Part shown: positions 1-64,000 of the stretch, piece after piece | How positions within the stretch are numbered: the first letter of the stretch is position 1 | How the letters are laid out: each line of letters starts with the position of its first letter | NCBI RefSeq assembly: GCF_947166265.1 | Contig: NZ_CAMVDO010000002.1 | Coordinates: 124,001-188,000 of the forward strand | DNA from: an uncultured Fibrobacter sp. | GTDB taxonomy: Bacteria > Fibrobacterota > Fibrobacteria > Fibrobacterales > Fibrobacteraceae | Direction: 5' to 3' | DNA: 64,000 nt | Notes under the pieces: model-generated | What the model was told of the DNA's origin: nothing | Database searches by the model: none | What the model saw: only the letters and a program-made list of their open reading frames with translations | Position numbers and translations under genes: made by a program

Positions 1-948
1 CACCTTGTTTTCGGGAGAGGTCAGGTGACAGTTCGACGTATCGGCAAATACGGAATCAAAATAGACGTTACGCGTAAAGCTTGCCTCAAGCACGTTAGCA
101 AAGGGCTGCGATACCGATTCAAGTTCAAGCTTGGTCGTATCCATGTCGGCAATGGCAAGCCACAACGTGTCGGCCGTTTCGGCAGACAGGTTCAGGTCAC
201 CCGTCCAGATACCCACCTGCTCGGTAGAAAGTTCAATCTTCTGGTTACCATTACCATCCATAAAGGCGACGACGCGGTAATGCCCCGCCTTAAGTCCCGT
301 AAGCGTAAAGTGTCCGGCACTGTCGGCACGGGTCAGATACAGCGGAGGTTCCTTCAACAACAGCGGTTCCTTGCTGATTTCCTTGGTGGTCGTATCACGG
401 TACTTTTCAAGATAATGCCTAGAGTTGCGCTCTTCACCCAACAGGAAAAGTCCGATACTCGGATATTCCTTCTTGCGCATCATCGCCTGGTCCACAAGCA
501 CACGGCCCGAAACCGTCAACGAATCGATAATGGCACCCGTCGAGAACACCACCTGGAAAGGCTTTGCAAGGGCGTTCCCGTGCAAGTCCTTGATGCCGCC
601 CGCAAAGGTAACCGTATAGGTCGTTCCCGTATCAAGCTCGGCACGCGAGGTAAGGGTCAACTTGTTGCCGCTCACCTCAAAGCGCAATTTCTTGTCGATA
701 GGCGGCGAAATGGAAACGGCGCTTCGCGGAATGGACGCGTTAATCCACTCGTCGAATTCGAGCTTGACCATCAGTTCGTTCGGATGGTTCGTCGTATTCG
801 GTGCAGGGTAAACAGCCGCCACACGCGGCGGGAGCTTATCTTCGGGGCCACCGCTAGGAGCCACCTGAGTCGCGCAGGACACAAGCGTCACGGCAGTCAG
901 CGCCACGCAGCAAAAAAACGCACCTATTTTCAACAACGAATACTTCAT
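1..948 (-). CDS. Ig-like domain lipoprotein, 3' end outside window
   Basis: The frame is open from the ATG at 948 to the left edge, so 316 residues are visible and the C-terminus is missing. The start encodes a lipoprotein signal with lipobox LVSC (Cys25), followed by APSGGPEDKLPPRVAAVYP. That Gly-Gly-Pro stretch before a Pro-rich strand is typical of the Ig-like (Big_5/SbsA-type) lipoproteins of Bacteroidetes and relatives. A beta-rich region follows that fits an Ig fold (LTSRAELDTGTTYTVTFAGG). The start codon overlaps the stop of the signal peptidase gene by one base (TGATG), so it is probably translationally coupled as the last gene seen of a four-gene envelope operon. The exact role is unknown; a surface or periplasmic structural role is inferred. 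Confidence 0.75.
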   Translation of the reverse strand, partial: MKYSLLKIGAFFCCVALTAVTLVSCATQVAPSGGPEDKLPPRVAAVYPAPNTTNHPNELMVKLEFDEWINASIPRSAVSISPPIDKKLRFEVSGNKLTLTSRAELDTGTTYTVTFAGGIKDLHGNALAKPFQVVFSTGAIIDSLTVSGRVLVDQAMMRKKEYPSIGLFLLGEERNSRHYLEKYRDTTTKEISKEPLLLKEPPLYLTRADSAGHFTLTGLKAGHYRVVAFMDGNGNQKIELSTEQVGIWTGDLNLSAETADTLWLAIADMDTTKLELESVSQPFANVLEASFTRNVYFDSVFADTSNCHLTSPENKV

Positions 949-2348
949 CAGTCAATCAGCTGGATAATCTTGCCCAGGCGTCCCCAACGAATGCGGAACG
1001 GAAGCCTCCACCAGGTAAACGGATTTTTAAGGGAGAACGCCTCGTCGTCATTTTCGAACGAGAAATAGATTACGAACGCCTTCGCGCGGATATTCCTGAG
1101 CGAAACAAATCCCCAGTAGCGGCTGTCGGCGGAATTGTCGCGGTTGTCGCCCATCATAAAGAACTGCGGAGTCTTCACCACGTACGTTTCGAGCGGCTTT
1201 CCACCCAGGAGCAACCTGCGGCGAATTTCAAACTTCGTATTTGCCGGAGCGTCAAGCGTATCGCCCGCCATGCCTTCTACCGTGGATCCGCCATCCTGCG
1301 GAGCATCGACATCGACAAGTTCCACAGTTCCCGCATTGTCTTCTTCGGCCTGGTTCAACAGGGCGACATTCCCTTCAAGGTCACGCAGCAGCGAACCTTC
1401 GAACGCAATGTAACTCACCGGGCGCATCATGCCCCCCTGAAGGTTCGGGTCGATCATCGGCAGGTACGCAATACGCGAAAGTTCCTTAAAATACGCAAAC
1501 GACATCACGCCCGAAACCGAGTCCCCCTGCGTAAGCCGCTGCTGAATGAGTGTGCGGTTCCGGCGGAAAAGTTCATTCAAGGCAAGGCCACGGTCATTTT
1601 CCACGGGAATCCTGAAATTCTCGAAGTCGTAGTTGTTGACTTCGACACTGTCCTTCCAAAGAGATATTTCGAGTTCCACCGATTCATCCGGATTTTCCTG
1701 CGCCACCAGGGAACGCAGCCACCACAGCTTTTCGAGCGGCATCTTGTCGACCACAAACGAGTCCCCCACCGACGGCACTACGAATGCGTCGCGCTCGTCA
1801 CGCGGAGAATAAGTTCGTGCAGTCGCCGTGTACTTGCCGCGCCCGGGCAAGGTATCCTGCAGCACACCGTTAATGTAAAGGCGACCCTTATGCACCGCCA
1901 CCGTGTCGCCGCTCACCGCCACGCAACGCTTGATGTAGTCCTTCGGACCATCGGCATAGTGAATCAGGTGCGACTGCCCCGGCTTGGGTTCGTGATCCCA
2001 GTAGAGGTTCCCGAACATCAGCGCATTGAACAGGTGCGTATAACGCACAGGATTTCCGTCAGGATATTCAGGTTCGCCTGGATAACGGAAAATCACCACG
2101 TCGCCCTTGGCCGGGTACGCGTATCCGGGGAATTTCTGGTTGCTAAACGGGATCGGAGAGCCGTAGGTAAACTTGAGTCCGAGCAAGAAGTCGCCCGTAT
2201 GGAGCGTATCTTCCATCGACCCGCTCGGAATCTGGAACGCCTGGATTACATACTGAATAACAATCAAGGCAAGCGCCACTGGGACAATGATTTCCCGAAG
2301 CAGGCCCTTCACAAATTTCTTCATCGAAAACGGTTCTTTATTTTCCAT
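948..2348 (-). CDS. lepB: Signal peptidase I with a long insertion
   Basis: This inner-membrane serine-lysine protease cleaves signal peptides from exported proteins. One N-terminal membrane segment (about residues 18-38) leads into the catalytic Ser box IPSGSMEDT (Ser44 from this start), the Lys box YIKRCVAVSGDTV and box E MMGDNRDNSADSRYWGFV near the C-terminus. About 190 residues separate the Lys box from box E, far more than in E. coli LepB, giving 466 residues; long insertions also occur in Bacteroidetes enzymes. The frame could begin at a TTG at 2372 that abuts the upstream stop, but the ATG at 2348 is the more natural start. It lies between the LytTR regulator and the Ig-like lipoprotein in one operon. 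Confidence 0.92.
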   Translation of the reverse strand: MENKEPFSMKKFVKGLLREIIVPVALALIVIQYVIQAFQIPSGSMEDTLHTGDFLLGLKFTYGSPIPFSNQKFPGYAYPAKGDVVIFRYPGEPEYPDGNPVRYTHLFNALMFGNLYWDHEPKPGQSHLIHYADGPKDYIKRCVAVSGDTVAVHKGRLYINGVLQDTLPGRGKYTATARTYSPRDERDAFVVPSVGDSFVVDKMPLEKLWWLRSLVAQENPDESVELEISLWKDSVEVNNYDFENFRIPVENDRGLALNELFRRNRTLIQQRLTQGDSVSGVMSFAYFKELSRIAYLPMIDPNLQGGMMRPVSYIAFEGSLLRDLEGNVALLNQAEEDNAGTVELVDVDAPQDGGSTVEGMAGDTLDAPANTKFEIRRRLLLGGKPLETYVVKTPQFFMMGDNRDNSADSRYWGFVSLRNIRAKAFVIYFSFENDDEAFSLKNPFTWWRLPFRIRWGRLGKIIQLID

Positions 2349-2372
2349 CGGTATATTCAACTTAAAATGCAA

Positions 2373-3140
2373 TTAAAGGTTACGGATTTTCTTGACGAGT
2401 GAACGACTTACCACCAGCTGGGTTGCCGCCTTGTCGCGAAGCACCATGACCATGCGACCGGCATCGCCCTTGCGGCATTCGGCAATGTAATCGATAGCCA
2501 CAATGTGCGAACGGTGCACACGCGTAAAATGCCTCGGGTCCAGTTTTTTCTCTAATTCCACCAGCGGGGTATCTATCACGTACTGTCCGTTTACGGTATA
2601 GACGGTCGTGTACTTTTCTTCGCTATGGAAACGGATAACCTCGTCAATGTTCACGAACAAGATACGGTCGCCCACCTTCACCTGCAGGCGCTGCAAGTAA
2701 AGTCCGCTCATATCCACAAGGTGCCTCAGCTTTTCCCAGTTCAGGTCCGACGGAACGGTCGTATCGTCCACTTGCGGAATCGCCTTGCGGAGCTTTTCGA
2801 TCGACGAAGCCAGGCGTTCGGGGGCCACCGGTTTCAAAAGGTAGTCCACCGTATTCTCTTCGAAAGCCTTGAGCGCGAAATTATCGTACGCCGTCGTAAA
2901 AATAACCAGCGGCACGTCATCGCCATCCAGGGAATGTAGCACTTCGAATGCGTCCATGTCGGGCATCTGGATATCCAGAAACACCACGTCGGGCATCATC
3001 TCATGAATCATCTTGACAGCCTGCGCCCCAGACCCCGCCTCTCCCAAAATCTCGATTTCAGAAGAATAAGGTTCCAATAGCGAAATCATGCGCTTGCGGG
3101 CAAGCGGTTCATCGTCAATGACAAGGGCTGAACACTGCAT
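2373..3140 (-). CDS. LytTR-family response regulator
   Basis: The 255-residue protein has an N-terminal receiver domain with acidic pair DD (residues 9-10), phospho-acceptor Asp56 in VFLDIQMP, and the later TTAYD and KPVAPERL switch residues. A LytTR DNA-binding domain follows from about residue 150 (motif FTRVHRSHIVAIDYI). Such regulators are normally phosphorylated by a membrane LytS/AlgZ-type kinase, and none is encoded next to it. It starts 2 bp after the stop of the NlpE-like gene and ends directly before lepB, so it is co-transcribed with envelope and secretion genes. Control of envelope genes is inferred from this context only. Confidence 0.93.
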   Translation of the reverse strand: MQCSALVIDDEPLARKRMISLLEPYSSEIEILGEAGSGAQAVKMIHEMMPDVVFLDIQMPDMDAFEVLHSLDGDDVPLVIFTTAYDNFALKAFEENTVDYLLKPVAPERLASSIEKLRKAIPQVDDTTVPSDLNWEKLRHLVDMSGLYLQRLQVKVGDRILFVNIDEVIRFHSEEKYTTVYTVNGQYVIDTPLVELEKKLDPRHFTRVHRSHIVAIDYIAECRKGDAGRMVMVLRDKAATQLVVSRSLVKKIRNL

Positions 3141-3141
3141 A

Positions 3142-3627
3142 TCACTCCTTGGGCTGTTCCGTTACGGGGTTCTTCGACGAATCTTTCACAATGGGTTTTT
3201 GCGGAGCCTTGAAGATTCGAATCAAATCCGCATGCAGGCCGTCCTTGTCTTCGTAAAGCACGCCCGCAGAAGTCATGTAGCGCAAGTTGCCGAATTTTAT
3301 GCGCTTGAAATTCCAATGGATCTTGTCATTCGAAAGCGAGACCTTGATGGTGCTATCGGAAACAACGAAAGTTCCCTTCAGCGAGTCCGTCTCCATCGTA
3401 TCGCGCAAAGTCAGCTGGACTGCTTCAACGGAATTGTCTTCCAGAAGCGTCATGCGGACCATACGGCTTGTGCAGTCATCGCACGGCAGGCGCCCCGAAT
3501 AAAGCCCCGGCACATCCTTCGGAATTTCGATAGGGGGCAAGTCGGGCAGGGGTTCCGACTTTTCTTCGGAACAGGCCACGAGCAGGGCTACGGTGCACAG
3601 CGAAAACAAGAACTTTTTTCCACTCAT
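3142..3627 (-). CDS. NlpE-like (copper/envelope stress) lipoprotein
   Basis: The signal peptide ends in lipobox LLVAC (Cys19), giving a 161-residue lipoprotein. The core YSGRLPCDDCTSRMVRMTLLE matches the NlpE N-terminal domain, whose hallmark is Y-x-G-x-L-P-C-x-D-C. In E. coli NlpE senses lipoprotein and copper stress at the outer membrane. Here the gene is first in an operon with a LytTR response regulator, lepB and an Ig-like lipoprotein, which would suit a stress-sensing role; that link is inferred. The C-terminal tail (KDSSKNPVTEQPKE) is hydrophilic and probably disordered. Confidence 0.78.
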   Translation of the reverse strand: MSGKKFLFSLCTVALLVACSEEKSEPLPDLPPIEIPKDVPGLYSGRLPCDDCTSRMVRMTLLEDNSVEAVQLTLRDTMETDSLKGTFVVSDSTIKVSLSNDKIHWNFKRIKFGNLRYMTSAGVLYEDKDGLHADLIRIFKAPQKPIVKDSSKNPVTEQPKE

Positions 3628-3643
3628 GCGCCTAATTTAGAAA

Positions 3644-3668
3644 ACGAAAAGCCCGCACGAGCGGGCCC
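3644..3668 (-). terminator. Intrinsic terminator after the FGE-fold lipoprotein
   Basis: The stem GCCCGC (3651-3656), loop ACGA and GCGGGC (3661-3666) is followed on the minus strand by TTTTCGTTTT. It lies downstream of the stop at 3723 and just before the start of the NlpE-like gene, so it separates two leftward operons. Confidence 0.75.
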
Positions 3669-3722
3669 AAGAGCGATTATAATGGAAATTCGCAATGTTT
3701 ATACGGCGCTGCGATAGAGCCG

Positions 3723-4610
3723 CTAGATTCCCTTGGAATACACGACCCTGAAGCCCACAGTCTGGCCACGGTACATAGGATCTTTCTTGTTACGTTCGGC
3801 AGATGCAAGGGCGGTCACCTTGTCGGACCATCCCCCACCACGGATTCCCTTGAGCGTGCCACTCGAAGCGCCCGTGTAATTGACCTGCGAAGTTGTCGGC
3901 AAACTGGCATACCAGTCCCCCACCCACTCGGCCACATTTCCGCCCATGTCGTAAAGGCCATAAGCATTGGGGATGTAGCTTGCCACTTCGACCGGTCCCT
4001 TGGACTGGGCGTAATAGGCATATTTCGACGCCTCGGCTGTTCCCCAGTAATAGGTAGACTGCGACCCCGCACGGGCCGCCACTTCCCACTCCATTTCCGT
4101 CGGGAGGCGAACCGTTTTTACGGCGTAATTTACAGACAAATTCACAAGTTCCCCGTCCGCATTGATCGACTTGTACACGTAAGCCGTATCAAGTCCTACC
4201 AGCTTCGAAATCGCATTGCAGAAAAGGGCCGCCTCGTACCAGTTGACGTCATAGACGGGATATTTGCCGCCCTTCGCCGTTCCCTGCATCACTTCGGAGT
4301 AAAGTTCCTGCGTCACCTCGGTTTCGCTCATCGAATATTCGTCCAGCGAAAACTGGATATTGCCACGCACATAAGTCATTGCGGGAATTTCTACCATTTT
4401 CAGATAATCCGAAAGGTCCGGCAACGAATCCGTTTCACCTTCGGAGCTGGACGAATGGACCTCCCCTTTATCCTTGTGGTTGGCCTTCCATCCGCTTATA
4501 ATAGCTTCATCAACCTCGAATTCCTCGGAGCTCCCAGTCGCCGTACACGCCGCAAGCGTCAAAACCGAAAGCCCACACAACAGTAGCCAATTTATAGACT
4601 TCATTCGCAT
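3723..4610 (-). CDS. FGE-sulfatase (SUMF1-fold) domain lipoprotein
   Basis: A 295-residue lipoprotein with lipobox LAAC (Cys22), a polar Ser/Glu linker to about residue 65 and then a formylglycine-generating-enzyme fold. Typical landmarks are MVEIPAMTYVRG, the strand EYSMSETEVTQELY, PVYDVNWYEAALFCNAIS, VRLPTEMEWEVAARAG, YDMGGNVAEWVGDWY and GIRGGGWSD. The paired catalytic cysteines of true FGE are absent (the only Cys in the domain is in LFCN), so it is probably a carbohydrate or protein-binding relative, as are most bacterial members. It follows the M6-like gene by 14 bp and is likely co-transcribed with it. Confidence 0.88.
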   Translation of the reverse strand: MRMKSINWLLLCGLSVLTLAACTATGSSEEFEVDEAIISGWKANHKDKGEVHSSSSEGETDSLPDLSDYLKMVEIPAMTYVRGNIQFSLDEYSMSETEVTQELYSEVMQGTAKGGKYPVYDVNWYEAALFCNAISKLVGLDTAYVYKSINADGELVNLSVNYAVKTVRLPTEMEWEVAARAGSQSTYYWGTAEASKYAYYAQSKGPVEVASYIPNAYGLYDMGGNVAEWVGDWYASLPTTSQVNYTGASSGTLKGIRGGGWSDKVTALASAERNKKDPMYRGQTVGFRVVYSKGI

Positions 4611-4624
4611 AATATGTCCCGTTC

Positions 4625-7600
4625 CTACTTCACGATACCCACGCGGTAAAGTTTCTGCTTGGTCTTGCCACTTTCGAACTTCACCTTGAGTCTTGCCGTA
4701 TAGACGTCAGAACCCAGGTGCTTCAAGTCCAGACTTTCAAACTGGTTGCGTCCCTGCTTCACGTCTTCCATCTTGGTCTTGAAAACGCAAAGTCCCGTAA
4801 TGTCGTAAAGTTCGAGGGTTGCATTCTTCGCATTGTTGCCAATTTCAAAGCGAGCCTTTGCATTGCCGCCACGAACCGGATTCGGGAACATGAAGAATTC
4901 AGAGATTTCGTCTTTTGCAGTCACCTTCTTTATGTCGCCGAGTTTCGAGGCGTCAAAATACCCGGTACGTTCGTTGCCACCGGCAGGAAGTGTCCACGCC
5001 GCACTAGACGAAGCCGCTTCGAGATTTGCCTTACGCAGGCGGAATGCAGCCAGGTTGTTCCGGTGCAAAGCGTAAAGTTCCGGGCCCGACGACTTTTTAT
5101 CGGGAATCGCATTCGCCACAAAGATACTCATCGGTTCAAGCGTCTTTGTCGAATCGACATCCTCGTAGCTTCCTGCCGCCATCGGGAATCCATCCGTTAC
5201 CGCCTTGCCCTTACCCGTATAGGCATAAATAAGTCCGTCGTTACTCGGCACCAGGATTTCAGGAATTTCATCCCCCGTCACGTCAACCAGCAACGGATCG
5301 CTAAGGAATTCAAAAATAGGACTGCCACGAGAAATCTTCACCGGGAAACCATCGACCGGAAGCCCCGAACGGTCAAGAGCATACACCAGGTTATCGCCCA
5401 AGAAAACGATTTCCGGGTATCCGTCGTTATTGATGTCACCCAAGGCAATGCCCGAAGTTTCTTCGGGAATCCAGCGGATAGAGGCACTCAGGGCGCCGCG
5501 CTTATAGGATTTTTTCCAATTCAGGGCATCCTTCTTTTCCGAGACGCTCGCCACGGCTACAGTCCCAAGGCTACCCACCGCAATCACGTCGGCCGTTTTA
5601 TCGCGGTCCATGTCGGTACAGGCAATACGGAAAATTTCACCACTCTTGCCGTTCAGCTTGATTTCGCGATCCTGCACATACACAGAACCCGCAGAAGTCA
5701 CATAGGCAAACATTTCCTTTCCATCTGCCGTGCCGCAGTAGGCAATATCGTTGACGCCTTCACGTTCAGCGACCCGCTTCATTTTTCCGTTACTTCCATT
5801 GAACGAAACGACGCCTTTCACGGTCGCAAAACGAACCGTATTTTCAAGCACCATCGGCCCCGCCAAGGCAGAATCGATCGCAAAAGCCTCCTGCGTCGGC
5901 AATCCTCCGGCAAAAACCGTTTTCACAAGTTTATTCGCGTGCAGGCTATACACAACGTTGCCGTCGCTTGCCATACCCACAAGCGGTCCATAGCTTGCAT
6001 CTACGCGGTAGAGCGGAATTTCGATATCGGCACCGCTACGGGTCAGCGACTTCTGTGTCACCACAGTATCTGCCGGGAACAACGTATCGCCCAGAGCACT
6101 GAACACCTGAAGCGTACCATCCGTTGCGCCAACCACCAGAAGCTTTTCGCCCGCATTTTCAGGATCGTCCACGAACACGGCGCCACGCACCGCCGAGGAA
6201 AGACCGATATTGCGCGGGAAAGCGCCGTCCTCAATACTTCCATCGTCAATGCTTACCGTCACGCTAATCTTGAGCGCCGCAAAATTTTCCACGCTGTCGC
6301 CCATAAAGGCATTCGCGGTCTTTTCTACACGGGCCTTCTTGGGAACCTTCACCGAAATCTTGATTCCGGTATAGCCTCCCTGCGTCGTCATCGTATTTGC
6401 ATACCCCGTAGAGCCAATCGTCTTGACCGTGTCGAATTTCTGCTTGGAATCCTTCGAAGGAATACGCAAGTGCGGCATCAGGTCGGTCCCCGATCCGTAA
6501 TCGTAAGTGTCTTCACCAATTGCGTTCTTGAAAGTCTTGCCAATGCTCAACAGGCCGTCGGCCTCGACCATCGCGATTCCGAACTGGTGGTCGCGCAAGG
6601 TGTCGCCGCCCCAGAAATTCGCATAACCGTATTCCAATGTTTCACGCAGGTACCAGTCATTCACGCGCCACACCACGATGCCGCTTGCCGGAATTCCCGC
6701 ATCAAAGCTGTTTGCGCCGACAACGATTCCTTCGGCAGCCTTGCTGTACTTTTTGCACTTGGTCGTAGAACTGTCACCGAACAGGGCGTTCAGGCATTCC
6801 ACCGGCACCGTCTTCACCGTGGTATCCGAATTTTCCTGGGCACCACGGACCAACACGCTCACCTCGCCGTCTTCGTTCCAGCTGCGCTGGCGGTTTTCAA
6901 TCAGCAAGTACTCGCTTGCACTCAGCGGAACCTTCACGATTTCGGTTCCAAGGCCGGTTCCCGCCGCAGCGATATCAATCGTCACGGGCTTTCCAGCCAC
7001 AGGGCGTACTTCCTTCACCTGCGACCAACCCATATAGGCACGTTCCCACGCTGCAGGGAGCGAAGGCAAGAAACCGTTGCCAGCATTATAACCCGCAAAG
7101 TCCATCACGTCAAAATACCCGAGGCGGCTAATCCCCTTCACCACATCATAAGTGCTCGGAAGGCCAAGCTCATGGGCAATCTGGTTAATCATGATTCCAT
7201 TGATTCCCCAGTTGAGTCCATCCTGCGAGGCTGTTTCGCTCATTACCATCATCGAACGCAACGTGTCTACGGTGGCATCTTTCAGCACAAGTCCCTCGAC
7301 CACCGACGAATCCTTACTCACCTGTCGAACGGCGGCATACTTCAGTGTATCCGGCAAGAAATTCCAGAGGTACTTGTCCACGTATTCGTCAAAGAAATCG
7401 CCCGGCGTATCGGCACTGCGCGCACCGGAGCTACCGCCATCGAACAGGCCGTTCGCCCCTGCGTGAATAATCATGTAGACGCGCCTCGTATTCGAATTTT
7501 TCGAAAGGGGTTCGCTAAACGGAGAATCGCCCGACTGGTGTGCCGCCATCACCGCATCGTAAACAAATTGCATGTAGTCGCGGGTGCGTGCTTCGTTGAA

Positions 7601-7990
7601 TTCAGCCGTCTTTTCGCCGTCTCGCTTGCCGGTACGGTTGTAATCGATAATCTGCTTTTTCAGTTTGTATGCGCTTGTCGATGTCGGGAAAATATGCGAA
7701 TCGATCACCAGCTTTCCGCCGCTCACCTTGTTGAAATAGGCGTTCGCAAAGTCGAAATGCTTTTTCCAGTAGGGAACACTGTTGCGCCGCCCCGACGGGT
7801 CCAGCTTGTAGGTTTCCTTTTTTTCCTTGTCGGAATCGAAGGTTCCGTCTCCCGTCGTCAAGCTATTATCAGGGCTTTCCTGTTCGAATTCCACGCGAAT
7901 TGCATAAATCTGCAACGTATCCGCAGCAATGACGGGAACAACAGAGAACAGCACAAAAAACAATGCGAAAATCTTGGCATTTAACTTCAT
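4625..7990 (-). CDS. Exported M6-like metalloprotease homologue with degenerate zinc motif
   Basis: A 1121-residue exported protein with a signal peptide ending VIAA. The N-terminal third resembles M6 (immune-inhibitor A type) proteases: AHELGLPSTYD at about residues 272-282, then YFDVMDFAGYN and AAWERAYMGW. A working M6 site reads HExxHxxGLPDLYD. Here His273-Glu274 is followed directly by L-G-L-P, so the second zinc His and neighbouring residues are missing and catalysis is doubtful. The middle region has FG-GAP/VCBS-like repeats with calcium-type loops (GDINNDGYPEIVF, DVTGDEIPEILVPSNDG). The last 90 residues (FMFPNPVRGG, LELYDITG, YTARLKV) look like a type IX secretion sorting domain. It heads a two-gene unit with the FGE-fold lipoprotein. 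Confidence 0.8.
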   Translation of the reverse strand: MKLNAKIFALFFVLFSVVPVIAADTLQIYAIRVEFEQESPDNSLTTGDGTFDSDKEKKETYKLDPSGRRNSVPYWKKHFDFANAYFNKVSGGKLVIDSHIFPTSTSAYKLKKQIIDYNRTGKRDGEKTAEFNEARTRDYMQFVYDAVMAAHQSGDSPFSEPLSKNSNTRRVYMIIHAGANGLFDGGSSGARSADTPGDFFDEYVDKYLWNFLPDTLKYAAVRQVSKDSSVVEGLVLKDATVDTLRSMMVMSETASQDGLNWGINGIMINQIAHELGLPSTYDVVKGISRLGYFDVMDFAGYNAGNGFLPSLPAAWERAYMGWSQVKEVRPVAGKPVTIDIAAAGTGLGTEIVKVPLSASEYLLIENRQRSWNEDGEVSVLVRGAQENSDTTVKTVPVECLNALFGDSSTTKCKKYSKAAEGIVVGANSFDAGIPASGIVVWRVNDWYLRETLEYGYANFWGGDTLRDHQFGIAMVEADGLLSIGKTFKNAIGEDTYDYGSGTDLMPHLRIPSKDSKQKFDTVKTIGSTGYANTMTTQGGYTGIKISVKVPKKARVEKTANAFMGDSVENFAALKISVTVSIDDGSIEDGAFPRNIGLSSAVRGAVFVDDPENAGEKLLVVGATDGTLQVFSALGDTLFPADTVVTQKSLTRSGADIEIPLYRVDASYGPLVGMASDGNVVYSLHANKLVKTVFAGGLPTQEAFAIDSALAGPMVLENTVRFATVKGVVSFNGSNGKMKRVAEREGVNDIAYCGTADGKEMFAYVTSAGSVYVQDREIKLNGKSGEIFRIACTDMDRDKTADVIAVGSLGTVAVASVSEKKDALNWKKSYKRGALSASIRWIPEETSGIALGDINNDGYPEIVFLGDNLVYALDRSGLPVDGFPVKISRGSPIFEFLSDPLLVDVTGDEIPEILVPSNDGLIYAYTGKGKAVTDGFPMAAGSYEDVDSTKTLEPMSIFVANAIPDKKSSGPELYALHRNNLAAFRLRKANLEAASSSAAWTLPAGGNERTGYFDASKLGDIKKVTAKDEISEFFMFPNPVRGGNAKARFEIGNNAKNATLELYDITGLCVFKTKMEDVKQGRNQFESLDLKHLGSDVYTARLKVKFESGKTKQKLYRVGIVK

Positions 7991-8081
7991 AGTTATAATT
8001 TACAAAATAGAGCCTAGAATTTAGAGCATAAATCCTAGAAAAGATTCAATTAACAATGAATATACGGGCCTTTTTTAGGCA

Positions 8082-8834
8082 TTATTCCCCGATGCGTTTA
8101 AAACTTCTGGGAATATTCAGGCGCCAGGTTCCCGAACTGAAGGACTTGTTACGGTTGATTTTCTTTATACGGATTTCCAGGAACTTTGCACCATCGAGTT
8201 CAAACACGACCCTCGACGGAGTTTCCACCCCCTCGAATTCCTTGAAATCATAAAAGCGGATCGTCTCCGTCTTTTCGCCTCGCCCCGTTCGCGAAAGCCA
8301 GGTTACATGCGGGCCCACCTTCTCGAAAGAAAACGGGCGCCCCGTCTTTTCGCGAGCGAATGTCACGCCTTCTTTCTGCGTAGAATCTCCGGACGGAACT
8401 TCCTCGAAATTCTCGGGTAACAGGCGACCGTCAAAAATGTCTGCCACCTGGTGGATATGCACCATCGGGAGCGCATCGCTATTCAAAAGCCCAACCATAT
8501 AGCCAACGCCTTTCATATAAAGTTTTTCGGTCGGGAAAGTAATTTGCCAGCCCTCCTCTTGCCACAGAAGCGAAGCGACTCCTATGCCGAGCGGCCCCGT
8601 GAGTTCCATACGGTAACGCTTGCCGGGAACCGAGAAAAGCACCGCGTCGAATTCCTGCGTCGAACTATCCTGCACAATTGTCAGCTGGAACTTGGCGCGA
8701 AGGCTATCGCGGGGCGCCTCCTGAGCGCCATCGGATTCAGCGGCAGCAGGCTCAATCGTGGGCTTGTTCCCCGCACAACCGACAAGGACGCAAAGAGAAA
8801 ACAGCACCAATATGGAACAGATAAGCTTCAACAA
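8082..8834 (-). CDS. DUF4292/LolB-like lipoprotein
   Basis: A 250-residue lipoprotein with lipobox LVGC (Cys20). After a linker, a beta-rich domain (RAKFQLTIVQDSS, RMELTGPLGIGVASLLWQEE, WQITFPTEKLYMKG) resembles the LolB/LppX-type half-barrel of DUF4292 lipoproteins, which bind lipid or lipoprotein cargo in the periplasm. It follows the TPR lipoprotein and PASTA protein in the same direction, separated from the TPR gene only by a dispersed palindromic repeat. Lipoprotein delivery to the outer membrane is possible, but this is fold-level inference. Confidence 0.7.
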   Translation of the reverse strand: MLKLICSILVLFSLCVLVGCAGNKPTIEPAAAESDGAQEAPRDSLRAKFQLTIVQDSSTQEFDAVLFSVPGKRYRMELTGPLGIGVASLLWQEEGWQITFPTEKLYMKGVGYMVGLLNSDALPMVHIHQVADIFDGRLLPENFEEVPSGDSTQKEGVTFAREKTGRPFSFEKVGPHVTWLSRTGRGEKTETIRFYDFKEFEGVETPSRVVFELDGAKFLEIRIKKINRNKSFSSGTWRLNIPRSFKRIGE

Positions 8835-8858
8835 AAGATCCTTCGACTAAAATTTCGG

Positions 8859-8880
8859 CCCTTCGGCAAGCTCAGGGACC
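8859..8880. repeat. Dispersed REP-like palindromic element, copy 1
   Basis: The sequence CCCTTCGGCAAGCTCAGGGA (extended by CC) is the same element seen near 11706, 20695, 22839 and 22914. It sits in the 59-bp gap between the TPR and DUF4292-like genes. Copies vary at two or three positions (GGCAAG, GACAGG, GACAAA). Confidence 0.8.
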
Positions 8881-8893
8881 TTACCCCTGATGC

Positions 8894-10852
8894 CTACTTC
8901 TTAAAGAACTTCTTCACGGCAGGATGCTTCGGTTGCAACTTTTTCAATTTCTTGTAAGACGCCGTCGCTTCGGACTTCATGCCAAGCGCTTCCTGGATGG
9001 CCGCCATGTGTTCCCAATAGACAAAGTCATCTTCAAAGCGGAGGCTCTTGATTTGTTTCATCACTTCTAGCGCCTCGGCAAACTTACCCTTGCGATAAAG
9101 GCCCCACGCCCACGAATCAATGTAAGCCTCCAAAGACTCCAAAAGGCCACGCTTCGCAGAAATCAGTACAGCCTTGTCCACCAAGGCTATTCCCTTGTTC
9201 AGCTCCTCGGGAGAACGATTCAAGTCAATCAAGGTGTAACCGTAGTAATTCAGGACTTCGGCAAGGTCAATCGAGGCATCCGCAGAACCAAGCACATATT
9301 CAAACAGCGCAAAAGCCTCGTCGAATTTTTCCATACGTTCCAGATTCATCGCCATCAAGATGCGGATTTGCAAATCTGCGGAATCCTTCGCGGCAAGGTC
9401 CCTGTAGAACGCATCAGCCTTTTCACGCAGGGCCATCGACTTCTTGATCCGTGCAGAATCACCAATATCCTTCTGCCAAATTTCCTGCGCTTCCACGCAC
9501 AAAATCCGGGCGTAAACGCTACGGAACTGGCGACGGTTGCGTTCGACATCGTTTGCCATCCGAACCATCGAGGCGGAATCGGCAATACCTTCCATCGGAG
9601 TCCACTTGTCCCACACGGAAATGAGCGAGTCGAGCATCTTGTACGCCTTATTGTACATCCTCGCGGTACCGTAAGTCAAGGCAAGTGCCGCCTTATCGCC
9701 CCCCATCGCAACGGAGTCCGCCTTTTCGGCGTAGCGAACGGCATCCTTCGGCTTATTTTCCTTAAAAGCGATTGTAGAAAGAACATGGTAGGCGCCCGTC
9801 ACATAGACACGCTGATTTTCAAGCAGCTCGGCAGCGATTTTCAGGTGAGCCTTCGCACTATCCAGTTCACCATACATATTCTCGTATTGGCCTACGAAAT
9901 ACGCAAGTAACGGAGTCCGCACCAGGTCCACGGAATACTTTTTCTTAAGCATCGCAAATGCAGAATCGCGGTTACTTTCGGCCAAGGCACTCATCAAAAG
10001 GACAACCATCGCCTCGTCATCCTGCGTCGATTCCGTAAGCGTGTCTACAACGGCCTGGGCTTCCTTAATGCGTTTCTGGAACACAAGCCCCTGCACCATT
10101 TGCAAGAGCATTTTCTTGTCGCCGGTCGCCTCGTGACCCTTCGCAAAAAGTTCCACGACGGCAGAATCCTTATGCTGGTCCAGCAACAGTTTCAGCTGGC
10201 GCTGAAAAAGCGTCGGCATATAATTCACCTGCGGCAGGAGCAGGTCATAGACACGCGAAAGTTCCTTGCCATCTTGGATCGCTTCCAGGAACAAGCTGTA
10301 ATCGTACAGGAGCGACATGTCCTGATAACGCGAAGAATCGAGCGCCGCGTTAAAATACTTGCGGCAGGAATCAGCACGACCGTCTTTCACATACAAGTGC
10401 GCAAGCAATCCCAGCTGAGACGCCGTCGCACGCCCCTTGAGCTGCTGGGCACGCTGGGCCTGAATCAGGGCTAGCGAATCGGCGCCCTGGGAGGCCATGA
10501 TTTCTGCAAGCTTAAAGGCAAGATAGCGGTTGTACGGGTCAGATTCCGCAGCGTGTTGCCAGAACACGTTCGCAAGAGCGCGTTCCCCACGCAGTTCCAT
10601 TTCCTGGGCGCGAATAAAAGACTCATGTGCCGCATCGATATTCTGCGGTAGTGCCGGTTCCTCGGCAGCGGATGTATCTGCCGTCGAAGGGGAATTATTC
10701 AGCTGCGCATTCGCCGCCACAAGGATTGCCGCAGTGTCTGCCGCAGTCAAACCGTCCTTTTTCGCCGATGAAGCGCAACCGCCAAACGACAACGCCACAG
10801 TCAAGAGCGCCGTTGCAACAGTAAGCGAAAAAAGCAAGGACTTCACGCGCAC
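8894..10852 (-). CDS. TPR-repeat lipoprotein
   Basis: A 652-residue lipoprotein with lipobox FGGC (Cys26), an Ala-rich linker, and then helical repeats throughout. TPR-like segments include HESFIRAQEMELRGERALANVFW, split here only as an example of spacing, LAFKLAEIMASQGADSLAL, and the C-terminal set ending in EALGMKSEATASYKKLKKLQP. It is probably a scaffold for an outer-membrane or periplasmic complex. It starts 6 bp after the PASTA gene and precedes the DUF4292-like gene, so the three probably form one unit. The partner proteins are not identifiable from sequence. Confidence 0.82.
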   Translation of the reverse strand: MRVKSLLFSLTVATALLTVALSFGGCASSAKKDGLTAADTAAILVAANAQLNNSPSTADTSAAEEPALPQNIDAAHESFIRAQEMELRGERALANVFWQHAAESDPYNRYLAFKLAEIMASQGADSLALIQAQRAQQLKGRATASQLGLLAHLYVKDGRADSCRKYFNAALDSSRYQDMSLLYDYSLFLEAIQDGKELSRVYDLLLPQVNYMPTLFQRQLKLLLDQHKDSAVVELFAKGHEATGDKKMLLQMVQGLVFQKRIKEAQAVVDTLTESTQDDEAMVVLLMSALAESNRDSAFAMLKKKYSVDLVRTPLLAYFVGQYENMYGELDSAKAHLKIAAELLENQRVYVTGAYHVLSTIAFKENKPKDAVRYAEKADSVAMGGDKAALALTYGTARMYNKAYKMLDSLISVWDKWTPMEGIADSASMVRMANDVERNRRQFRSVYARILCVEAQEIWQKDIGDSARIKKSMALREKADAFYRDLAAKDSADLQIRILMAMNLERMEKFDEAFALFEYVLGSADASIDLAEVLNYYGYTLIDLNRSPEELNKGIALVDKAVLISAKRGLLESLEAYIDSWAWGLYRKGKFAEALEVMKQIKSLRFEDDFVYWEHMAAIQEALGMKSEATASYKKLKKLQPKHPAVKKFFKK

Positions 10853-10858
10853 ACTCCC

Positions 10859-11632
10859 TTAATCCGCAATCACGAAATCAATCTTGGAATCCGGAGGCAG
10901 GTAGTCGCCGAACTTAGGCATCGTTTCAATCACCGTTCCCGGAGCACGATTTTCCTCGTCCTTCTGGCGCTTAATCTTTCCAACTTTGAAACCGAGCTTT
11001 TCAATTTTAGCGTAAACGTTGTCAATCAGTTCTCCGCTGAAATCGGGGAGAAGCGTCTTGCCCTGGGTTGCACCCGCCGAAATGACAACCTTTACCGTGT
11101 CGCCCACGCGAACCTTCTGTCCAGCCATCGGAATCGTGCGAATCACGACACCGCGCGGAATGCTCTGGTGAGCGCCCTTCACAATTTCACCCTGCACAAG
11201 TCCTGCACGGACAAGCGAAATGGACGCCTGCTTTTGGCTTTTTCCACGAAGTTCCGGAATTTCCACTTCGCGAAGCCCCAGGCTCTTGGTCAACTTGACC
11301 GTGCGTCCGAGTTTTGCGATGCGGCCGGCCGCAGGCATCTGCACCAGCACAAGGCCTTCGGAAACCTGAGTACTATAGCGACCTTCCGCAAGCCATTCAT
11401 ACTTGAAGCCCGCTTCATCCAAAGCCTTTTCGGCCGCTTCCTGCGTCATGCCTTCGAGGTTCGGGACTTCGCCGGTCGAAGCAAAATGTCCCGAGAAAAT
11501 CGGCATCACCAGCTTATCGACCGCAAATGCGAGCACAATCAAAAGAACAATCCAAATGCCAATGGCCTTCACGACCGGAGCCGTCTTGAGCCACGCTAAA
11601 ACTTTATTCAAAATCGACTTTACTTTATCCAT
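10859..11632 (-). CDS. Membrane-anchored triple PASTA-domain protein
   Basis: A 257-residue protein with one membrane segment (about residues 20-42, IGIWIVLLIVLAFAVDKLV), followed by three PASTA domains: VPNLEGMTQEAAEKALDEAG, EIPELRGKSQKQASISLVRAG, and a third starting LLPDFSGELIDNVYAKIEK. PASTA domains bind peptidoglycan fragments and usually sit on Ser/Thr kinases or PBPs; neither is fused here. The open frame extends upstream to 11698, but that extension reads through a dispersed repeat, so the ATG at 11632 is the start. It leads an operon with the TPR lipoprotein. Confidence 0.88.
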   Translation of the reverse strand: MDKVKSILNKVLAWLKTAPVVKAIGIWIVLLIVLAFAVDKLVMPIFSGHFASTGEVPNLEGMTQEAAEKALDEAGFKYEWLAEGRYSTQVSEGLVLVQMPAAGRIAKLGRTVKLTKSLGLREVEIPELRGKSQKQASISLVRAGLVQGEIVKGAHQSIPRGVVIRTIPMAGQKVRVGDTVKVVISAGATQGKTLLPDFSGELIDNVYAKIEKLGFKVGKIKRQKDEENRAPGTVIETMPKFGDYLPPDSKIDFVIAD

Positions 11633-11665
11633 AACAAAACAAATATCAGAACTTTGGTTCGGCAG

Positions 11666-11729
11666 TGCTTCGGCAGGCTCAGCATACCAGTTCACCAAAC
11701 TTTAAGGTCCCTGAGCTTGCCGAAGGGCC
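11666..11729. repeat. Pair of REP-like elements in opposite orientation
   Basis: One diverged copy (TGCTTCGGCAGGCTCAGCA, 11666-11684) faces a full copy in the other orientation (GGTCCCTGAGCTTGCCGAAG, 11706-11725, extended by GGCC). The two could fold into a cruciform or RNA hairpin. They fill the space between the Crp-family gene and the PASTA gene, where they could act as a transcript boundary. Confidence 0.75.
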
Positions 11730-11741
11730 GTTCAAGCTTTA

Positions 11742-12455
11742 TTATCCCTTTGTTGCCTTTTCTTGCAGGGCACTTTCGTCGAAGATCACGATATCCTTGC
11801 CGGTCATGGCGATCGCGTTTGCCTTCACCAGCAGAGAACAGATGCGGCTCACCGTTTCGCGAGTCGTACCCGACATATCGGCCAACTGCTGCTGGGTCGG
11901 GCGGTTATGAATCACCGTCACCATCTGGCCGTTATCCGTATGGATACGCATGCCGCGTTCTTCCATCAGGTTCAGGAGAGTACCCGCCACACGGCCACTT
12001 ACAGACATGGTCGACAAGGAACCGATCTGCTTGTTCGCCTTACGCAGTCTCTTGCTCATTTCAGACAAAAGAGACATCGCAATTTCAGGCGTCTGGCGAA
12101 TAAGCGTCAGGAACGGTTCACGGTGAATGATCATCAGCTGCGCATCGGTGACGGTGCGCACCGAGGCAGACCTCGGTTCGCCGTCGATGAGCGACATTTC
12201 ACCAAAGAAGTCGCCGCGTTCCAAGAAACTGAGGATCGTCTCGCGCCCATCGACACCGGTCATGTAGACCTGCACCGTCCCCGATGCAATCAGGTACAGC
12301 GCCTTCATCGAGCAGTCGCCTTCGAGCACCACAGTCTCGTCGCGGTTGAAGTCCTGGACAACAACCAAATTGGCAAGCAAGCCAAGTTGTTCTTCCGTCA
12401 ATTCAGAGAAAAGGTCTACCCCTTTCAAGAGTCCACATACATCGTTGTTGTCCAT
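11742..12455 (-). CDS. Crp/Fnr-family transcription regulator
   Basis: A 237-residue regulator. The N-terminal cyclic-nucleotide-binding fold covers about residues 10-125 (TVVLEGDCSMKALYLIASG, FGEMSLIDGEPRSASV, with the phosphate-binding-cassette-like GEMSLIDGEPRSA). A long dimerisation helix follows, then a C-terminal winged helix-turn-helix (PTQQQLADMSGTTRETVSRI). The Arg of the cassette suggests it may bind a nucleotide such as cAMP, but the ligand is unproven. A strong ribosome site (AAGGAG) precedes the ATG. It begins 22 bp after purA on the same strand. Confidence 0.93.
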   Translation of the reverse strand: MDNNDVCGLLKGVDLFSELTEEQLGLLANLVVVQDFNRDETVVLEGDCSMKALYLIASGTVQVYMTGVDGRETILSFLERGDFFGEMSLIDGEPRSASVRTVTDAQLMIIHREPFLTLIRQTPEIAMSLLSEMSKRLRKANKQIGSLSTMSVSGRVAGTLLNLMEERGMRIHTDNGQMVTVIHNRPTQQQLADMSGTTRETVSRICSLLVKANAIAMTGKDIVIFDESALQEKATKG

Positions 12456-12476
12456 TTCCTTCTCCTTCTTTAGAAC

Positions 12477-13760
12477 CTAGTCCAAATCTACGATAATGCT
12501 CTGGTCGCGCTTTGCACCGATCGAGATCATGCCGATCTTCACGCCCACGAGTTCCGCCATGCGGTTCAGGTACTTGCGGGCATTTTCCGGCAGTTCTTCG
12601 AGCTTGCGGCACTTGGTGGTATCGCACTTCCAGCCCGGCATTTCTTCGTAGACCGGCACGCAGCGGCCAACCTTGGAAAGCTGGTTCGGGAAATTCTCGA
12701 TCTTTTCGCCGTCGCATTCGTAGTGAGTGCAAATCTTGATGGTATCAAAGGTGTCGAGCACGTCGAGCTTGGTGATAGCGAGGTGAGTCAGGCCGTTCAC
12801 CACGGCAGCCTTGCGGACCACCGGAGCGTCGAACCAACCGCAGCGGCGGTTACGACCAGTCGTTGCACCGTATTCGTTACCAATCTTGCGGAGCGTGTCA
12901 CCCGTTTCGTCCAGAAGTTCGGTCGGGAACGGACCGTTACCCACGCGGGTCGTGTAAGCCTTGACGACACCGACCACCTGGTCGATAGCCGTGGGGCCAA
13001 TGCCAGCGCCGCAGCTTGCATAGCCTGCGACCGTGTTGCTGGAGGTCACGAACGGGTAAGTACCCTGGTCGACGTCGAGGATGGTACCCTGAGCGCCTTC
13101 GAACACCAGGCGCTTGCCGGCCTTCACGGCGGCATAGAGCATGGCGCTCACATCGCGCACGAACGGCTTGATCTTCTGGCCGAGTTCGAGGTAGTCCTTG
13201 ATGACCTGTTCCGGATCGATTTCGGGAACATCGTACATCACCTTGAATTCTTCGTTGTGGACCTTGGCCATCGCTTCGACGCGGGGGCGAAGTTCGCGTT
13301 CGTCCATGAGGTCGCCCACGCGGACACCGATACGGTTCACCTTGTCGCTGTAGCAGGGGCCAATGCCGCGGCCCGTCGTGCCGATAGCGCCCTTGCCGGC
13401 CTTCTTTTCCTTGGCCTTGTCGAGGGTGGAGTGGTACGGGAGCACCACGTGTGCGTTGTCGGCAATGAACAGGCGACCTTCGGGGTTGATTCCCTTAGTG
13501 TGGAGGTCTGCGATTTCGGCAAGAGTCTGCACCGGGTCGAGCACCACACCGTTACCGATCACGCAAATCTTGTCATCATGCATAATACCCGAAGGAATCA
13601 GGTGGAAAACGAACTTCTTGTCGCCCACTTCCACGGTATGGCCGGCATTTGCGCCGCCCTGGAAACGCACGATGTAGTCTGCGTCCAGAGTCAGAAAATC
13701 AACAACCTTGGCCTTGCCTTCGTCACCCCATTGGGAACCGATTACAACACGATTTGCCAT
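12477..13760 (-). CDS. purA: Adenylosuccinate synthetase
   Basis: It joins IMP and aspartate using GTP in the first committed step of AMP synthesis, in the cytoplasm. The 427-residue length is normal. Family signatures are GSQWGDEGKAKVVDFL at the N-terminus, FQGGANAGHTV, KGAIGTTGRGIGPCYSDK, and the GTP-binding region near the C-terminus (SIGAKRDQ). The second residue region (VVIGSQWGDEGKAK) starts immediately after Met, supporting this start. The gene is followed by the Crp-family regulator. Its leader is long, about 110 bp to a promoter-like box at 13879. Confidence 0.97.
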   Translation of the reverse strand: MANRVVIGSQWGDEGKAKVVDFLTLDADYIVRFQGGANAGHTVEVGDKKFVFHLIPSGIMHDDKICVIGNGVVLDPVQTLAEIADLHTKGINPEGRLFIADNAHVVLPYHSTLDKAKEKKAGKGAIGTTGRGIGPCYSDKVNRIGVRVGDLMDERELRPRVEAMAKVHNEEFKVMYDVPEIDPEQVIKDYLELGQKIKPFVRDVSAMLYAAVKAGKRLVFEGAQGTILDVDQGTYPFVTSSNTVAGYASCGAGIGPTAIDQVVGVVKAYTTRVGNGPFPTELLDETGDTLRKIGNEYGATTGRNRRCGWFDAPVVRKAAVVNGLTHLAITKLDVLDTFDTIKICTHYECDGEKIENFPNQLSKVGRCVPVYEEMPGWKCDTTKCRKLEELPENARKYLNRMAELVGVKIGMISIGAKRDQSIIVDLD

Positions 13761-13878
13761 ATATCCTTCATTGTTTTTTGACCCGGCGAACGAAACCCGA
13801 ACAGGCAGCCCGCAGGTCGATTGCTTGTTAAACGACGAAATTCAAACGCAGGGGACTTCCCTGCGCCCTTTTTCGCCA

Positions 13879-13886
13879 TAAAGATA
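13879..13886 (-). promoter_or_regulatory. Promoter-like TATCTTTA box upstream of purA
   Basis: On the minus strand the box reads TATCTTTA, close to the Bacteroidetes -7 consensus TAnnTTTG. Similar boxes lie upstream of pgi (59357) and the GH5 gene (29096). It would give purA a leader of about 110 nt. No riboswitch class is recognised in that leader. Confidence 0.35.
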
Positions 13887-13955
13887 GCAAAGAAGGACCA
13901 GGGGCTAGAGGTTAGCGACCTGGGTTAAGGGTGATTTTCTCGCCCAAAAAGGATC

Positions 13956-14272
13956 GGGGCATATAAATTCCGCAAAACGTAACCGCTTATATGCCCCTTT
14001 TCGCAAAACACAAATAAATTAATACCATTTTCATTCACATTTTCAACCAAGGGGCATATAAAAAACTCTAAACAGATCAAATTATACGCCCCCATACCAA
14101 TCCCCAAATCCATATTCTCCAACAAACGCTCAAATGGGGCATATAAATCTTCCCAAAGGCAACCTCTTATACGCCCCACCATCATTTTTTCACCTTTACA
14201 GCCATCGAAAAATCCCTGCAAAATGAAAAAGGGGCATATAAAACATCTCAATACCACATTCTTATATGTCCC
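13956..14272. repeat. Array of four 42-bp inverted-repeat units
   Basis: Four units start at 13956, 14051, 14136 and 14231. Each is exactly 42 bp: GGGGCATATAAA, a 19-bp unique centre, then TTATATGCCCC or a one-base variant (TTATACGCCCC in units 2 and 3, TTATATGTCCC in unit 4). The left arm is identical in all four. Unit-to-unit spacing is 95, 85 and 95 bp, close to whole helical turns. The 19-bp centres and the 43-53-bp gaps do not match each other. This is most of the 683-bp gap between purA and the next gene; the rest is AT-rich with no evident gene. Its function is unknown. Confidence 0.9.
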
Positions 14273-14391
14273 ACCCCCTAAAAACACCCATTTTCACATC
14301 TTTCCTAACGATATCGTTATAAAAAATTGCCTTTAGGCCCGCCCTTCCCCTTCTGATTTTTGTATATTGTAAGCAAATAGTTTGTTATATC

Positions 14392-14430
14392 GCCACGAAG
14401 GAGTGCAACTCCTCGTGGCTTTTTATTTTT
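14392..14430 (+). terminator. Intrinsic terminator just upstream of the nuclease-like gene
   Basis: The stem GCCACG-A-AGGAGT and ACTCCTCGTGGC pairs over 12 bp with one bulged A and a 3-nt loop, followed by TTTTTATTTTT. It ends 13 bp before the next start codon, with a TATATT box at 14363 upstream. It may end an RNA from the repeat array or attenuate the downstream gene. Confidence 0.8.
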
Positions 14431-14443
14431 CAACAGAGGAATT

Positions 14444-15265
14444 ATGGAAAACAATCAAAAAATAGTGAACCGTTCGCCAATCATAACCGCCCTTCAAGAA
14501 CAAACGGACATCTATCAAAACACCCTGGACAACCTAACAAAGAAACTTCGCAACGCACCAAAGGAGACCCTAAGGGTTCAACCACACAAGAAATCGTTTC
14601 AATATTACATCGTCACGCAAAAGGGCGACACGAAGGGCTCGTACCTTCCCCGCAAAGAAATTCGCAAGGCAAAAGCCATTGCGCAGCGAGACTACAATGA
14701 AGCGGCGGCGGCCATCATCAAAAAGCAACTTGCGGCCATCGACACATTCCTCAGGGCATATCAGCCCAACGCACTCGACCAAGCCTTCACCGGGCTGCAT
14801 CCGGGCCGCCGCGCACTTGTGACGCCCGTGCGAGAACCAGACGACGAATTCATCGCCGCATGGCTGCATCATCCTTATACGGGTAAGCCCTTCGAAATCA
14901 ATGCCCCCGAATTCTACACCAGCACGGGCGTGCGCGTCCGCTCGAAATCTGAAGTCATTATCGCAGACGCGCTCAGTCGCGCTGGCATTCCCTTCCGCTA
15001 CGAATACCCCACAAGCGTCAAGGGCTGGGGTACGCTCTACCCCGATTTCACCTGCCTCGACACGCGCACCCGCGAAGAAATCATCTGGGAGCATTTCGGC
15101 CTTATGGGCGACCCGGACTACACCGAAAGCACCGTTCAAAAAATCGCCCACTATACCGCCAGCGGCTACACCCTCGGCAAAAACTTCATCGCCACCTTCG
15201 AAAACGCCGCAAGCCCGCTCTCCGTCAAGCAAGTGCAGGCATACATCAAGTCATTGCTGATGTAG
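14444..15265 (+). CDS. PD-(D/E)XK nuclease-like protein of unknown role
   Basis: A 273-residue soluble protein. The N-terminal half is helical and basic (TLDNLTKKLRNAPK, LPRKEIRKAKAIAQRDYNEA). The C-terminal half has the order of a PD-(D/E)XK fold: RSKSEVIIADALSRAG (Glu170), LYPDFTCLD (Asp201) and EIIWEHFGLMGDPDY (Glu216, with His where Lys is common). From memory, similar unnamed proteins are frequent in gut Firmicutes, which would suggest transfer, but no search was run. A ribosome site (AGAGGA) precedes the ATG. An intrinsic terminator and a four-unit repeat array lie directly upstream. A nuclease acting on nucleic acid is inferred from the motifs only. Confidence 0.75.
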   Translation: MENNQKIVNRSPIITALQEQTDIYQNTLDNLTKKLRNAPKETLRVQPHKKSFQYYIVTQKGDTKGSYLPRKEIRKAKAIAQRDYNEAAAAIIKKQLAAIDTFLRAYQPNALDQAFTGLHPGRRALVTPVREPDDEFIAAWLHHPYTGKPFEINAPEFYTSTGVRVRSKSEVIIADALSRAGIPFRYEYPTSVKGWGTLYPDFTCLDTRTREEIIWEHFGLMGDPDYTESTVQKIAHYTASGYTLGKNFIATFENAASPLSVKQVQAYIKSLLM

Positions 15266-15322
15266 AGGCTCTGCTTTTAAAAAATTGTATGCTTTCCCAC
15301 CCAGTACGTCATCTATACTATA

Positions 15323-17122
15323 TTATTCTGAATCCTTGAGACAGCGGATGCTGCCTAACTCATTTTTTTCCGTAGAGTTGAGACGTGCTTTTTCTCCATA
15401 TCGATCGTTGACCGAGGCCCCATCCATAGATAGCCGGTAGGCCAACGTGGAACCATTTTCTGTAGAACTCCAAAAAAAAGCTCGATACATGGTCGTTCCA
15501 TCATTATAGTGGTAATAGCCGGTAGGAATCACAGAAAATCCGTATGTGTCATCTCCATTGCCAATGTCACCCCATCCGCCTTGCGATTTAAGATATTTGC
15601 CACCACGACTTATGTATGAAGAATTGTCGAAACCGTAAGACATGTCTATAAACCGGAATAGCGCATTAAATTCATCTTGACTGGGAATATGCCACCCCTC
15701 AGGGCAGATACCTTGGGGCGCACCGTTCGTCGCAGCCGCCCAAGTGTAGCGTTGTCCATGCACGGCACAATCACCAGCAGTTAGCGAATCGATAACCCCG
15801 CCACCGCACAAGATTGCACCCTTGAGACTTGGGGATTCCGCACTGTCGGCATAGTTCAGATTCTGAGCCATCCATGTTTGTTCACCAAGCCTTATGGTCT
15901 TATAGACTTGATCATCACGTTCGTCAAGGAATTCGCCGTAGACTAAATCTTTGTTCAAGTAAGTTGCAGATGCAGCGTATTTGCATTTGTGGCCTTCAGG
16001 GCAGTTGGCGGCATAATAGCCATCTTCCTTCACTCCTGCGGGGAATCTCTCGTCGATAAAAATATCATCGGGATCATAATCCATGAGACACCTAAGAGCG
16101 TGTTCTCCTCCACGCGCATAAGAATTGTCCATTTTTGACTCTGTCAAATTGAATTCAATACTGCTCAATTCACGATTACCACCAGGGTTATAGATAAAAT
16201 AACTTGCAATTTTGTTGCCATAATACATGGCACCTTTGTCATTGGCGTACATGGTAGAATCGCCTACAGCATTTTTAAAGTCTAAAAAATCGCTCCAAGT
16301 CGGAATATGCCAACCCTTAGGACAAAGGCCTCGTCTAAACAGAGGATTTACTTCCTCAAACTGCCTTGCGGAATCAAGGGCCTGCGCCTCGGTATATGTA
16401 GATTGGTTACTGCCGTATTTGTAATCCAGATCGTGCGCCATCCACACTCTAGTATATTTCTTAAATTTTTCAGTTTTGTTGACGGTAAAGGTTTGGGACA
16501 AATTGATCGTCAGAGTCTTGTAGGTCCGATTGTCACGCAAGTCTGTGAGCGAGTTCGTTTCAGGATCGTACACACTATTGTCGTCTTTGGGTTGTTCGAT
16601 GCGATTGTAGCAGTAATTTTTCTTCTTGGATTCAAGATCCATGTAAATATACCAGTCCCACTTTTCAAGATCTACATCATAATCGCATAGGAAAACATCG
16701 TCCGTTGGGGTGTAGTAGGCACGGGTACAAGCGAGTTCCTGCGTACAGGCGATTTTGTCAGACATCTTACTCCAGCAGAAATCCCAACTGCAGGCTACGT
16801 CTTTATTTACAGAAGAGGATGACAAGCTCCCCTTTCCGCTAGATGATGACTTTGCCGATGTTGAACTCGGTTTTGTCTGATCCTCGGACTCAATCCATTT
16901 CTCACCATTACACTCGTAATTTAGCTCAACATCCGATACATATACTTTCTCGCCCTTGACATCCATATTGCAGGCATAGGTTCTCAGTTCGTCTTTGTCG
17001 GCAACACTTCGGTCCGTTGCGGCAGAACTAGAATCCCCGCAAGCCAATAGCGTAAGCGTGGTTAACGCAACGGCACACACCAAGCATTTCCTTATCGTCA
17101 TTTTCATAAAAAATTCAAACAT
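15323..17122 (-). CDS. Lipoprotein with two FISUMP domains
   Basis: A 599-residue lipoprotein with lipobox LLAC (Cys28 from the first ATG) and a Ser/Lys-rich linker around residues 85-105. It then has two copies of the Fibrobacter succinogenes major paralogous domain (TIGR02145). Copy 1 includes TRVWMAHDLDY and CPKGWHIPTWSDFLDF. Copy 2 includes YKTIRLGEQTWMAQNLNYA, ICPEGWHIPSQDEFNALF, FFWSSTENG and a final SIRCLKDS. The domain is abundant in Fibrobacter, is thought to be surface located, and has a fold related to FGE-like domains; its role is not established. ATGs at 17107 and 17101 are alternative starts. The first copy is more diverged. Confidence 0.93.
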   Translation of the reverse strand: MFEFFMKMTIRKCLVCAVALTTLTLLACGDSSSAATDRSVADKDELRTYACNMDVKGEKVYVSDVELNYECNGEKWIESEDQTKPSSTSAKSSSSGKGSLSSSSVNKDVACSWDFCWSKMSDKIACTQELACTRAYYTPTDDVFLCDYDVDLEKWDWYIYMDLESKKKNYCYNRIEQPKDDNSVYDPETNSLTDLRDNRTYKTLTINLSQTFTVNKTEKFKKYTRVWMAHDLDYKYGSNQSTYTEAQALDSARQFEEVNPLFRRGLCPKGWHIPTWSDFLDFKNAVGDSTMYANDKGAMYYGNKIASYFIYNPGGNRELSSIEFNLTESKMDNSYARGGEHALRCLMDYDPDDIFIDERFPAGVKEDGYYAANCPEGHKCKYAASATYLNKDLVYGEFLDERDDQVYKTIRLGEQTWMAQNLNYADSAESPSLKGAILCGGGVIDSLTAGDCAVHGQRYTWAAATNGAPQGICPEGWHIPSQDEFNALFRFIDMSYGFDNSSYISRGGKYLKSQGGWGDIGNGDDTYGFSVIPTGYYHYNDGTTMYRAFFWSSTENGSTLAYRLSMDGASVNDRYGEKARLNSTEKNELGSIRCLKDSE

Positions 17123-17315
17123 ATATTTTACCCCCGTTCGTAACTATTCAAAAATATAAAAAAACGCCACCGATTGTGGAAATCAAGGAAAAATACAAAA
17201 TGTTACAAAAATCTTACACCAAATATACAAACTACGTATCGGAATGTTTACACATATAAACTAAGTTTTGCCGGCACTCACTTATTGGGGAAAATACGAA
17301 TAAACTAGCCACTAA

Positions 17316-17528
17316 AGTTGCTATAACGACCAGTTCCTGGTTCCGTTCGTCATCTCCATCAGCAAGCGCCCAATCCATGGCGAAGATGGACACGACTTGC
17401 GTTATCACAAGAGTGCCGATAATAAGCACTGGATTAACTACCTGACCGGTGTTGCCATCATCACGGATATGGCTGACAACATAAGAATCATCCCGGTCAC
17501 CGCATTCGACAGCGGCTTCTTGCAGTAA
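17316..17528 (+). pseudogene. 3' remnant of a protein gene
   Basis: An open stretch of 70 codons without a start ends at TAA 17526-17528. It reads as protein-like sequence (QFLVPFVISISKRP, YHKSADNKHWINYLTG, IIPVTAFDSGFLQ) and is followed after 23 bp by an intrinsic terminator. An in-frame stop lies directly before it and no ATG with a ribosome site is seen. The best reading is the surviving 3' end of a deleted gene. The family is not recognised. The rest of the gap (17123-17315 and 17529-17598) is AT-rich, holds the promoter region of the FISUMP gene and shows no other gene. Confidence 0.45.
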
Positions 17529-17551
17529 TTCATACTGACTTCAAACAAAAG

Positions 17552-17579
17552 AGACCTGGCTTCATGGCAGGTCTTTTTT
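17552..17579 (+). terminator. Intrinsic terminator, probably bidirectional
   Basis: The stem AGACCTG (17552-17558) pairs with CAGGTCT (17568-17574), followed by TTTTT on the plus strand. The minus-strand side is also T-rich (CTTTTGTTTG). It therefore can end both the remnant gene and the leftward moxR gene, whose stop is at 17599. Confidence 0.75.
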
Positions 17580-17598
17580 AATGATTTTTTCAATTCAA

Positions 17599-18582
17599 TT
17601 ACGGCACCTCGACAGAATCGAGAATCTTCTGCACGACGGTTTCGGCGGAAACTTCTTCCGCTTCAGCCTCGTAGCTGAGGATAATGCGGTGGCGGAGCAC
17701 TTCCATCGCGACGGCCTTCACGTCTTCGGGCGTCACGTAGGCACGGCCCTGGATAAACGCATGGGCCTTTGCAGCCTGGGCAAGGCCGATGGATGCACGC
17801 GGAGAGGCGCCCACTTCCACAAAGCCCACCAAGTCGCTGCGCTTGATGCTGCCCGGATCGCGGGTCGCAAGCACCAGATTCACGATGTATTCGCGAACGC
17901 GTTCGTCCACATACACCTGCTTCACCAGCTGGCGGGCGGCCAGAATGTCTTCCTTCGTGGCAACAGCCTGCGGCTGACGGAGCCCTGCACCGGCAACGGC
18001 GTCGAGAATCTTCATTTCGTCGGCCTTGTTCGGGTAAGATACCTTCACCTTCAAGAGGAAACGGTCCACCTGAGCTTCGGGCAGCGGATACGTACCTTCC
18101 TGTTCTATCGGGTTCTGCGTGGCAAGCACCAGGAACGGTTCGTCCAGCTTGAACGTCTCATCGCCAATGGTGATGTGGCGTTCCTGCATGGCTTCGAGGA
18201 GGGCGCTCTGCACCTTCGACGGCGCACGGTTAATTTCGTCAGCAAGCACCAGGTTCGTAAAGAGCGGCCCCTTGCGGGTCTCGAACTTCGCTTCCTTCGC
18301 GTTGTAAATCGTGGTACCCAGCAAGTCGGCCGGCAACAGGTCGGGAGTGAACTGGATGCGCTTAAAATCCAGCGACACGGCATCGGCAAAAGCCTTCACC
18401 GCAGTCGTCTTGGCAAGGCCCGGCAAACCTTCCAGCAGCACGTGACCGTCGGCCAAGATACCCGTCAGAATGCTTTCCACCAGAGCCTTCTGGCCAATCA
18501 CCGTCCCTTCCACTTCACGCAGCAAATTCATGCAGAATGCGCTCTGCTGGCGCACCTTTTCCGAAAGTTCCTGAATATCCAT
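17599..18582 (-). CDS. MoxR-family AAA+ ATPase
   Basis: A 327-residue AAA+ ATPase of the MoxR group, chaperone-like proteins that help assemble or activate partner complexes. Visible motifs are Walker A GLPGLAKTT, Walker B LVLADEINRAPSKVQSALLEAMQE, sensor 1 LVLATQNPIEQEGTYPLPEAQVDRF (shown in the family as ATQNPxE...LPEAxxDRF), and the C-terminal lid with ASPRASIGLAQAAKAHA. MoxR is normally followed by a DUF58 gene and Bat proteins; here the next leftward element is a terminator and a gene remnant, so it stands alone. A BatD-like gene is found about 4 kb away. Confidence 0.93.
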   Translation of the reverse strand: MDIQELSEKVRQQSAFCMNLLREVEGTVIGQKALVESILTGILADGHVLLEGLPGLAKTTAVKAFADAVSLDFKRIQFTPDLLPADLLGTTIYNAKEAKFETRKGPLFTNLVLADEINRAPSKVQSALLEAMQERHITIGDETFKLDEPFLVLATQNPIEQEGTYPLPEAQVDRFLLKVKVSYPNKADEMKILDAVAGAGLRQPQAVATKEDILAARQLVKQVYVDERVREYIVNLVLATRDPGSIKRSDLVGFVEVGASPRASIGLAQAAKAHAFIQGRAYVTPEDVKAVAMEVLRHRIILSYEAEAEEVSAETVVQKILDSVEVP

Positions 18583-18677
18583 TTAGTTAACCTCTATGAT
18601 TTTTACGGACATTAAAATACAAAAATTGCCCCGAGAAAAACAAATTACGCCCCTTTATGTTACATTTATTGCGTAAC

Positions 18678-19310
18678 ATGGTGCATTTTACCGAAAAAGA
18701 TCTCAAAATTTACGAGGAAAAAATCCTCAAGCAGCCGCAGCCCCTGCCCGACAAAAAGGGATTTAAGCAGTTCCTGATACTCTTCGGAATCGTATTCGCA
18801 ATTTTCGTTTTCGCATTACTTCGCGGACCACGCGGCCGCCCTGAAGACGGTTTACTGTTCACCATCGCCAGCGACCCCTCCGTAATCAAGAGCCTTCAAC
18901 TTTGGCACGTTTTCGAATTTGCCAAGTTCCTCCCCGCATTCGGGATTTTCATCTGGTATTCGACATGCATCCCCTTTTTCAATAAGCACATCTGGAAAGA
19001 CAAGGATCCGTCAGCGAACCTCCCTCCCGAAGATTTCTGGCTCAGGAACTTCAAGATTGCCCTAAGCATCGCATCATTCCTTTTCTTCTTTTCCCTTGAA
19101 ACTTTCGCCCGCGGGAAATACGACGGCCTGTTCTATTCCGGCCTGGGCCAGCCTGCATACATCATCGCGCTAGGCTACCTGGTCGCATCTACTTTGTACA
19201 TCATCAACGCGTTCTTCCCCATAATCAAGAGGCTCCGCCCCAAGTACGGCATAACCCTGCTCGCCTTCGCCGCAATCCTCGAAACATGCGTCAAGAACTG
19301 CTTTTCGTAA
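18678..19310 (+). CDS. Multi-pass membrane protein of unknown function
   Basis: A 210-residue protein with a short cytoplasmic start (MVHFTEKDLKIYEEK) and about five hydrophobic segments: FKQFLILFGIVFAIFVFALL, a segment around FAKFLPAFGIFIWYST, IALSIASFLFFFSLETFA, AYIIALGYLVASTLYIIN and GITLLAFAAILETCV. The ATG at 18657 is an alternative start seven codons upstream; neither has a clear ribosome site. I do not recognise the family. It is convergent with the next gene and divergent from moxR, with only about 95 bp between the two starts. Confidence 0.65.
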   Translation: MVHFTEKDLKIYEEKILKQPQPLPDKKGFKQFLILFGIVFAIFVFALLRGPRGRPEDGLLFTIASDPSVIKSLQLWHVFEFAKFLPAFGIFIWYSTCIPFFNKHIWKDKDPSANLPPEDFWLRNFKIALSIASFLFFFSLETFARGKYDGLFYSGLGQPAYIIALGYLVASTLYIINAFFPIIKRLRPKYGITLLAFAAILETCVKNCFS

Positions 19311-19373
19311 AGGCATAGACGGGGGAAGAATCCCCCTGGTTGCAGCCGCCACGCGTCTTCCACCACCCCCACA

Positions 19374-19392
19374 CCTAGGGGGACACCCCCTA
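19374..19392. terminator. GC-rich hairpin between convergent genes
   Basis: TAGGGGG (19376-19382), ACA, CCCCCTA (19386-19392) is a perfect 7-bp stem. A second stem, GGGGG with CCCCC, lies at 19321-19336. Both sit in the 95-bp C-rich gap between two convergent genes. There is no T-tract, so terminator function is plausible but unproven. Confidence 0.4.
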
Positions 19393-19405
19393 ACACCCCC
19401 GCTTT

Positions 19406-20182
19406 CTACCATCCAAAGAAACTGATGGTCAAAGAATATCTATCAACATCAGAAATCTTTTCCTGTTTTTCAGGATTGTAACTATAGTACCCGCGTTTAT
19501 ACGTCAAATCTCTACCATATCGAAATTCAAGACTAACCCTTGTGACATAATACGGAATGAAGGATATATACGTTCCACATCCCATTTCATCGTAAAAAAT
19601 TGGAGCCGAGGGGCCGACATTAAGCATCGAAGCCGACTCTTCTATAGCCATCGCTTCACGACCATTCCTAGACAAATGCTGAGTCAAACCTATACGGAAA
19701 TTATCCCCTATCGGCAACTGTTCTATAAGCGATATACCACCACCCCATTGGAAATACTTGTGTTCTACTTTTTCCAATTGCCACACCCATAGGTTGCTCC
19801 ACCCCATCACACCAAAATAATCCGTTACAAGTCCCGCCTGCACATAGGGCGTCACAAAATCAAAACCGAATCCGTACTTGAAATATCCCATGCTTTTTTG
19901 AAGAGAAAATTTAAAATCAAACGGCCATTCTTCACGAGTTGCATAATAATGATCTTTATACCATTCATCAGAATGCTCTAGTGTCTTAACCCCTTTCGCA
20001 ACATGTTCTTCTACAAGAGTCAAATCTCCCCAATACGCAGAAGCAGAAATGTCTTTCACAAAAGCATCTTCACTTTTTTCCATAAATGAAGCCGCAGACG
20101 GAGGGCGTATAATGGCAACACTGCACCCCACCAAGAGCAGGGTGCACACCGCCAAGATAATCCACAAAATTCCGCGAGCCAT
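19406..20182 (-). CDS. Lipoprotein with beta-barrel-like body
   Basis: A 258-residue lipoprotein, lipobox LVGC (Cys20). The rest alternates aromatic and polar residues in strand-like runs (YFKYGFGFDFVTPYVQAGLV, NLWVWQLEKVEHKYFQWGGG, YVTRVSLEFRYGRDLTYKRG) and ends in SLTISFFGW, an aromatic end typical of outer-membrane strands. The family is not recognised. Outer-membrane location is inferred. It is transcribed away from the TfoX-like gene region, with a 156-bp gap upstream that holds no other gene. Confidence 0.6.
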   Translation of the reverse strand: MARGILWIILAVCTLLLVGCSVAIIRPPSAASFMEKSEDAFVKDISASAYWGDLTLVEEHVAKGVKTLEHSDEWYKDHYYATREEWPFDFKFSLQKSMGYFKYGFGFDFVTPYVQAGLVTDYFGVMGWSNLWVWQLEKVEHKYFQWGGGISLIEQLPIGDNFRIGLTQHLSRNGREAMAIEESASMLNVGPSAPIFYDEMGCGTYISFIPYYVTRVSLEFRYGRDLTYKRGYYSYNPEKQEKISDVDRYSLTISFFGW

Positions 20183-20338
20183 TATCTACAAAATAGAATA
20201 TCCAGGCAAAACCCGGATTCATTCCATCTGCCAATTTGCAAACTTTATCAAATAAAATAGACAACTTTGCATCAGAAAAAGAGATGCCCACAGGCATGAC
20301 TAGTAAAGTGTAGAGAATAGCACTGCGCAAGCCATCGT

Positions 20339-20662
20339 TTATTTCTTCTTCGCTTTTGGTGCAGGTAGTTCCGGCAACATGGCATCCAGAAGCTTCGCCA
20401 AAAATTTGCCATCTTCAATCTGTTCGTCAGTCACGCGGAGCATAGGCTTTGCACCGTCGTAGGGCAACTGTTTTTTTGCGCCGGGGAGCATCTCCAAGGC
20501 CGCAGGCACGGGCTTTACCAGCAGGCGGTCGTCGTAGATTCCGCCGAAGATTTTTCCGTCGGCATACAGAATATACTCGCCCATCATCTTGCGGGTCGTC
20601 ACGCGCAGTTCGCCCTTGAACTGCTGCAAAACGTAATCACGGAATTTTTCAGTACTCGGCAT
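20339..20662 (-). CDS. TfoX/Sxy N-terminal domain protein
   Basis: A 107-residue protein matching the stand-alone TfoX N-terminal domain: RVTTRKMMGEYILYADGKIFGGIYDDRLLVKP, quoted in the family as RKMFGgyglY..GkiFg.i.d..Lyl, followed by MLRVTDEQIEDGKFLAKLL. TfoX/Sxy proteins promote competence gene expression in some Proteobacteria, but the single-domain versions have no known role. The C-terminal DNA-binding-like half of TfoX is absent. A GAGGA ribosome site precedes the ATG. It diverges from the SMR transporter gene. Confidence 0.85.
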   Translation of the reverse strand: MPSTEKFRDYVLQQFKGELRVTTRKMMGEYILYADGKIFGGIYDDRLLVKPVPAALEMLPGAKKQLPYDGAKPMLRVTDEQIEDGKFLAKLLDAMLPELPAPKAKKK

Positions 20663-20694
20663 ATAAAAATCCTCAATAGATTGCTTCGGCCCCT

Positions 20695-20716
20695 CCCTTC
20701 GACAAACTCAGGGACC
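20695..20716. repeat. Dispersed REP-like palindromic element
   Basis: CCCTTCGACAAACTCAGGGA followed by CC, a variant of the element at 8859. It lies in the divergent TfoX-SMR intergenic region, next to the palindrome at 20743. Confidence 0.75.
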
Positions 20717-20742
20717 TTGTGCCTCGCAACGATGGTTTTCAT

Positions 20743-20767
20743 AATATACAAATTAATTTTGTATATT
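20743..20767. promoter_or_regulatory. 25-bp perfect palindrome before the SMR gene
   Basis: AATATACAAA, spacer TTAAT, TTTGTATATT. The two 10-bp arms are perfect reverse complements. It ends 6 bp before the SMR start codon and lies between divergent genes. It could be an operator for a repressor of the transporter or an RNA hairpin hiding the start; no ribosome site is visible between it and the ATG. Confidence 0.6.
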
Positions 20768-20773
20768 ATTCCC

Positions 20774-21106
20774 ATGCTCAATTATCTATTCCTGTTACTC
20801 GCCATTGTCGCAGAAGCTGCCGGCACTACATTCCTCAAGATGTCGGAACAGTTTACCAAACTCGTTCCTTCCATCGCCTCGCTTGTCTGCTACGTGGCAT
20901 CGCTCTACCTGTTGAGTCTATGCCTGCGCACCATCCCCATCGGCATCGCGTACGCTACCTGGTCGGCGCTCGGCATCGCGCTTATAACAATAAGCGGCAT
21001 CTTCTTTTTCAAGCAGATGCCGGACTTAGGCGCCATCATTGGGCTTATCCTAATTATCTCAGGAGTTGCCGTACTGAATCTATTTTCGAAGATGGACATC
21101 CACTAG
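20774..21106 (+). CDS. SMR-family small multidrug/guanidinium transporter
   Basis: A 110-residue inner-membrane protein with four hydrophobic helices and the SMR landmarks LAIVAEAAGTTFLKMSEQFT (helix 1 with the essential Glu in AIVAEAAGT), IPIGIAYATWSALGIALIT (Trp in helix 3), and LIISGVAVLN in helix 4. SMR proteins are dual-topology dimers exporting cationic drugs or guanidinium in exchange for protons. The frame is open further upstream, but the true start is this ATG, which begins MLNYLFLLLAIVAE. It is alone on its strand, with a palindrome just before the start. Confidence 0.93.
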   Translation: MLNYLFLLLAIVAEAAGTTFLKMSEQFTKLVPSIASLVCYVASLYLLSLCLRTIPIGIAYATWSALGIALITISGIFFFKQMPDLGAIIGLILIISGVAVLNLFSKMDIH

Positions 21107-21108
21107 GT

Positions 21109-21549
21109 TCACAGAACCTTTTCCATATACACGCACTCAAACGTGTCATGATGGGCCTTACCGTTTGCATTTAAACGGTAACCCATTTTTTCGTAGAAGC
21201 CTTCAAGGCCCATGCGGCTAGAGATGCAAGCCTTCCTGATTCCTGCCTCGCGCATCCACTTTTCAGCTTCGGCAACGACAGCCTGGCCTAGATGCTTTCC
21301 GCGGTATTCCGGTAGCACTACGACGCGTCCGATTTCGGCAACACCGTCGACGGTATCGCCTACCTCGAACCAACGGCACGTGGCAACCGGGTAAATATCA
21401 TCCAGAGCAAGAATGTAATGGCAGTTTTCGCCATCATGCGCATCGACTTCGGCTTCAAGCGGAATCTGGTATTTACGCATCATTGCGGCGATGCGCACGT
21501 AATAGGCTCCCGCCCGTTCACATTCCTTTGTAACGCGGATGATATCCAT
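21109..21549 (-). CDS. GNAT-family N-acetyltransferase
   Basis: A 146-residue GNAT acyltransferase. The acetyl-CoA site is EIGRVVVLPEYRGKHLGQAV, with the Q/RxxGxG/A-type loop as YRGKHLGQ, followed by the second conserved strand-helix EGFYEKMGYRLNANG near the C-terminus. The substrate is unknown; the layout resembles the ElaA-like or YjcF-like small GNAT proteins. It ends 2 bp from the convergent SMR gene and follows the Ser-rich lipoprotein by 4 bp, so those two are probably co-transcribed. Confidence 0.88.
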   Translation of the reverse strand: MDIIRVTKECERAGAYYVRIAAMMRKYQIPLEAEVDAHDGENCHYILALDDIYPVATCRWFEVGDTVDGVAEIGRVVVLPEYRGKHLGQAVVAEAEKWMREAGIRKACISSRMGLEGFYEKMGYRLNANGKAHHDTFECVYMEKVL

Positions 21550-21553
21550 ACCT

Positions 21554-22549
21554 TTATTCAGACATCATTTCTTCGAAGGTAATTTCACCGGCAAGATAGG
21601 CCTTGCACTTACCAATCATATCGGCATAAACTTCCGCACGATCAGTTTGTGTCACGTTTTCCCTGCGAGTCTGTTCCTCATACACAAGCGCACCACCGTC
21701 GCACCGATATTTAGAACGAACAATAGTCCCATAAATATCAGCATCATCATCAAATTCTTCATCTCCTTCAGCCAAAGCAAGCATGGTGTTACATCCAGAC
21801 ACACTCCCTATTTCCATCGACATTCTTCTATTCACGGTGAAACCACTTCCATCAAAGGTAAGATTTTCTCTAATGGCGGTTTCAAGCCCGTTGAAGATGC
21901 CCGTTCCCGCAAGTTCCCAGTAATCGCCATCCGGTTCGCCTTCGCACAAAACGTCAAGGGAATTCTTGGAAGGATCCAGTTTCGACAACAAATCGATAAA
22001 GACCATCAACTCGTCGCGAGTGATTCCAAGTTTATCAAGTTCCGGTTGCAAAACTTCATCCGGAATCAACGCATACACCTTGTCAAGCCCCGAAGTGGGA
22101 ATCCAGTCTTCGTCTATACAGGTAAACGTGACTTCCTGTTCCAATACGGTAACCGTCTTGACAGCGCCCGTCTGGCAACTTTTCTCTATCTCGAAGCTAG
22201 GGTCCGCATCGCCCAGTTTTTCTTCAAGGGCCTTAAGCATCATCATCTGTTCCGAGGTAAGTACCGCACTTTCAACCGGAGTGCTCGCACTGGAATTAAC
22301 ATCCTTTTCTCCGGAGTTACTTTCGCTAGAACCCACCGGCGGATCATCGTCAAAGTTACGGACTTTAGAAGAACTCGAACTCAAGCCGTTATCGGCTTCA
22401 CCAGCCGAGCTAAGAGTCCCTGCGCTAGAGCTAAGGGTTGTTTCGCCCGCACTTGACACGGGGGTATCGGAACTGGCAGACGTTGAACTTTCGCAAGCAA
22501 CCATGGCAAAGGACATGGCAATGGCGGTGGCAAGAAGTTTTGTTCTCAT
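21554..22549 (-). CDS. Ser-rich lipoprotein, function unknown
   Basis: A 331-residue lipoprotein, lipobox MVAC (Cys19), then a long Ser-rich linker (SSAGETTLSSSAGTLSSAGE, SSSSSKVRNF) to about residue 95. The globular part includes a cluster of Cys residues (SCQTGAVKTVTVLEQEVTFTC, DVLCEGEP, SGCNT, RCDGG) that could form disulfides. I do not recognise the domain. The linker type is shared with other lipoproteins of this window. An AGGAGA ribosome site precedes the ATG. Confidence 0.65.
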   Translation of the reverse strand: MRTKLLATAIAMSFAMVACESSTSASSDTPVSSAGETTLSSSAGTLSSAGEADNGLSSSSSKVRNFDDDPPVGSSESNSGEKDVNSSASTPVESAVLTSEQMMMLKALEEKLGDADPSFEIEKSCQTGAVKTVTVLEQEVTFTCIDEDWIPTSGLDKVYALIPDEVLQPELDKLGITRDELMVFIDLLSKLDPSKNSLDVLCEGEPDGDYWELAGTGIFNGLETAIRENLTFDGSGFTVNRRMSMEIGSVSGCNTMLALAEGDEEFDDDADIYGTIVRSKYRCDGGALVYEEQTRRENVTQTDRAEVYADMIGKCKAYLAGEITFEEMMSE

Positions 22550-22640
22550 AATAGGTCTCCTATTTTTTTGATAACATAATAAAAAAGGAATAACCCGTCA
22601 ACATCCATTTTCCGAACAAACTTCCTCAGGTCCCCAGGTT

Positions 22641-23633
22641 CTATTCGTCTTCGGATAGACCCATCAGACTCATAGCCGCTTTCCAGGTTTCCTTGTTTTC
22701 GAAGCCATCGCGTATGCCGCCGCCGTAGCGGGCATGGGCGAATTCCTCAACAAGAGCCTCCCAGCCTTCGAGTTTACCCTCTTTTACCATAGCGTCCAAA
22801 TTGACCGCGGAGGCGGCGGATACTTTCTTTGCGGCAGGCCCTTCGACAGGCTCAGGGACCTTGCCGGCGGAATCTTTTTCAGCGGGCGCATATCCAGCGG
22901 ATTTTCCTGCGGGCCCTTCGGCAAGCTCAGGGACCTTGCCGGCGACATATTCCTTGCAAATGCTTTCGAGTTCCAGGAGCCATTCGCGACTGTCGGCAGA
23001 ATTCACTCGCTGCTTGAGCACCAGCATTTTTTCGCGCAGCGCCTCTTGAGCGGCATTTCTTGCCGCCACTGCAGCCCGTGTCGAGGCTCGGCGCTTTGCA
23101 CGCCACAGTCCCGCCAAAAGTACACATACGGCAACCACAAGCCCCACCGCAATCGGAAGCGGATTGAACGGCTCGTTTACACGCACCGCGATGCTTTCGC
23201 TACGCAAGTCTAGCGGGCGCCCCACCTGGGTCGGAATTTCAAAACGCATTGCAGGCACATTCAGCGCCCCCGTATCTTCGGCCACAATCTTGTAGGTGAA
23301 AGTAATCGAGGCGATTTCCTTGCCGTCCTTTACGGAACGCGCCGATTCCTGCGACATTCCCACTTGCGTAAGTCCCTTCGCATTCGCAGAACCCGTCGGC
23401 ACCACCAAAAGCGCACTCCCCTGAACACTCCAGCTGACCGTTACAGGAAAATCAAACGTATCGCCCACCGTAACCGCAGGCATTCCGCCCTCCGGCCCGG
23501 AGACAATCGAAATTCCGAGTTGCTCGGGCGACGGCAACTCAATTTCCGGTGCAGAGATAACGCTGGAATCAACATCTAGAGATTGCTTCGCTCCGTTCGC
23601 CATGACGTTTTCATTCAAAGAATCATTTTCCAT
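22641..23633 (-). CDS. BatD-like membrane protein with two in-frame palindromic repeats
   Basis: A 330-residue protein. The N-terminal half is a beta-sandwich like the BatD (oxygen tolerance) domain (DFPVTVSWSVQGSALLVVPTG, ITFTYKIVAEDTGALNVPAM, the family reading for t.xY.i.p.kpG...iPp...). One membrane segment follows (about residues 153-171) and then a helical cytoplasmic tail. The usual signal peptide is not visible; the start MENDSLNENVMANG may be truncated or mis-set. In the tail, two copies of the dispersed palindromic repeat are translated in frame as GKVPELAEGPAGK (about residue 232) and GKVPEPVEGPAAK (about residue 257). BatD usually lies beside MoxR; here moxR is 4 kb away. Confidence 0.65.
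   Translation of the reverse strand: MENDSLNENVMANGAKQSLDVDSSVISAPEIELPSPEQLGISIVSGPEGGMPAVTVGDTFDFPVTVSWSVQGSALLVVPTGSANAKGLTQVGMSQESARSVKDGKEIASITFTYKIVAEDTGALNVPAMRFEIPTQVGRPLDLRSESIAVRVNEPFNPLPIAVGLVVAVCVLLAGLWRAKRRASTRAAVAARNAAQEALREKMLVLKQRVNSADSREWLLELESICKEYVAGKVPELAEGPAGKSAGYAPAEKDSAGKVPEPVEGPAAKKVSAASAVNLDAMVKEGKLEGWEALVEEFAHARYGGGIRDGFENKETWKAAMSLMGLSEDE
22839..22860. repeat. REP-like element inside a coding region, copy A
   Basis: CCCTTCGACAGGCTCAGGGA plus CC, in frame in the BatD-like gene. On the coding strand it gives VPEPVEGP. It shares flanking bases (TTGCCGGCG) with copy B at 22914. Confidence 0.85.
22914..22935. repeat. REP-like element inside a coding region, copy B
   Basis: CCCTTCGGCAAGCTCAGGGA plus CC, the same orientation and frame as copy A 75 bp away, encoding VPELAEGP. 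The repeat plus flank looks like a tandem duplication or two insertions. Confidence 0.85.
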
Positions 23634-23771
23634 ACCCCAAAATATACCAAATTGCCATCCTCCATTTCTATTCTACGTCAATATGCTAAATAAAATAAAC
23701 CTTTCAAATATTCGTTTTCAATTTATTATATTAACGACTAATATAATTTCTGTATCCGGAGCACTCTCTAT

Positions 23772-24836
23772 ATGAAATTTTCCAAGAACCGAATACTGCC
23801 CTACATCACCGCAGCATCTATCTCTGTATTTTTCGCCTGTGGCAACGACAGCAGTTCTTCCCCCAATTCCGAAAACGTAGAACCTGTTCCCGGTTCGTCG
23901 GCAACGGTATCCGATTCTACGAACACCCCCGACAATCCGCCGCTTTCCAGCGAAAGCTCCGTAGAGACGTCTTCGGAAACCACGCCGGTCGATCAGTCCA
24001 GTTCTGCCGAACAAGCCGACCCAGGCATCGTGGAATCCAGTTCTTCCATAGCCGACGCCCCGGCTAGCAGCACCTCCAAGTTCCTTCGTGAACCCACCGA
24101 AGAAGAAATTGCCGAGGAACGCATCTACACCGCAAATTCCGCCACGGCCGATTTCCAGGACCTGCCTACCGTATACAAGAACCTCGACCCAACCGACAAG
24201 GTGGCATTTGTCATTCGCCATGCCCAGCGCGAAAAGAGCACCGGCGTCGAATCGCAGCTGACCGAAAAAGGGATAGAACAGTCAAAGACGCTCGGCACCT
24301 ACCTCGTATCCGATGAAGATTTCGCCTACGGTTCCACCAATTTTGTCCGCACCCGTGCAACCGCACAGTACATTTCGGAAGGCCGCGGTCAGGAATTCCC
24401 CGAACCGATCGTTCTCCCGGAACTTGTCGCAAGCACCTTCGTTGCTGACGAAGAAAAGTTCAAGGCACTCATGACCGAAGCAGGCTACATCGACGAAGCC
24501 TATATGTATTCGGAATGGGCATACGACGGAAAATACACCGAAGCCTTCAACGATTTTGAAAAGACCGGCGTCCAGATTATTACCCAGGCCATTCTCCCGA
24601 GAATGTCCACCGAAAAACGCGTGAACATCTTTATCAGCCATGACATGTTTCTCGGGCCTTTCATCGCTTACTGTACCAACAAAGAAACCAAGGTGTTGCG
24701 TAAACACGCTATAACGACCGAAAATTGCACCGACTGCCGCTGGATACAATACCTCGAAGGAATCGCCATTATCGTAAAAGCAGACGGAACCCGTAAATAC
24801 GTGCCTGTTTCGGGCAACATGTTGAACAAAAAGTAA
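23772..24836 (+). CDS. Lipoprotein with histidine phosphatase domain
   Basis: A 354-residue lipoprotein, lipobox FFAC (Cys23), with a long Ser/Pro/Glu linker to about residue 103. The domain has the histidine phosphatase signature: FVIRHAQRE (Arg149, His150), FVRTRATAQ (Arg195) and ISHDMFLG (His290). The first motif is RHA rather than RHG. These enzymes remove phosphate through a phospho-His; here it would work outside the cytoplasm, possibly scavenging phosphate from sugar phosphates or phytate-like compounds, which is inference. The gene stands alone and ends at a strong hairpin shared with the convergent GH8 gene. Confidence 0.83.
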   Translation: MKFSKNRILPYITAASISVFFACGNDSSSSPNSENVEPVPGSSATVSDSTNTPDNPPLSSESSVETSSETTPVDQSSSAEQADPGIVESSSSIADAPASSTSKFLREPTEEEIAEERIYTANSATADFQDLPTVYKNLDPTDKVAFVIRHAQREKSTGVESQLTEKGIEQSKTLGTYLVSDEDFAYGSTNFVRTRATAQYISEGRGQEFPEPIVLPELVASTFVADEEKFKALMTEAGYIDEAYMYSEWAYDGKYTEAFNDFEKTGVQIITQAILPRMSTEKRVNIFISHDMFLGPFIAYCTNKETKVLRKHAITTENCTDCRWIQYLEGIAIIVKADGTRKYVPVSGNMLNKK

Positions 24837-24877
24837 GTACGACAACCGAATAAATCATTCAACGTATTTCGCATAGA

Positions 24878-24907
24878 GGAAGCCCCCGACCTTGGTCGGG
24901 GGCTTCC
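24878..24907. terminator. Bidirectional hairpin terminator
   Basis: A perfect 14-bp stem, GGAAGCCCCCGACC with GGTCGGGGGCTTCC, and a 2-nt loop, between convergent genes ending at 24836 and 24929. The T-rich tail is weak on both sides, but the stem is very stable. Confidence 0.75.
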
Positions 24908-24928
24908 TTAAACGAGAGACTTTAGTTT

Positions 24929-26848
24929 TTATTCAGCGATGCGAATGGTGCGCACCCAGTTGCTTGCGCCCTGCTTCACGCGGAGCATGTAGTTGCCCTG
25001 GCGCAGGTTCAGCGGAACCTGTTCAGCATTCTTCATGCTGAAGTTAGAGACAACCCTACCCTGCATGTCCATCACGGTCACACGGGCAAGATCCGCATTC
25101 GGGAGCTGAATCTGCAAGAAACGACCTTCAACGTTCACGCTCAGCTTGCCTGCCGGAGCAGAAACGCTCACCAGTCCCTGTGCCTGTTCTTCAATCAGGT
25201 CCTTACCGTCGGGGCCCTTCAGCGACAGGCCAGAAATATCAACCTGCGGATTGTCCATCAGGTTCAAGGACAGGTAATAGATCAATTCGGCGCTGTTCGC
25301 GGTGAATTCACATTCGATGGTGAGTTCATCGGTATAGCTCAGCTTTTTCGCGGCACCGCAATACTTCTTGGTATCGTCAAGAGCGTCGGCATAAAGTCCG
25401 TACGTGAGCCAAAGGAGCGTATTCGCCGTTGTAGCCGTCGGATGCGTCTGAATCGCCTTGAACGAAAGCTTGTAGGTTGCCCCCGGAGTGAGCCCGCTAA
25501 TGTTGCGGCTTATTTCGCGGTGGTCGCCCTGCGGAATCACCTTACCGATGTGAACACCCGACTGAGATTCATTTTCAAGTTCTGCCGTAATGGAATTCCA
25601 GCCATAAGCGCCCGAATTCTTGTGGTATTCAATAACCGCATTGCACGAATCCGGAATCACAATTTCCTGCGGAGTAGAAGGCTGTAGCTTGGGGTCGGCA
25701 AAATTCACCATGTTTCCCGACATCAAAAGACCGGTCAACAGACGCAGGCTGGAGTGGAAATATCCCGGCTGCTGCGACATCAACGCACTGTAGTTCGTAC
25801 GAAGCTTGTCACTGTACTTTTCATCAATAATCAGCACGGAACTCAGAGAACCGATGGAAGAACCATTGGCCTTACAACCGTTAGATTTACAGGGTTCTCC
25901 CTGCATATTCGCAGTTCCATCCGTCTTCATGTTGATGTAAAGCTGGCCAAAGGGCTTAGTGTTCACCCAGCTAGCAAGCTTTTCAGACAAGTCCTTCGCC
26001 TGGGAGTGTCCATACCAGGCATAGCTCCAGGCCCAACGCCACGGGGCACGCACTGCATCGTAGTCGTAACCGGCAAAGTTGTAGCCGTTGTTACCCGTAA
26101 TCGGACCATAAGGCGAACTCATGTTAGCCCAGCCCGAAGGAATACCCGTGCTAGAGTTACGGTTTCCAAGGAGGATATTGTAGTTGGTCGAAATAGCCTT
26201 GCTCCAGAAGCTTGCATCGTCAAGCTCCTTGAAGATTTCATAGGCAGCTGGGCTCACGTAACTCGGGTTCAGATACGGATCCCACTGGTTACCCACCTTA
26301 TGGCGACCATCGCTCGCGAATTCCTGCTGACGCATATTCGCAATCAGAGTCGCAGCAGCCGTCTTGTACTTAGTGTCACCAAACTGATGGTAGGCCATAG
26401 CCAAGGCAAAGGCCACATCTTCTTCGGCATCGGTTGCACCACCAGTACCCTCAGCGCCACCAAAGCCACTGATTTTCCAGTCCATGATGCCATTACGCGA
26501 ATGGGACTGGTAGTATTTCCAGAGCTTGTCAAACTGACTCTGGTAGCTCTTGGTGTTGTTACTGAAGTATACGCAAAGAATCATGCCATAGCCGATACCT
26601 TCGGACACGGTCACGCTTCTGGTATCGAACTTGATACGGGCCTGATCTCCACTTTCTTCGTAGAAATCTTTCATGTACGTTTCAAAATGTTTCAACAATT
26701 CCGTAGAAGCATTCTGCCCAGCACAATTCACGTATTCTACAATGTTCTTGGCATACGGATAAGTTTGTGCCTGCGGATAAGGGAACTTTACCGCAGCCAT
26801 AGAAATTGTCGAGGCGGCCAAAAGGCCTGCAAAAATCAAGCGTTTCAT
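24929..26848 (-). CDS. Exported GH8 glycoside hydrolase with C-terminal sorting-like domain
   Basis: A 639-residue exported enzyme, signal peptide ending SMAA. The family 8 catalytic domain (about residues 21-390) has the acid Glu83 in VSEGIGYGM and the Asp-rich loop GATDAEEDVAFALAMA (about 138-152). GH8 enzymes cut beta-1,4 glucans, xylan or chitosan by inversion; the substrate here is unproven. A jelly-roll carbohydrate-binding-like module follows (about 400-550, with GATYKLSFKAIQT). The C-terminal domain (VTVMDMQGRVVSNFS, GNYMLRVKQG, VRTIRIAE) looks like a type IX secretion sorting or anchoring signal. Its ATG overlaps the stop of the GH5 gene by one base, so both are translated together. 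Confidence 0.9.
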   Translation of the reverse strand: MKRLIFAGLLAASTISMAAVKFPYPQAQTYPYAKNIVEYVNCAGQNASTELLKHFETYMKDFYEESGDQARIKFDTRSVTVSEGIGYGMILCVYFSNNTKSYQSQFDKLWKYYQSHSRNGIMDWKISGFGGAEGTGGATDAEEDVAFALAMAYHQFGDTKYKTAAATLIANMRQQEFASDGRHKVGNQWDPYLNPSYVSPAAYEIFKELDDASFWSKAISTNYNILLGNRNSSTGIPSGWANMSSPYGPITGNNGYNFAGYDYDAVRAPWRWAWSYAWYGHSQAKDLSEKLASWVNTKPFGQLYINMKTDGTANMQGEPCKSNGCKANGSSIGSLSSVLIIDEKYSDKLRTNYSALMSQQPGYFHSSLRLLTGLLMSGNMVNFADPKLQPSTPQEIVIPDSCNAVIEYHKNSGAYGWNSITAELENESQSGVHIGKVIPQGDHREISRNISGLTPGATYKLSFKAIQTHPTATTANTLLWLTYGLYADALDDTKKYCGAAKKLSYTDELTIECEFTANSAELIYYLSLNLMDNPQVDISGLSLKGPDGKDLIEEQAQGLVSVSAPAGKLSVNVEGRFLQIQLPNADLARVTVMDMQGRVVSNFSMKNAEQVPLNLRQGNYMLRVKQGASNWVRTIRIAE

Positions 26849-29058
26849 TACTTATTCCCCCAACGAATGGTCTTCATCGCCGAAGAACTCTTAACCGTTA
26901 CAATGTAAAGGCCCTTCGGCACATTGGAGAAGTCAACCGTATTCGTACCGGCAGACATATAGCGAGATGCGTTACGGGCAATATTGCGACCGGCCACATC
27001 AAGCACCTGAATGTTCACGAACCCGGAACGTTTCACATCCACCACAAGCTGGTTACCACGCATATAGGCGTTCGTAGCAAGGTTCTTGCGGGTCTGCGGA
27101 ACGATATAGTCAGTACCATCAAGACCAAATGCCTTCTTCGCCTGGGCTTCCGTTTCAGCATTGCCAGCCCCAATGGTCACAGTAATGTAACCAACAAAGC
27201 CTTCGTACTGTTCCGTTTCGGGAACTTCACCCTTGATAATGATAGTCGCATCCTTGTCACCAGCAACAAGTTTGTCATCCTGCTGGGTGGCATAGCCCTC
27301 AGGGAGAATAGTGTAAGTGGGAATAGCCCCACCACGAGCCTTGAGCGTAAACATCTGCGTTGTAGAATTCTTCTCGACAGTCTTATTCCCAAAGTATTTC
27401 GGATCAAGCCCCTGTTCAGCTTTCTTAAGCGAGAAGGTAAGCGTCGTATCGATAGCGCGGAAACCAGCAATAGCCTTTGCCGTTGCATGAATATGGGCCG
27501 TACCCAGGGACTTGAAGGTTGCAATCCAGACCTGCTGATTCTTGTTGTCGCCATAACATTCGTTGCTGGAGCAAGTGGCCTTTGCCACGGAAACAACATC
27601 CGGATTGTCAGATTCGTAATTAATTTCGGCACCTTCGATCGTCTTCCTAGACACCTTCATCAGGTATTCCAGTTTGGTAGAAGCAGCCTGTCCCGAATAG
27701 TTCGAGCAACTTCCGCCACCGCCAATGCGACAAACGACATCCGTCTGTCCAAAGGTCTGGCTCGGAACAGCGGTAATCACAACAACCGACTGGGAATTGT
27801 CGTTACCCGTCATCACGGCGTAACCCGGACCCTTGATATTAACGGTACCCGCTTCGATTGTTGCAACTGTAGGATCGCTAGAAGTATAGGTACAAGAAGA
27901 GCTAACCTTGCCCGTGACCGAGCCATCCAATTCGCTTGCCGTCACGGCCTTAAAGGCGCAGGAGCCTGTATTCTTACCCGCAACCAGCAATTCAGCCCAA
28001 TTTCTGTCGTTCTTGTGCTTTGTCAAGTAAGCCTTCACGAGGCTTCCAGAAGTCGTATAAGAGGCAGCATCCAGGGCAGACTTGGAGTTAAGCACCGTGG
28101 AACCGGAGAACATGGCAGAAGCTTCCTTCTTTCCACCAACCGTTTCGTGGCGCAAGGACCAGTTGCAGTTCGGGATGTTCTTGGAATCCATGTAGCTAGT
28201 CCATTCGTTCGTGTTGCCAGAACTGACAGACCCCGCACCGCTTGCTTCGGTGGTACCCCATTCCGTAATAAAGACAGGACCGCTGCAGCTTTCAATATTG
28301 CTCTTGAACTGAGACAGCGGATGCGATGCCGCATAGAAGTGGAAAACATAACCAACGTTTTTCAGGTTCACCTTGCCACAGCTACCGTTGCCCATCTGCG
28401 ACCAGTTGGGCGTACCGACCAGCGCCAAGTTTTCCGAGCCGCTGTTTCTAATGGCAGAAATCACGGTATTAGCATAGCTTGCGATTTGGTCAGCTCCGGT
28501 ACCTACCGGTTCGTTATAGACTTCCCAAATAATGTTCGGGACATCCTTGTACTTCGCCGCCATGCGGCCAAAGAAATCCGTCGCCTTTGCCGTTTCGTTT
28601 TCGGCGTTATGGCTGTGCCAGTCCACAATGATGTAGATATCGTTGGCGATAGCGGCCTTGACCATGTTGTCAAGCTGCGCTTCCTTACCGGTCGGGTTGC
28701 CAAAATAGGAGTTCGACGCGTTAATCGCATTTTCGGTACCATCCTGACATCCGCCACCGTTACTGTTATAGCAATGGATACCCATTGCAAAGCGGAAAAC
28801 GTCGATGCCAAGCCTATCGGCAGCCCAGCTAATCACTTCGGAATTGTAGTACGGCGTACCCGTGGCATCGGACCAGAAAAGGCTCATACCACGCAGCATC
28901 ACCTGCTGGCCAGTTTTCAGGCTTACAATTTGTTTGCCGCTTGCCCCCAACGTACCATAAACCGAAACCGGTCCCAGTCGCTGAGGTTTTGCGTCGACCG
29001 CTGCCTGAGCAAACGACACAGCACAAGCAAGCATTGCTATCGATAGAAATTTCTTCAT
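26848..29058 (-). CDS. Exported GH5 endoglucanase with C-terminal sorting-like domain
   Basis: A 736-residue exported cellulase. The signal peptide ends FAQAA. The GH5 domain (about 25-335) has RGMSLFWSD, the acid/base Glu183 in WEVYNEPVG, HFYAASHP and the nucleophile Glu266 in FITEWGTTEA, as in bacterial endo-beta-1,4-glucanases of subfamily 2 type. Bacterial Ig-like segments follow (about 370-640). The end (FVNIQVLDVAGRNIA, GLYIVTVKSS, MKTIRWGNK) resembles type IX sorting domains. An alternative upstream start at 29088 is less likely, because the ATG at 29058 has a GAGAGAG ribosome site and begins the signal peptide. It heads a two-gene operon with the GH8 enzyme. Confidence 0.93.
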   Translation of the reverse strand: MKKFLSIAMLACAVSFAQAAVDAKPQRLGPVSVYGTLGASGKQIVSLKTGQQVMLRGMSLFWSDATGTPYYNSEVISWAADRLGIDVFRFAMGIHCYNSNGGGCQDGTENAINASNSYFGNPTGKEAQLDNMVKAAIANDIYIIVDWHSHNAENETAKATDFFGRMAAKYKDVPNIIWEVYNEPVGTGADQIASYANTVISAIRNSGSENLALVGTPNWSQMGNGSCGKVNLKNVGYVFHFYAASHPLSQFKSNIESCSGPVFITEWGTTEASGAGSVSSGNTNEWTSYMDSKNIPNCNWSLRHETVGGKKEASAMFSGSTVLNSKSALDAASYTTSGSLVKAYLTKHKNDRNWAELLVAGKNTGSCAFKAVTASELDGSVTGKVSSSCTYTSSDPTVATIEAGTVNIKGPGYAVMTGNDNSQSVVVITAVPSQTFGQTDVVCRIGGGGSCSNYSGQAASTKLEYLMKVSRKTIEGAEINYESDNPDVVSVAKATCSSNECYGDNKNQQVWIATFKSLGTAHIHATAKAIAGFRAIDTTLTFSLKKAEQGLDPKYFGNKTVEKNSTTQMFTLKARGGAIPTYTILPEGYATQQDDKLVAGDKDATIIIKGEVPETEQYEGFVGYITVTIGAGNAETEAQAKKAFGLDGTDYIVPQTRKNLATNAYMRGNQLVVDVKRSGFVNIQVLDVAGRNIARNASRYMSAGTNTVDFSNVPKGLYIVTVKSSSAMKTIRWGNK

Positions 29059-29095
29059 ATTACTCTCTCTCGTTTTTGCAATCCACACCCGATTA

Positions 29096-29103
29096 CAAAG
29101 ATA
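29096..29103 (-). promoter_or_regulatory. Promoter-like TATCTTTG box of the GH5-GH8 operon
   Basis: The minus strand reads TATCTTTG, an exact match to the Bacteroidetes -7 pattern TAnnTTTG, 37 bp before the ATG. No clear -33 partner was defined. Confidence 0.4.
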
Positions 29104-29160
29104 ATATTAGTAACCCCAATTCACACCATTTTTTCCGAAATTCTTTGTTTACATAGGTAG

Positions 29161-29188
29161 ACAAAAAGGCCTTTTTTCAAAGGCCTGT
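29161..29188 (-). terminator. Intrinsic terminator of the GH8 lipoprotein gene
   Basis: AGGCCTTT (minus strand, 29186-29179), a 4-nt loop, AAAGGCCT (29074 side, 29074 being 29067-29074 plus 100, that is 29167-29174), followed by TTTTGT. It lies between the GH8 lipoprotein stop (29234) and the GH5 operon promoter. A second hairpin, CGGGGC with GCCCCG, lies at 29208-29224. Confidence 0.7.
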
Positions 29189-29233
29189 GAAGAAATTCAC
29201 ACTTAGACGGGGCGATATGCCCCGAAAAAGCTA

Positions 29234-30694
29234 CTAAATTTTAACAAATCCGCCATTCATCAAGGTGCTGTACATGAGCGTCAGGATTTCCTTGAAGTAG
29301 GTACCCGTATAGCCCACGGCCTGGTACGCATTGACGGACGCCGTGAAGTAGTCAAAGCAGGCGTTGTACCATGTCGGATTTACACCAAGGCCCATCAGGC
29401 AGTACGCACCAATGTAGTGTTCGCCAGCCGTCTGGCTTTCCGAAAGAGCACCCGTGCTATAGTTGTAAGACGTTTTCGGCAAGGAAGCCGGAGTGTTCGA
29501 AGTAGCAGTCGAAATGAAGTCAGCCATCTTGGTCAGAATCTCGCTAGACTCGGGGCTCTGGTTCCAGTAGTAGTCCCACGCAATACGCCACGGCACACGG
29601 ACCGATTCCTTGTCAAACAGCATGTAGGTATTTGCAGCAGAACCATTCCTGGGATCAACCGGTTCACCAGCCGCATTCGACCAGTCCGGGAAGAGGGGAA
29701 CAGCTCCAGCAGCCTGGATGTTTTTCATATAGAGGTAATTTGCATTGAGGATGTCAGCCCAGCCACCTTCAGGTTGCACTTCCGCAAACATACGGAGCGC
29801 TGCCGGAGAGAAATAGCTCAAGTTATAGACATCCTTGTTCGCCCAGGTATCACCCGGACGGATCAAGTTGTTAGCAGGGTTAATGCCCTTGTTCTTGATA
29901 GCCGTCAACAAGACCTTGGCATCTTCCAGGTAATGCGCGTCGCCCCACTTTCTGTAGGCCAGAATCAGAGATGCGGCCACGTCAAGGTCGGCATCGAGGG
30001 CCGCAGCCGTCGAAACCGTAGAGCTGAACGACAGGAGTTCCCACGGCATCAGTTTACTGATGTTGTAGCCACGGGCGATAATGTTGTAGGCCCACAGCTG
30101 GTTGTACAGTTCCTGGTCGTCATGGAAATAGGCAATAAGCATACCGTAGCCAATACCTTCGGACACGGAACAGCCAATCTTGTTCGTAAGCGCAGCCGTA
30201 ATGGGACCGCCCTTCCAGGTCGTCAACCCTTCAAGCGCGCACTGGTTCTTGTTTCCGCCATCCCAGATCACACGCGCAGGGTTCGTAGTCGCCTGGGAAC
30301 CCATCGTTGTTGTAAGAGTGCTCTTGGCAAGGTCATCTTCGTACATGGCGTAGTTCAGGGTAGAACCACCGGCCTTTTCTTCTTGCAAGGTGATAATCCA
30401 GCGGGATTTCCACGTTGCATACAAAGCCTTTGCACTAGCCATATTGGCAGTAGGAGCCAAGGACACTGCCGAAGGAGTACCACCCGAAGCAGAAGAATTG
30501 AGGTCCGGATTGGGGTTCGGATCGCCACCTTCCGAAGCAGAAGATACGCCCGGAACATCGGGATTGGGCGGAACATCGGACGCCGAAGACAGGTCTACCG
30601 GTTCATCCGAAGCTGCGGAAGAAGAATCGTCACTTCCGCAAGCGAACAAGCCAAAAGCCAGCGGCATGGCCAACAGGAAATGTTGAAAGCGCAT
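29234..30694 (-). CDS. GH8 glycoside hydrolase lipoprotein
   Basis: A 486-residue lipoprotein enzyme. Lipobox LFAC (Cys19) is followed by a Ser/Asp/Pro linker to about residue 85. The family 8 domain has the acid Glu179 in VSEGIGYGML and the canonical DADLDVAAS loop (Asp234/Asp236), then YFSPAALRMFAEV and DKESVRVPWRIAWDYYWNQ. GH8 enzymes of this form are usually endo-beta-1,4-glucanases or xylanases. The lipid anchor would hold it on the cell surface or in the periplasm, unlike the released or sorted GH8 at 24929. It is a single gene between two terminators. Confidence 0.92.
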   Translation of the reverse strand: MRFQHFLLAMPLAFGLFACGSDDSSSAASDEPVDLSSASDVPPNPDVPGVSSASEGGDPNPNPDLNSSASGGTPSAVSLAPTANMASAKALYATWKSRWIITLQEEKAGGSTLNYAMYEDDLAKSTLTTTMGSQATTNPARVIWDGGNKNQCALEGLTTWKGGPITAALTNKIGCSVSEGIGYGMLIAYFHDDQELYNQLWAYNIIARGYNISKLMPWELLSFSSTVSTAAALDADLDVAASLILAYRKWGDAHYLEDAKVLLTAIKNKGINPANNLIRPGDTWANKDVYNLSYFSPAALRMFAEVQPEGGWADILNANYLYMKNIQAAGAVPLFPDWSNAAGEPVDPRNGSAANTYMLFDKESVRVPWRIAWDYYWNQSPESSEILTKMADFISTATSNTPASLPKTSYNYSTGALSESQTAGEHYIGAYCLMGLGVNPTWYNACFDYFTASVNAYQAVGYTGTYFKEILTLMYSTLMNGGFVKI

Positions 30695-30740
30695 AAAGCC
30701 TCTTTATTGGGGTTGAAAATTTTTCTCTAATATATATAAA

Positions 30741-30776
30741 AAAAGGGATTCCGTCTAACCGGAATCCCCTTTTTTT
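30741..30776. terminator. Bidirectional terminator
   Basis: GGGATTCC (30745-30752) pairs with GGAATCCC (30761-30768), with A-run on the left and T-run on the right, so it works on both strands. It ends the leftward gene 30796-31827. Confidence 0.8.
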
Positions 30777-30795
30777 GAGAAATCTGTGAGGAAGA

Positions 30796-31827
30796 TTACT
30801 TCACGAGAATCTTCTGGCTCATGTGGACGGACTTGCCGGACACACGGACCATGTAGACACCTGCATCGAGGCTGGAGAGGCTGATGGAAGAAGCGACCTT
30901 GCCGCTCTTCACAACCTGGCCCTGGAGGCTCACGATTTCGAACATGCCATCGTTGATGCCATTGAACGAAAGGGTACGGCCAGAGAGCGTAGCCTTGACA
31001 CTACCGGCAGCGGCAGCAGCCTTGATGCTGATCGGAGCATCGCCGCAAGCAGCATGACCATCACCGTCAGCCTTGCAAGAGAAGGAAGAAGGTTCGGTAG
31101 CAGCAACGGACTTGCCACCCTTACAGGTACCATCAGGACCAACTTCGAAGATACGGAGCTTACCGTCAGCAGCGGAAGCACCACCGTCGAGCTTGAACTT
31201 CACAGACTGAGCGGCAGCGAAGGCTTCAGCACAGGAACCAAGCTTGTTTTTAGCGTCAACCCAGCTCGGCTGCTTGAAGTCAGCAATCTTGGAGCTAACA
31301 GTCGTCGGAGTCGGAGAAGCCTTGAGGGTCACAAAGCAGGATGCGTCACCAGAGGTAGCTTCTGCAATTTCGAGGGTAACGTTGATGTCAGAGGTATAGG
31401 TTGCGCAAATACCACCGGCAGCGGTGAGGTCCAGAGGATCCTTGGCGCCGTTCACAACATTGAAGCCGAAACCGACGAAGTTGTACGGATATTCAGCAGT
31501 CTGACCGGTCGTGGTCGGGTCTTCCAGGTGGAACTGAATCACAACGTAACCGAGGTTTTCGATTTCCGGAGCGATCATGGAGCCATAGTAACCCGTGGTG
31601 TCGAACGGATACATGGCATAGGAACCACCATGGTCGTTCTTACGGTCATCGTAGTCGTACCAGTAACCCATCGTGGTGGTGGGGCAGTCGGTGTAATCGT
31701 AAACGCAGTCACCACCAGTGGCGACCTGCTGGTCAGAACCGTCGAACCAAAGCGACGTATTGACAGTCTGTGCCATTGCGAGGGAAGCAACGGACGCGAT
31801 TGCTGTTGCAAAGATTTTCTTTTTCAT
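30796..31827 (-). CDS. Exported carbohydrate-binding-like protein with sorting-like C-terminus
   Basis: A 343-residue exported protein, signal peptide ending SLAMA. The body (about 20-215) is a beta-sandwich-like domain with features of galactose-binding or CBM11/30-type modules (YVVIQFHLEDPTT, SVKFKLDGGAS, GKLRIFEVGPDG). A Cys-containing spacer follows (FSCKADGDGHAACGD), then a type IX-like C-terminal domain (MFEIVSLQGQVVKSG, GVYMVRVSG, QKILVK). No catalytic motif is visible, so it is probably a surface substrate-binding protein; binding is inferred. A perfect palindrome lies in the leader, just upstream of a GAGAGAG ribosome site. Confidence 0.7.
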   Translation of the reverse strand: MKKKIFATAIASVASLAMAQTVNTSLWFDGSDQQVATGGDCVYDYTDCPTTTMGYWYDYDDRKNDHGGSYAMYPFDTTGYYGSMIAPEIENLGYVVIQFHLEDPTTTGQTAEYPYNFVGFGFNVVNGAKDPLDLTAAGGICATYTSDINVTLEIAEATSGDASCFVTLKASPTPTTVSSKIADFKQPSWVDAKNKLGSCAEAFAAAQSVKFKLDGGASAADGKLRIFEVGPDGTCKGGKSVAATEPSSFSCKADGDGHAACGDAPISIKAAAAAGSVKATLSGRTLSFNGINDGMFEIVSLQGQVVKSGKVASSISLSSLDAGVYMVRVSGKSVHMSQKILVK

Positions 31828-31843
31828 AGTATCTCTCTCTTTT

Positions 31844-31863
31844 GTTTTCCAACATTGGAAAAC
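31844..31863. promoter_or_regulatory. Palindrome in the leader of the carbohydrate-binding-like gene
   Basis: GTTTTCCAA, CA, TTGGAAAAC: perfect 9-bp arms, 16-36 bp before the start codon. It may be an operator or a 5' mRNA stabilising hairpin; the second is common for highly expressed surface proteins. Confidence 0.45.
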
Positions 31864-31946
31864 GGGTTTGGGTTAAAATATATATTCTTTTTTTTAAAAA
31901 AGAAGGGTTAATAATGTAAATTCACGAATGTATGTGATATTTTACA

Positions 31947-32993
31947 CTATTTCTTCTTTTTTACGGAGTAATCCACGTCCGGACGGAGCTGCAAGCCGAT
32001 CGTCACCATCAGCGAAACGATGTTTTCGTTGTGGTCCTGGCTCAAGTCGTAAACGGCGACTCCCGCCATGCCATCGTCCTTTACCATGCCACAAATCGCC
32101 TTCATCGAGGGAATCCCGGTGAACACGATCGTTTCAGCATCGCTTACCGCCACTTCGGATGCAGAAGATTCGTCAAAGGAAACCTTGTAGTCAGGGGCTT
32201 CGAACTTTTTCATGAGTTCCTTGTACGACAGGAATCCTTCGTTTCCGCTACCGATTCCCTGGTGAGAAGAACCTAGGCCAGAGGCACCGGCAAAGGACTT
32301 ACCGTAAAGGGGAACGACCGGAATAATCTTGTCCTTGGAGACACCCTTGCCGGTAAGGCCGTCAACGGCACCTTCAATATCCTGCTTGGACAGGTTCGGC
32401 TTCACCGAAGATTCAGATTCACTCATCTGGTCGCCCACCATGACCACCACGTAGTCCGCCTGGTTCAAGGCGTCGGAATAGGCATCCATAGTATTGCCAT
32501 AGGCGAGTACCGAAACTTCCTTGGAAGAAAGCTTGGACTTGAGGGCGCCCACGATCTTGCTGATCGCTTCGGCATCTTCGGCGGTGGCGTTCTGCCAGTC
32601 GAGTTCGACACCGGCGAGGTTGTACTTTTCGACCCATTCAGAGGCGGCATCGCAGAAGGTCGAAAGCTTGGAATCGTCTTCGGCGATAGCCTTCAGGTTT
32701 CCTTCCACCTCAAAGCCACCCAACGAGGCAATCAGCGAAACATTGTTTTCGGCGGCACTCTTTGCGAGTTCTTCGAACTGCGGAGCGTCGTTTTCGTCGG
32801 CAAACGCAATCGAGCCATCTTCGGCAGGAGCCAAAGAAGAATAATGGATATGCGTCACGAACTGGTAACGGACATCCTTCGGGTAGAACTGGCTATACTG
32901 TGCCCAGTAAGGGAAGTAACCCACCACCCTGAATGGGGCGGCAACGGCGCAGGCAACGAGGGCTGCAATGGCAAGCAAAAACATCTTTTTCAT
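31947..32993 (-). CDS. Exported GH18-fold protein lacking the catalytic Glu
   Basis: A 348-residue exported protein, signal peptide MKKMFLLAIAALVACAVAA. The chain follows the GH18 chitinase barrel order: VVGYFPYWAQYSQF at the start, FVTHIHYSSLAPAEDG, SLIASLGGFE, the active-site strand LAGVELDWQN and the later YDLSQDHNENIVSLM. Active GH18 enzymes need DGxDxDxE; here the last position is Gln (Gln134 from this ATG) and the first Asp is Ala, so hydrolysis is unlikely and a glycan-binding (chi-lectin) role fits better. It is the last gene of a six-gene operon of outer-membrane proteins. A GTG at 33008 is an alternative start, but this ATG has the better ribosome site (GTGAGG). Confidence 0.85.
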   Translation of the reverse strand: MKKMFLLAIAALVACAVAAPFRVVGYFPYWAQYSQFYPKDVRYQFVTHIHYSSLAPAEDGSIAFADENDAPQFEELAKSAAENNVSLIASLGGFEVEGNLKAIAEDDSKLSTFCDAASEWVEKYNLAGVELDWQNATAEDAEAISKIVGALKSKLSSKEVSVLAYGNTMDAYSDALNQADYVVVMVGDQMSESESSVKPNLSKQDIEGAVDGLTGKGVSKDKIIPVVPLYGKSFAGASGLGSSHQGIGSGNEGFLSYKELMKKFEAPDYKVSFDESSASEVAVSDAETIVFTGIPSMKAICGMVKDDGMAGVAVYDLSQDHNENIVSLMVTIGLQLRPDVDYSVKKKK

Positions 32994-33004
32994 AACGGTA
33001 AACC

Positions 33005-34093
33005 TCACTGCGGATTTTCAATCAAATAAATTTCCCAATCAGCTTCGTTCCTGCAATACAGGTCGGCCGAGAAATCCCACACACGGTCCTTGTTTGCGGC
33101 AGGGGCCACGGCGTTCGGGCTGAGAGGCGCAATAATCGTCTTTTTCCCGGGAACAAGGGTGGAATCCACCTTGATGGAATCATGCTTTTCGGTCGGAGGC
33201 GGCTTGATGGTATCCGTAACGCTCAAGGTAGGATCTTCTTCGATCTTTTTACCACAAGTCATCTGGGACACGCAAGTATCGCCATTCGAAAGCAAGAACT
33301 TCCAAGCCGATTCTTCGGGTTCGATAAGGAGCACCGTATCCTTGAACGTGTAGGTCCACTTATTCTTTGTCGAGTCGGGCACAACCGTTACATCAAGTTT
33401 CTTCGTCTTGGCGGCGGGATTCTTGAAGTCGGTGTCGCGGCACATACGGTAAGGGCGACCTTCGTAGCGGCCGGCATACAGGAACTGCTTTTCGATAAGA
33501 CTCGAATCAATCTTGATCGTCTTGATGAAAGCGAGGTCCTGGGTAGCCGTAAAGCCGAAACGGTGGTAATTCTTGAAGGCGGTGCGATATTCCACAGCAC
33601 GCTGGCCATCGATATTGATGTTACCTTCTTCGTCGGTCATACCGTTACGGAATGCCGAAAGGCCCGGCCACTGGTCTTCGGAAAGCCCCGCATACTGCGT
33701 AAAGAGCGTCTTGACGGAGGTTTCGTCATCGAAGAACACTGCGACTTCGGAACTGTCGTTCATCGAAATCGTGTACTTGTTCACCTTGATCTTCACATTA
33801 TTGGAATCCGATGCCGTCAAGGGTTCCGGAGCCTTCTTTTCTGCCGCAGCAATCAGCATAGAGTCAAGCATCTTTTCGCGAACAACCTGCATATAGGCTT
33901 CGTTAGAATCGGCAATGACCGCAATCACCTGGTACTTTGCCAGATCGGGATTCGCCTTGGAATATTCCGTCAAGGAAAAGTCATCGGGCCAGTTTTCGGA
34001 AATGGGAGCATCGATGCTGTCCGCAGAGCATGCGCCAAACACCAATGCCATGGCCAAACCCAAACCAAGTTTAAATTTCGTTTTCATATCCAT
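33005..34093 (-). CDS. Lipoprotein of the outer-membrane operon, function unknown
   Basis: A 362-residue lipoprotein, lipobox FGAC (Cys22). The body is Asp/Thr-rich with no recognised domain. It has four Cys in the second half (YRMCRDTD, GDTCVSQMTCGKK, LYCRNEA) that could pair in the periplasm. A Pro/Lys-rich stretch (DTIKPPPTEKHDSIK) near residue 295 looks like a flexible spacer. It lies 3 bp after the stop of the 732-residue barrel gene and 11 bp before the GH18-fold gene. A partner or assembly factor of the barrels is a reasonable guess. Confidence 0.65.
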   Translation of the reverse strand: MDMKTKFKLGLGLAMALVFGACSADSIDAPISENWPDDFSLTEYSKANPDLAKYQVIAVIADSNEAYMQVVREKMLDSMLIAAAEKKAPEPLTASDSNNVKIKVNKYTISMNDSSEVAVFFDDETSVKTLFTQYAGLSEDQWPGLSAFRNGMTDEEGNINIDGQRAVEYRTAFKNYHRFGFTATQDLAFIKTIKIDSSLIEKQFLYAGRYEGRPYRMCRDTDFKNPAAKTKKLDVTVVPDSTKNKWTYTFKDTVLLIEPEESAWKFLLSNGDTCVSQMTCGKKIEEDPTLSVTDTIKPPPTEKHDSIKVDSTLVPGKKTIIAPLSPNAVAPAANKDRVWDFSADLYCRNEADWEIYLIENPQ

Positions 34094-34096
34094 CTC

Positions 34097-36295
34097 CTAG
34101 AACAAAACCGTAACGTTGCCCATGAGCAACAATTTGTTCAAGCTCAATTCAGAATCAACCATGGTCGAAACTTCGGGATTTTCTTCGCTTACAACGCTAG
34201 CCGAGTAGTTGACCTTGTTCGTCAAGAGACCACCCTGCAGGTCGAGCGTGGCACCTGCGCCAAGCTTAATCTGGAGGCCACCCATGGCAAGCATTTCGCT
34301 AGCATCCTTCACAATAACCGTTGCAGTTTCGTTCAGGGCAAGGCCGTTATCGCCAAATTCCTTCTTGAGCATCTGCACGCCACCAAGAACTGCGAACGGA
34401 CCCCAGACATCGGCCGTGAGGCCACCCACAACGCGCGACGTCTTGCGCTTTGCACCGGCACTTTCATCACCAGCCTCGTAAGAACCCTGAACAATCAGGC
34501 GACGGTCAAGGCCAAGGAGCGGAGCGGCGTTAAAGCCAAGGCCTGCGCCAATGGTCGTGAATTCGTCATCGTTGGATTCCTGGAGGAACTTGGAAAAGCG
34601 GAGGTTCAGGGTCACGGCATCGTTCCAGCCGACATTTGCGTTCACGGAAAAACCCTTACGGTCGGGGGTTGCAAGCCCCATGGGCATCGCCATATTCACG
34701 GACGGATCAATGAATTCGGCAGCGGCCAGGTATTCCATGTACTTGTAGGCGACAGCCTTGTAGCCGTTCTTGTAGAAATGGCCCAGCTTGTAGTTGTTGT
34801 TCAGGCGGCCGAAGGTATAGTAGGAATCCTTCCTCTTCGCTTCAGCGTTACCCTGGTCAAGAATCGCCGTACCTTCATTCTTGCTCATCAAGTTCTGCTG
34901 CTGCAGCACATTGGTGTTGTAGATAGAGAAGTACATGTTTTCGAGGCTTCCGTAACGGAAACGTTCCAGGACGGCTTCGTTCGAACCCGTGATAATCGCG
35001 TCTCCATTCAGGATAGTGGTATTCCCCACATAGTAGCTGGAGGCAGCCTGTTCGGACCAGAAGTCTTTATCGTTACTGACGTAGGTACCCTTGAGGTCGA
35101 ACTTGATGCTTCCGATTTCACCGGCCACGTAAGGAGACACGTTGAAGGCAATCCCCTTGCGTTCGTCGATTTCTTCCTTGTGCCAGTTGTATTCAGTCTT
35201 CTTGGACTTGATGAGGTAGAAAAGCGTATCGTAGGCGACAGCACCCGTATCGTCGAGGACGTAGCCGTTCTCATCGAACCGTTCGTAGCCCATACCCTTT
35301 ACGCTAAGAGTTTCAATCGTATCCTGAGAGTAAGCATCTTCGGTGTAGGTCCACTTGGATCCAGCAAATTCAGACTGGATACCCGCGTGAATGGCGCCAT
35401 TCATGACCATATCCTTGGAATCGAAATTCAAGATTCCAGAATAGACCATGTTGTCTTCGTAATACATCGCCGGAATGTGGGAGTCATCGCGAGAACGAGA
35501 GCTCTTTTCGCGGTCGAAGGTGTACACGTAGTTACCGCCCAAGGTAAGGCCGAAAGCTTCGACACCGGCATTTGCGCCAGCCATGTAGCGGTCGCTCCAG
35601 TCGAAGTCAAAGAACACTTCGTCGTTCTTCTTGGCGATGTTACGGATACGGGCTCCGGTCATCTGCACGTAGAAGTTGGAAAGGGGACCCATTTCGAAGC
35701 TGTTGTACCTGAAGTTCAGGCCCTGCAGCAAGCGGTTAGAAGATGTGTCCAGGGAACGCAGGGCAAGCGCTTCGCTACGCTTTGCGGCAAAGATTTCCGG
35801 TTCCTGCAGGATTTCGGTCTGGGGAACATAAATCGTGAGCGGAGTGTAACCGACACGCATATAGCCCAAATTGAAATCGACGTGCTTGTCAAGAATCTTG
35901 CCATCGTAGCTGAACCAGTGACCAATCACCGGGTTGATCGGTTCTTCGTAGGCTTCCTGCCAGTCCTTATGCAGGCGAAGTTCGACCTTTGCCTCGGTTT
36001 CTTCGCTCGGACGGGCGCGAACCACCAGGTTTACGTCGGTGTAGGCCTGGTTTTCACGGTAATCCTGCTGATCGAGCAGCTGGTCGGAACTCAACTTGGA
36101 AGAAAGGACGCCTGCCTTGGCTGTTCCACCCAGACGAAGTCCCATCACAGAACTATTGAGAGAATCGAGCGTTCCTGCAAGGTTTTTCTGCTTTTCAACC
36201 AGGGTGGAGTCCGCAGCGCTTGCAAATGCCACAGCTCCGCAAAGGAGAAGCGAGATTCTGGAAGTCATCTTAAACATATCGTTATACCATTTCAT
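34097..36295 (-). CDS. Outer-membrane beta-barrel protein (paralogue A)
   Basis: A 732-residue exported protein with a signal peptide (SLLLCGAVAFASAADS) and a short coiled-coil-like stretch (LVEKQKNLAGTLDSLNSS). Amphipathic strands follow to a final MGNVTVLF ending in Phe, as in barrels inserted by the BAM complex. Segments VGYTPLTIYVPQTEILQEPE and PMGLATPDRKGFSVNANVGW match equivalents in the next gene, so the two are paralogues. It resembles no SusC/TonB receptor that I recognise: no plug domain or TonB box is evident. Start choice: a GGGGGG ribosome site lies 6 bp before this ATG. It is the fourth gene of the operon. Confidence 0.75.
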   Translation of the reverse strand: MKWYNDMFKMTSRISLLLCGAVAFASAADSTLVEKQKNLAGTLDSLNSSVMGLRLGGTAKAGVLSSKLSSDQLLDQQDYRENQAYTDVNLVVRARPSEETEAKVELRLHKDWQEAYEEPINPVIGHWFSYDGKILDKHVDFNLGYMRVGYTPLTIYVPQTEILQEPEIFAAKRSEALALRSLDTSSNRLLQGLNFRYNSFEMGPLSNFYVQMTGARIRNIAKKNDEVFFDFDWSDRYMAGANAGVEAFGLTLGGNYVYTFDREKSSRSRDDSHIPAMYYEDNMVYSGILNFDSKDMVMNGAIHAGIQSEFAGSKWTYTEDAYSQDTIETLSVKGMGYERFDENGYVLDDTGAVAYDTLFYLIKSKKTEYNWHKEEIDERKGIAFNVSPYVAGEIGSIKFDLKGTYVSNDKDFWSEQAASSYYVGNTTILNGDAIITGSNEAVLERFRYGSLENMYFSIYNTNVLQQQNLMSKNEGTAILDQGNAEAKRKDSYYTFGRLNNNYKLGHFYKNGYKAVAYKYMEYLAAAEFIDPSVNMAMPMGLATPDRKGFSVNANVGWNDAVTLNLRFSKFLQESNDDEFTTIGAGLGFNAAPLLGLDRRLIVQGSYEAGDESAGAKRKTSRVVGGLTADVWGPFAVLGGVQMLKKEFGDNGLALNETATVIVKDASEMLAMGGLQIKLGAGATLDLQGGLLTNKVNYSASVVSEENPEVSTMVDSELSLNKLLLMGNVTVLF

Positions 36296-36307
36296 CTTGC
36301 ACCCCCC

Positions 36308-38632
36308 TTAGAAATTGACGTTCAAGACTGCTTGAACAACAGCCTGGGAGAATTTATGCTTGTATTCGGGAACCACAACTGCGCTGCCGTCCTCGTTCAC
36401 CATCGGATTGCCTTCGGCATCGTTCACCGCGATTTCGGCGTAGTTCGGCATATTGGAGCCAACGACACCCGAAGTGGTGTTATAGGTGTTTTCCGTAGTG
36501 ATCCAACCGTAATTCAAGGCGAGATACACGCCATCGCCCACGGTGTAGTCGAGGCCGACCATCCACTGCATCTGCTTACCCTTCAAAAGCGGGTTCACAT
36601 AGCCCGGGGAATACTTAGCAGAGGAAAGGGCATCCAGTTTCATGTCGATCATCTGAAGTCCTGCACTCAAGCCGAGGCGCGGCATGTACTGGACATAAAG
36701 ACCGGCGTTGATAAAGTCGAGGCTGAGTTCACCCTTGTCGGCGATAGGCATAACGGCCTTGGCTTCGTCCGTCAGTTCCTGAGTCTTTACGGAGTGCTTG
36801 TAGCTACCCGAAAGTTCGAGCGGGAGGGTAAAGCCGAGCATCTTGAAGACGTTCCACTTGAGTCCGCCGCCATATTCCATGAATTCGGCTTCCTTAAAGG
36901 AGACGTTGTCGCTCTTGTCCTGCTTGAGCATGGTGAAGAGGCCGCCCACTTCCACGAAGTCGTTGAAGCCCACCTTAAGGTCCGCCTTGGCACCGTTTCT
37001 GTTCGGGGTAGCAAGACCATTCGGCAAGCTCATCTGCACGGCCGGATCGAGCATGGTGCTCATCAGGGCGAGTTCCTTGCGGGTGTACACCAGGTTACGC
37101 CAGGAGTTTTTCACCATCGGAGCGATGTTGTAGCTCTGGGTCTGTCCCTTTACGGTGGGGTCGTCAGTGTTAGCGAGCTGGGTCGATACCGGAGTGAACT
37201 TCGGATCGAAATAGTAGAGGGCACCGAAAGTGGAGTACAAGGGGGAATTCACGCCGTAACGGATCGTGTTACCATCCTTGTCGGTATTCAAAATGCGCGA
37301 GGCAAAGAACTGCGGCGACTGGGCCAAGTTGTTGTACCAGTTGCTGTCGTTCATCAGGTAATTTGCAGAAAGCTGGACGTTCAATCCGGCAGGCATCTTG
37401 TAGCCCGCATTCAAGGTCACCAGGAGAGCCTTGCCGTTGTTATCGACTTCCTTTCTTTCGACGTTCTGGATTTCGGAACCGTCTTCGGCAGTAGTCGTCA
37501 CTGTTTCGTATTCGTAGAGCTTGTCGCTAGACATCGCATATTCACCCATGAGATCCAAGGTGAGTTCCTTGTTTGCCATGAGGCCCGCGACATCGACACC
37601 GAGACGTCCAGCAAAGACCGTCGTACGCTGCGGATCCAGATCGAGCGGGTTGATGTAGTCCGGCTTGTATTCGCCCAAATCGAAGGACGTCGGGTTGGTC
37701 ACCATGCCAAGAGAACCATCCTCATAGGACTGCAACTGTCCATCGACAATCACTTCCTGGTTTTCGGGGCGCATGGTGCGGGTGAAAGAGGCGCTATCGT
37801 CAAAGACGTACATTCCCGTGAATCCGAGGAATACGTTCTTGTTCACCGGCAGGTATTCGAAGTTACCGCTCAACATCCACTTGTCCATGTTGGCAGACTG
37901 GTAAGAGCCCGGATAGACTGCACCGTCGTTTACAACGGAGTTTCCGCCATTCGGAAGCAAGTTGCCGTTTGAGCCGGAGAAGTCCAGCAGCTGGACGCGA
38001 CGCAGACGTGCAAAGATACCTTCGAGGCGAACTTCACCGGCCATACCGCCAAAGTCGTTACGCAGCTGGAGGTTTACACCCTGAAGGTTACGCTGGTTAC
38101 CTTCGATCATGGCGTTACTCATTGCCATTTCACGACCACGCGTAAAGATCATGGGTTCGTAAAGGATTTCGTCGATACCCGACGGTGAATACAGCGTAAG
38201 GGGGCTGTACTGTTCGCGGAAGTCACCGACCACCCAGTAGAAGGCGCTGCCGATATTACCTTCGACATTCAGCCAAGGAACCGAAATGCTCTTTGCCGAA
38301 CTGGCAAAGTAGTTCTGCATGCCCGCTTCAAAACGGAGAATCGCGTTAAAACGAACCGCGTCGTAGGGGCGGAAATGGAAGCCGAGGTCTGCCGTCACGA
38401 ACTGGGAACGTTCTGCGTTAGGCATCTTGTTCAGCTCGGCCTTTTCCTGATCGGAGGACATATAGACGTTGTTGAGCACGCCCTTGATGTTTCCGTCAAT
38501 TTCAAGGCCACGCTTCGCTTCGAGGGAGTCCTGCTTTGCCTTCAGCTGCATGTTCATATCGTAATCCGATACAGCGGATGCGGCAGTAGCCGTAACAAGG
38601 AGAGATAGTAATAACTTATACATCTTTTTCAT
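36308..38632 (-). CDS. Outer-membrane beta-barrel protein (paralogue B)
   Basis: A 774-residue exported protein with a signal peptide (LLLSLLVTATAASAVS), a charged helical segment (NMQLKAKQDSLEAKRGLEID), and strand-like runs ending AVVQAVLNVNF. Shared landmarks with paralogue A are YSPLTLYSPSGIDEILYEP and LPNGLATPNRNGAKADLKVG, in the same order and spacing. Carbohydrate-active motifs are not seen. The tight spacing (12 bp to each neighbour) suggests all barrels are made together, perhaps in fixed proportion. A pore or a surface adhesion platform is the likely role; the substrate is unknown. Confidence 0.75.
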   Translation of the reverse strand: MKKMYKLLLSLLVTATAASAVSDYDMNMQLKAKQDSLEAKRGLEIDGNIKGVLNNVYMSSDQEKAELNKMPNAERSQFVTADLGFHFRPYDAVRFNAILRFEAGMQNYFASSAKSISVPWLNVEGNIGSAFYWVVGDFREQYSPLTLYSPSGIDEILYEPMIFTRGREMAMSNAMIEGNQRNLQGVNLQLRNDFGGMAGEVRLEGIFARLRRVQLLDFSGSNGNLLPNGGNSVVNDGAVYPGSYQSANMDKWMLSGNFEYLPVNKNVFLGFTGMYVFDDSASFTRTMRPENQEVIVDGQLQSYEDGSLGMVTNPTSFDLGEYKPDYINPLDLDPQRTTVFAGRLGVDVAGLMANKELTLDLMGEYAMSSDKLYEYETVTTTAEDGSEIQNVERKEVDNNGKALLVTLNAGYKMPAGLNVQLSANYLMNDSNWYNNLAQSPQFFASRILNTDKDGNTIRYGVNSPLYSTFGALYYFDPKFTPVSTQLANTDDPTVKGQTQSYNIAPMVKNSWRNLVYTRKELALMSTMLDPAVQMSLPNGLATPNRNGAKADLKVGFNDFVEVGGLFTMLKQDKSDNVSFKEAEFMEYGGGLKWNVFKMLGFTLPLELSGSYKHSVKTQELTDEAKAVMPIADKGELSLDFINAGLYVQYMPRLGLSAGLQMIDMKLDALSSAKYSPGYVNPLLKGKQMQWMVGLDYTVGDGVYLALNYGWITTENTYNTTSGVVGSNMPNYAEIAVNDAEGNPMVNEDGSAVVVPEYKHKFSQAVVQAVLNVNF

Positions 38633-38644
38633 ACCATTGACCCC

Positions 38645-41194
38645 TTAGAACCAAACCTTTGTTTCTGCAGTGATAAAGTGACCGCTCCAGTTGTTTTCGG
38701 AGACGTAGTTATCCGTATGGGTCGCCCACTTATAGCGCATGTGAAGACCCGCACGCGGAGAGAAGTCCCAGTCGAAACCGATACCGAGAGCCGTCTGATA
38801 GTAGTCGAGAGGAGCCTTGGTGTAGGTCGTCTGCGACGTAGGAATCAGGTTGCCGTAAGCACCACTTGCCACAATGCCACCGACGCGGACGTCGTCGTTT
38901 GCAACCGTATAACCGTATTCAGACTTCCAGGTTTCGAAACCGACCTGGCCCACCAGGTGGAGAGTCGGAGTGAGTGCGAAGGTGGGTTCGAAGAGGCCGT
39001 AGAAGCTCCAGAGCAACATGTCGCTCTGTTCTTCGCTGTAGGCGACCGGAGCAAAAGTCTTCGACACACCGGAAATTGCTGCATAGCCGGACATCATCAG
39101 GTTGCGGTCGGTACCGAACCAGTGACCGATATCGTAACCACCGTCAATCGAGAGGTAAGAAGACCACTTGGTGTGTTCAGGAACTTCCTCGGTCTTGATC
39201 TGCTTTGCGTCTTCATAAGCGACAAAGGATTCCCAAAGTTCCCAGGTTCCACCGTAAAGGCCACCGCGCTGACGTTCCATCTTGCGGGCAGGAGTCAGCA
39301 CACCGGCACGGTTCACGTAGCCGTCAGCCGAAGTTGCGTTACCCGAGTCAGCCCAGAAGATTGCGTTGTACTTGGTCCAGGAGTTGGTGCTTTCCCACAT
39401 GTTGCGGCCGTTCAAGCGGTAGTTGAACAGGATCACGTCCTTGCCCTTTGCCACCTGACGGTGCTGGGCGTACTGAACGCCCAAGCGGCCACGGTTGAAT
39501 TCCGGTTCGAACTTGAAGTTCAAGCCAGCCATGTTAGGACCATAGCGCATGGCACCGCCGTTCAGGTAGAATTCATCCTTACGCCAGCTGCGGAAGCGCG
39601 ACGGATCGGTGATGCCGTACGGAGAGAAGAAGTTTTCGGAGAAGTAGACACCTTCGATCGTTGTCGGGAGCCAGTCGAGGTGCTTATCCTGCACCTTGAC
39701 ATAAATACCGAACGCCGGAGTGGAGGTTCCCGTAGAGACGGAATCGCGGTTGTAAATGCGTTTGTTTTCGTTACCCACGTTATGGAAGGACGTCGAATCG
39801 TCCCAGCTCAAACCGAGATCGGCCATCAAGTAGAATTTCGGGGTGAGGTTACCCTTGATATCCATGGTTGCAATTTGGTTGTTTTCGAAATGCGGTTCGC
39901 CTTCGAACTTGAGCTTGGTCCAGGAACCGACAAATTCGTCTTCGTCAATGAGACCGTCATCGTAGAACACGCCCATGTAGTTCGCACCGAGCGTCATACC
40001 GTCAAGAATCTTGGTTTTCGCAAGTCTTGCGTGGTAGACATCGCCACGGAAATCGTAGTTACCGTCCATTTCAAGTTCGCTGGGCTGGCCACCGTAAAGG
40101 CGCAGACCGTCGCGGGTACCGGCATCCATGTCCTTGGGCTGAGAAATCATCGCCTGGGCGATAAGGCCGAACGGCATATTGTACACGTTCATGAACACGC
40201 CACCGAAAGAGCGGTTTGTCCAGAAGGCGCGGCCGCCTTCCTTGACGGGCTTGAAGGACTTTTCCTTATAATAGGTAGAAACAGTCTTTTCTTCTTCGAA
40301 GGTTTCATACTGCCAGGCAAAGCGAGGCATCGTTTCACGTTCCCACATGGTAAGGGGAGAAGCGCATGCCCAAATCACACCGCCCGCAGTCACGTAGGCG
40401 CCGAACACGGAGGAACGGATATCGACACCGAAGTTCATTTCTTCTTCGACGGATGCCGGCGTGTAGTCGGAGTTATGATCGAACGGGACACGTTCCCAGT
40501 TGTAGCTCGGGTTCGTGTTCGGGTTCTTAGCCAAATAGTTTGTATAGAGACCCGTGAGATCGAACGGGAAGGTCATATTGCTCCACAACGTCATGTAGGA
40601 GTTGGGCATAAGGACCATGTTCATCTTGAGGGTTGCGTCCACAAGCGTACGAGCCTTGTCATCGCCGTACACCGGAGCGATTTCGGTATAGTCGAAATTC
40701 TTGACGCGGAAAGCCATGTAACCGGAAACGGCGAGAGGAGCATCGTCCTTTCCAAGCAGCGTGGATTCCATGTTGTTGGAAAGCGTGTCGAGATCCGCTT
40801 CGATAGCGGCAACGCGCTGTTCTGCGGTCATTTCCTTAGGAATATAGATAGGAGCAATCGAAGGTTCCTTTGCAGGGGCAGCCTCGGTGGCAGCACCAGC
40901 CAACTTAGGTTCTTCGGCCGGAGCAGAGGCTTCGGATTCGGCAACGGAAGTTTCTTCGACAGGGGCGGAATCATAGGAATCGGCCACGGATTCTTCGGAA
41001 GAAGATTCCTCTTCGGAGGCGGCTTCTTCTACAGGGGATTCCTCGGAAGATTCATCCTCGACCGCCGGTTCAGGTTCGGATACAGATTCTTCGGTCGCCG
41101 AAGATTCGTCACCGGAATACAGGTCATCGGCATCGAAATCTTGAGCCATCAAAAACGACGAGCAAAGCAGCACGGCTATAGATAGATTACGCAT
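38645..41194 (-). CDS. Outer-membrane barrel with acidic Ser/Glu-rich N-terminal region
   Basis: An 849-residue exported protein, signal peptide ending FLMAQ. Residues 20-110 are almost wholly Ser, Glu, Ala, Asp and Pro (SEPEPAVEDESSEESPVEEA), a disordered acidic spacer. A coiled-coil-like segment (EMTAEQRVAAIEADLDTLSN) follows, then a barrel of about 700 residues ending in ITAETKVWF. It is the largest barrel of the operon and second in order. The acidic segment could bind calcium or keep the barrel at a distance from a partner; that is speculative. No enzyme motif is seen. Confidence 0.75.
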   Translation of the reverse strand: MRNLSIAVLLCSSFLMAQDFDADDLYSGDESSATEESVSEPEPAVEDESSEESPVEEAASEEESSSEESVADSYDSAPVEETSVAESEASAPAEEPKLAGAATEAAPAKEPSIAPIYIPKEMTAEQRVAAIEADLDTLSNNMESTLLGKDDAPLAVSGYMAFRVKNFDYTEIAPVYGDDKARTLVDATLKMNMVLMPNSYMTLWSNMTFPFDLTGLYTNYLAKNPNTNPSYNWERVPFDHNSDYTPASVEEEMNFGVDIRSSVFGAYVTAGGVIWACASPLTMWERETMPRFAWQYETFEEEKTVSTYYKEKSFKPVKEGGRAFWTNRSFGGVFMNVYNMPFGLIAQAMISQPKDMDAGTRDGLRLYGGQPSELEMDGNYDFRGDVYHARLAKTKILDGMTLGANYMGVFYDDGLIDEDEFVGSWTKLKFEGEPHFENNQIATMDIKGNLTPKFYLMADLGLSWDDSTSFHNVGNENKRIYNRDSVSTGTSTPAFGIYVKVQDKHLDWLPTTIEGVYFSENFFSPYGITDPSRFRSWRKDEFYLNGGAMRYGPNMAGLNFKFEPEFNRGRLGVQYAQHRQVAKGKDVILFNYRLNGRNMWESTNSWTKYNAIFWADSGNATSADGYVNRAGVLTPARKMERQRGGLYGGTWELWESFVAYEDAKQIKTEEVPEHTKWSSYLSIDGGYDIGHWFGTDRNLMMSGYAAISGVSKTFAPVAYSEEQSDMLLWSFYGLFEPTFALTPTLHLVGQVGFETWKSEYGYTVANDDVRVGGIVASGAYGNLIPTSQTTYTKAPLDYYQTALGIGFDWDFSPRAGLHMRYKWATHTDNYVSENNWSGHFITAETKVWF

Positions 41195-41203
41195 ACAAAC
41201 CTC

Positions 41204-41935
41204 TTAAATCTCGTTGCGGAACGGGTAATAGGCCGGGCCTTCGTAAGCCTTGCCATGTTTCTTGATGACGATATCGTCCATCCAGACCTTGAAGGACTCG
41301 TTTTCGTCTTTACGGACTTCGAGACGGAAACCCTTGAAGTTTGCCCAGTTGAACGGAAGCATCACTTCGCGAGTATTCTTGGCATCCCAGTAGACACCCG
41401 TCGTACCGAACAGCTTGAGGGGGATACTGAAACGGGTCCATTCGGTGGTGATTTCGCCGAGGCTCTTGGAACGGAGCTTCACCTGCAGGGATTCGCCACC
41501 GCTCTTCACACCGTCGTCCACGAGCACGAACAGGGCATTTTCGCCACCCTGCGCACCCTTGATCCAGAATTCAAGGACGCCATCTTCCATATAGGGAGTC
41601 AGGTCTACAGAACCGGCAATACAAATAGCCACACCGGAATAGTCGCTTGCGATAAGTTCGATTTCCATAGAAAGGGCACCTTCCATGGCGTACTTATCCG
41701 TGAGGACCGGTTCGGGGTTTTCACGCGGATACTGGTAGGTGTATCCACCGCCACGAGGAATAGCTTCACGCATCACGACAGTGACAATGTCCTTGTCAGG
41801 ACGGAAAGGCTTACCTTCTTTAAGAACGAAGCGTCCGGCATCGCGGTCGCGGTAGCTGCTAAACGAGGCCGCATCCGCTAAAGAAACGGCAAGAAGCACG
41901 CCAACTGCGCACTTCAATATAGACGAGATTCTCAT
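41204..41935 (-). CDS. Exported CBM11-like carbohydrate-binding protein
   Basis: A 243-residue exported protein; signal peptide MRISSILKCAVGVLLAVSLADAA. The domain has the galactose-binding-like pattern of CBM11 and related modules: VLEFWIKGAQGGENALFVLV, TTEWTRFSIPLKLFGTTG, FNWANFKGFRLEVRKDE and VWMDDIVIKKHG (the WxDDI ending is characteristic). It has no enzymatic part. It is the first gene of the six-gene operon, 9 bp before the acidic barrel. The ATG at 41944 is an alternative start, but an AAGG ribosome site is better placed for 41935. Binding of beta-glucan is inferred from the fold and the cellulase neighbourhood. Confidence 0.72.
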   Translation of the reverse strand: MRISSILKCAVGVLLAVSLADAASFSSYRDRDAGRFVLKEGKPFRPDKDIVTVVMREAIPRGGGYTYQYPRENPEPVLTDKYAMEGALSMEIELIASDYSGVAICIAGSVDLTPYMEDGVLEFWIKGAQGGENALFVLVDDGVKSGGESLQVKLRSKSLGEITTEWTRFSIPLKLFGTTGVYWDAKNTREVMLPFNWANFKGFRLEVRKDENESFKVWMDDIVIKKHGKAYEGPAYYPFRNEI

Positions 41936-41978
41936 ATGTTTCATACCTTAAGGAGTCTCCAAATTCAGACGGTGCCAA

Positions 41979-42008
41979 AATATAATCTTTTTTGGGAATA
42001 TCGTTCCC
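41979..42008 (-). promoter_or_regulatory. Putative promoter and operator of the six-gene operon
   Basis: On the minus strand an inverted repeat GGGAA-N5-TTCCC (41994-42008) is followed by a TATATT box (41984-41979), about 44 bp before the start. The position would suit a regulator binding next to the -10 box. No -35 match is clear. Confidence 0.4.
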
Positions 42009-42190
42009 GAAAAAATATTTTTCAAAGCACCCAATGCGAAAAATAACTCTTTTATCGCTTTACCGAAACATCCGAGAAATACAATTATGGTTTCCAAAGT
42101 AAACAAAAACGCGGAAAAAAGCGGTATAGAACGGGAAAATAAATTTACTTTTATACTTGTTGAACTTCATCATAGATTAGGGTTGTTTCT

Positions 42191-43378
42191 ATGAAAAAAT
42201 TACTTTACAGCGCTTTTGCCCTTTCGCTTACCTTCCTTATGCAGGGATGCAACGAGGAATCGTCCAGCACGGCTCCCGAACCGGATTCCTCCGAAAGCAC
42301 CGCCCTTTCGTCGGCAAGCATCGACATTGAATCTTCCGAAACTGTGGAACTTCCCAACTACAGCCGCGCCATCGCCGTAAACAAGATGCTTGGCCACGGC
42401 ATCAACTTCGGGAACTCCTGGGAATCAGGATACAGCATCACATCGTCGAATTTCGACCCGGACATGGTTTACGACTATCTTGACGGATACTGGAGTAACT
42501 CCATACAGGACGAATGGTTCCAAATCGCCAAAGATGCCGGTTTCCAGTCGATCCGTATGCCCGTTCGCTGGAACCAGACCGCCCTCCACGAGCCGCCCTA
42601 CACCTTGCAGGCCGAACGTGTCGAAGGCGTGAAACGCCATATCAAGATTGCAAACGGCCTGGGAATGCCGGTGATTATCAACCAGCACCACTTTAACGAA
42701 CTCTACGACAATCCGGAAAAATACATGGCCGCCTTCTACGGCATTTGGGAAAATGTCGCCGAGGAATTCAAGGATTTCGACAACGACTCGCTCATTTTCG
42801 AGATTCTGAACGAATCCAGAGGCAAATCCGACGCAGTCCTTGCCCAAATGACGGATAGCGCCATCAAGATTATCCGCAAGACAAACCCCGGCCGCACCAT
42901 TATGATCGACCCGGGCGATTTCGGTAAGTTCGAGCTGATGGAGGTTTTTGCCGACATTAAGGACAGCAACATCATTATTGACGGTCACTATTACGAACCG
43001 TTCAAATACAGCCACCAGGGACACAACACCGACTGTTCCAACGGAGTCCTCTGGAAAGCAAACGACCAGGAAGCGCTTTTGAAAATCGTGAGCGACCTCA
43101 AAAGCTACGTGAACACCGCCAAGAGAGTTTTCCCCGGTAAGGACGGCACCCACATTCCGCTGAACATCGGCGAATTCGGGGCCTCTTCCAGGTGCGAAGC
43201 CGAAGGCCAGGATGACGCCAACAGGGCGCTCTACATCAAGGCCATTGTCCAGACGGCAAACCAGCTGGACTATTCATGGCATATCTGGGGATTCACGGGA
43301 GTCGGATTCGACATCTACGACAAGAGTACCGACGAATGGTACCCCGAAATTCTCAAGGCTCTCGCGCTAGACAAGTAA
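42191..43378 (+). CDS. GH5 endoglucanase lipoprotein
   Basis: A 395-residue lipoprotein cellulase, lipobox MQGC (Cys20), Ser-rich linker to about residue 50. The GH5 catalytic residues are the acid/base Glu208 in IFEILNESR (the usual NEP reads NES) and the nucleophile Glu328 in NIGEFGAS; RMPVRWNQ, NQHHFNELY and DGHYYEPFKYSHQG complete the active site. The pattern is that of GH5 subfamily 4/25-like endoglucanases. It is divergent from the six-gene outer-membrane operon, with a 246-bp AT-rich gap between them that contains both promoters and no other gene. The anchored enzyme would work at the cell surface. Confidence 0.93.
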   Translation: MKKLLYSAFALSLTFLMQGCNEESSSTAPEPDSSESTALSSASIDIESSETVELPNYSRAIAVNKMLGHGINFGNSWESGYSITSSNFDPDMVYDYLDGYWSNSIQDEWFQIAKDAGFQSIRMPVRWNQTALHEPPYTLQAERVEGVKRHIKIANGLGMPVIINQHHFNELYDNPEKYMAAFYGIWENVAEEFKDFDNDSLIFEILNESRGKSDAVLAQMTDSAIKIIRKTNPGRTIMIDPGDFGKFELMEVFADIKDSNIIIDGHYYEPFKYSHQGHNTDCSNGVLWKANDQEALLKIVSDLKSYVNTAKRVFPGKDGTHIPLNIGEFGASSRCEAEGQDDANRALYIKAIVQTANQLDYSWHIWGFTGVGFDIYDKSTDEWYPEILKALALDK

Positions 43379-43420
43379 TAGGCTGTAAACCGTAAGGGGA
43401 GCTTCGAGGAACAGCGCGGC

Positions 43421-44188
43421 CTACGGCCGAACAAGAGTGCCGCCCCAATGCTCGTCGAAAAAGGCTTGGAACAGAGGTTCCGGGCTTTTTTTAAGTTCAT
43501 CGATAACTTCTGCAACGGGGCGCCCGCTGCGGTAAAGTTCGCGGTAGGCACGGGAAAGCGCCTGGATACGTTCCTCGGGAAATTCTTCCGGATGAAGGCG
43601 GAGGGCGTGCAGGTTCAGGGCTCCATAGCGGATGGGATTTCCCGATGCCTTGGTGCACGGGGGAACGTCGCGGTCGACCTTATGGGTTCCCCCCACGAAA
43701 GCGTAGGCGCCCACCTGATTTCGCTGCTGGATTGCGGTTACGCCGCCGATAGTCGCATATTCACCGATACGCACATGCCCGCCGAGCTGGCAGCTATTTG
43801 CAATGACGACGCCCGTTCGGATATCGCAGTCATGGGCGATATGCGAGTAGGCCATCACCAGCACCTTGTTTGCCACATGGGTGCATCCGCCCCCCTGCAC
43901 CGTGCCACGGTTGAGAGTGCAGTATTCGCGAATGGTGCAATTTTTGCCAATTTCAAGACGGGTAGGCTCGCCTGCGTACTTCAAGTCCTGCGGAGGGCCG
44001 CCGAGGATCGACCCGTCAAAAACATGCGTATTCTTTCCGATGGACACCCCGCCGTACACATGCACGCGGGATTCCAGAACGACTCCTTCGGCAATTTCGG
44101 CACCGGCATCAACCAGGCACCAAGGGCCAATAACGGCGGTTTCGTGGACTTTGGCCTGCGGGTGAACAAATGCGGAAGGATGGATCAT
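43421..44188 (-). CDS. lpxA: UDP-N-acetylglucosamine acyltransferase
   Basis: It adds a hydroxyacyl chain from acyl-ACP to UDP-GlcNAc, the first step of lipid A synthesis, in the cytoplasm. The 255-residue protein is a left-handed beta-helix of hexapeptide repeats (AVIGPWCLVDAGAEIAEGVV, HIAHDCDIRTGVVIANSCQL). The conserved GGPPQDLKYAGEPTRLEIG and catalytic His in MAYSHIAHDC are present, and the C-terminal helical part follows the pattern ALNLHALRLHPEEFPEERI. It proves an LPS-type outer membrane. It diverges from a glycosyltransferase gene with only 26 bp between starts, so each promoter must overlap the other gene. Confidence 0.96.
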   Translation of the reverse strand: MIHPSAFVHPQAKVHETAVIGPWCLVDAGAEIAEGVVLESRVHVYGGVSIGKNTHVFDGSILGGPPQDLKYAGEPTRLEIGKNCTIREYCTLNRGTVQGGGCTHVANKVLVMAYSHIAHDCDIRTGVVIANSCQLGGHVRIGEYATIGGVTAIQQRNQVGAYAFVGGTHKVDRDVPPCTKASGNPIRYGALNLHALRLHPEEFPEERIQALSRAYRELYRSGRPVAEVIDELKKSPEPLFQAFFDEHWGGTLVRP

Positions 44189-44214
44189 GACTTAAATTTA
44201 CTAAATTTCGGCAT

Positions 44215-45318
44215 ATGGGCGGCATTATCATCGCATGTCTCACCGCACTGTACGTGCTCCTGTTCCTATTCTTTATCATAGGGGTTATCCGTACGCACCG
44301 TTACAAGGGGCCGAAGGCGACTCCGAGTGTTTCGGTCGTGGTGCCGATGCGTAACGAAGAGGAATTCGCGCAGCGCACCCTGGAAGCCCTCGCCGATCAG
44401 GATTATGTGGGCGAATGGGAAGTAATCTGCGTCGACGACCGTTCCACCGATTCTACCAGGGAAATTCTGGAAAAATTTGCAGCGACGCACCCGAAGTTTC
44501 GCATACTTTCACTGCCGCAGGACTTGCCGGTTATCGCAAGCCCCAAGAAACGCGCCCTCGAAAGCGCCTTCAAGATTGCCAAGTACGACATTCTTTTGAC
44601 AATGGATGCCGACTGCATTCCGCGCAAGAGCTGGATTACCGCAATGGCGGGCCGCTTTGTGGACGGAATCTGCATTGTGCAAGGTCCAAAGCAGAACAAC
44701 GGCAGCCGCACAATGCCGCACCTGTACCAGAAAATGGAAACGCTCGGCTATACCGCCATGGAAGCAGCAGGATTCAGCTGGGGCCATCCGATCGTCGCTT
44801 CTGCAGCGTGCCTCGCCTACAAGAAGGAACTGTTCTTTGCCGTGGGCGGTTTCGGCGACCTGGTGAATCTTTCGAGCGGCGATGACGACATGCTCATCCA
44901 CAAGATGATGAAAATTCCGGGCACCAAGGTCTGCTATAACCTGGACAAGGACGCCGTCATCGAGACCGCGCCGGTGCATACCTGGAAACAGCTCTTTAAC
45001 CAACGCGCCCGCTGGAGCAGCAACGGCACCAACTACGAAAACAAGGCGTACGTTTTGATGCTCACGCTGATTTACACCTACTACATCTGGATGTTCATCA
45101 GCCCCTGGTGCGTACTCTTTCTGGATTGCCCGTGGCAGTGGTGCGTATTCAGCATTCTGCCGAAAATCCTGGTGGACTTTGTATTCGTGATGATCGCTTC
45201 GTGGAAGCTGCATGCCAAGCGCAGGATGCTAGCGTTCTTGCCCACTGAAATCATCCAAATTCCGATGATCGTGTTCGCCGTACCGGCAGGAATCACCGGA
45301 ATGTTTAGGTGGAAATAA
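44215..45318 (+). CDS. Membrane GT2-family glycosyltransferase
   Basis: A 367-residue enzyme. An N-terminal membrane segment (IIIACLTALYVLLFLFFIIG) precedes the GT-A domain: SVVVPMRNEEEFAQRTLEAL, VICVDDRSTDST, LLTMDADCIPR (metal-binding DxD-like), SSGDDDMLIHK and the QRARWSSNG motif common to processive-type GT2 enzymes. Two or three C-terminal membrane segments (YTYYIWMFISPWCVLFLDC and others) follow. It would transfer a sugar from a nucleotide donor to a lipid or growing chain at the inner membrane. The sugar and acceptor are unknown. Divergence from lpxA suggests a link to envelope glycan, by context only. Confidence 0.9.
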   Translation: MGGIIIACLTALYVLLFLFFIIGVIRTHRYKGPKATPSVSVVVPMRNEEEFAQRTLEALADQDYVGEWEVICVDDRSTDSTREILEKFAATHPKFRILSLPQDLPVIASPKKRALESAFKIAKYDILLTMDADCIPRKSWITAMAGRFVDGICIVQGPKQNNGSRTMPHLYQKMETLGYTAMEAAGFSWGHPIVASAACLAYKKELFFAVGGFGDLVNLSSGDDDMLIHKMMKIPGTKVCYNLDKDAVIETAPVHTWKQLFNQRARWSSNGTNYENKAYVLMLTLIYTYYIWMFISPWCVLFLDCPWQWCVFSILPKILVDFVFVMIASWKLHAKRRMLAFLPTEIIQIPMIVFAVPAGITGMFRWK

Positions 45319-45341
45319 CCCTTTAACGTCATAAGCCTCAC

Positions 45342-45380
45342 TGGATCCCCTCCCGCGCTTCGCTTGGTCGAGGATGACAG
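45342..45380. repeat. Possible second dispersed repeat type
   Basis: The gap between convergent genes holds GATCCCCTCCCGCGCTTCGC and then GAGGATGACAG, resembling common intergenic repeats with CGCTTCGC and GGATGACA cores. Only one full copy is seen here; a related CTTCGCTCCGTTCGCCATGA run lies at 23585-23605. Confidence 0.35.
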
Positions 45381-45389
45381 TAGGAATGA

Positions 45390-46691
45390 CTAGAGGGCAG
45401 TTTTCGCCCAGGCGAGGGCGTCTTCGGCGTTTTTGATTTTGCCGTCGAGCTGCAGTTCGAAACTTTTCTTGATGATTTCACCCATCTGCTTTCCCGGTTT
45501 AACGCCAAGGTCCATGAGCATCTTGCCCGTCAGGTAGGGCTGCGGAGCGGCTTCCAACAGATCATATTCAGCGGCAGCCTTCCAAAGTTTTTCGGCGAAG
45601 TCCTGGTCGGCCACGAAGAATTCGCGAGGAGCACACTGGACCAGCAGGCAAAGGAGCTTCAAGCCGCCGAGCTTTACCGCGAGGCGGCGAAGTGCAGGAG
45701 CATCTTCCACAATCGAAGGGGCAATTTCACGGAACGCCTTCAGGAGCGGCGGTACAATCTTCAGGAGATGCACCTCGTTCGTGATACGTTCAAGGAACTT
45801 GAGCGACGTCTCGGCGCTGTCCGCAAGAAGAGCCGCAAAGGCGAATTCCATCGTCTGCGCTTCCGAAAGGGTGCAGGGCTTATTTTCCGCGAGGCAGGTG
45901 TCTCGCAACGCCGCCATATTGTCGAGAACCACGCCGAGCGTATCCCAGGAACTTTCGAACGGACGGATTTCAGGGAAATATTCGTCAAGCTTGATATCCA
46001 GGAATGCGCGAAGGCCAAGAGAGGGTTTCCCCGGCTTTAAGAGCCATTTCTTGAATTCCTCGAACAGGCGTTCCACCGAGAGGTCATCGAGCGAAAGCGT
46101 GCGGCAAAGTTCCACGGTCGAAGGAGCAAGCGTGCAACCGAAACGGCTCGCAAACTGCACCCCGCGCAAGATGCGCAGAGAATCTTCGGCAAAGGCGGGG
46201 CCCACATGACGCAATGTATGCGTTTTCAAGTCGTCGATACCGCCGTAAGGATCGCAGAGCGTGAGCTCCGGCAGTTCCATACCCATCGCGTTGATGGTGA
46301 AGTCGCGGCGGAGGGCAGCCTCCTTAAAGCTGAGTTTTTCATCGGTATGTACCACGAAGCCGCGGTGCCCGTAGCCGACCTTGCTTTCGGTACGCGGAAA
46401 GGAGAAGTCGAGAGAAAGTCCCTTCATGGCGAGGTGAATGACGCCAAACGCCTTGCCGACCAAGTTCGTGCGACCGTACTTCGAGAGAATCGGCACCAGC
46501 GCATCTTGCGCCATGTCGTAGACTTCAACATCGTAGTCGCGGCAGGACTTGCCCAAAAGGGCGTCGCGGACCCAGCCGCCCACCAAATAGGCGCGGCCAC
46601 CCGCTTCGCGGATATCGTTTGCAATTTTCAGGAGGCGCCCCGGCAAATCCGGTTCGAACCATTCACCGGCAAGAGTCTGAATTCTAGCCAT
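45390..46691 (-). CDS. cca: CCA-adding tRNA nucleotidyltransferase / poly(A) polymerase family
   Basis: A 433-residue class II nucleotidyltransferase that completes tRNA 3' ends. The head domain has AYLVGGWVRDALLGKSCRDYDVEVY, the metal-binding DxD (DYDVE), and RRDFTINAMGMELP, followed by DPYGGIDDLKTHTLRHVG and the R-rich turn EDSLRILRGVQFASRFG. The neck and body are helical. A C-terminal HD domain is not evident, so it lacks the phosphohydrolase part of E. coli Cca. It could also be a poly(A) polymerase, since the two families are hard to separate by motifs. It is last in a leftward unit after a small lipoprotein (13 bp gap). Confidence 0.9.
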   Translation of the reverse strand: MARIQTLAGEWFEPDLPGRLLKIANDIREAGGRAYLVGGWVRDALLGKSCRDYDVEVYDMAQDALVPILSKYGRTNLVGKAFGVIHLAMKGLSLDFSFPRTESKVGYGHRGFVVHTDEKLSFKEAALRRDFTINAMGMELPELTLCDPYGGIDDLKTHTLRHVGPAFAEDSLRILRGVQFASRFGCTLAPSTVELCRTLSLDDLSVERLFEEFKKWLLKPGKPSLGLRAFLDIKLDEYFPEIRPFESSWDTLGVVLDNMAALRDTCLAENKPCTLSEAQTMEFAFAALLADSAETSLKFLERITNEVHLLKIVPPLLKAFREIAPSIVEDAPALRRLAVKLGGLKLLCLLVQCAPREFFVADQDFAEKLWKAAAEYDLLEAAPQPYLTGKMLMDLGVKPGKQMGEIIKKSFELQLDGKIKNAEDALAWAKTAL

Positions 46692-46704
46692 CTACTCAAT
46701 CGCC

Positions 46705-47190
46705 CTACTGGAAGTTCCCGACATCGGCTGCAGAAGTATCCGGTGTTTCGGCTGGAACATTTTCCGCCGCGACATTATCCGCCGAAGGTTCAACGGACTT
46801 GTAGCGGTCATAGATACTCGTCGTCTTTTCGCCCGAGGAATCCTTGAGCGCCTCGGACACGGAGATTTCGCCGTCCTTGTTACCGTCCGAATTTTTAGAA
46901 GCAACCTCATTCGAGTCACTGGCCGCAGCGGATTTTTCCTTTGTAGAATCCGATGCAGCAAAGCGGTCATAGATGCTCTGTCGCGTCGCAGCGCCCGCCG
47001 CCTTTTTCTCGGCTTCCTGTTCACGGCAGACACGCAATTCTTCTTCGGCGTAGGCGCGCTGGTCGGGCGAATAGGTCATGGTGTTCAGGCGGTATTCCAT
47101 TTCGTCGCACACAAGCCCCTGGCGCTCCCCCGCGCAGCCCCAAAAACAGGCGGTCACGGCAAGCATTAAAAAGAATAGGACGCGATTCAT
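46705..47190 (-). CDS. Small lipoprotein with repeated SIYDR motif
   Basis: A 161-residue lipoprotein, lipobox FWGC (Cys19). The first half is charged and helical (LVCDEMEYRLNTMTYSPDQR, YAEEELRVCREQEAEKKAAG). The second half is disordered and Ser/Asp/Glu-rich, with two copies of a short motif, QSIYDRFAAS and TSIYDRYKSV. The paired motifs could be a binding handle for a partner. The family is not recognised. It lies between the propeller protein (20 bp) and cca (13 bp). A GAGG ribosome site precedes the ATG. Confidence 0.65.
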   Translation of the reverse strand: MNRVLFFLMLAVTACFWGCAGERQGLVCDEMEYRLNTMTYSPDQRAYAEEELRVCREQEAEKKAAGAATRQSIYDRFAASDSTKEKSAAASDSNEVASKNSDGNKDGEISVSEALKDSSGEKTTSIYDRYKSVEPSADNVAAENVPAETPDTSAADVGNFQ

Positions 47191-47210
47191 TTCTACCTCA
47201 TAAATTCAAA

Positions 47211-49358
47211 TCAGTGAATGATGATGAACTTTCCCTTTTTCACCTTGGAGCCACTATTGACAACGTAATAATAGACTCCCGGAGCGACCAACCGGTTCGA
47301 ACCGTCGGTACCGTACCATTCCACTTTTCCACCCAGGACTTCGTCTTTTCGGAAAGCCCGGATCAAGGCGCCACCACGGTTATAAATGCTCACCACAGAA
47401 TTTTCCGCAATACCGTCGATAGTAAAGCGGGCATGGACCTTGGGCCTATACGGAATCGGGTACGCCCGGAACTCCACCGTTGCCGAATCGGTCATATTCT
47501 TGCTGGCATCCTTCAGGTCGTTTCTCTGGTAAAAGCTCACACCCTTTTCATGTGCAAACCATGCCGTTCCATTCAGCGGATCAATCGACAAGTCCAGCAC
47601 GTTATCGCTCAGCAAGCCATTCTTGGATGTCAAGTGCACGACAGACAACGTGTCCGGAGAAAGTCCCTTCCTTGTCAGACGGTACACGCCCTGATTCGTC
47701 GTTCCCGCCCACAAGTTTCCGTGAACATCGACATCGAGCGACGTATATTCGGCACCGAGCAATCCCTTTGTCGAAGAAGGCATAATCAGCGTATCGCGAT
47801 CTTCGTCGAGGTAACCCAACGAAGACGTCGTCACAAACCAAAGCCTATCCGAAACCGAATCGTACGCAAGGTCTATAGGCGGCGACGTTACACCGCGGAA
47901 CGTCTTTACCGTATCGCCACTTGCCATTTCAAGAGCGCCGCCATTCGACTTGGGACGCACAAACTTGAACAAGTCCAGTCCACCATCGTCCGTAAGCATC
48001 ATCCCATTACGGCTAGATACATAGACCCACCATTTTTGGTCGTCGCCGACCTTGGCATAAATCGCCTGCGGCATCCTCTTCTTGCCCACCTGACTTGCGC
48101 AATGGACTTCGCCGTCCTTGGTAACATAAATAACGCTATAGCCGCTACTGCTTGCCGTGGTCGTCAAAAAGCCTGACTGGTCCGGAGCGGCAACGGACAT
48201 TGCCGAGATAGGATAGTTTTCAAGGAAATTGTCAAAGCATTGCCCGTCGGCAGGAGTCCAACGGTATTCCAGCTGATTTCCCCAATCGGAGTAAAGCTGG
48301 TAGACAAAACCCCAGATGTGGTAAAAGACATAACCGTCATTCAGGTGGGAAAAAAGCTTGAGTCGCGACGAATAGGCCGTAGTATACTGACCGTGGGCGT
48401 CATAGACATAATCCGACTGCTTAAATCCACCCATGTTGCCAGACGCCATCTTTCCATCCATCGATGCCACAAGTACGTTACCTGTCGGCAAGGCATGAAT
48501 TTCATAGGTGTCATTCAAGGAGAAAAGGGCGTAAGATGACAGGTCCTTGACAGACGTTGATCCTTGAGGCCAGAAGGCAACAAGATCGGAACCGACAAGG
48601 TAATATCCCCCATCCGACTCGATTTTCCAGCGAACCCTGCTTGCACCCCCGTTATAAAGGAGAGTATCGTTCAGCACCGTACCGTCAATTTCAACCGTCT
48701 GCGCCCCGAGCGGTTCAAGCCCAGGCACCTGCGTACTGGGCGCCACCTCGGTCCATAGGGCAGGATCGTTCAGTCGCATATCCTTGGAAAGGTTTTTCCA
48801 GTCCATGAAACGCACATAGACCTTATTTGCCAACTGGACATAAAGGGAATCCCCTCGCACCAAAAGACGCTCGACACGGTTGATGGAAAGGTTCTGGGAG
48901 CCAATCCGGTCTACCGTCAATAGCGAAACCGAGCGAGGCAGGTCAAAAAACGCGAGACGGTCCTCAAAGCCGATCACCAAAATCGGTCCGCCCTGTTCTG
49001 CAACGCCAGGAAGCGCACGCACATTGTTTTTCACATAGGAGCGGTTGATGACGCGCCAGGAATTTCCGCCGTCATTCATAGCGACGACCATTCCGTATTC
49101 GGAAACGGCAAAAGTTCCGAGCGAAGAGGAAACGATGGAATAAAAATTCGACGTTTCTAGCCCGCGGTCAGAGTGATAGACGATATCATTGGTCTCGTCG
49201 CGGTAGCGAATTCCACCCCCCGTGGCAAGCATCACACCGTGACTGCCAAATGCAACAGCATCGTTAACGGGATACGGATCCGAAAACGCTCCCCAGTGGT
49301 CAACAGCAAACGCCTGCGCGGCAAGCAAAAGGGTTATTACAACTAAATAAAACTTCAC
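47211..49358 (-). CDS. Exported beta-propeller protein with sorting-like C-terminus (PorZ-like)
   Basis: A 715-residue exported protein, signal peptide ending AQAFA. The chain has repeated propeller blades like two-component-regulator propellers (GVMLATGGGIRYRDETND, GTFAVSEYGMVVAMNDGGNS, DVHGNLWAGTTNQGVYRLTR, DPLNGTAWFAHEKGVSFYQR). The C-terminal 85 residues (YPIPYRPKVHARFTI, VVSIYNRGGALIRAF, GVYYYVVNSG) resemble FlgD-Ig or type IX sorting domains. PorZ, a type IX outer-membrane component, has this plan, so a secretion role is possible but unproven. The start is a GTG 9 bp after the sigma-factor stop. It is the second gene of an operon led by that sigma factor. Confidence 0.78.
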   Translation of the reverse strand: MKFYLVVITLLLAAQAFAVDHWGAFSDPYPVNDAVAFGSHGVMLATGGGIRYRDETNDIVYHSDRGLETSNFYSIVSSSLGTFAVSEYGMVVAMNDGGNSWRVINRSYVKNNVRALPGVAEQGGPILVIGFEDRLAFFDLPRSVSLLTVDRIGSQNLSINRVERLLVRGDSLYVQLANKVYVRFMDWKNLSKDMRLNDPALWTEVAPSTQVPGLEPLGAQTVEIDGTVLNDTLLYNGGASRVRWKIESDGGYYLVGSDLVAFWPQGSTSVKDLSSYALFSLNDTYEIHALPTGNVLVASMDGKMASGNMGGFKQSDYVYDAHGQYTTAYSSRLKLFSHLNDGYVFYHIWGFVYQLYSDWGNQLEYRWTPADGQCFDNFLENYPISAMSVAAPDQSGFLTTTASSSGYSVIYVTKDGEVHCASQVGKKRMPQAIYAKVGDDQKWWVYVSSRNGMMLTDDGGLDLFKFVRPKSNGGALEMASGDTVKTFRGVTSPPIDLAYDSVSDRLWFVTTSSLGYLDEDRDTLIMPSSTKGLLGAEYTSLDVDVHGNLWAGTTNQGVYRLTRKGLSPDTLSVVHLTSKNGLLSDNVLDLSIDPLNGTAWFAHEKGVSFYQRNDLKDASKNMTDSATVEFRAYPIPYRPKVHARFTIDGIAENSVVSIYNRGGALIRAFRKDEVLGGKVEWYGTDGSNRLVAPGVYYYVVNSGSKVKKGKFIIIH

Positions 49359-49367
49359 TCCTCAAAA

Positions 49368-49985
49368 TTACGAAAATTCACTTGCGCGCGTAAGCAGATC
49401 ATCTAAATTCGGGGTTGAAGAATCCATTTTTTTCATCATGGACAAGTAAATGTCTTTCCTTTCGCGCATTTTCCTGAACGCAGACGCCTTACGCTTAAAG
49501 AAAGTTCCCTTGTCGACACCGCAATAACGGCAGGCCTCCTCCGCACGGATTCCGCCGATATTCGAATATTCGATGGCAAGCTTTTCGGAAACGTTAAGCC
49601 CAACCATAAGGCGGTCCAGCTGATGACGGACAAACTGCGCCCTGCGCATTTCGCAAACATCTCGGGCCACCTTGTTATCCGCATAGAGCTTACAACAGTC
49701 CGAAATCTGCCTCGAGACCTCTATCGGCAATCGCTTGCGGTACATGTCCATATAGGTATTCCGAACGACCGTCCTAAACCACGGAATAAGGGACTTATCA
49801 TGATCCAAAACACCGGCCGAACGGCAAAAACGGAGGGCAACCTCCTGAAAAAGGTCTTTTGCAAGTTCAGCATCCCTACTCCGGGAACGACAGAGTTTGT
49901 AAATTTGGGAGGAATTTTTACGCCACACTCGATCCACCCAGCTGGAGGGGGCGTCTGTTAAAATTCTTGATTTACTCATATTCAA
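49368..49985 (-). CDS. Sigma-70-family sigma factor
   Basis: A 205-residue sigma factor of the ECF type. Region 2 is SQIYKLCRSRSRDAELAKDLFQEVALRFCRSAG, with the DLFQEV core, and WFRTVVRNTYMDMYRK. Region 4 is atypical: GIRAEEACRYCGVDKGTFFKRKASAFRKM keeps the helix-turn-helix shape but with unusual residues, so the promoter it reads may differ from standard ECF types. No anti-sigma gene is adjacent. It leads an operon with a propeller protein, lipoprotein and cca, and diverges from dsbD with a 41-bp gap. Confidence 0.85.
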   Translation of the reverse strand: MNMSKSRILTDAPSSWVDRVWRKNSSQIYKLCRSRSRDAELAKDLFQEVALRFCRSAGVLDHDKSLIPWFRTVVRNTYMDMYRKRLPIEVSRQISDCCKLYADNKVARDVCEMRRAQFVRHQLDRLMVGLNVSEKLAIEYSNIGGIRAEEACRYCGVDKGTFFKRKASAFRKMRERKDIYLSMMKKMDSSTPNLDDLLTRASEFS

Positions 49986-50026
49986 ACAGGAATTTTGACA
50001 GCAATCTTTCAGTTGAGAATAAATTT

Positions 50027-51955
50027 ATGAAATTAAAAGAAAAAAAACGGATTTTTGAGAAAATTGCAAACAACTGTTTGCAGCTATCAACAGCTTTTTT
50101 CATTTTCGCCCTAGGATTTACAACTTATCCACAATCCGCATACGCGCAGGAGTTCAACATGAACTCGATGCCGCCTCCCGAAATGAGCATGGAATACTCT
50201 GCGGGGGCACTCAAGGACGGTGGAAAACTTACGGTCAGCGTCACCATTTCGGACAAGTGGCACGTGAACGCAAACGAGGTCACCGACGAATTCCTGAAGC
50301 CCTCTTCGATCGTGGTAAAGGCCGAGGGGATTGAATTCGGCGATGTCATTTGGCCAAAGCCCATCAGGGAATACAACGAGGCGCTGGAACTTGAAATTCT
50401 CACGTTCCGCGGAACATTCGAAATCATCGTTCCGGTGAAAAGCGTAAGCGACAACTACGACAGTCTCGGTACCGAAGCCACCTTCCATTACCAGGCCTGC
50501 GACAACTCCATTTGCCTTGCACCCGCAAGCAAGACGATTCGGCTGGACGGACGCCTCGGTGCCAAAAGAAATTTCCCCGCTGTAGGCGATTCTAAAAGCG
50601 ACAAGATAAACGGCGCTGCAGGCCCTGCCACAGACAAAGGTAACTTAGGGAAAGCCCCGAACGAATCGATCGCATCAGTCGAATCCGAAACCGCTGCGTC
50701 TGCAGGAATCCTTGTGCTGCTCTTTTTCGCCCTTATCGGCGGACTGATACTGAACCTGATGCCGTGCGTGTTGCCGGTACTTTCGCTGAAACTCTTCAGC
50801 CTGATTAAGCAGGCAGGCGAAAGTCGAGGACGGCTCCTCGCTTTGGGAGGAGCCACAACGGCGGGAATATTATGCAGTTTCTGGGTGCTCGCCGCCGTTG
50901 TCGCCGCCGTCAAAGCCGGCGGCGGGTCCGCGGGCTGGGGCATGCAATTTCAGAGTGCAGGCTTTATCGCCTTCATGGCCGCCATCCTTACAGCGTTCGC
51001 CATGAGCTTTTTCGGCGTTTTTGAGCTGTGGCTCCCGTGGAGCGCCACCACCAAGATGGATGCCGCGGGTCACAAGGCAGGACTTGCAGGCGCATTTTTC
51101 ACCGGTGCCCTTCTCGTCCTCTTAAGCACACCCTGCTCGGCGCCCTTCCTCGGAACCGCCATGGGATTCGCTTTTACCGCAAGTACCCCGGTGATGTTCC
51201 TGTTCTTTACGGCAGCAGGCCTCGGACTCGCACTCCCCTACATGCTCGTCAGCGCCTTCCCGAAAGTCCTCAAGGTCTTCCCGAAACCGGGTGTCTGGAT
51301 GGTAAAATTGCAAAAGGTGATGGGAGTCCTACTGCTTGCAAGCGTAGCATGGCTTCTGTGGATCGTGTACGGACAAGCGGGAACATCGGGCATCGGCCTA
51401 TTAACCATTATCGTCATCGCTAGTGTCGTCTGCAGCTTTGCCCTCGGCAAATTTGCGCCACCGGGATCTTCGTTCACACGGGAATCCGCCGGAATCGTCA
51501 TCAGCGCAGCAGTCCTTTTTTCAATCTGGGTTGCAGCGATCGCCCCCGAATACGAAAAGAAGGCCACCGAAATTTTTAGTGCCCGTATGCAAGCGCAAAA
51601 GACAGAAGACGGCTGGTTCAACTATAACCCCGCCCTGATCAAGGATTTTGCAAAGATGAAGCGCACCGTATTCATTGACGTGACAGCCGACTGGTGCCTC
51701 ACCTGCAAGGCAAACGAAGCCGCCGTACTCGACGATGACGACTTTCGACACGCCATGGACAGCCTGAACGTGGCCCTAGTCAAAGCGGACTGGACACGCG
51801 AAACCCCCGAAGTCAACGCCCTTTTGAAAAGTCTGAAAAAATCCGGCGTACCCGCTTACGTCATCTACCCCGAAGGGGACGTCTCCAGGCAAATCGTTCT
51901 TTCGGAAATATTGACTACCGACGACATCGTCGAGCAGATCACAAATAAATTCTAA
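50027..51955 (+). CDS. dsbD: Thiol:disulfide interchange protein DsbD
   Basis: A 642-residue inner-membrane reductase that carries electrons from cytoplasmic thioredoxin to periplasmic proteins. The signal-like start (residues 1-40) is followed by the periplasmic alpha domain with YQACDNSICLAPASK (the Cys pair), then about eight membrane helices with LMPCVLPVLSLKLF and LSTPCSAPFLGTAMG (the membrane Cys pair), and the C-terminal thioredoxin domain with DWCLTCK (Cys557, Cys560). The start at 50027 is preferred because it begins the signal peptide; the frame is open further upstream into the divergent sigma gene. It serves disulfide repair or cytochrome c maturation. Confidence 0.95.
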   Translation: MKLKEKKRIFEKIANNCLQLSTAFFIFALGFTTYPQSAYAQEFNMNSMPPPEMSMEYSAGALKDGGKLTVSVTISDKWHVNANEVTDEFLKPSSIVVKAEGIEFGDVIWPKPIREYNEALELEILTFRGTFEIIVPVKSVSDNYDSLGTEATFHYQACDNSICLAPASKTIRLDGRLGAKRNFPAVGDSKSDKINGAAGPATDKGNLGKAPNESIASVESETAASAGILVLLFFALIGGLILNLMPCVLPVLSLKLFSLIKQAGESRGRLLALGGATTAGILCSFWVLAAVVAAVKAGGGSAGWGMQFQSAGFIAFMAAILTAFAMSFFGVFELWLPWSATTKMDAAGHKAGLAGAFFTGALLVLLSTPCSAPFLGTAMGFAFTASTPVMFLFFTAAGLGLALPYMLVSAFPKVLKVFPKPGVWMVKLQKVMGVLLLASVAWLLWIVYGQAGTSGIGLLTIIVIASVVCSFALGKFAPPGSSFTRESAGIVISAAVLFSIWVAAIAPEYEKKATEIFSARMQAQKTEDGWFNYNPALIKDFAKMKRTVFIDVTADWCLTCKANEAAVLDDDDFRHAMDSLNVALVKADWTRETPEVNALLKSLKKSGVPAYVIYPEGDVSRQIVLSEILTTDDIVEQITNKF

Positions 51956-51969
51956 TCCGCGTTTATACT

Positions 51970-52377
51970 TCAGTCAGCCTTTTTCTCGGCTTTTTCGACG
52001 GCGGCCTCGAATTTTTCGGCCGCCTTTTCTGCAACAGCCTCGGCAGCCTTGATTTCGGCCTTCCACGGAGTAAGGCCCACCACGTTATCGACCGGGAGCG
52101 AAAAGGCGATCCCCTGCCCCATGGTGTCAAGCCCCGCCTTCTGGTAGAGGGCATGCAAAACGGCATCCTTGATCTTTGCATCCACCAGAATCATCACAAT
52201 CTCTTTTTCGGGCTGGATCGCGATATGGAAAAACGACTCGGCTTCCTTGTTCGCCGTACCACGGGCATTCAGAATCGTACCGCCACGGGCACCGGCATCT
52301 TTCGCCGCTTCCATCACGGTTTCAGAGAATCCGGTATTCACAATACAAAAGATGACTTCGTGATTGAATCCGCTCAT
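51970..52377 (-). CDS. PII-like nitrogen-regulator family protein (second copy)
   Basis: A 135-residue PII-fold protein: HEVIFCIVNTGFSETVMEAA, then the loop GARGGTILNARGTANKEAESFF (T-loop equivalent), EIVMILVDAKIKDAVLHALY and GQGIAFSLPVDNVVGL. A Lys/Ala/Glu-rich tail (AVAEKAAEKFEAAVEKAEKK) extends past the fold and is helical. The uridylylated Tyr of GlnB is not evident. The start overlaps the stop of the upstream PII-like gene (ATGA), so both are co-translated after the DUF1538 transporter. It probably binds a nucleotide and controls that transporter. Confidence 0.87.
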   Translation of the reverse strand: MSGFNHEVIFCIVNTGFSETVMEAAKDAGARGGTILNARGTANKEAESFFHIAIQPEKEIVMILVDAKIKDAVLHALYQKAGLDTMGQGIAFSLPVDNVVGLTPWKAEIKAAEAVAEKAAEKFEAAVEKAEKKAD

Positions 52378-52790
52378 TTTTCGTTTCTCCGTACCGCATT
52401 GCGGTTGTCGCTTAAAAAGTTGAAGATGGACTTGCCGATAATGCTTGCCATGGGAATCGTGTAGGCAATGCCCTTGCCGCCCTCAATCGTGTTGAACTTT
52501 TCGGCAAGGCTTTCGAGGGCTGCCTGCAGCTGGTTTTCGCCAATCACGCTGATGATGACGGCGCGGTTAGAATCGGCAAGGCCCATGGCCGTCGCAATTT
52601 CACGCGGGGCGGTCCCCTGCCCGAACAGCACCATCTGCATATTCACGCCAAAAGACTGAATGTGGTCCATGTAGAAATCCGCCTTTGCACGGCTCACCAC
52701 CGTAATCAAAATCTTGAGGCGGTTCATCGAGACCTTGGCACGCGTGTTTCCGCGCAAAGCCTTACTCCGAATTTTCTTTTCGATTTCCAC
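52374..52790 (-). CDS. PII-like nitrogen-regulator family protein (first copy)
   Basis: A 138-residue PII-fold protein: NRLKILITVVSRAKADFYMD, then the loop region MQMVLFGQGTAPREIATAMG, RAVIISVIGENQLQAALESL and GKGIAYTIPMASIIG. It starts at a GTG 6 bp after a GGGGG ribosome site; an internal ATG at 52727 (MNRLKI) is an alternative. It overlaps the next PII-like gene by four bases and follows the DUF1538 transporter by 8 bp. The two PII proteins differ from each other and could form a mixed complex. The ligand is unknown. Confidence 0.85.
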   Translation of the reverse strand: MEIEKKIRSKALRGNTRAKVSMNRLKILITVVSRAKADFYMDHIQSFGVNMQMVLFGQGTAPREIATAMGLADSNRAVIISVIGENQLQAALESLAEKFNTIEGGKGIAYTIPMASIIGKSIFNFLSDNRNAVRRNEK

Positions 52791-52798
52791 AGTGCCCC

Positions 52799-54331
52799 CT
52801 ACATAAAGTCGATAATCTGTTCGTCGTCGGCATCCTGGATGCGACGCATCATCATACGGTTACGGAGAGCCGTCGAGACGGTCGCCCTGAAACCGAGCAC
52901 CTGAATGGTAATCAAGGGCGTCATCGCGACCATCGCGACAATACCGAAAGCATAGTTCAAAATGGAATCGCCCCCGTCACGGATAACCGCACAGGCACCA
53001 ATCGCAAGCGGAAGGATAAAGCTAGAGGTCAGCGGACCGCTCGCGACTCCACCCGAGTCAAAAGCAATCGCCGTATAAAGTTTCGGGACAAAGAACGAAA
53101 GCCCAAGCGAAATAAAGTAACCTGGAATCAGGTAGTAAATAACCGGGAAACCGACGATAATGCGAATCATCGAAAGGCCTATGGAAAGCCCCACGCCCAC
53201 CGAAAGCGCAATCAGCATCGAGCGCTTAGTCACAAGGCCTCCCGTCACCTCTTCGACCTGCTTGTTCAAAACGTGAACGGCGGGTTCTGCAAGCACCACC
53301 ACCATTCCAAGCACAAAACCGGCCGCCACCAGCGCATGGGGCATATTACCCAACTGTTTGCCCAGTTCAAAACCGATCGGCATGAACCCGACCGCCACGG
53401 CCGTCAAAAACACCACCAGGCCCACGAACGTGTACACAATGCCAAACGCCATCGGGATAAGCTTGTTCCAGGAAAGGCGAAGCACCGTCAGCTGCAAAAG
53501 CATGAAAAAAATCACGATGAGCCCGAGAGCGACAAACACCTCTACGGCAATGTCCACAATGGTCGGCAGGAAATTCGACCCAAGGCAGGCGTCAATGGAA
53601 TACGCCGATTCTGAAAGCTGATAAGTGAGGTCACCATGTGAAAAAATCACAAGACCCATGAGCGCGATAATAGGGCCCACCGAGCAAAGCGCAATCAGGC
53701 CGAAGCTGTTCTCGTTCGCGTTCTTACCGCCAATGGCACCTGCCACACCCACGCCAAGCGACATGATAAAGGGAACCGTGATAGGCCCCGTCGTCACGCC
53801 CCCCGAATCGAACGACAGGGGCACGAACATGTCCTTGCCGAAGGTCACCATCAGCATGCCGAACATGAACAGCAGCATGTAAAAGAAGATGATAATCGTC
53901 GAAAGGTCACGCTTGAAAACGATTTTCACAATCGAAAGGCCAAGGAAAAGGCCCACCCCGATACCAATCGTCGCGATCAGGAGCGTAGGTTCCACCGCGT
54001 TTTTCACCTGTTCGGCAAGCACCGAAAGGTCGGGTTCAGCAACCGTAATGAGCACGCCCATCACAAAGCACACCGAAGCGAGCAACTGCAGGCGCCGCGA
54101 CTTGGTAAGGCCCGACCCCACATGTTCACCCATCGGGGTCATGGCAAGGTCGGCCCCCAGGTTAAAAAGGCCGATACCCCCCGTCAAAAACACGGCACAA
54201 ACACAGAAAACGACCAGCTGCTTGAAGGTGAGCTGCACAAGCGGCGTAAACGACACCGCAAGCACAATCAGCGTCACCGGCAATACCGAGGCGAACGCCT
54301 CGCGCAACTTGTCCAGCATAATCTTAAACAT
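52799..54331 (-). CDS. DUF1538 membrane protein, probable PII-controlled transporter
   Basis: A 510-residue integral membrane protein made of two similar halves. Each has FDSGGVxxGPxTxxFIxPLxxG (FDSGGVTTGPITVPFIMSLG and FDSGGVASGPLTSSFILPLA), and the pairs AEPDLSVLAEQV and AEPAVHVLNKQV occupy equivalent places. Roughly twelve hydrophobic segments are seen, fitting an inverted or tandem-repeat carrier. DUF1538 genes are known to sit beside PII-like genes, as here. The substrate is unknown; an ion or small solute is plausible. It leads the three-gene unit. Confidence 0.87.
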   Translation of the reverse strand: MFKIMLDKLREAFASVLPVTLIVLAVSFTPLVQLTFKQLVVFCVCAVFLTGGIGLFNLGADLAMTPMGEHVGSGLTKSRRLQLLASVCFVMGVLITVAEPDLSVLAEQVKNAVEPTLLIATIGIGVGLFLGLSIVKIVFKRDLSTIIIFFYMLLFMFGMLMVTFGKDMFVPLSFDSGGVTTGPITVPFIMSLGVGVAGAIGGKNANENSFGLIALCSVGPIIALMGLVIFSHGDLTYQLSESAYSIDACLGSNFLPTIVDIAVEVFVALGLIVIFFMLLQLTVLRLSWNKLIPMAFGIVYTFVGLVVFLTAVAVGFMPIGFELGKQLGNMPHALVAAGFVLGMVVVLAEPAVHVLNKQVEEVTGGLVTKRSMLIALSVGVGLSIGLSMIRIIVGFPVIYYLIPGYFISLGLSFFVPKLYTAIAFDSGGVASGPLTSSFILPLAIGACAVIRDGGDSILNYAFGIVAMVAMTPLITIQVLGFRATVSTALRNRMMMRRIQDADDEQIIDFM

Positions 54332-54431
54332 CCTCGGGAAATATAGAAAAACGCAAGAAAATGCACTTTTTTATAATTATTTTTCGTAAAAGATGCAACC
54401 GACGGACATTTTGGGGCATCAAAAGGGTACA

Positions 54432-55010
54432 ATGGACGAAAAAGTGATACTTCAACACCTGCAAGAAGGTAGCCGCGAGGCGCTCGCGATGCTGTGGGAT
54501 TCCCATAGCGGCCACGTGCTGAACCTAGCCTTCCGCATGCTGAAGGATCGCGACCAGGCAGAAGACATCCTGATGGATGTCTTTGTGCAGATTCCGAAAG
54601 CGGTGCAGGGTTTTCGCGGACAGTCCGCTATTGCGACATGGCTCTACAGGCTTACGGTAAATGCCTGCCTGATGAAGTTGCGCAGCGACAAGCGCCACCG
54701 CGAACTTGAAGAGGAACACCTCGAAGTTATCGTGGAATCGGCACTCGGCAAAGAGAAAAGCGTCAACGAAAACTTCGACCCGGAACTTTTGGGAATGGGG
54801 CTGAACGCACTCCCCGCCGAAACGCGAAGCATGCTCTGGCTGAAAGACGCCGAAGATTTGGACGTGAAGGACCTCGCCGAAATCTACGGGATGCCCGAGG
54901 GCACCATCAAGGCACGCCTCAGCCGCGCAAGAACTTTCGTCCGGAACTATTTGAACGAAAGATGCCCGACCAAGTCGGACAAAACCAATGGCAACAAGAA
55001 AGGAGCTTAA
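54432..55010 (+). CDS. ECF sigma factor
   Basis: A 192-residue ECF sigma factor. Region 2 spans LWDSHSGHVLNLAFRMLKDR, AEDILMDVFVQIPKAVQGFR and QSAIATWLYRLTVNACLMKL; region 4 spans LPAETRSMLWLKDAEDLDVK and AEIYGMPEGTIKARLSRART. The ATG at 54432 has an AAGGG ribosome site; an ATG at 54393 is an alternative. It lies 2 bp before the anti-sigma-like gene. It diverges from the DUF1538 operon. Because a Cys-rich metal-binding Spy-like protein follows, response to metal or envelope stress is inferred. Confidence 0.92.
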   Translation: MDEKVILQHLQEGSREALAMLWDSHSGHVLNLAFRMLKDRDQAEDILMDVFVQIPKAVQGFRGQSAIATWLYRLTVNACLMKLRSDKRHRELEEEHLEVIVESALGKEKSVNENFDPELLGMGLNALPAETRSMLWLKDAEDLDVKDLAEIYGMPEGTIKARLSRARTFVRNYLNERCPTKSDKTNGNKKGA

Positions 55011-55012
55011 CC

Positions 55013-55405
55013 ATGTCTACTAAAATCGACTTCTCGAAAATGGAGCGGCTCACTCCTCGGGCTGACTCGTGGGACAAGGTCTGCGCCCGCCTCGACGCCG
55101 AAAAGTGCATACCCCTCAAGGCCGCCCCCAAGAATATCATTTCGATCAAGAGCTGGTACAGCGCGATTCCCCTGGCCGCAAGCTTTGTGCTTGTAAGCCT
55201 GACCGCGATTTTGCCGTCTTTCTCGAACGACATCGAAGGTAACGAAACCATTCTGGCCGACAAGGCCTCTACCGAGTACGTTTCGATCAACAGTTCCGCG
55301 CCGTCCGAAGTTCTGAGCTGGTACGAAAGCCTCGGAAGCTCCACCAGCGACGAATTCGAGACCCTCGAGGAAACCGTAGGATTTAACTATCTCATAAAGG
55401 AGTAA
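55013..55405 (+). CDS. Probable anti-sigma factor
   Basis: A 130-residue protein with a cytoplasmic N-terminal part (about residues 1-42), one membrane segment (WYSAIPLAASFVLVSLTAIL) and a short periplasmic tail (EYVSINSSAPSEVLSWYESL). That topology and its place 2 bp after the ECF gene make it the likely anti-sigma. No zinc-binding anti-sigma motif (HxxxCxxC) is seen, so it would be of an atypical class. An AAGGAG ribosome site precedes the ATG; the frame is open further upstream, inside the sigma gene. Confidence 0.75.
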   Translation: MSTKIDFSKMERLTPRADSWDKVCARLDAEKCIPLKAAPKNIISIKSWYSAIPLAASFVLVSLTAILPSFSNDIEGNETILADKASTEYVSINSSAPSEVLSWYESLGSSTSDEFETLEETVGFNYLIKE

Positions 55406-55409
55406 CTCT

Positions 55410-56135
55410 ATGAACGGAAACAAACTCTTCGCGGCAAGCATTGCGATTCTTGCCCTCGCCCTAGGATTTTTCCTGGGAACACTCAAAGGCGACTGTTGCT
55501 GTAGCGGCATGGGCATGTCCTGTTGTAAAAAGGGCGCCCCCTGTGAACACAGCGCGATGAACGCCCCCTGCGACTGTATGAAGGGACTGCCCTGCTCTTG
55601 CGAAAAGAACGGCCAGCCCTGCCACTGCCCGAACTGCGCCAAGCACGGCCACAAGGGTCCGCACGGTGACTTTGACAAGGGCCACGGCCCTAAGCACAAG
55701 GGCAAGATGGATTTTGCCGCCATGGATTCCCTGTTGCAGGTGACCCCGGAACAGAAGGCCGCCATCGAAGAAAGCCGCACCAAGGGTGACTCCGTCTTTA
55801 AGGTTCTCCGCAAGCAGAAACACGAAGCGGAAAAGGCCCTGGGCGCAGCGCTTGAAAGCAGAGACGCCGCAGGTATCGATGCTGCCAAGGCAAAGGTACT
55901 CGACGCTGACAAGGCCCTGCTCGAACACCGCATCAACGGAATGGCCGCGCTCGGCAAGATCCTGACCGCAGAACAGTTCGAAAAGTTCAACGCTTTCCAC
56001 AAGGAACAGATGAAGAACTTCAAGGAGCGCTGGATGAACGGACCTAAAGGTCCTGGACCGCACCCCGGCATGGGCCCTGGCCCGCACGGTGAACACGGCC
56101 CGCATGAAGGCTTCCCGCCTCCCCCGGCAAACTAA
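55410..56135 (+). CDS. Cys-rich Spy/CpxP-like periplasmic protein
   Basis: A 241-residue exported or membrane-anchored protein. A hydrophobic start (AASIAILALALGFFLGT) is followed by a Cys-rich stretch, residues 29-76, with 13 Cys in short motifs (CCCSGMGMSCC, CDCMKG, CSCEKN, CHCPNC), then a His/Gly/Lys spacer. The body is a helical LTxxQ-type domain of the Spy/CpxP family (LQVTPEQKAAIEESRTKGDS, GKILTAEQFEKFNAFHKEQM). The end is His/Pro/Gly-rich (GPGPHPGMGPGPHGEHGPHE). Both flanks look metal-binding. Spy/CpxP-type proteins damp periplasmic protein stress or bind metals. It is the last gene of an ECF cassette, 4 bp after the anti-sigma. Confidence 0.82.
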   Translation: MNGNKLFAASIAILALALGFFLGTLKGDCCCSGMGMSCCKKGAPCEHSAMNAPCDCMKGLPCSCEKNGQPCHCPNCAKHGHKGPHGDFDKGHGPKHKGKMDFAAMDSLLQVTPEQKAAIEESRTKGDSVFKVLRKQKHEAEKALGAALESRDAAGIDAAKAKVLDADKALLEHRINGMAALGKILTAEQFEKFNAFHKEQMKNFKERWMNGPKGPGPHPGMGPGPHGEHGPHEGFPPPPAN

Positions 56136-56168
56136 AAAAAACTAGAATTTGATCCTTGATAAGCAACA

Positions 56169-56198
56169 AGTCCTCGGCAGCAATGCCGGGGACTTTCT
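56169..56198. terminator. Hairpin terminator between convergent genes
   Basis: GTCCTCGGCA pairs with TGCCGGGGAC (56169-56192, one G-T pair), followed by TTTCTT on the plus strand. It lies between the stops at 56135 and 56223. Confidence 0.7.
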
Positions 56199-56222
56199 TA
56201 TAAACAAGCGACGTTTCTCTAG

Positions 56223-57332
56223 TTACTTTTTCATGAACGAGAGGTTCTGCGCCACCCGGAAAATGCCTTCGGCACGGTGCTTGTTGTTCGCCGAAATTCC
56301 GTTGAGCATCTCCAAGAAACGGGTCAGCTCCAGTACGCCGCCGCCCTGTTTGAGCACGTGTACGGAGCAAAGCGAAATCACGCCGAGCGAAGAGTTAATG
56401 ATATCCAGGTCGGTGTTTGCCAACTGGAATGCGGCCAGCTGGTAAGCATCTTCGGAATTTCTCTTGATGCACTTGTCGATATCCCCCAAGGTCCTGAAGC
56501 CGAAGGAGACAAATACGCTCAAGAACCGGGTGAGAGACGTCTCGTGGATTTCAGCCTGGTTGATGGAGGCAATTTTCTTGTTCAGCATGTCGAACGGACG
56601 CAATTGCAGGTAGTTGCCGAACGAATCGCCGTTCAGCTCCACTTCGTCGAAGCTGCCGGAACTTACCAGGGACTGCACCTGACGACGGTAATCGTTGATT
56701 CCCGAACGGATCAGGCAGAACTGTTCGTCGACCAGTTCCAACATTCCCGCAAGGCGATTCAAGTTGCGCAGGTACTCCTTGGGAACCTCGAAGCCAGACT
56801 TGTAGCCGGTATCGTGGTCGAGCACAGACCAAACATGCTGCAGAGCCGTACGCATCTGCACCTCGAAACGGATTTCGTTCAGCTGCGGATACTGAGGATC
56901 AAAATACCTTTCCTTGGGCAAGCGGCAAATGTAATGCAGCGAATTATAGCCGAAACTATGGATCTCATGCATCTTGCGCTTGTCAATACTGTTTTCCCAG
57001 TCAATTTCAAACAGGCGCCCCACAAGGGCCGCAATCTTGTCGACTTCATCGCTATAGAAGGTGATGACGCGGACACCCAGGATATCCGTCAGGTCCGAAA
57101 GGGAACTGTACTTGCCCGACTTGCGCTCTAGTTTGCCCGCAAGGCTATCTTCCGCCTTGACGCGGCCCTCGATCGCATTGATGTAGATTTTATTTTCTGC
57201 AATGCTTTCGCGAAGGATGCGCCTAACCACCCGCAACAGTTTTTCGAAAAGAATATGCTGTTCGCGGAACTCCTCCAAAATCATCGTTTCCCTTGGAGGA
57301 AGCCCGTAGTTCTTTTTTGTTTCTTGTTCCAT
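56223..57332 (-). CDS. RelA/SpoT-domain (p)ppGpp synthetase, stand-alone
   Basis: A 369-residue cytoplasmic protein. The synthetase domain (about residues 20-175) has RKSGKYSSLSDLTDILGVRV, HSFGYNSLHYICRLPKERY and EIRFEVQMRTALQHVWSVLDHD; these match the RelA/SpoT pattern, including the R..DI.G.R core and EVQxRTxxQHxW. The C-terminal half is helical with no TGS or ACT domain. The start at 57332 is chosen because the upstream open frame overlaps the hydrolase gene and MEQETKKN follows a short gap; the overlap with the HD gene is then none, 7 bp apart. It would make ppGpp from GTP and ATP. Confidence 0.9.
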   Translation of the reverse strand: MEQETKKNYGLPPRETMILEEFREQHILFEKLLRVVRRILRESIAENKIYINAIEGRVKAEDSLAGKLERKSGKYSSLSDLTDILGVRVITFYSDEVDKIAALVGRLFEIDWENSIDKRKMHEIHSFGYNSLHYICRLPKERYFDPQYPQLNEIRFEVQMRTALQHVWSVLDHDTGYKSGFEVPKEYLRNLNRLAGMLELVDEQFCLIRSGINDYRRQVQSLVSSGSFDEVELNGDSFGNYLQLRPFDMLNKKIASINQAEIHETSLTRFLSVFVSFGFRTLGDIDKCIKRNSEDAYQLAAFQLANTDLDIINSSLGVISLCSVHVLKQGGGVLELTRFLEMLNGISANNKHRAEGIFRVAQNLSFMKK

Positions 57333-57339
57333 AGGATTC

Positions 57340-57903
57340 CTACTTCCCAAAAACCTTGTCGATCGTTTCTGTAAATTCGTCGTAGGCGAACGTTCCCTTG
57401 AGGCTTGCAAGGGCCCTTGCAAGTCCGCGGAAGTGCCATTCGTGAGAAGCGGCATCCTTGACGCAGAACAGGTCCCACACCTTATCGCCAATCGCCTGGT
57501 AGTCGCGGCTGATAGCGCGAATATTGCTCAGCTTGTCTGCGAGCGCAACGATTTTCACTTCGTTGGAGGCCGATGACAGACGTTCAATCGCTTCTTCCTT
57601 GCGGAGCCGCCAACTTTCCTGACGGCTCTTTCCTTCGAATTCGATATCGGATTCCGCCTCGACGAGCTGGGCGACGCGCTTACCGAACTCGCGTTCGACA
57701 TCCTTGAGCGTGACGTCGGTGTCTTCGACGGTATCGTGAAGGGCTGCAGCGGCCAGAAGCTCCTGGTCGTTGGTCATGGTCGCCGCAATCGAGACCGCTT
57801 CCATCGGGTGCACGATGTAGGGGAAACCTTTCCCCTTGCGTTCGGCCCCCTGGTGCGCCTTGACGGCAAAAACAATCGCTTTATCGAGAACTGAAGTATC
57901 CAT
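57340..57903 (-). CDS. HD-domain (p)ppGpp hydrolase-like protein
   Basis: A 187-residue HD protein of the RelA/SpoT hydrolase (MESH1-like) group: FAVKAHQGAERKGKGFPYIVHPMEAVSIAATM, AAAALHDTVEDTDVTLKDVE (HD pair) and VALADKLSNIRAISRDY. The motif order HP.EA, HDxVEDT, DKLSN is that of bacterial ppGpp pyrophosphohydrolases. It lies 7 bp upstream of the synthetase gene on the same strand, so hydrolysis and synthesis are encoded by two short proteins rather than one Rel. It could act on other nucleotides, as some HD proteins do. Confidence 0.87.
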   Translation of the reverse strand: MDTSVLDKAIVFAVKAHQGAERKGKGFPYIVHPMEAVSIAATMTNDQELLAAAALHDTVEDTDVTLKDVEREFGKRVAQLVEAESDIEFEGKSRQESWRLRKEEAIERLSSASNEVKIVALADKLSNIRAISRDYQAIGDKVWDLFCVKDAASHEWHFRGLARALASLKGTFAYDEFTETIDKVFGK

Positions 57904-57985
57904 AGCTTAAATGTATATTATTAGACGAGTGAACGGCGCAAGCGCCTACAGACGAAAGACAAAAGAGGGGCGCAAAATCCCCTAT

Positions 57986-58684
57986 TTAGTCTTCCAGGAA
58001 ATACTGCACGCTGGTGACCACGCGGACTTTCTTGATATGCGGCGTATTTTCGTCGCGGTCCTCGATAGAAAACTGCCCCTGGGTCGCCGTCTTGATTTTT
58101 CCGAGCTTGCTTTCGGAATCCGAAGCGAACTTTTGCGCCGCCATACGGGCATTCTTGTTCGCCTCGTCAATCATTTCGGGCTTGACCGCGTTTAGGCCGT
58201 TGAAACTATAGACCTTGCGGTAGCGGAAATCGTCACCGTAAAAAGCGACACCCTGTTTAAGGAGTTCGCCCTGCTTTTCCATGATTCCGCGGACACGGTC
58301 CACGTTCTTGGAGGCGACCGTCAACACGACCGTGGCCACGTAACGGAACGGACGCTTTTCGTTGCTGTAGAGTTCCCCCTGCGCATCCACGATATCGGGC
58401 GCGGACCTGGTGATTTCGGATTCATCGACTCCGTTTTCGCGCAGGAACTTTTCAAGAGCAGCGTTTTTCGTCTGTACCGCATCGTGAATGACAGAGAGAT
58501 CGTTGCCGACTTCCTTGTACACGATAGGCCAGATGACGAAATCAGCCTTGACTTCTCGCTCCGAAAGCCCCTTGACCGACACGACGCGGTCGCGATCCTT
58601 GGTATGCATCATGGCGCAATACAGGAACGCCCCGAGCCCAAGAATGGCGATTGCCAATACGACGGATTCCTTGATTCTAGACAT
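57986..58684 (-). CDS. SIMPL-domain (DUF541) exported protein
   Basis: A 232-residue protein with a membrane anchor or uncleaved signal (VVLAIAILGLGAFLYCAMM) and the SIMPL/BP26-like domain: DRVVSVKGLSEREVKADF (typical VxGxG-like start), KNAALEKFLRENGVDESEIT, AKFASDSESKLGKIKTATQ region and VVTSVQYFLED. SIMPL proteins form ring-like oligomers and are of uncertain function. It sits 82 bp upstream of the HD gene on the same strand; a terminator is not obvious between them. Confidence 0.88.
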   Translation of the reverse strand: MSRIKESVVLAIAILGLGAFLYCAMMHTKDRDRVVSVKGLSEREVKADFVIWPIVYKEVGNDLSVIHDAVQTKNAALEKFLRENGVDESEITRSAPDIVDAQGELYSNEKRPFRYVATVVLTVASKNVDRVRGIMEKQGELLKQGVAFYGDDFRYRKVYSFNGLNAVKPEMIDEANKNARMAAQKFASDSESKLGKIKTATQGQFSIEDRDENTPHIKKVRVVTSVQYFLED

Positions 58685-58729
58685 ACTTTCTCCTTTCTGT
58701 TCGATTTAATTTTAGCTTTTTTTTAAAAG

Positions 58730-59140
58730 CTACCCCCAATACCCCCACTTGCAATTCCCGTGAAATACGCAGCGGCGGCCTTCGTTCCTGTACGATGCTT
58801 CCGCAACAGTCCAGTGAACGTAATTGCTCGCAGATGCGACTTTTCCCGGTTCACCGAAAGGTTCTTCGGATGTTGCCCCAATCCAAACAGAGGGATCTTC
58901 GTTTTCTGTCGGCCTCGGGACAGGCCATGCTCCCATGACATCCGAAGCATCATCTACGGCTTCGGCAACGTCAACGTAGACTACTCCAGAAGGTATCCAA
59001 CGAGGATTGTCAGAGTCCGTCCCGACATCGGTACGGTAGAGGACTGCCGGGGATTCGTTGCCATTGGGTTCGGTGACAGGCGGATAAGCGTAAGCGGCAA
59101 CGGCGGCAACAAAAGCGATGATATAGATTACGTTTTTCAT
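58730..59140 (-). CDS. Small exported protein, function unknown
   Basis: A 136-residue protein with a signal peptide ending AYAYP. The mature part is Pro/Asn/Val-rich (VLYRTDVGTDSDNPRWIPSG) and ends in RRCVFHGNCKWGYWG, with a Cys pair near the C-terminus that could form a disulfide. The family is not recognised. A consensus sigma-70 promoter lies 48 bp upstream, suggesting good expression. A ribosome site (AAGGAG) precedes the ATG. Confidence 0.65.
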   Translation of the reverse strand: MKNVIYIIAFVAAVAAYAYPPVTEPNGNESPAVLYRTDVGTDSDNPRWIPSGVVYVDVAEAVDDASDVMGAWPVPRPTENEDPSVWIGATSEEPFGEPGKVASASNYVHWTVAEASYRNEGRRCVFHGNCKWGYWG

Positions 59141-59187
59141 GATGAACTCCTTTTCTAAAGGTTCAAGTTTCTCTTGTTTACACCCAT

Positions 59188-59216
59188 AATATATTCTTGA
59201 AAATTCATAATGTCAA
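59188..59216 (-). promoter_or_regulatory. Sigma-70 promoter of the small exported protein
   Basis: On the minus strand TTGACA (59216-59211), 17 bp, TATATT (59193-59188). The match to consensus is close. The 272-bp gap between this gene and pgi holds this promoter, a box for pgi and short CACTAAA repeats; no gene is seen. Confidence 0.75.
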
Positions 59217-59356
59217 ATGCATAATTTTAATGGTTTTAATCAATTGTTTTGATGAATTAGTAGACAGTGGTTAGGGCGAAATCCGCAAGCTGGTTACACA
59301 AAAAAAAGATTATTTTCGCAACAATCCTAATCACCAACCACTAAACACTAAACACT

Positions 59357-59364
59357 ATTTTTCT
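59357..59364 (+). promoter_or_regulatory. Promoter-like TATCTTTA box of pgi
   Basis: TATCTTTA, close to the Bacteroidetes -7 pattern, 48 bp before the pgi start. It is the third box of this form in the window. Confidence 0.4.
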
Positions 59365-59411
59365 ATCTTTACCCTCGCAACAAATACCCGCGCAGCGGAA
59401 AGGATTAATCT

Positions 59412-61076
59412 ATGTCGAAACTGACTGATTCTCAGGAATGGAAGGCCCTTGAGGCCCACGCCGAAGTCGCAAAGACCTGGCACATGAAGGAACTCTTCGC
59501 AAAGGACCCGGCTCGCGCCGAAAAGTTCAGCGCCGAAGCCTGCGGCCTCTTCCTGGACTACTCCAAGAACATCATCACCGACGAAACCATGGCTAAGCTC
59601 CAGGACCTCCTGAAGTCTGCCGGTTTCGAAGACATGCGCCGTAAGTATTTTGCCGGCGAAAAGATTAACACCACCGAAAAGCGCGCCGTGCTCCACACTG
59701 CTCTGCGCTACAAGGGCAACGATCCGATTTACGTCGACGGCAAGGATGTGATGCCCGAAGTTCGCGCCGTGCTCAAGCACATGGAAGAATTCACCAAGCT
59801 CGTGCGTACCGGCAAGTGGAAGGGCCACACCGGCAAGTCCATCAAGTACGTGGTGAACATCGGTATCGGCGGTTCCGACCTCGGTCCGGTGATGGTGACC
59901 GAAGCTTTGAAGCCGTATGCCGACAAGCCGGCTGCTGGCGAATACTCTCCGGAAGTCTACTTCGTTTCTAACATCGACGGCACCCACATGGCCGAAACCC
60001 TCAAGAAGGTGAACATCGAAGAAACGCTCTTCATCGTTGCTTCCAAGACCTTCACCACTCTTGAAACCATGACGAACGCCGAAACCGCCAAGGCAGCAGT
60101 TCTCAAGGCTTTCAACGGCGACGAAAAGTCCATCGCCAAGCACTTCGTGGCTCTCTCCACCAACACCGAAGCTGTGTCGGCCTTCGGTATCGACACCGCC
60201 AACATGTTCGAATTCTGGAACTGGGTGGGTGGCCGTTACTCCCTGTGGTCTGCAATCGGTCTTTCCATTGCTCTCCGCATCGGTTTCGACAACTACATGA
60301 AGCTCCACCAGGGCGCCTACGAAATGGATCAGCATTTCAAGACCGCTCCGGCTGACAAGAACCTCCCGGTCATCCTCGCCCTCATCGGCGTTTGGTACAA
60401 CAACTTCTTCGGCGCTTCCAGCTACGCCATGCTCCCGTACGACCAGTACCTGCACCGCCTTGCCGCCTACTTCCAGCAGGCCGATATGGAATCCAACGGC
60501 AAGACCGTTGACCGCGATTCCAAGCGCGTAAACTACCAGACGGGTCCGATCCTCTGGGGCGAACCGGGTACGAACGGCCAGCACGCCTTCTACCAGCTGA
60601 TCCACCAGGGCACCAAGATGATTCCTTGCGACTTCATCGCCCCGGCCAACAGCCACAACAAGGTCGGCGACCATCACCAGAAGCTCCTCTCCAACTTCTT
60701 TGCTCAGCCCGAAGCCTTGATGAACGGCAAGACCCTCGCCCAGGCTCAGGAAGAACTCCGCAAGGACGGCAAGAGCGAAGAAGAAATCGCATTCCTCGCC
60801 CCGCACAAGGTGTTCGAAGGCAACAAGCCGACCAACTCCATCATGATGGACTACGTTTCTCCGGAAACGCTCGGCGCCCTCATCGCCATGTACGAACACA
60901 AGATCTTCACCCAGGGCGTTATCTGGAACATCAACAGCTACGACCAGTGGGGTGTTGAACTCGGTAAGCAGCTCGCCAAGAAGATCCTTCCGGAACTTGC
61001 AAAGGCTGACGCCGAACTCAACCACGACAGCTCTACCAACGGTCTCATCCGCTGGTTCAAGGCTCACCAGAAGTAA
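59412..61076 (+). CDS. pgi: Glucose-6-phosphate isomerase
   Basis: It interconverts glucose-6-phosphate and fructose-6-phosphate at the head of glycolysis. The 554-residue length is that of the long (enterobacterial/eukaryotic type) form. Signatures are [40 protein letters not shown] and the second PGI signature [35 protein letters not shown] is nearby. Codon use is strongly biased (AAG for Lys, CTC for Leu, GAA for Glu), unlike most genes here, as expected for a highly expressed central gene in a sugar fermenter. It has a GAAAGG ribosome site and a strong terminator. Confidence 0.97.
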
Positions 61077-61115
61077 TAGCCCCTATCGCCTAACGGCTCC
61101 AGGGTGACATAAAAG

Positions 61116-61143
61116 GCCGCGACTTAAAAGTCGCGGCTTTTTT
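61116..61143 (+). terminator. Intrinsic terminator of pgi
   Basis: GCCGCGACTT (61116-61125), AA, AAGTCGCGGC (61128-61137), then TTTTTT. It is the cleanest rho-independent terminator in the window. Confidence 0.9.
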
Positions 61144-61201
61144 ATTTGTTCCGCGCATCTATTCATCAAAAATTTTGATTAAATTGATGAAAATTATACA
61201 T

Positions 61202-61230
61202 TTGACAATATAGATTCGCGAGGGTATATT
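61202..61230 (+). promoter_or_regulatory. Sigma-70 promoter of the small barrel gene
   Basis: TTGACA (61202-61207), 17 bp, TATATT (61225-61230), 47 bp before the ATG. Spacing and both boxes equal those at 59188-59216 on the other strand. Confidence 0.8.
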
Positions 61231-61277
61231 ATAGACGTAAAGGAAAAAGAAAACAAGTTAAACAAAAGGAGTTAACC

Positions 61278-61973
61278 ATGAAAAAGTATATCGCAGCCCT
61301 CGCAGCACTCGCCACCGTAGTAGCATTCGCAGCGGATACAACCAGCGATGCCCCAGCCAAAAAGGCCAAAGGCTGGACACATTTTGCAAGTGTAGGCTAC
61401 ACCGCACCCGTTAGCGAATACAAAGTCGACGGAAAGGACATCTGGCTTGCAAGCGGCGGGCTGAACCTCGCCTACATGGGAATCGGCAAGAGCGGTTTTG
61501 CCGTGAAAGCGGACATGAGCGCGGGCGCCACCTACACGGACAACATCCGCCTCAAAAAGGACGATGACGGCATCGTTGGGTCCTACGTTGCCGGCGAACT
61601 CGGACTGGGCTACGGATTCCTGGACACGCCGAAATGGACCGTGGCCGCATTCGCGATGGTCGGATTTGAAGTCGGAGCATTTGAAGGCGACGAAGATACC
61701 TACGAACACCCTGAACTGGGCAAGTCCGACTGGACTCACTCCGAAACCGTGGGCGCGCTCACACTGGGTGGAGACTTGATGGTCCGTAGGGCCGTTGGCA
61801 ACCACTTGGGTGTATTCGCGAGCGTTGGCGGCCGCTGGGTGCCTGCCGCAGCACGACTGGTGACCGACACATACGACAACGACGATTACAGCCGCACTGA
61901 CACCGCCAAGTCGAAAAAAAGCAAGGACGGTTTCAGCGTCGTGCCCACCGTGGGCGCCATGTGGAGGTTCTAA
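61278..61973 (+). CDS. Small outer-membrane beta-barrel protein
   Basis: A 231-residue exported protein, signal peptide ending VVAFAA. The mature part is a run of amphipathic strands with Gly and aromatic ends (HFASVGYTAPVSEYKVDG, GLNLAYMGIGKSGFAVKADM, GELGLGYGFLDTPKWTVAAF) and ends in VGAMWRF, a terminal Phe typical of outer-membrane insertion. An 8- to 10-strand barrel of the OmpX/OmpW size is likely. A strong promoter and an AGGAG ribosome site suggest high expression. It is convergent with the next gene, 1 bp apart. Confidence 0.72.
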   Translation: MKKYIAALAALATVVAFAADTTSDAPAKKAKGWTHFASVGYTAPVSEYKVDGKDIWLASGGLNLAYMGIGKSGFAVKADMSAGATYTDNIRLKKDDDGIVGSYVAGELGLGYGFLDTPKWTVAAFAMVGFEVGAFEGDEDTYEHPELGKSDWTHSETVGALTLGGDLMVRRAVGNHLGVFASVGGRWVPAAARLVTDTYDNDDYSRTDTAKSKKSKDGFSVVPTVGAMWRF

Positions 61974-61974
61974 C

Positions 61975-62973
61975 CTAAACAGATTTGCGGTGCTTGTCGC
62001 GCCAGGCGAAGAAATTCGCGAGCACCGTTCCGCTGATGGAATGGTAGGCACAGCTCAAGGCGCAAGGCACCATGCAAAGCACAGACTCGGGATTCTTCGC
62101 CACGTTTTCGGGATTGGCAAAGAAAGCCATGGCAAGCACCGTTGCCATACCGGCATTCTGCACTCCGACCTCGATGGCGATGGTCCTTTTTTTTGCTGTA
62201 TTGAACTTGAAGAGCTTACCCACGCCGTAGCCAAGCACATAGCCGAGCGCATTGTGGCAGAACACCACTGCAAGTACCAGGAAAATCAGGCCAAGACCGT
62301 TCGCAAACAGTTGCGGACGCACCGTCACGACGACGCCACCCACAATCATCATGAGGCCAATCACGCTCACCGCGGGCATATTCGCCTGAATTTCCTTGAA
62401 CACGGCGCGCTTGCCAAGGAAATAGTTGCAGAGGAACCCGATCGTGATCGGCGCAATCGTTACATAAAGAATGTTCAGGAACATTCCCTTCGCATTCACG
62501 TCGATGCTCGTATCGGCGAGCCACAGCACAAGCAGCGGAGTCATGATCGGAGCAAGGAGCGTACTGACCATCGTCATGCTCACGGAGTACGTGACATCGC
62601 CACGGGCCAAGAAGCTCATGACGTTGCTCGAAACACCGCCCGGGCAGCACCCCACCAGGATGATGCCCACGGCAAGGTAAGGGTCAAGCCCGAAAACCTT
62701 CGTGAGGCCGAACGCGACAAACGGCATGATCGTGTACTGCGCAACCGCACCGAGCAAAATGTGAAGCGGTTGCTTCATCAGGTTACGAACATCGTCCGTA
62801 GAAATGGTGAGGCCCATACTCAGCATGATGACGCCGAGAATGATGGAAGAAACATTCCCGTGAACCCAGCTGAAAGCGATGGGCACGAAGAATGCGACTA
62901 TTGCGCTTGCGATAACAAAGGGGGAAGCGTAGTTAGAAAGCAGACGGCAAAAAGCCTTGATTACTTTAAACAT
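61975..62973 (-). CDS. Bile acid:sodium symporter family (BASS) transporter
   Basis: A 332-residue inner-membrane protein with about nine or ten helices. Family motifs are VGCCPGGVSSNVMSFLARGD (substrate and Na+ site loop), STLLAPIMTPLL and AIEVGVQNAGMATVLAMAFF. The family carries bile acids or organic anions such as pyruvate and pantoate with Na+; in a gut bacterium either is possible. The ATG at 62973 (MFKVIKAFC) is preferred over one seven codons upstream. It is a single gene, convergent with the small barrel. Confidence 0.92.
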   Translation of the reverse strand: MFKVIKAFCRLLSNYASPFVIASAIVAFFVPIAFSWVHGNVSSIILGVIMLSMGLTISTDDVRNLMKQPLHILLGAVAQYTIMPFVAFGLTKVFGLDPYLAVGIILVGCCPGGVSSNVMSFLARGDVTYSVSMTMVSTLLAPIMTPLLVLWLADTSIDVNAKGMFLNILYVTIAPITIGFLCNYFLGKRAVFKEIQANMPAVSVIGLMMIVGGVVVTVRPQLFANGLGLIFLVLAVVFCHNALGYVLGYGVGKLFKFNTAKKRTIAIEVGVQNAGMATVLAMAFFANPENVAKNPESVLCMVPCALSCAYHSISGTVLANFFAWRDKHRKSV

Positions 62974-63027
62974 GCTACCAATATAGCAATTCACTCCAGA
63001 ATTTGAAATACACTAGTTTTCAAGTTC

Positions 63028-64000
63028 CTAGTCTTGATTGACGATTTCAATTCCCGTATCACGTTCGATGACTGTCTCGCAGGCCGCCTTGAAGGTTTCG
63101 GGAGTCGCGATGATGGTCACGGTCTTCTTCGCACGGGTGATTCCCGTGTAGAGAATCTGGTTGTTCAAAAGCGGGTGCCCTTTCTGTTTTGGTAGGAACA
63201 TCGTTACATGGTTGTATTCGGAACCCTGCGACTTGTGGATTGTAATCGCGAAGGCGCTCTCCACTGCATCGGCGGGCAAAAGGGCGAGGGGATACGCCAC
63301 AAAGTTACGTTCTTCTGCGCCCGTCTTGCCGTTCGGCTTTTTGAGCATAATATAGGGGACCGAATCCTTGAACAGGACAATTCCCGTATCGCCATTGTAT
63401 AGGCGATACATCGCCTGGTTTTTCGTCAGAATCAGAAGCTGACCTTCGAAATACTGAGAATTGGATTTGGGTTTCTTTTGGGAAGACTGTTCCTTACAAG
63501 GAGGATCCTTGATCAGGTTGCCGATAGTTTCGTTGATTTGTTCAACGCCTATGGCACCACGACGTTCCGCCGCCAAGATGCGTTTTTCTAAGGTCTTGTT
63601 CCAAACCGCATTACACAGGTCTTTCAGTTCATCAGAAGGATTCTCGAGCGCTTCGGGGTCAATCTTTGCCGCCATCCCGGGCAGTTTATCGAAATCTCCA
63701 ATCCAGCCCTCAAGAAACTTCGAGACATTCTCCTGTTCTTCTTTCTTTGTGGGAGTTTTTTCCAGTTCCTTGCCGGATTTGTCCTTTGATTTTTGGGGAA
63801 GCGTGTAATAATAAACGGCGTCCTCCGATTTTTTTTCATCGGTCTTTTTTCCCGAAAAAACAGGGTGCAACTCAAAAGTGACGTTGGGAGCCGAGATGTT
63901 TGGATCCTCTGCACAAGCCTTGATTGCCTTTGCAAGAACACCAATATTTGAATCGTCCGTATAGCGCACGGATTTGGTAAGCTTGGCAGTGAAATTCGTC
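63028..64000 (-). CDS. RecD-like DNA helicase, 5' end outside window
   Basis: The open frame continues past the right edge (TNFTAKLTKSVRYTDDSN read across 63969), so the N-terminal part is missing. The visible 324 residues are the C-terminal superfamily 1 helicase core: GQLLILTKNQAMYRLYNGDT, VESAFAITIHKSQGSEYNHV (motif V region) and NNQILYTGITRAKKTVTIIA (motif VI). This is the RecD/RecD2 pattern, the alpha subunit of exodeoxyribonuclease V or its stand-alone relative. An inserted hydrophilic stretch (LPQKSKDKSGKELEKTPTKK) is not usual in E. coli RecD. Which RecD type it is needs the missing part. Confidence 0.85.
   Translation of the reverse strand, partial: TNFTAKLTKSVRYTDDSNIGVLAKAIKACAEDPNISAPNVTFELHPVFSGKKTDEKKSEDAVYYYTLPQKSKDKSGKELEKTPTKKEEQENVSKFLEGWIGDFDKLPGMAAKIDPEALENPSDELKDLCNAVWNKTLEKRILAAERRGAIGVEQINETIGNLIKDPPCKEQSSQKKPKSNSQYFEGQLLILTKNQAMYRLYNGDTGIVLFKDSVPYIMLKKPNGKTGAEERNFVAYPLALLPADAVESAFAITIHKSQGSEYNHVTMFLPKQKGHPLLNNQILYTGITRAKKTVTIIATPETFKAACETVIERDTGIEIVNQD

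Follow-up and report, generated by a model that had tools for sequence, protein, structure and literature searches.

Helically phased inverted-repeat arrays with dialects matched to a linked family of predicted PD-(D/E)XK nuclease-like proteins in Fibrobacter

Rumen Fibrobacter genomes carry phased arrays of inverted repeats whose arm "dialects" match those of a linked family of predicted nuclease-like proteins, a pairing for which we found no earlier description in the literature searched. Our best overall explanation, to which we assign a rough probability of 0.78 on sequence evidence, is that the arrays are putative cooperative double-stranded binding sites of the 273-aa protein encoded next to them. 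The system couples an unnamed nuclease-like family with an unnamed class of DNA arrays by a readable rule, in which hairpin residues 44 to 52 of the protein track the arms, and its dozens of natural protein/site pairs are ready material for working out a code of protein-DNA recognition.

The window, a 64,000-nucleotide stretch from an uncultured Fibrobacter sp. (genome G000), contains one such array in the gap between purA and the divergent gene of the 273-aa protein:

12477 to 13760, minus strand: purA, the array's fixed neighbor
13956 to 13997, no strand assigned: array unit 1, GGGGCATATAA-N20-TTATATGCCCC
14051 to 14092, no strand assigned: array unit 2, right arm TTATACGCCCC
14136 to 14177, no strand assigned: array unit 3, right arm TTATACGCCCC
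14231 to 14272, no strand assigned: array unit 4, right arm TTATATGTCCC
14392 to 14429, plus strand: hairpin and T-run just 5' of the nuclease-like gene's start codon, by its sequence a putative terminator or attenuator
14444 to 15265, plus strand: gene of the 273-aa PD-(D/E)XK-type protein

Each of the four 42-bp units has two 11-bp arms, GGGGC(A/G)TATAA and TTATA(T/C)GCCCC, around a 20-bp center, and the unit starts lie 95, 85, and 95 bp apart. The left arms are identical in all four units and the right arms carry single changes; the array coordinates, unit spacing, and arm variants reported in an earlier note on this DNA all proved correct on re-examination. Because the base adjoining the 11-bp arm is A in 87% of the half-sites examined, a description with 12-bp arms and a shorter center would be equally fair. 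The window holds 9 arm matches against 0.61 expected by chance, and reversed-pattern controls gave 0 matches in every genome.

The spacing of the units follows the helical repeat of DNA. Among 110 distinct units of the window dialect, 97 have a 20-bp center, and neighboring units are spaced 62 to 64, 74, 83 to 86, 95 to 96, 104 to 106, 127, 137, or 181 bp apart, with a period of ~10.55 bp and a vector strength of 0.92 (related genomes are not independent, so that Rayleigh and Fisher p-values overstate and effect sizes such as this one matter more). The same register holds in 66 nonidentical arrays upstream of homologous genes, mostly in dialects other than that of the window, where 98.8% of 167 spacings deviate from a whole multiple of 10.55 bp by no more than 1.5 bp (28% expected). 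Symmetrized centers have A/T at positions 1 to 2, 9 to 12, and 19 to 20 and more G/C between, a 10-bp-phased pattern that suggests a bend. The earlier note's proposal of dimers bound on one DNA face is thus strongly supported in its geometry. Between orthologous arrays, change amounts to 5% in the arms, 24% in the centers, and 16% in the gaps and flanks, a comparison that somewhat favors arm conservation since the arms were located via their match.

Inverted-repeat arms around unique loops, with the symmetry kept in every dialect, could also be read as hairpins with 20-nt loops, formed by RNA or by a single strand, such as a guide or small-RNA array. We consider this very improbable because of the whole-turn spacing, which recurs across dialects and has no reason in RNA, and because the two arms do not covary: at arm position 6, pairing is seen in 45 of 110 units against about 54 if the arms were independent, so pairing is not the conserved property, and the hairpin alternative raised in the earlier note is left unsupported. 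Hybrid units, whose left and right arms come from different dialects, also speak against it, and no Rfam family reached its gathering score. CRISPR loci combine direct repeats and unique spacers with a cas locus; the repeats here are inverted pairs with two gap classes, and the centers drift through point mutation between orthologues. Tandem duplication of two units is seen in arrays L137:3978-4273 and L139:4010-4336, where identical or nearly identical centers recur two units apart.

Homologues of the 273-aa gene are present in 48 of 80 Fibrobacter genomes, with up to 7 per genome, and an array of the same architecture lies 5' of 77 of 107 such genes, in a search made without a preset arm sequence and accepting scores of at least 44 (shuffled controls scored at most 28). 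More than 20 arm dialects are represented upstream of homologues, including GTACCTATAA, TTACATACTAA, TTACGGACTAA, TTACGTACTAA, TGTGGGTAA, GGGTACCAA, and TAGGACTAA, and the purA site carries one of four dialects (A, B, C, or D) in different Fibrobacter. This arm-independent search detected no array 5' of some homologues (e.g., L031, L188, and L219), and a homologue outside Fibrobacter, on a human-gut contig labeled bacteriophage (L163:3033-3833) and related over most of the protein at 29% identity, has no upstream array. A second homologue in the genome of the window (L092:7454-8709, on G000:C2, ~50 kb from the window array) has its own TTACATACTAA array, and we found no solo arrays of this dialect in that genome. 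Differing hairpins occupy the place of the leader in several homologues; a terminator-like leader was rejected as a universal part, as it is evident across a good part of the close subfamily but reaches the chosen score in only 40 of 107 cases.

No Pfam or NCBIfam family fits the 273-aa protein, which is predicted from conserved residues and fold to be nuclease-like and of the PD-(D/E)XK superfamily. Its nuclease domain (residues 160 to 273) has acidic and lysine active-site residues in an alpha-beta core, and among homologues E170 is kept in 77/77, D201 in 76/77, E216 in 77/77, and K233 in 73/77, with H217 also nearly invariant and dN/dS mostly well below 1. The best fold neighbors of the C-terminal domain include TnsA (1t0f, Z 8.9) and Bax1 (Z 8.0), but identity to them is low and no Tn7 or XPB partner adjoins the Fibrobacter gene. 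A further match, to PADLOC PDC-S68, covers residues 159 to 271 (E 7e-24) and is confined to the C-terminal part of the profile, positions 1102 to 1218 of 1221; unlike that full-length helicase-nuclease, the Fibrobacter protein lacks the helicase part and has its own N-terminal domain and arrays. We note that the PDC-S68-type nuclease domain is also found on plasmid and viral contigs, in some cases within AAA/helicase proteins.

Dialect is associated with the N-terminal part of the protein. In the close subfamily, residues 12 to 51 predict dialect with 100% nearest-neighbor accuracy, against 0.3 to 0.6 beyond residue 74. When C-terminal distance is corrected for, arm sequence in 59 nonredundant protein/array pairs shows its highest partial correlation with residues 44 to 52 (r 0.43) and one of about zero with the nuclease domain; the value is 0.18 to 0.22 for residues 10 to 40, which are closer to the array and whose greater divergence can also depress their arm correlation. 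Residues 42 to 57 form a beta-hairpin between two long helices in a structure model of moderate confidence (mean pLDDT 70), and residues 45 to 52 are hypervariable between conserved L43-R44 and Q53-Y54-Y55. In these comparisons, dialect is tracked by the hypervariable beta-hairpin (residues 44 to 52) and not by the nuclease domain.

The purA locus also holds the traces of dialect exchange. The dialect-A genome G007 and the dialect-B genome G006 share 97.1% identity on the purA side and 97.7% identity from about codon 53 on; the stretches in between, 678 and 730 bp long, are unrelated and comprise the array, the leader, and the first ~53 codons. Relatives have exchanged the array and the first ~53 codons as a single 0.7-kb cassette, and a worn dialect-A unit beside the dialect-C array in G010 and G063 is the trace of a dialect switch. 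The association of dialect with the N terminus is partly linkage because the array adjoins the 5' end of the gene, and it is conceivable that linkage is the whole of it, with a different protein reading the arms and N-terminal variation hitchhiking in the swapped cassette. We find this quite improbable because the correlation peaks at residues 44 to 52 and not at the extreme, array-proximal N terminus; units elsewhere in the genome, moreover, match the dialect of the gene.

The genome of the window has 20 window-dialect units (at most 3 mismatches) on 9 contigs, that of the window and eight others, and most of them lie in arrays of 2 to 4 between unrelated genes. Searching Fibrobacter genomes for the unit pattern, as the earlier note had suggested, located window-dialect units in 18 of 80 (at most 2 mismatches; none with reversed-pattern controls). 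The array is also one of a gene-linked family whose other members have different arm sequences. Unit counts per genome derive from such pattern searches, and the genomes are mostly draft or incomplete, which makes counts of absence soft. That note had also held that scattered copies with no gene link would mark an ordinary repeat: the scattering is real and the absence of a gene link is not, as one dialect-matched array adjoins the nuclease gene.

Units and genes co-occur by dialect. At least two dialect-B units are present in 7/7 genomes with a B gene and in 2/73 others, dialect-C units (any number) in 12/12 genomes with a C gene and in 6/68 others, and dialect-A units in 7/7 genomes with an A gene and in 11/73 others; these counts include gene-linked units, and unlinked matching units are listed directly in carriers including G039, G002, G055, G023, G006, G010, and G019. 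Mixed A/B arrays and hybrid units with one arm per dialect occur in G006, G007/G048, and G015, two-dialect arrays with hybrid units include L127:4044-4371, L142:3957-4283, L126:3681-4008, and L272, and at one intergenic gap G000 has an A unit where G039 has a B array. None of 57 solo arrays, a few of which are orthologous to one another or gene-linked, falls within a called gene. Window-dialect solo arrays persist without detectable decay in genomes lacking the matching gene, many of these genomes being incomplete and the loci having been picked by good matches; array decay after gene loss was set aside, as no difference was found in this biased sample. Viral contigs gave 0 matches, and an origin of the arrays from phages or other viruses was likewise rejected.

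We hypothesize that a dimer of the 273-aa protein would span each 42-bp unit and use the beta-hairpin of residues 42 to 57, the proposed arm reader, to read both arms, which lie three helical turns from each other, over the A/T-rich bend in the center. The whole-turn register of the units would allow several dimers to assemble on one DNA face. The array beside the protein's own gene, together with the terminator-like leader, probably controls its expression, and the same protein may also address the dialect-matched solo arrays between genes. The allelic cassette made up of the array, the leader, and the gene's initial ~53 codons travels as one, so that a lineage could switch dialect in one step, after which unlinked arrays would follow or be lost. 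If the predicted nuclease is active and cuts DNA, how would a chromosome bearing tens of cognate sites survive, and what maintains several allelic dialects within one genus?

As to the overall role of the system, we tentatively favor, at somewhat less than even odds, a relation like that of RAYTs and REPINs, in which the array would mark a dispersed repeat whose spread or maintenance is aided by the nuclease, with nuclease and repeat kept together vertically. In RAYT/REPIN (TnpA-REP) systems, the nuclease gene is single copy per type, matching inverted repeats are found both adjacent to it and dispersed between genes, and a genome can hold several types (PMC3116915). Here too, each dialect has a single linked gene with cognate inverted repeats dispersed in intergenic DNA, and the position by purA is vertical. 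The cognate protein, however, is PD-(D/E)XK-like and not an HuH (Y1) transposase (no HuH match in Pfam or NCBIfam); phasing is whole-turn and double-stranded without arm covariation, where REPINs form single-strand hairpins; and the Fibrobacter arrays comprise 2 to 6 units with unrelated centers and move with the N terminus as allelic cassettes. Nor did we find clear center copies between loci within one genome, tandem duplications being confined to arrays; because centers are not common to different loci, recent whole-array copying is unsupported, and insertion boundaries at L260/L088 and the aroE locus were not definable by comparison. It is rather unlikely, and less so than the regulon considered below, that allelic nuclease dialects serve self/non-self discrimination or defense, in which cognate arrays throughout the genome would spare, hold, or steer a nuclease that acts against foreign DNA. 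The allelic dialects at one locus, the cassette swapping, the intact active site, and the domain shared with PDC-S68, a candidate anti-phage protein, would fit such a role, but what is shared is the C-terminal part only. Slightly less likely again is a bacterial self-recognition system in which nuclease and genome-wide phased marks switch dialect jointly by cassette exchange, with the result that lineages of different dialects would handle foreign DNA, or one another's, in different ways.

An ordinary regulon, in which the arrays would be operators through which a transcription factor, perhaps the 273-aa protein, controls adjacent genes, strikes us as unlikely. The array 5' of the nuclease gene, the helical phasing, and the conservation of arms among orthologues agree with it, and at that gene the operator reading of the earlier note has partial support, but it does not carry over to the dispersed copies, which have neither promoter preference nor a functional theme. 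Of the gaps that hold the 57 solo arrays, 31 are co-directional, 14 are divergent, and 12 are convergent; the corresponding numbers among 72 other long intergenic gaps are 36, 33, and 3, and an excess in convergent gaps (12/57 versus 3/72) is not the concentration at promoters of a transcription factor regulon. The genes flanking solo arrays, trpA, aroE, ribosomal protein S9, and cellulases among them, have no common functional theme, and among 30 genomes examined the aroE array is present only in G000, with one half-site retained in G016. Cooperative phased operators and iterons likewise consist of repeated sites on one DNA face adjoining the gene of their binding protein, as the Fibrobacter array adjoins that of its putative binder; the Fibrobacter arrays differ in their dialect cassettes and dispersed off-promoter copies. 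A role in chromosome organization is the least probable of the four.

The dialects also recall the DNA uptake sequences of Neisseriaceae, which PMC3630211 presents as short, dispersed, lineage-specific genomic words, and for which PMC3868556 describes a cognate receptor (ComP). The Fibrobacter arrays are likewise short dispersed words in lineage-specific dialects. DNA uptake sequences are far more numerous than tens of sites, whereas Fibrobacter has tens of sites, in paired 42-bp units and phased arrays with a linked nuclease-like gene.

Regulation of purA by the array was considered and rejected: the array lies outside the upstream purA stretch common to relatives, and relatives with near-identical purA lack arrays. 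On its other side, the nuclease gene is adjoined by a Fib_succ_major lipoprotein-type gene (window positions 15323 to 17122; Pfam 1.7e-33), and genes of this type are also found near several solo arrays.

Follow-up and report, generated by a model that had tools for sequence, protein, structure and literature searches.

The window, i.e., the whole 64,000-nucleotide stretch of DNA that was analysed, contains a gene for a 273-residue protein with a predicted PD-(D/E)XK nuclease domain, preceded by an array of spaced, inverted half-sites; comparable arrays, mostly with other half-sites, accompany homologous genes and are dispersed through Fibrobacter genomes. Our best reading, in which we have roughly even confidence, is a nuclease–array system working in a REPIN–RAYT-like manner, with sites that are double-stranded and helically phased and with an unrelated enzyme, a PD-(D/E)XK nuclease. 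Cognate pairing of protein and array, helical phasing, an A/T wave, dispersal of the arrays, their presence or absence at orthologous places, switching of specificity at one locus, and conservation of the catalytic residues were all evident in the sequence comparisons described below.

Table 1. Features of the array–nuclease locus, in window coordinates.
Feature	Position	Strand	Remark
Array unit 1, GGGGCATATAA-N20-TTATATGCCCC	13956..13997	no strand	
Array unit 2	14051..14092	no strand	95 bp from unit 1
Array unit 3	14136..14177	no strand	85 bp from unit 2
Array unit 4	14231..14272	no strand	95 bp from unit 3
Promoter-like box TTGTATATT	14360..14368	+	holds TATATT at 14363-14368; recurs before close homologous genes
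Intrinsic terminator	14392..14430	+	hairpin at 14392-14419 and T-rich tail; precedes the gene, after the promoter-like box
AGAGGA, likely ribosome-binding site	14435..14440	+	
Gene for the 273-residue array-associated PD-(D/E)XK protein	14444..15265	+	
Beta-hairpin, residues 42-57	14567..14614	+	covaries with half-site
PD-(D/E)XK nuclease domain, residues 156-273	14909..15262	+	E170, D201, E216, H217

The elements named in an earlier, sequence-only reading of this DNA, namely, four repeats, a TATATT box, a terminator hairpin, a ribosome site and the open reading frame, were all located where it had placed them (Table 1), and the module does sit, as it had said, between housekeeping genes. The four 42-bp units match the consensus GGGGCATATAA-N20-TTATAYGYCCC exactly, and the whole array lies 5' of the promoter-like box, for which a generic sigma-70 scan gave no call at 14360. 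No Rfam family matched the window at the gathering threshold. According to our own reading, a hairpin followed by a T-run also precedes the start codon in ten out of 15 close homologues, the hairpin sequences being different. The adjoining gene (15323-17122) encodes a Fib_succ_major domain (PF09603, two matched stretches), and genes of this kind also adjoin five other homologues of the 273-residue protein.

The array is not confined to this locus. With the gap fixed at 20 bp and at most three mismatches, its unit is found 21 times in its own 3.77-Mb genome, distributed over nine places, while the reversed pattern, used as a control, gives no match; when gaps of 8–33 were permitted, the half-sites were separated by exactly 20 bp in 105 of 115 matches. 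Given the 21 genomic matches against none for the reversed control, and the constancy of the gap, a chance origin of the pattern is excluded. The same unit is present in 12 out of 41 Fibrobacter genomes searched, its own genome included. The sequence-only reading thus understates its case: the array is one of nine genomic places, and the arrays of homologues differ in sequence.

No family in Pfam or NCBIfam matches the window protein, PHROGs yielded weak matches only, and searches of PDB sequences returned no relative. Neither the ToxN/CptN/TenpN families of Pfam nor transposase families match it or occur among the top families of 82 members; together with the conserved PD-(D/E)XK residues, the former agrees with the earlier remark that the protein is not ToxN-like. 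Relatives were found in 23 of the 60 genomes searched, all of one genus, and a scan of GTDB genomes produced 582 relatives with a wider distribution, in Fibrobacter, Treponema, Lachnospiraceae (including Butyrivibrio) and other Clostridia, 80 of which were retained for study.

The proposal of a PD-(D/E)XK-like fold, made from Glu170, Asp201 and Glu216, is borne out by conservation and appears to agree with the model. Among 82 aligned homologues, E170, E216 and H217 are kept in 82 each, and D201 in 81; we take these conserved E, D, E-x-H residues to be the active-site motif of EDxHD/Vsr-like nucleases. One homologue (L116, G001:C20) carries Asn in place of Asp201 and retains a four-unit array, being a natural catalytic variant. 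The AlphaFold model of the window protein is confident (mean pLDDT 94.5), and its C-terminal half aligns with I-Bth0305I (3r3p; VIA Z 8.7, 89 residues, 2.6 Å), Bax1 (Z 8.2), TnsA (Z 7.9) and Vsr (Z 6.7) in a mutually consistent manner, although Z values of about 8 can be common. Foldseek alone gave no match to the model at E ≤ 0.001. In 82 out of 82 members, the nuclease domain matches the C-terminus of PDC-S68, a PADLOC candidate phage-defence family; for the window protein, residues 159–271 correspond to positions 1102–1218 of the 1221 in that profile, and nothing more is matched. The HEAT_CxxC_PDDEXK profile matches 27 of the 82.

The N-terminal domain, when folded alone, also gives a confident model (pLDDT 91.7), for which no match above Z 3.3 was found among the chains compared; its strand-strand-strand-helix order may resemble that of the arm-type/AP2-like DNA-binding domains of integrases. 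In ten close relatives, residues 1–41 are only 12–44% identical to those of the window protein, compared with 76–84% in the nuclease domain. There is no conserved partner gene, 193 neighbouring open reading frames falling into 152 clusters, the largest with six members. Relatives in phages and plasmids are few, and most of them match the nuclease domain alone. A helicase-like open reading frame of more than 600 residues is joined to this nuclease domain at one locus (L038, G014:C3:308385-308639), and the plasmid matches resembling this fusion are annotated as AAA ATPase or RecQ. Four Butyrivibrio-type homologues (L188, L193, L210, L237) are all preceded by one common gene, which by eye we take to be guaA (GMP synthase); both guaA and purA, the neighbour at the Fibrobacter locus, are purine genes, perhaps by coincidence.

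The sequence-only reading suggested comparing the neighbourhoods of homologues, such that homologues without upstream repeats would separate protein from array. This comparison mostly went in favour of the association: under a single criterion, an upstream array of at least two units is present at 76 of the 101 homologues examined (48 out of 56 in Fibrobacter and 28 out of 45 elsewhere), and 25 have fewer than two upstream units. The array, the promoter-like box, the terminator and the gene for the nuclease-fold protein make up one module, as had been supposed, and this module recurs. The arrays share a common architecture and differ in their half-sites (TTACATACT, GTACCTATAA, ATGCATATAA, ACGGACTAAA, TGCTACTAAA, TACCGGCAAAA, and many others), the specificity being different between nearly every paralogue. 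Shuffled upstream sequences contained arrays in none of 80 cases. The control on downstream sequences gave six matches in 80, i.e., one run of N and five real arrays, and hence is not a false-positive rate; two of these five (L170 and L194) share the half-site with their upstream array, and copies on both flanks of the gene are seen at L170, L194 and in G028. In one branch, whose proteins are longer, with about 313 residues (L186, L192, L203), the array is situated 3' of the gene rather than 5' (TGGCGGTGAAA).

The spacing of the units follows the DNA helix. Start-to-start distances cluster at 53, 63, 74, 85, 95, 106, 117, 127, 137, 148, 159, 170, 180, 190, 200 and 211 bp, and the period scan returned 10.55 bp for arrays of the GGGGC type (R 0.945, n=77), 10.55 bp for other Fibrobacter types (R 0.925, n=84), and 10.50 bp for other phyla (R 0.83, n=59); dispersed arrays with three other specificities, measured automatically as a set of their own, again gave 10.55 bp (R 0.912, n=94). 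Base composition oscillates likewise. In units located at genes, A/T makes up a fraction of 0.85 at the dyad, 0.33–0.38 at five bases and 0.87–0.88 at nine bases, and the oscillation at 10.5 bp extends across loops and linkers. With half-sites masked, the A/T power at 10.5 bp in Fibrobacter is 2.40 vs 0.31 in controls, and 39 of the 48 arrays exceed the 95th percentile; the corresponding values for other phyla are 0.80 vs 0.25 and eight of 26 arrays. Mispaired arm positions on the sense strand comprise 24 G–U and 16 A–C, so that no selection for pairing as RNA is clearly apparent in the arms. The arrays are phased DNA, probably wrapped, rather than an RNA antitoxin.

Which part of the protein might read the half-sites was addressed by mutual information in 70 non-redundant protein–array pairs. 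The top pair links Q53 to the base located 17 bp from the dyad (z 7.6), H48 reaches z 4.3–5.4 with bases 16–19 bp from the dyad, and the 15-residue bin 46–60 has the highest mean mutual information. The signal for F218 with base 12 (z 6.0) we take as one of relatedness. Q53 is paired with C in 37 out of 47 cases, N48 with T at 19 in 12 out of 12 and with A at 18 in nine out of 12 (one undetermined), and H48 with G at 18 in nine out of 11. When overall similarity was removed by a partial Mantel test, residues 41–50 (1/200 permutations) and 46–55 (0/200) ranked at the top, with small effects (partial r 0.13 and 0.11, respectively). The covarying residues constitute a beta-hairpin in the AlphaFold model. 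At the level of sequence, cognate pairing of protein and array is well supported, and the protein very probably reads its own array.

The purA–moxR locus is common to related genomes and shows five specificities. Arrays of the GGGGC type are found there in the window genome, G018, G030 and G016, and G036, whose purA piece and MoxR are, respectively, 100% and 99.6% identical in protein sequence to those of the window, has GTACCTATAA. The moxR side is shared by G006 (TTACATACT), G001 (ATGCATATAA) and G019 (GTACCTATAA), and the purA side, within the stretches compared, by G028 (ACGGACTAAA) and G033 (GGGGC). Seven GGGGC units persist in G028 although its sole homologue belongs to the other type, and in G013 (a 77% complete genome) purA adjoins moxR, with one remnant unit and no nuclease. 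Orthologous intergenic places carry arrays of unlike type in two genome pairs, G000/G036 and G018/G019. In G021, ACCTATAA units and one GGGGC-like unit are combined in phase within a single array; these few cases may represent type replacement, with independent insertion as an alternative.

Gain and loss are also seen away from the gene. One array of the window genome, on contig 28 between two convergent genes, i.e., between two stop codons, is absent from the orthologous place in G036, G029, G005, G010 and G003, and at the one empty site aligned for it we found neither a target-site duplication nor a clean element boundary. Within the gene before this array, about 112 bp (L066 4130-4242) are missing from aligned orthologues, due to either an in-gene insertion or a deletion. 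Possible signs of copying are empty sites and duplicated arrays, with no boundary or target duplication. In ten pairs of arrays, half-sites are identical at 566 of 593 positions (95%, a value biased upwards by the location of units by motif in one partner), compared with 75–80% for loops (403/536), linkers (706/904) and flanks (2712/3386), which suggests constraint on the half-sites.

Dispersed arrays of four specificities occur in Fibrobacter, and such arrays are also present in Treponema and Butyrivibrio. Units of TTACATACT number 26 in G006, 11 in G036, nine in G019 and eight in G061; GGACTAAA units, 28 in G032, 18 in G028, and seven each in G009 and G023; ACCTATAA units, 47 in G036, 29 in G060 and 21 in G019 (G060 and G061 are outside the set of genomes searched for the protein). 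One Treponemataceae genome has 12 units on three contigs, and one Butyrivibrio genome, eight on five contigs. Dispersal is not universal: two Butyrivibrio genomes have two exact units each, and the second copy in the window genome (TTACATACT) has no units beyond its own three. Judged by half-site type, dispersed arrays mostly match the nuclease of their own genome. In G019, TTACATACT arrays are present (C6, C16, C29, C70, C102), yet the sole homologue found has a GTACCTATAA array, so these are either a fossil set or the trace of a missed gene. Near-perfect GGGGC arrays are kept in G032 and G013, where no GGGGC-type nuclease was found; slow decay and another reader fit these orphans equally. 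The longest dispersed array seen, with seven GGACTAAA units and near-identical loops (L282, G032:C2:173676-174389), apparently grew by local duplication. Comparison of arrays from different loci gives about 70% identity, for which common descent is likelier than independent chance origin of the sites; as most are only that similar, no recent burst of copying has been caught, local duplications aside.

The closest analogy in working is offered by REPIN–RAYT systems, which have been described as domesticated transposases, inherited vertically, by which matching palindromes are duplicated. As outlined in that account, they share with the present system a DNA-processing enzyme encoded on the chromosome, matching palindromic elements beside its gene, and copies dispersed intergenically (PMC8049555). 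Inheritance in place, in the outline given there, is a further likeness, seen here for the purA–moxR locus in related genomes, the clade examined in most depth. The differences are that the enzyme here is a PD-(D/E)XK nuclease and the RAYT a tyrosine HUH transposase; that half-sites are double-stranded, 31 bp apart and set in multi-unit phased arrays, in contrast to the single-strand hairpins of REPINs; and that half-site specificity varies among paralogues to the extent described above. With enzyme, sites and half-site variety all different, the nuclease–array system is not a member of REPIN–RAYT. The E-D-E-x-H residues, and probably the modelled C-terminal fold, are those of EDxHD/Vsr-like nucleases (I-Bth0305I, Bax1, Vsr, TnsA), from which the window protein differs by its own N-terminal domain and its cognate phased arrays; we know of no such arrays for these four. 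The C-terminal nuclease domain is likewise common to PDC-S68 and the RecQ/AAA fusions, but those profiles span about 1200 residues, and the window protein has 273 and is array-associated. Our literature searches, covering titles and abstract openings of open-licence papers, found no published description of this nuclease–array system.

In the nuclease–array reading, the protein would be a PD-(D/E)XK nuclease that binds DNA sequence-specifically, with the array serving as the cognate platform for its binding. The N-terminal beta-hairpin would read the outer bases of each half-site, and dimers would span a unit, made of two half-sites three helical turns apart. Two to seven units in register would present one face of bent, A/T-phased DNA, on which many copies of the protein may assemble, the DNA wrapping around the multimer. 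The array beside the gene probably controls its promoter, and the leader terminator probably keeps nuclease expression low. At the system level, the most likely role is that of a vertically kept, domesticated nuclease with cognate arrays as dependent, occasionally copied elements: the nuclease would help arrays to copy or convert, copies would spread through intergenic regions, and after a change in protein specificity new arrays would spread or old ones be rewritten, some remaining as fossils. It is thus a prediction that the protein binds, wraps and cleaves DNA, controls its own expression and drives the copying of arrays; the cellular role, likewise predicted, could lie in mobility of the arrays, chromosome architecture or defence.

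A possible though unlikely alternative is that the protein has mainly an architectural or regulatory function, wrapping intergenic arrays and insulating or tuning their neighbours, so that the host keeps the arrays and cleavage is secondary. The strict helical phasing, the nucleosome-like A/T periodicity across loops and linkers, and the half-site constraint all agree with it, as do unlike arrays at the same intergenic place (G000/G036, G018/G019) and the mixed in-phase array of G021. However, near-invariant catalytic residues (82, 81 and 82 of 82) would be needless for a pure organiser, specificity turnover is hard to reconcile with a housekeeping one, and the genes next to 75 dispersed arrays (34 codirectional, 26 convergent, 15 divergent) show no promoter preference. 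Rather improbable, in our opinion, is a defence or guard function, in which chromosomal arrays hold or aim the nuclease, an invader that degrades or titrates them triggers it, and specificity changes are the footprint of an arms race. The PDC-S68 (82/82) and HEAT_CxxC_PDDEXK (27/82) matches, hypervariable specificity at a fixed locus, and a leader terminator suggestive of tight expression speak for it; but the profile matches are confined to the shared C-terminal domain, the 193 neighbouring frames (152 clusters, none above six) include no conserved gene, and phage and plasmid relatives are few, most by the nuclease domain alone.

We regard as quite improbable a chromatin-like identity code, where in each bacterial lineage the nuclease forms wrapped complexes, similar to nucleosomes, at the dispersed arrays belonging to it, protein–array pairing serves as a self-label that can change, mismatch or loss licenses cleavage, and specificity is rewritten together with dozens of sites. 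A plain autoregulated DNA-binding protein, with the upstream array as operator and dispersed arrays as ordinary regulon sites, is highly improbable: gene-linked arrays are indeed upstream in the great majority, before the promoter-like box, but arrays are gained and lost between relatives, and 26 of the 75 dispersed ones lie between convergent genes, e.g., that of contig 28, for which reason plain regulon sites were rejected.

In type III toxin–antitoxin loci, RNA repeats that follow one another contiguously and head to tail are transcribed ahead of the toxin gene. The suggestion that the present repeats are likewise transcribed into an RNA inhibiting the nuclease is hardly credible: the order of repeats, terminator and nuclease gene is that of ToxIN and others, but here a DNA array of spaced, inverted units lies 5' of the promoter-like box, 10.55-bp phasing over 53–211 bp would be meaningless in RNA, arm mispairs have no clear strand bias (24 G–U vs 16 A–C), arrays are scattered without the gene, and the protein is not ToxN-like. 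Thus, of the sequence-only reading, the module, the probable nuclease fold and the housekeeping flanks stand, the type III comparison finds no support, and the immunity cassette that it also named is a possibility.

If binding is confirmed, the nuclease–array system would be a widespread, as yet unnamed family, present in three phyla of gut bacteria, whose nucleases co-evolve in specificity with numerous sites in the genome. It would provide a natural, readable recognition code with dozens of protein–site pairs (e.g., Q53–C, N48–TA, H48–GG), a model of how specificity can switch while function is retained, and a system in which to ask why a nuclease is kept by bacteria that have its sites in their own chromosome, as well as a second, independent case for testing ideas developed on REPIN–RAYT.
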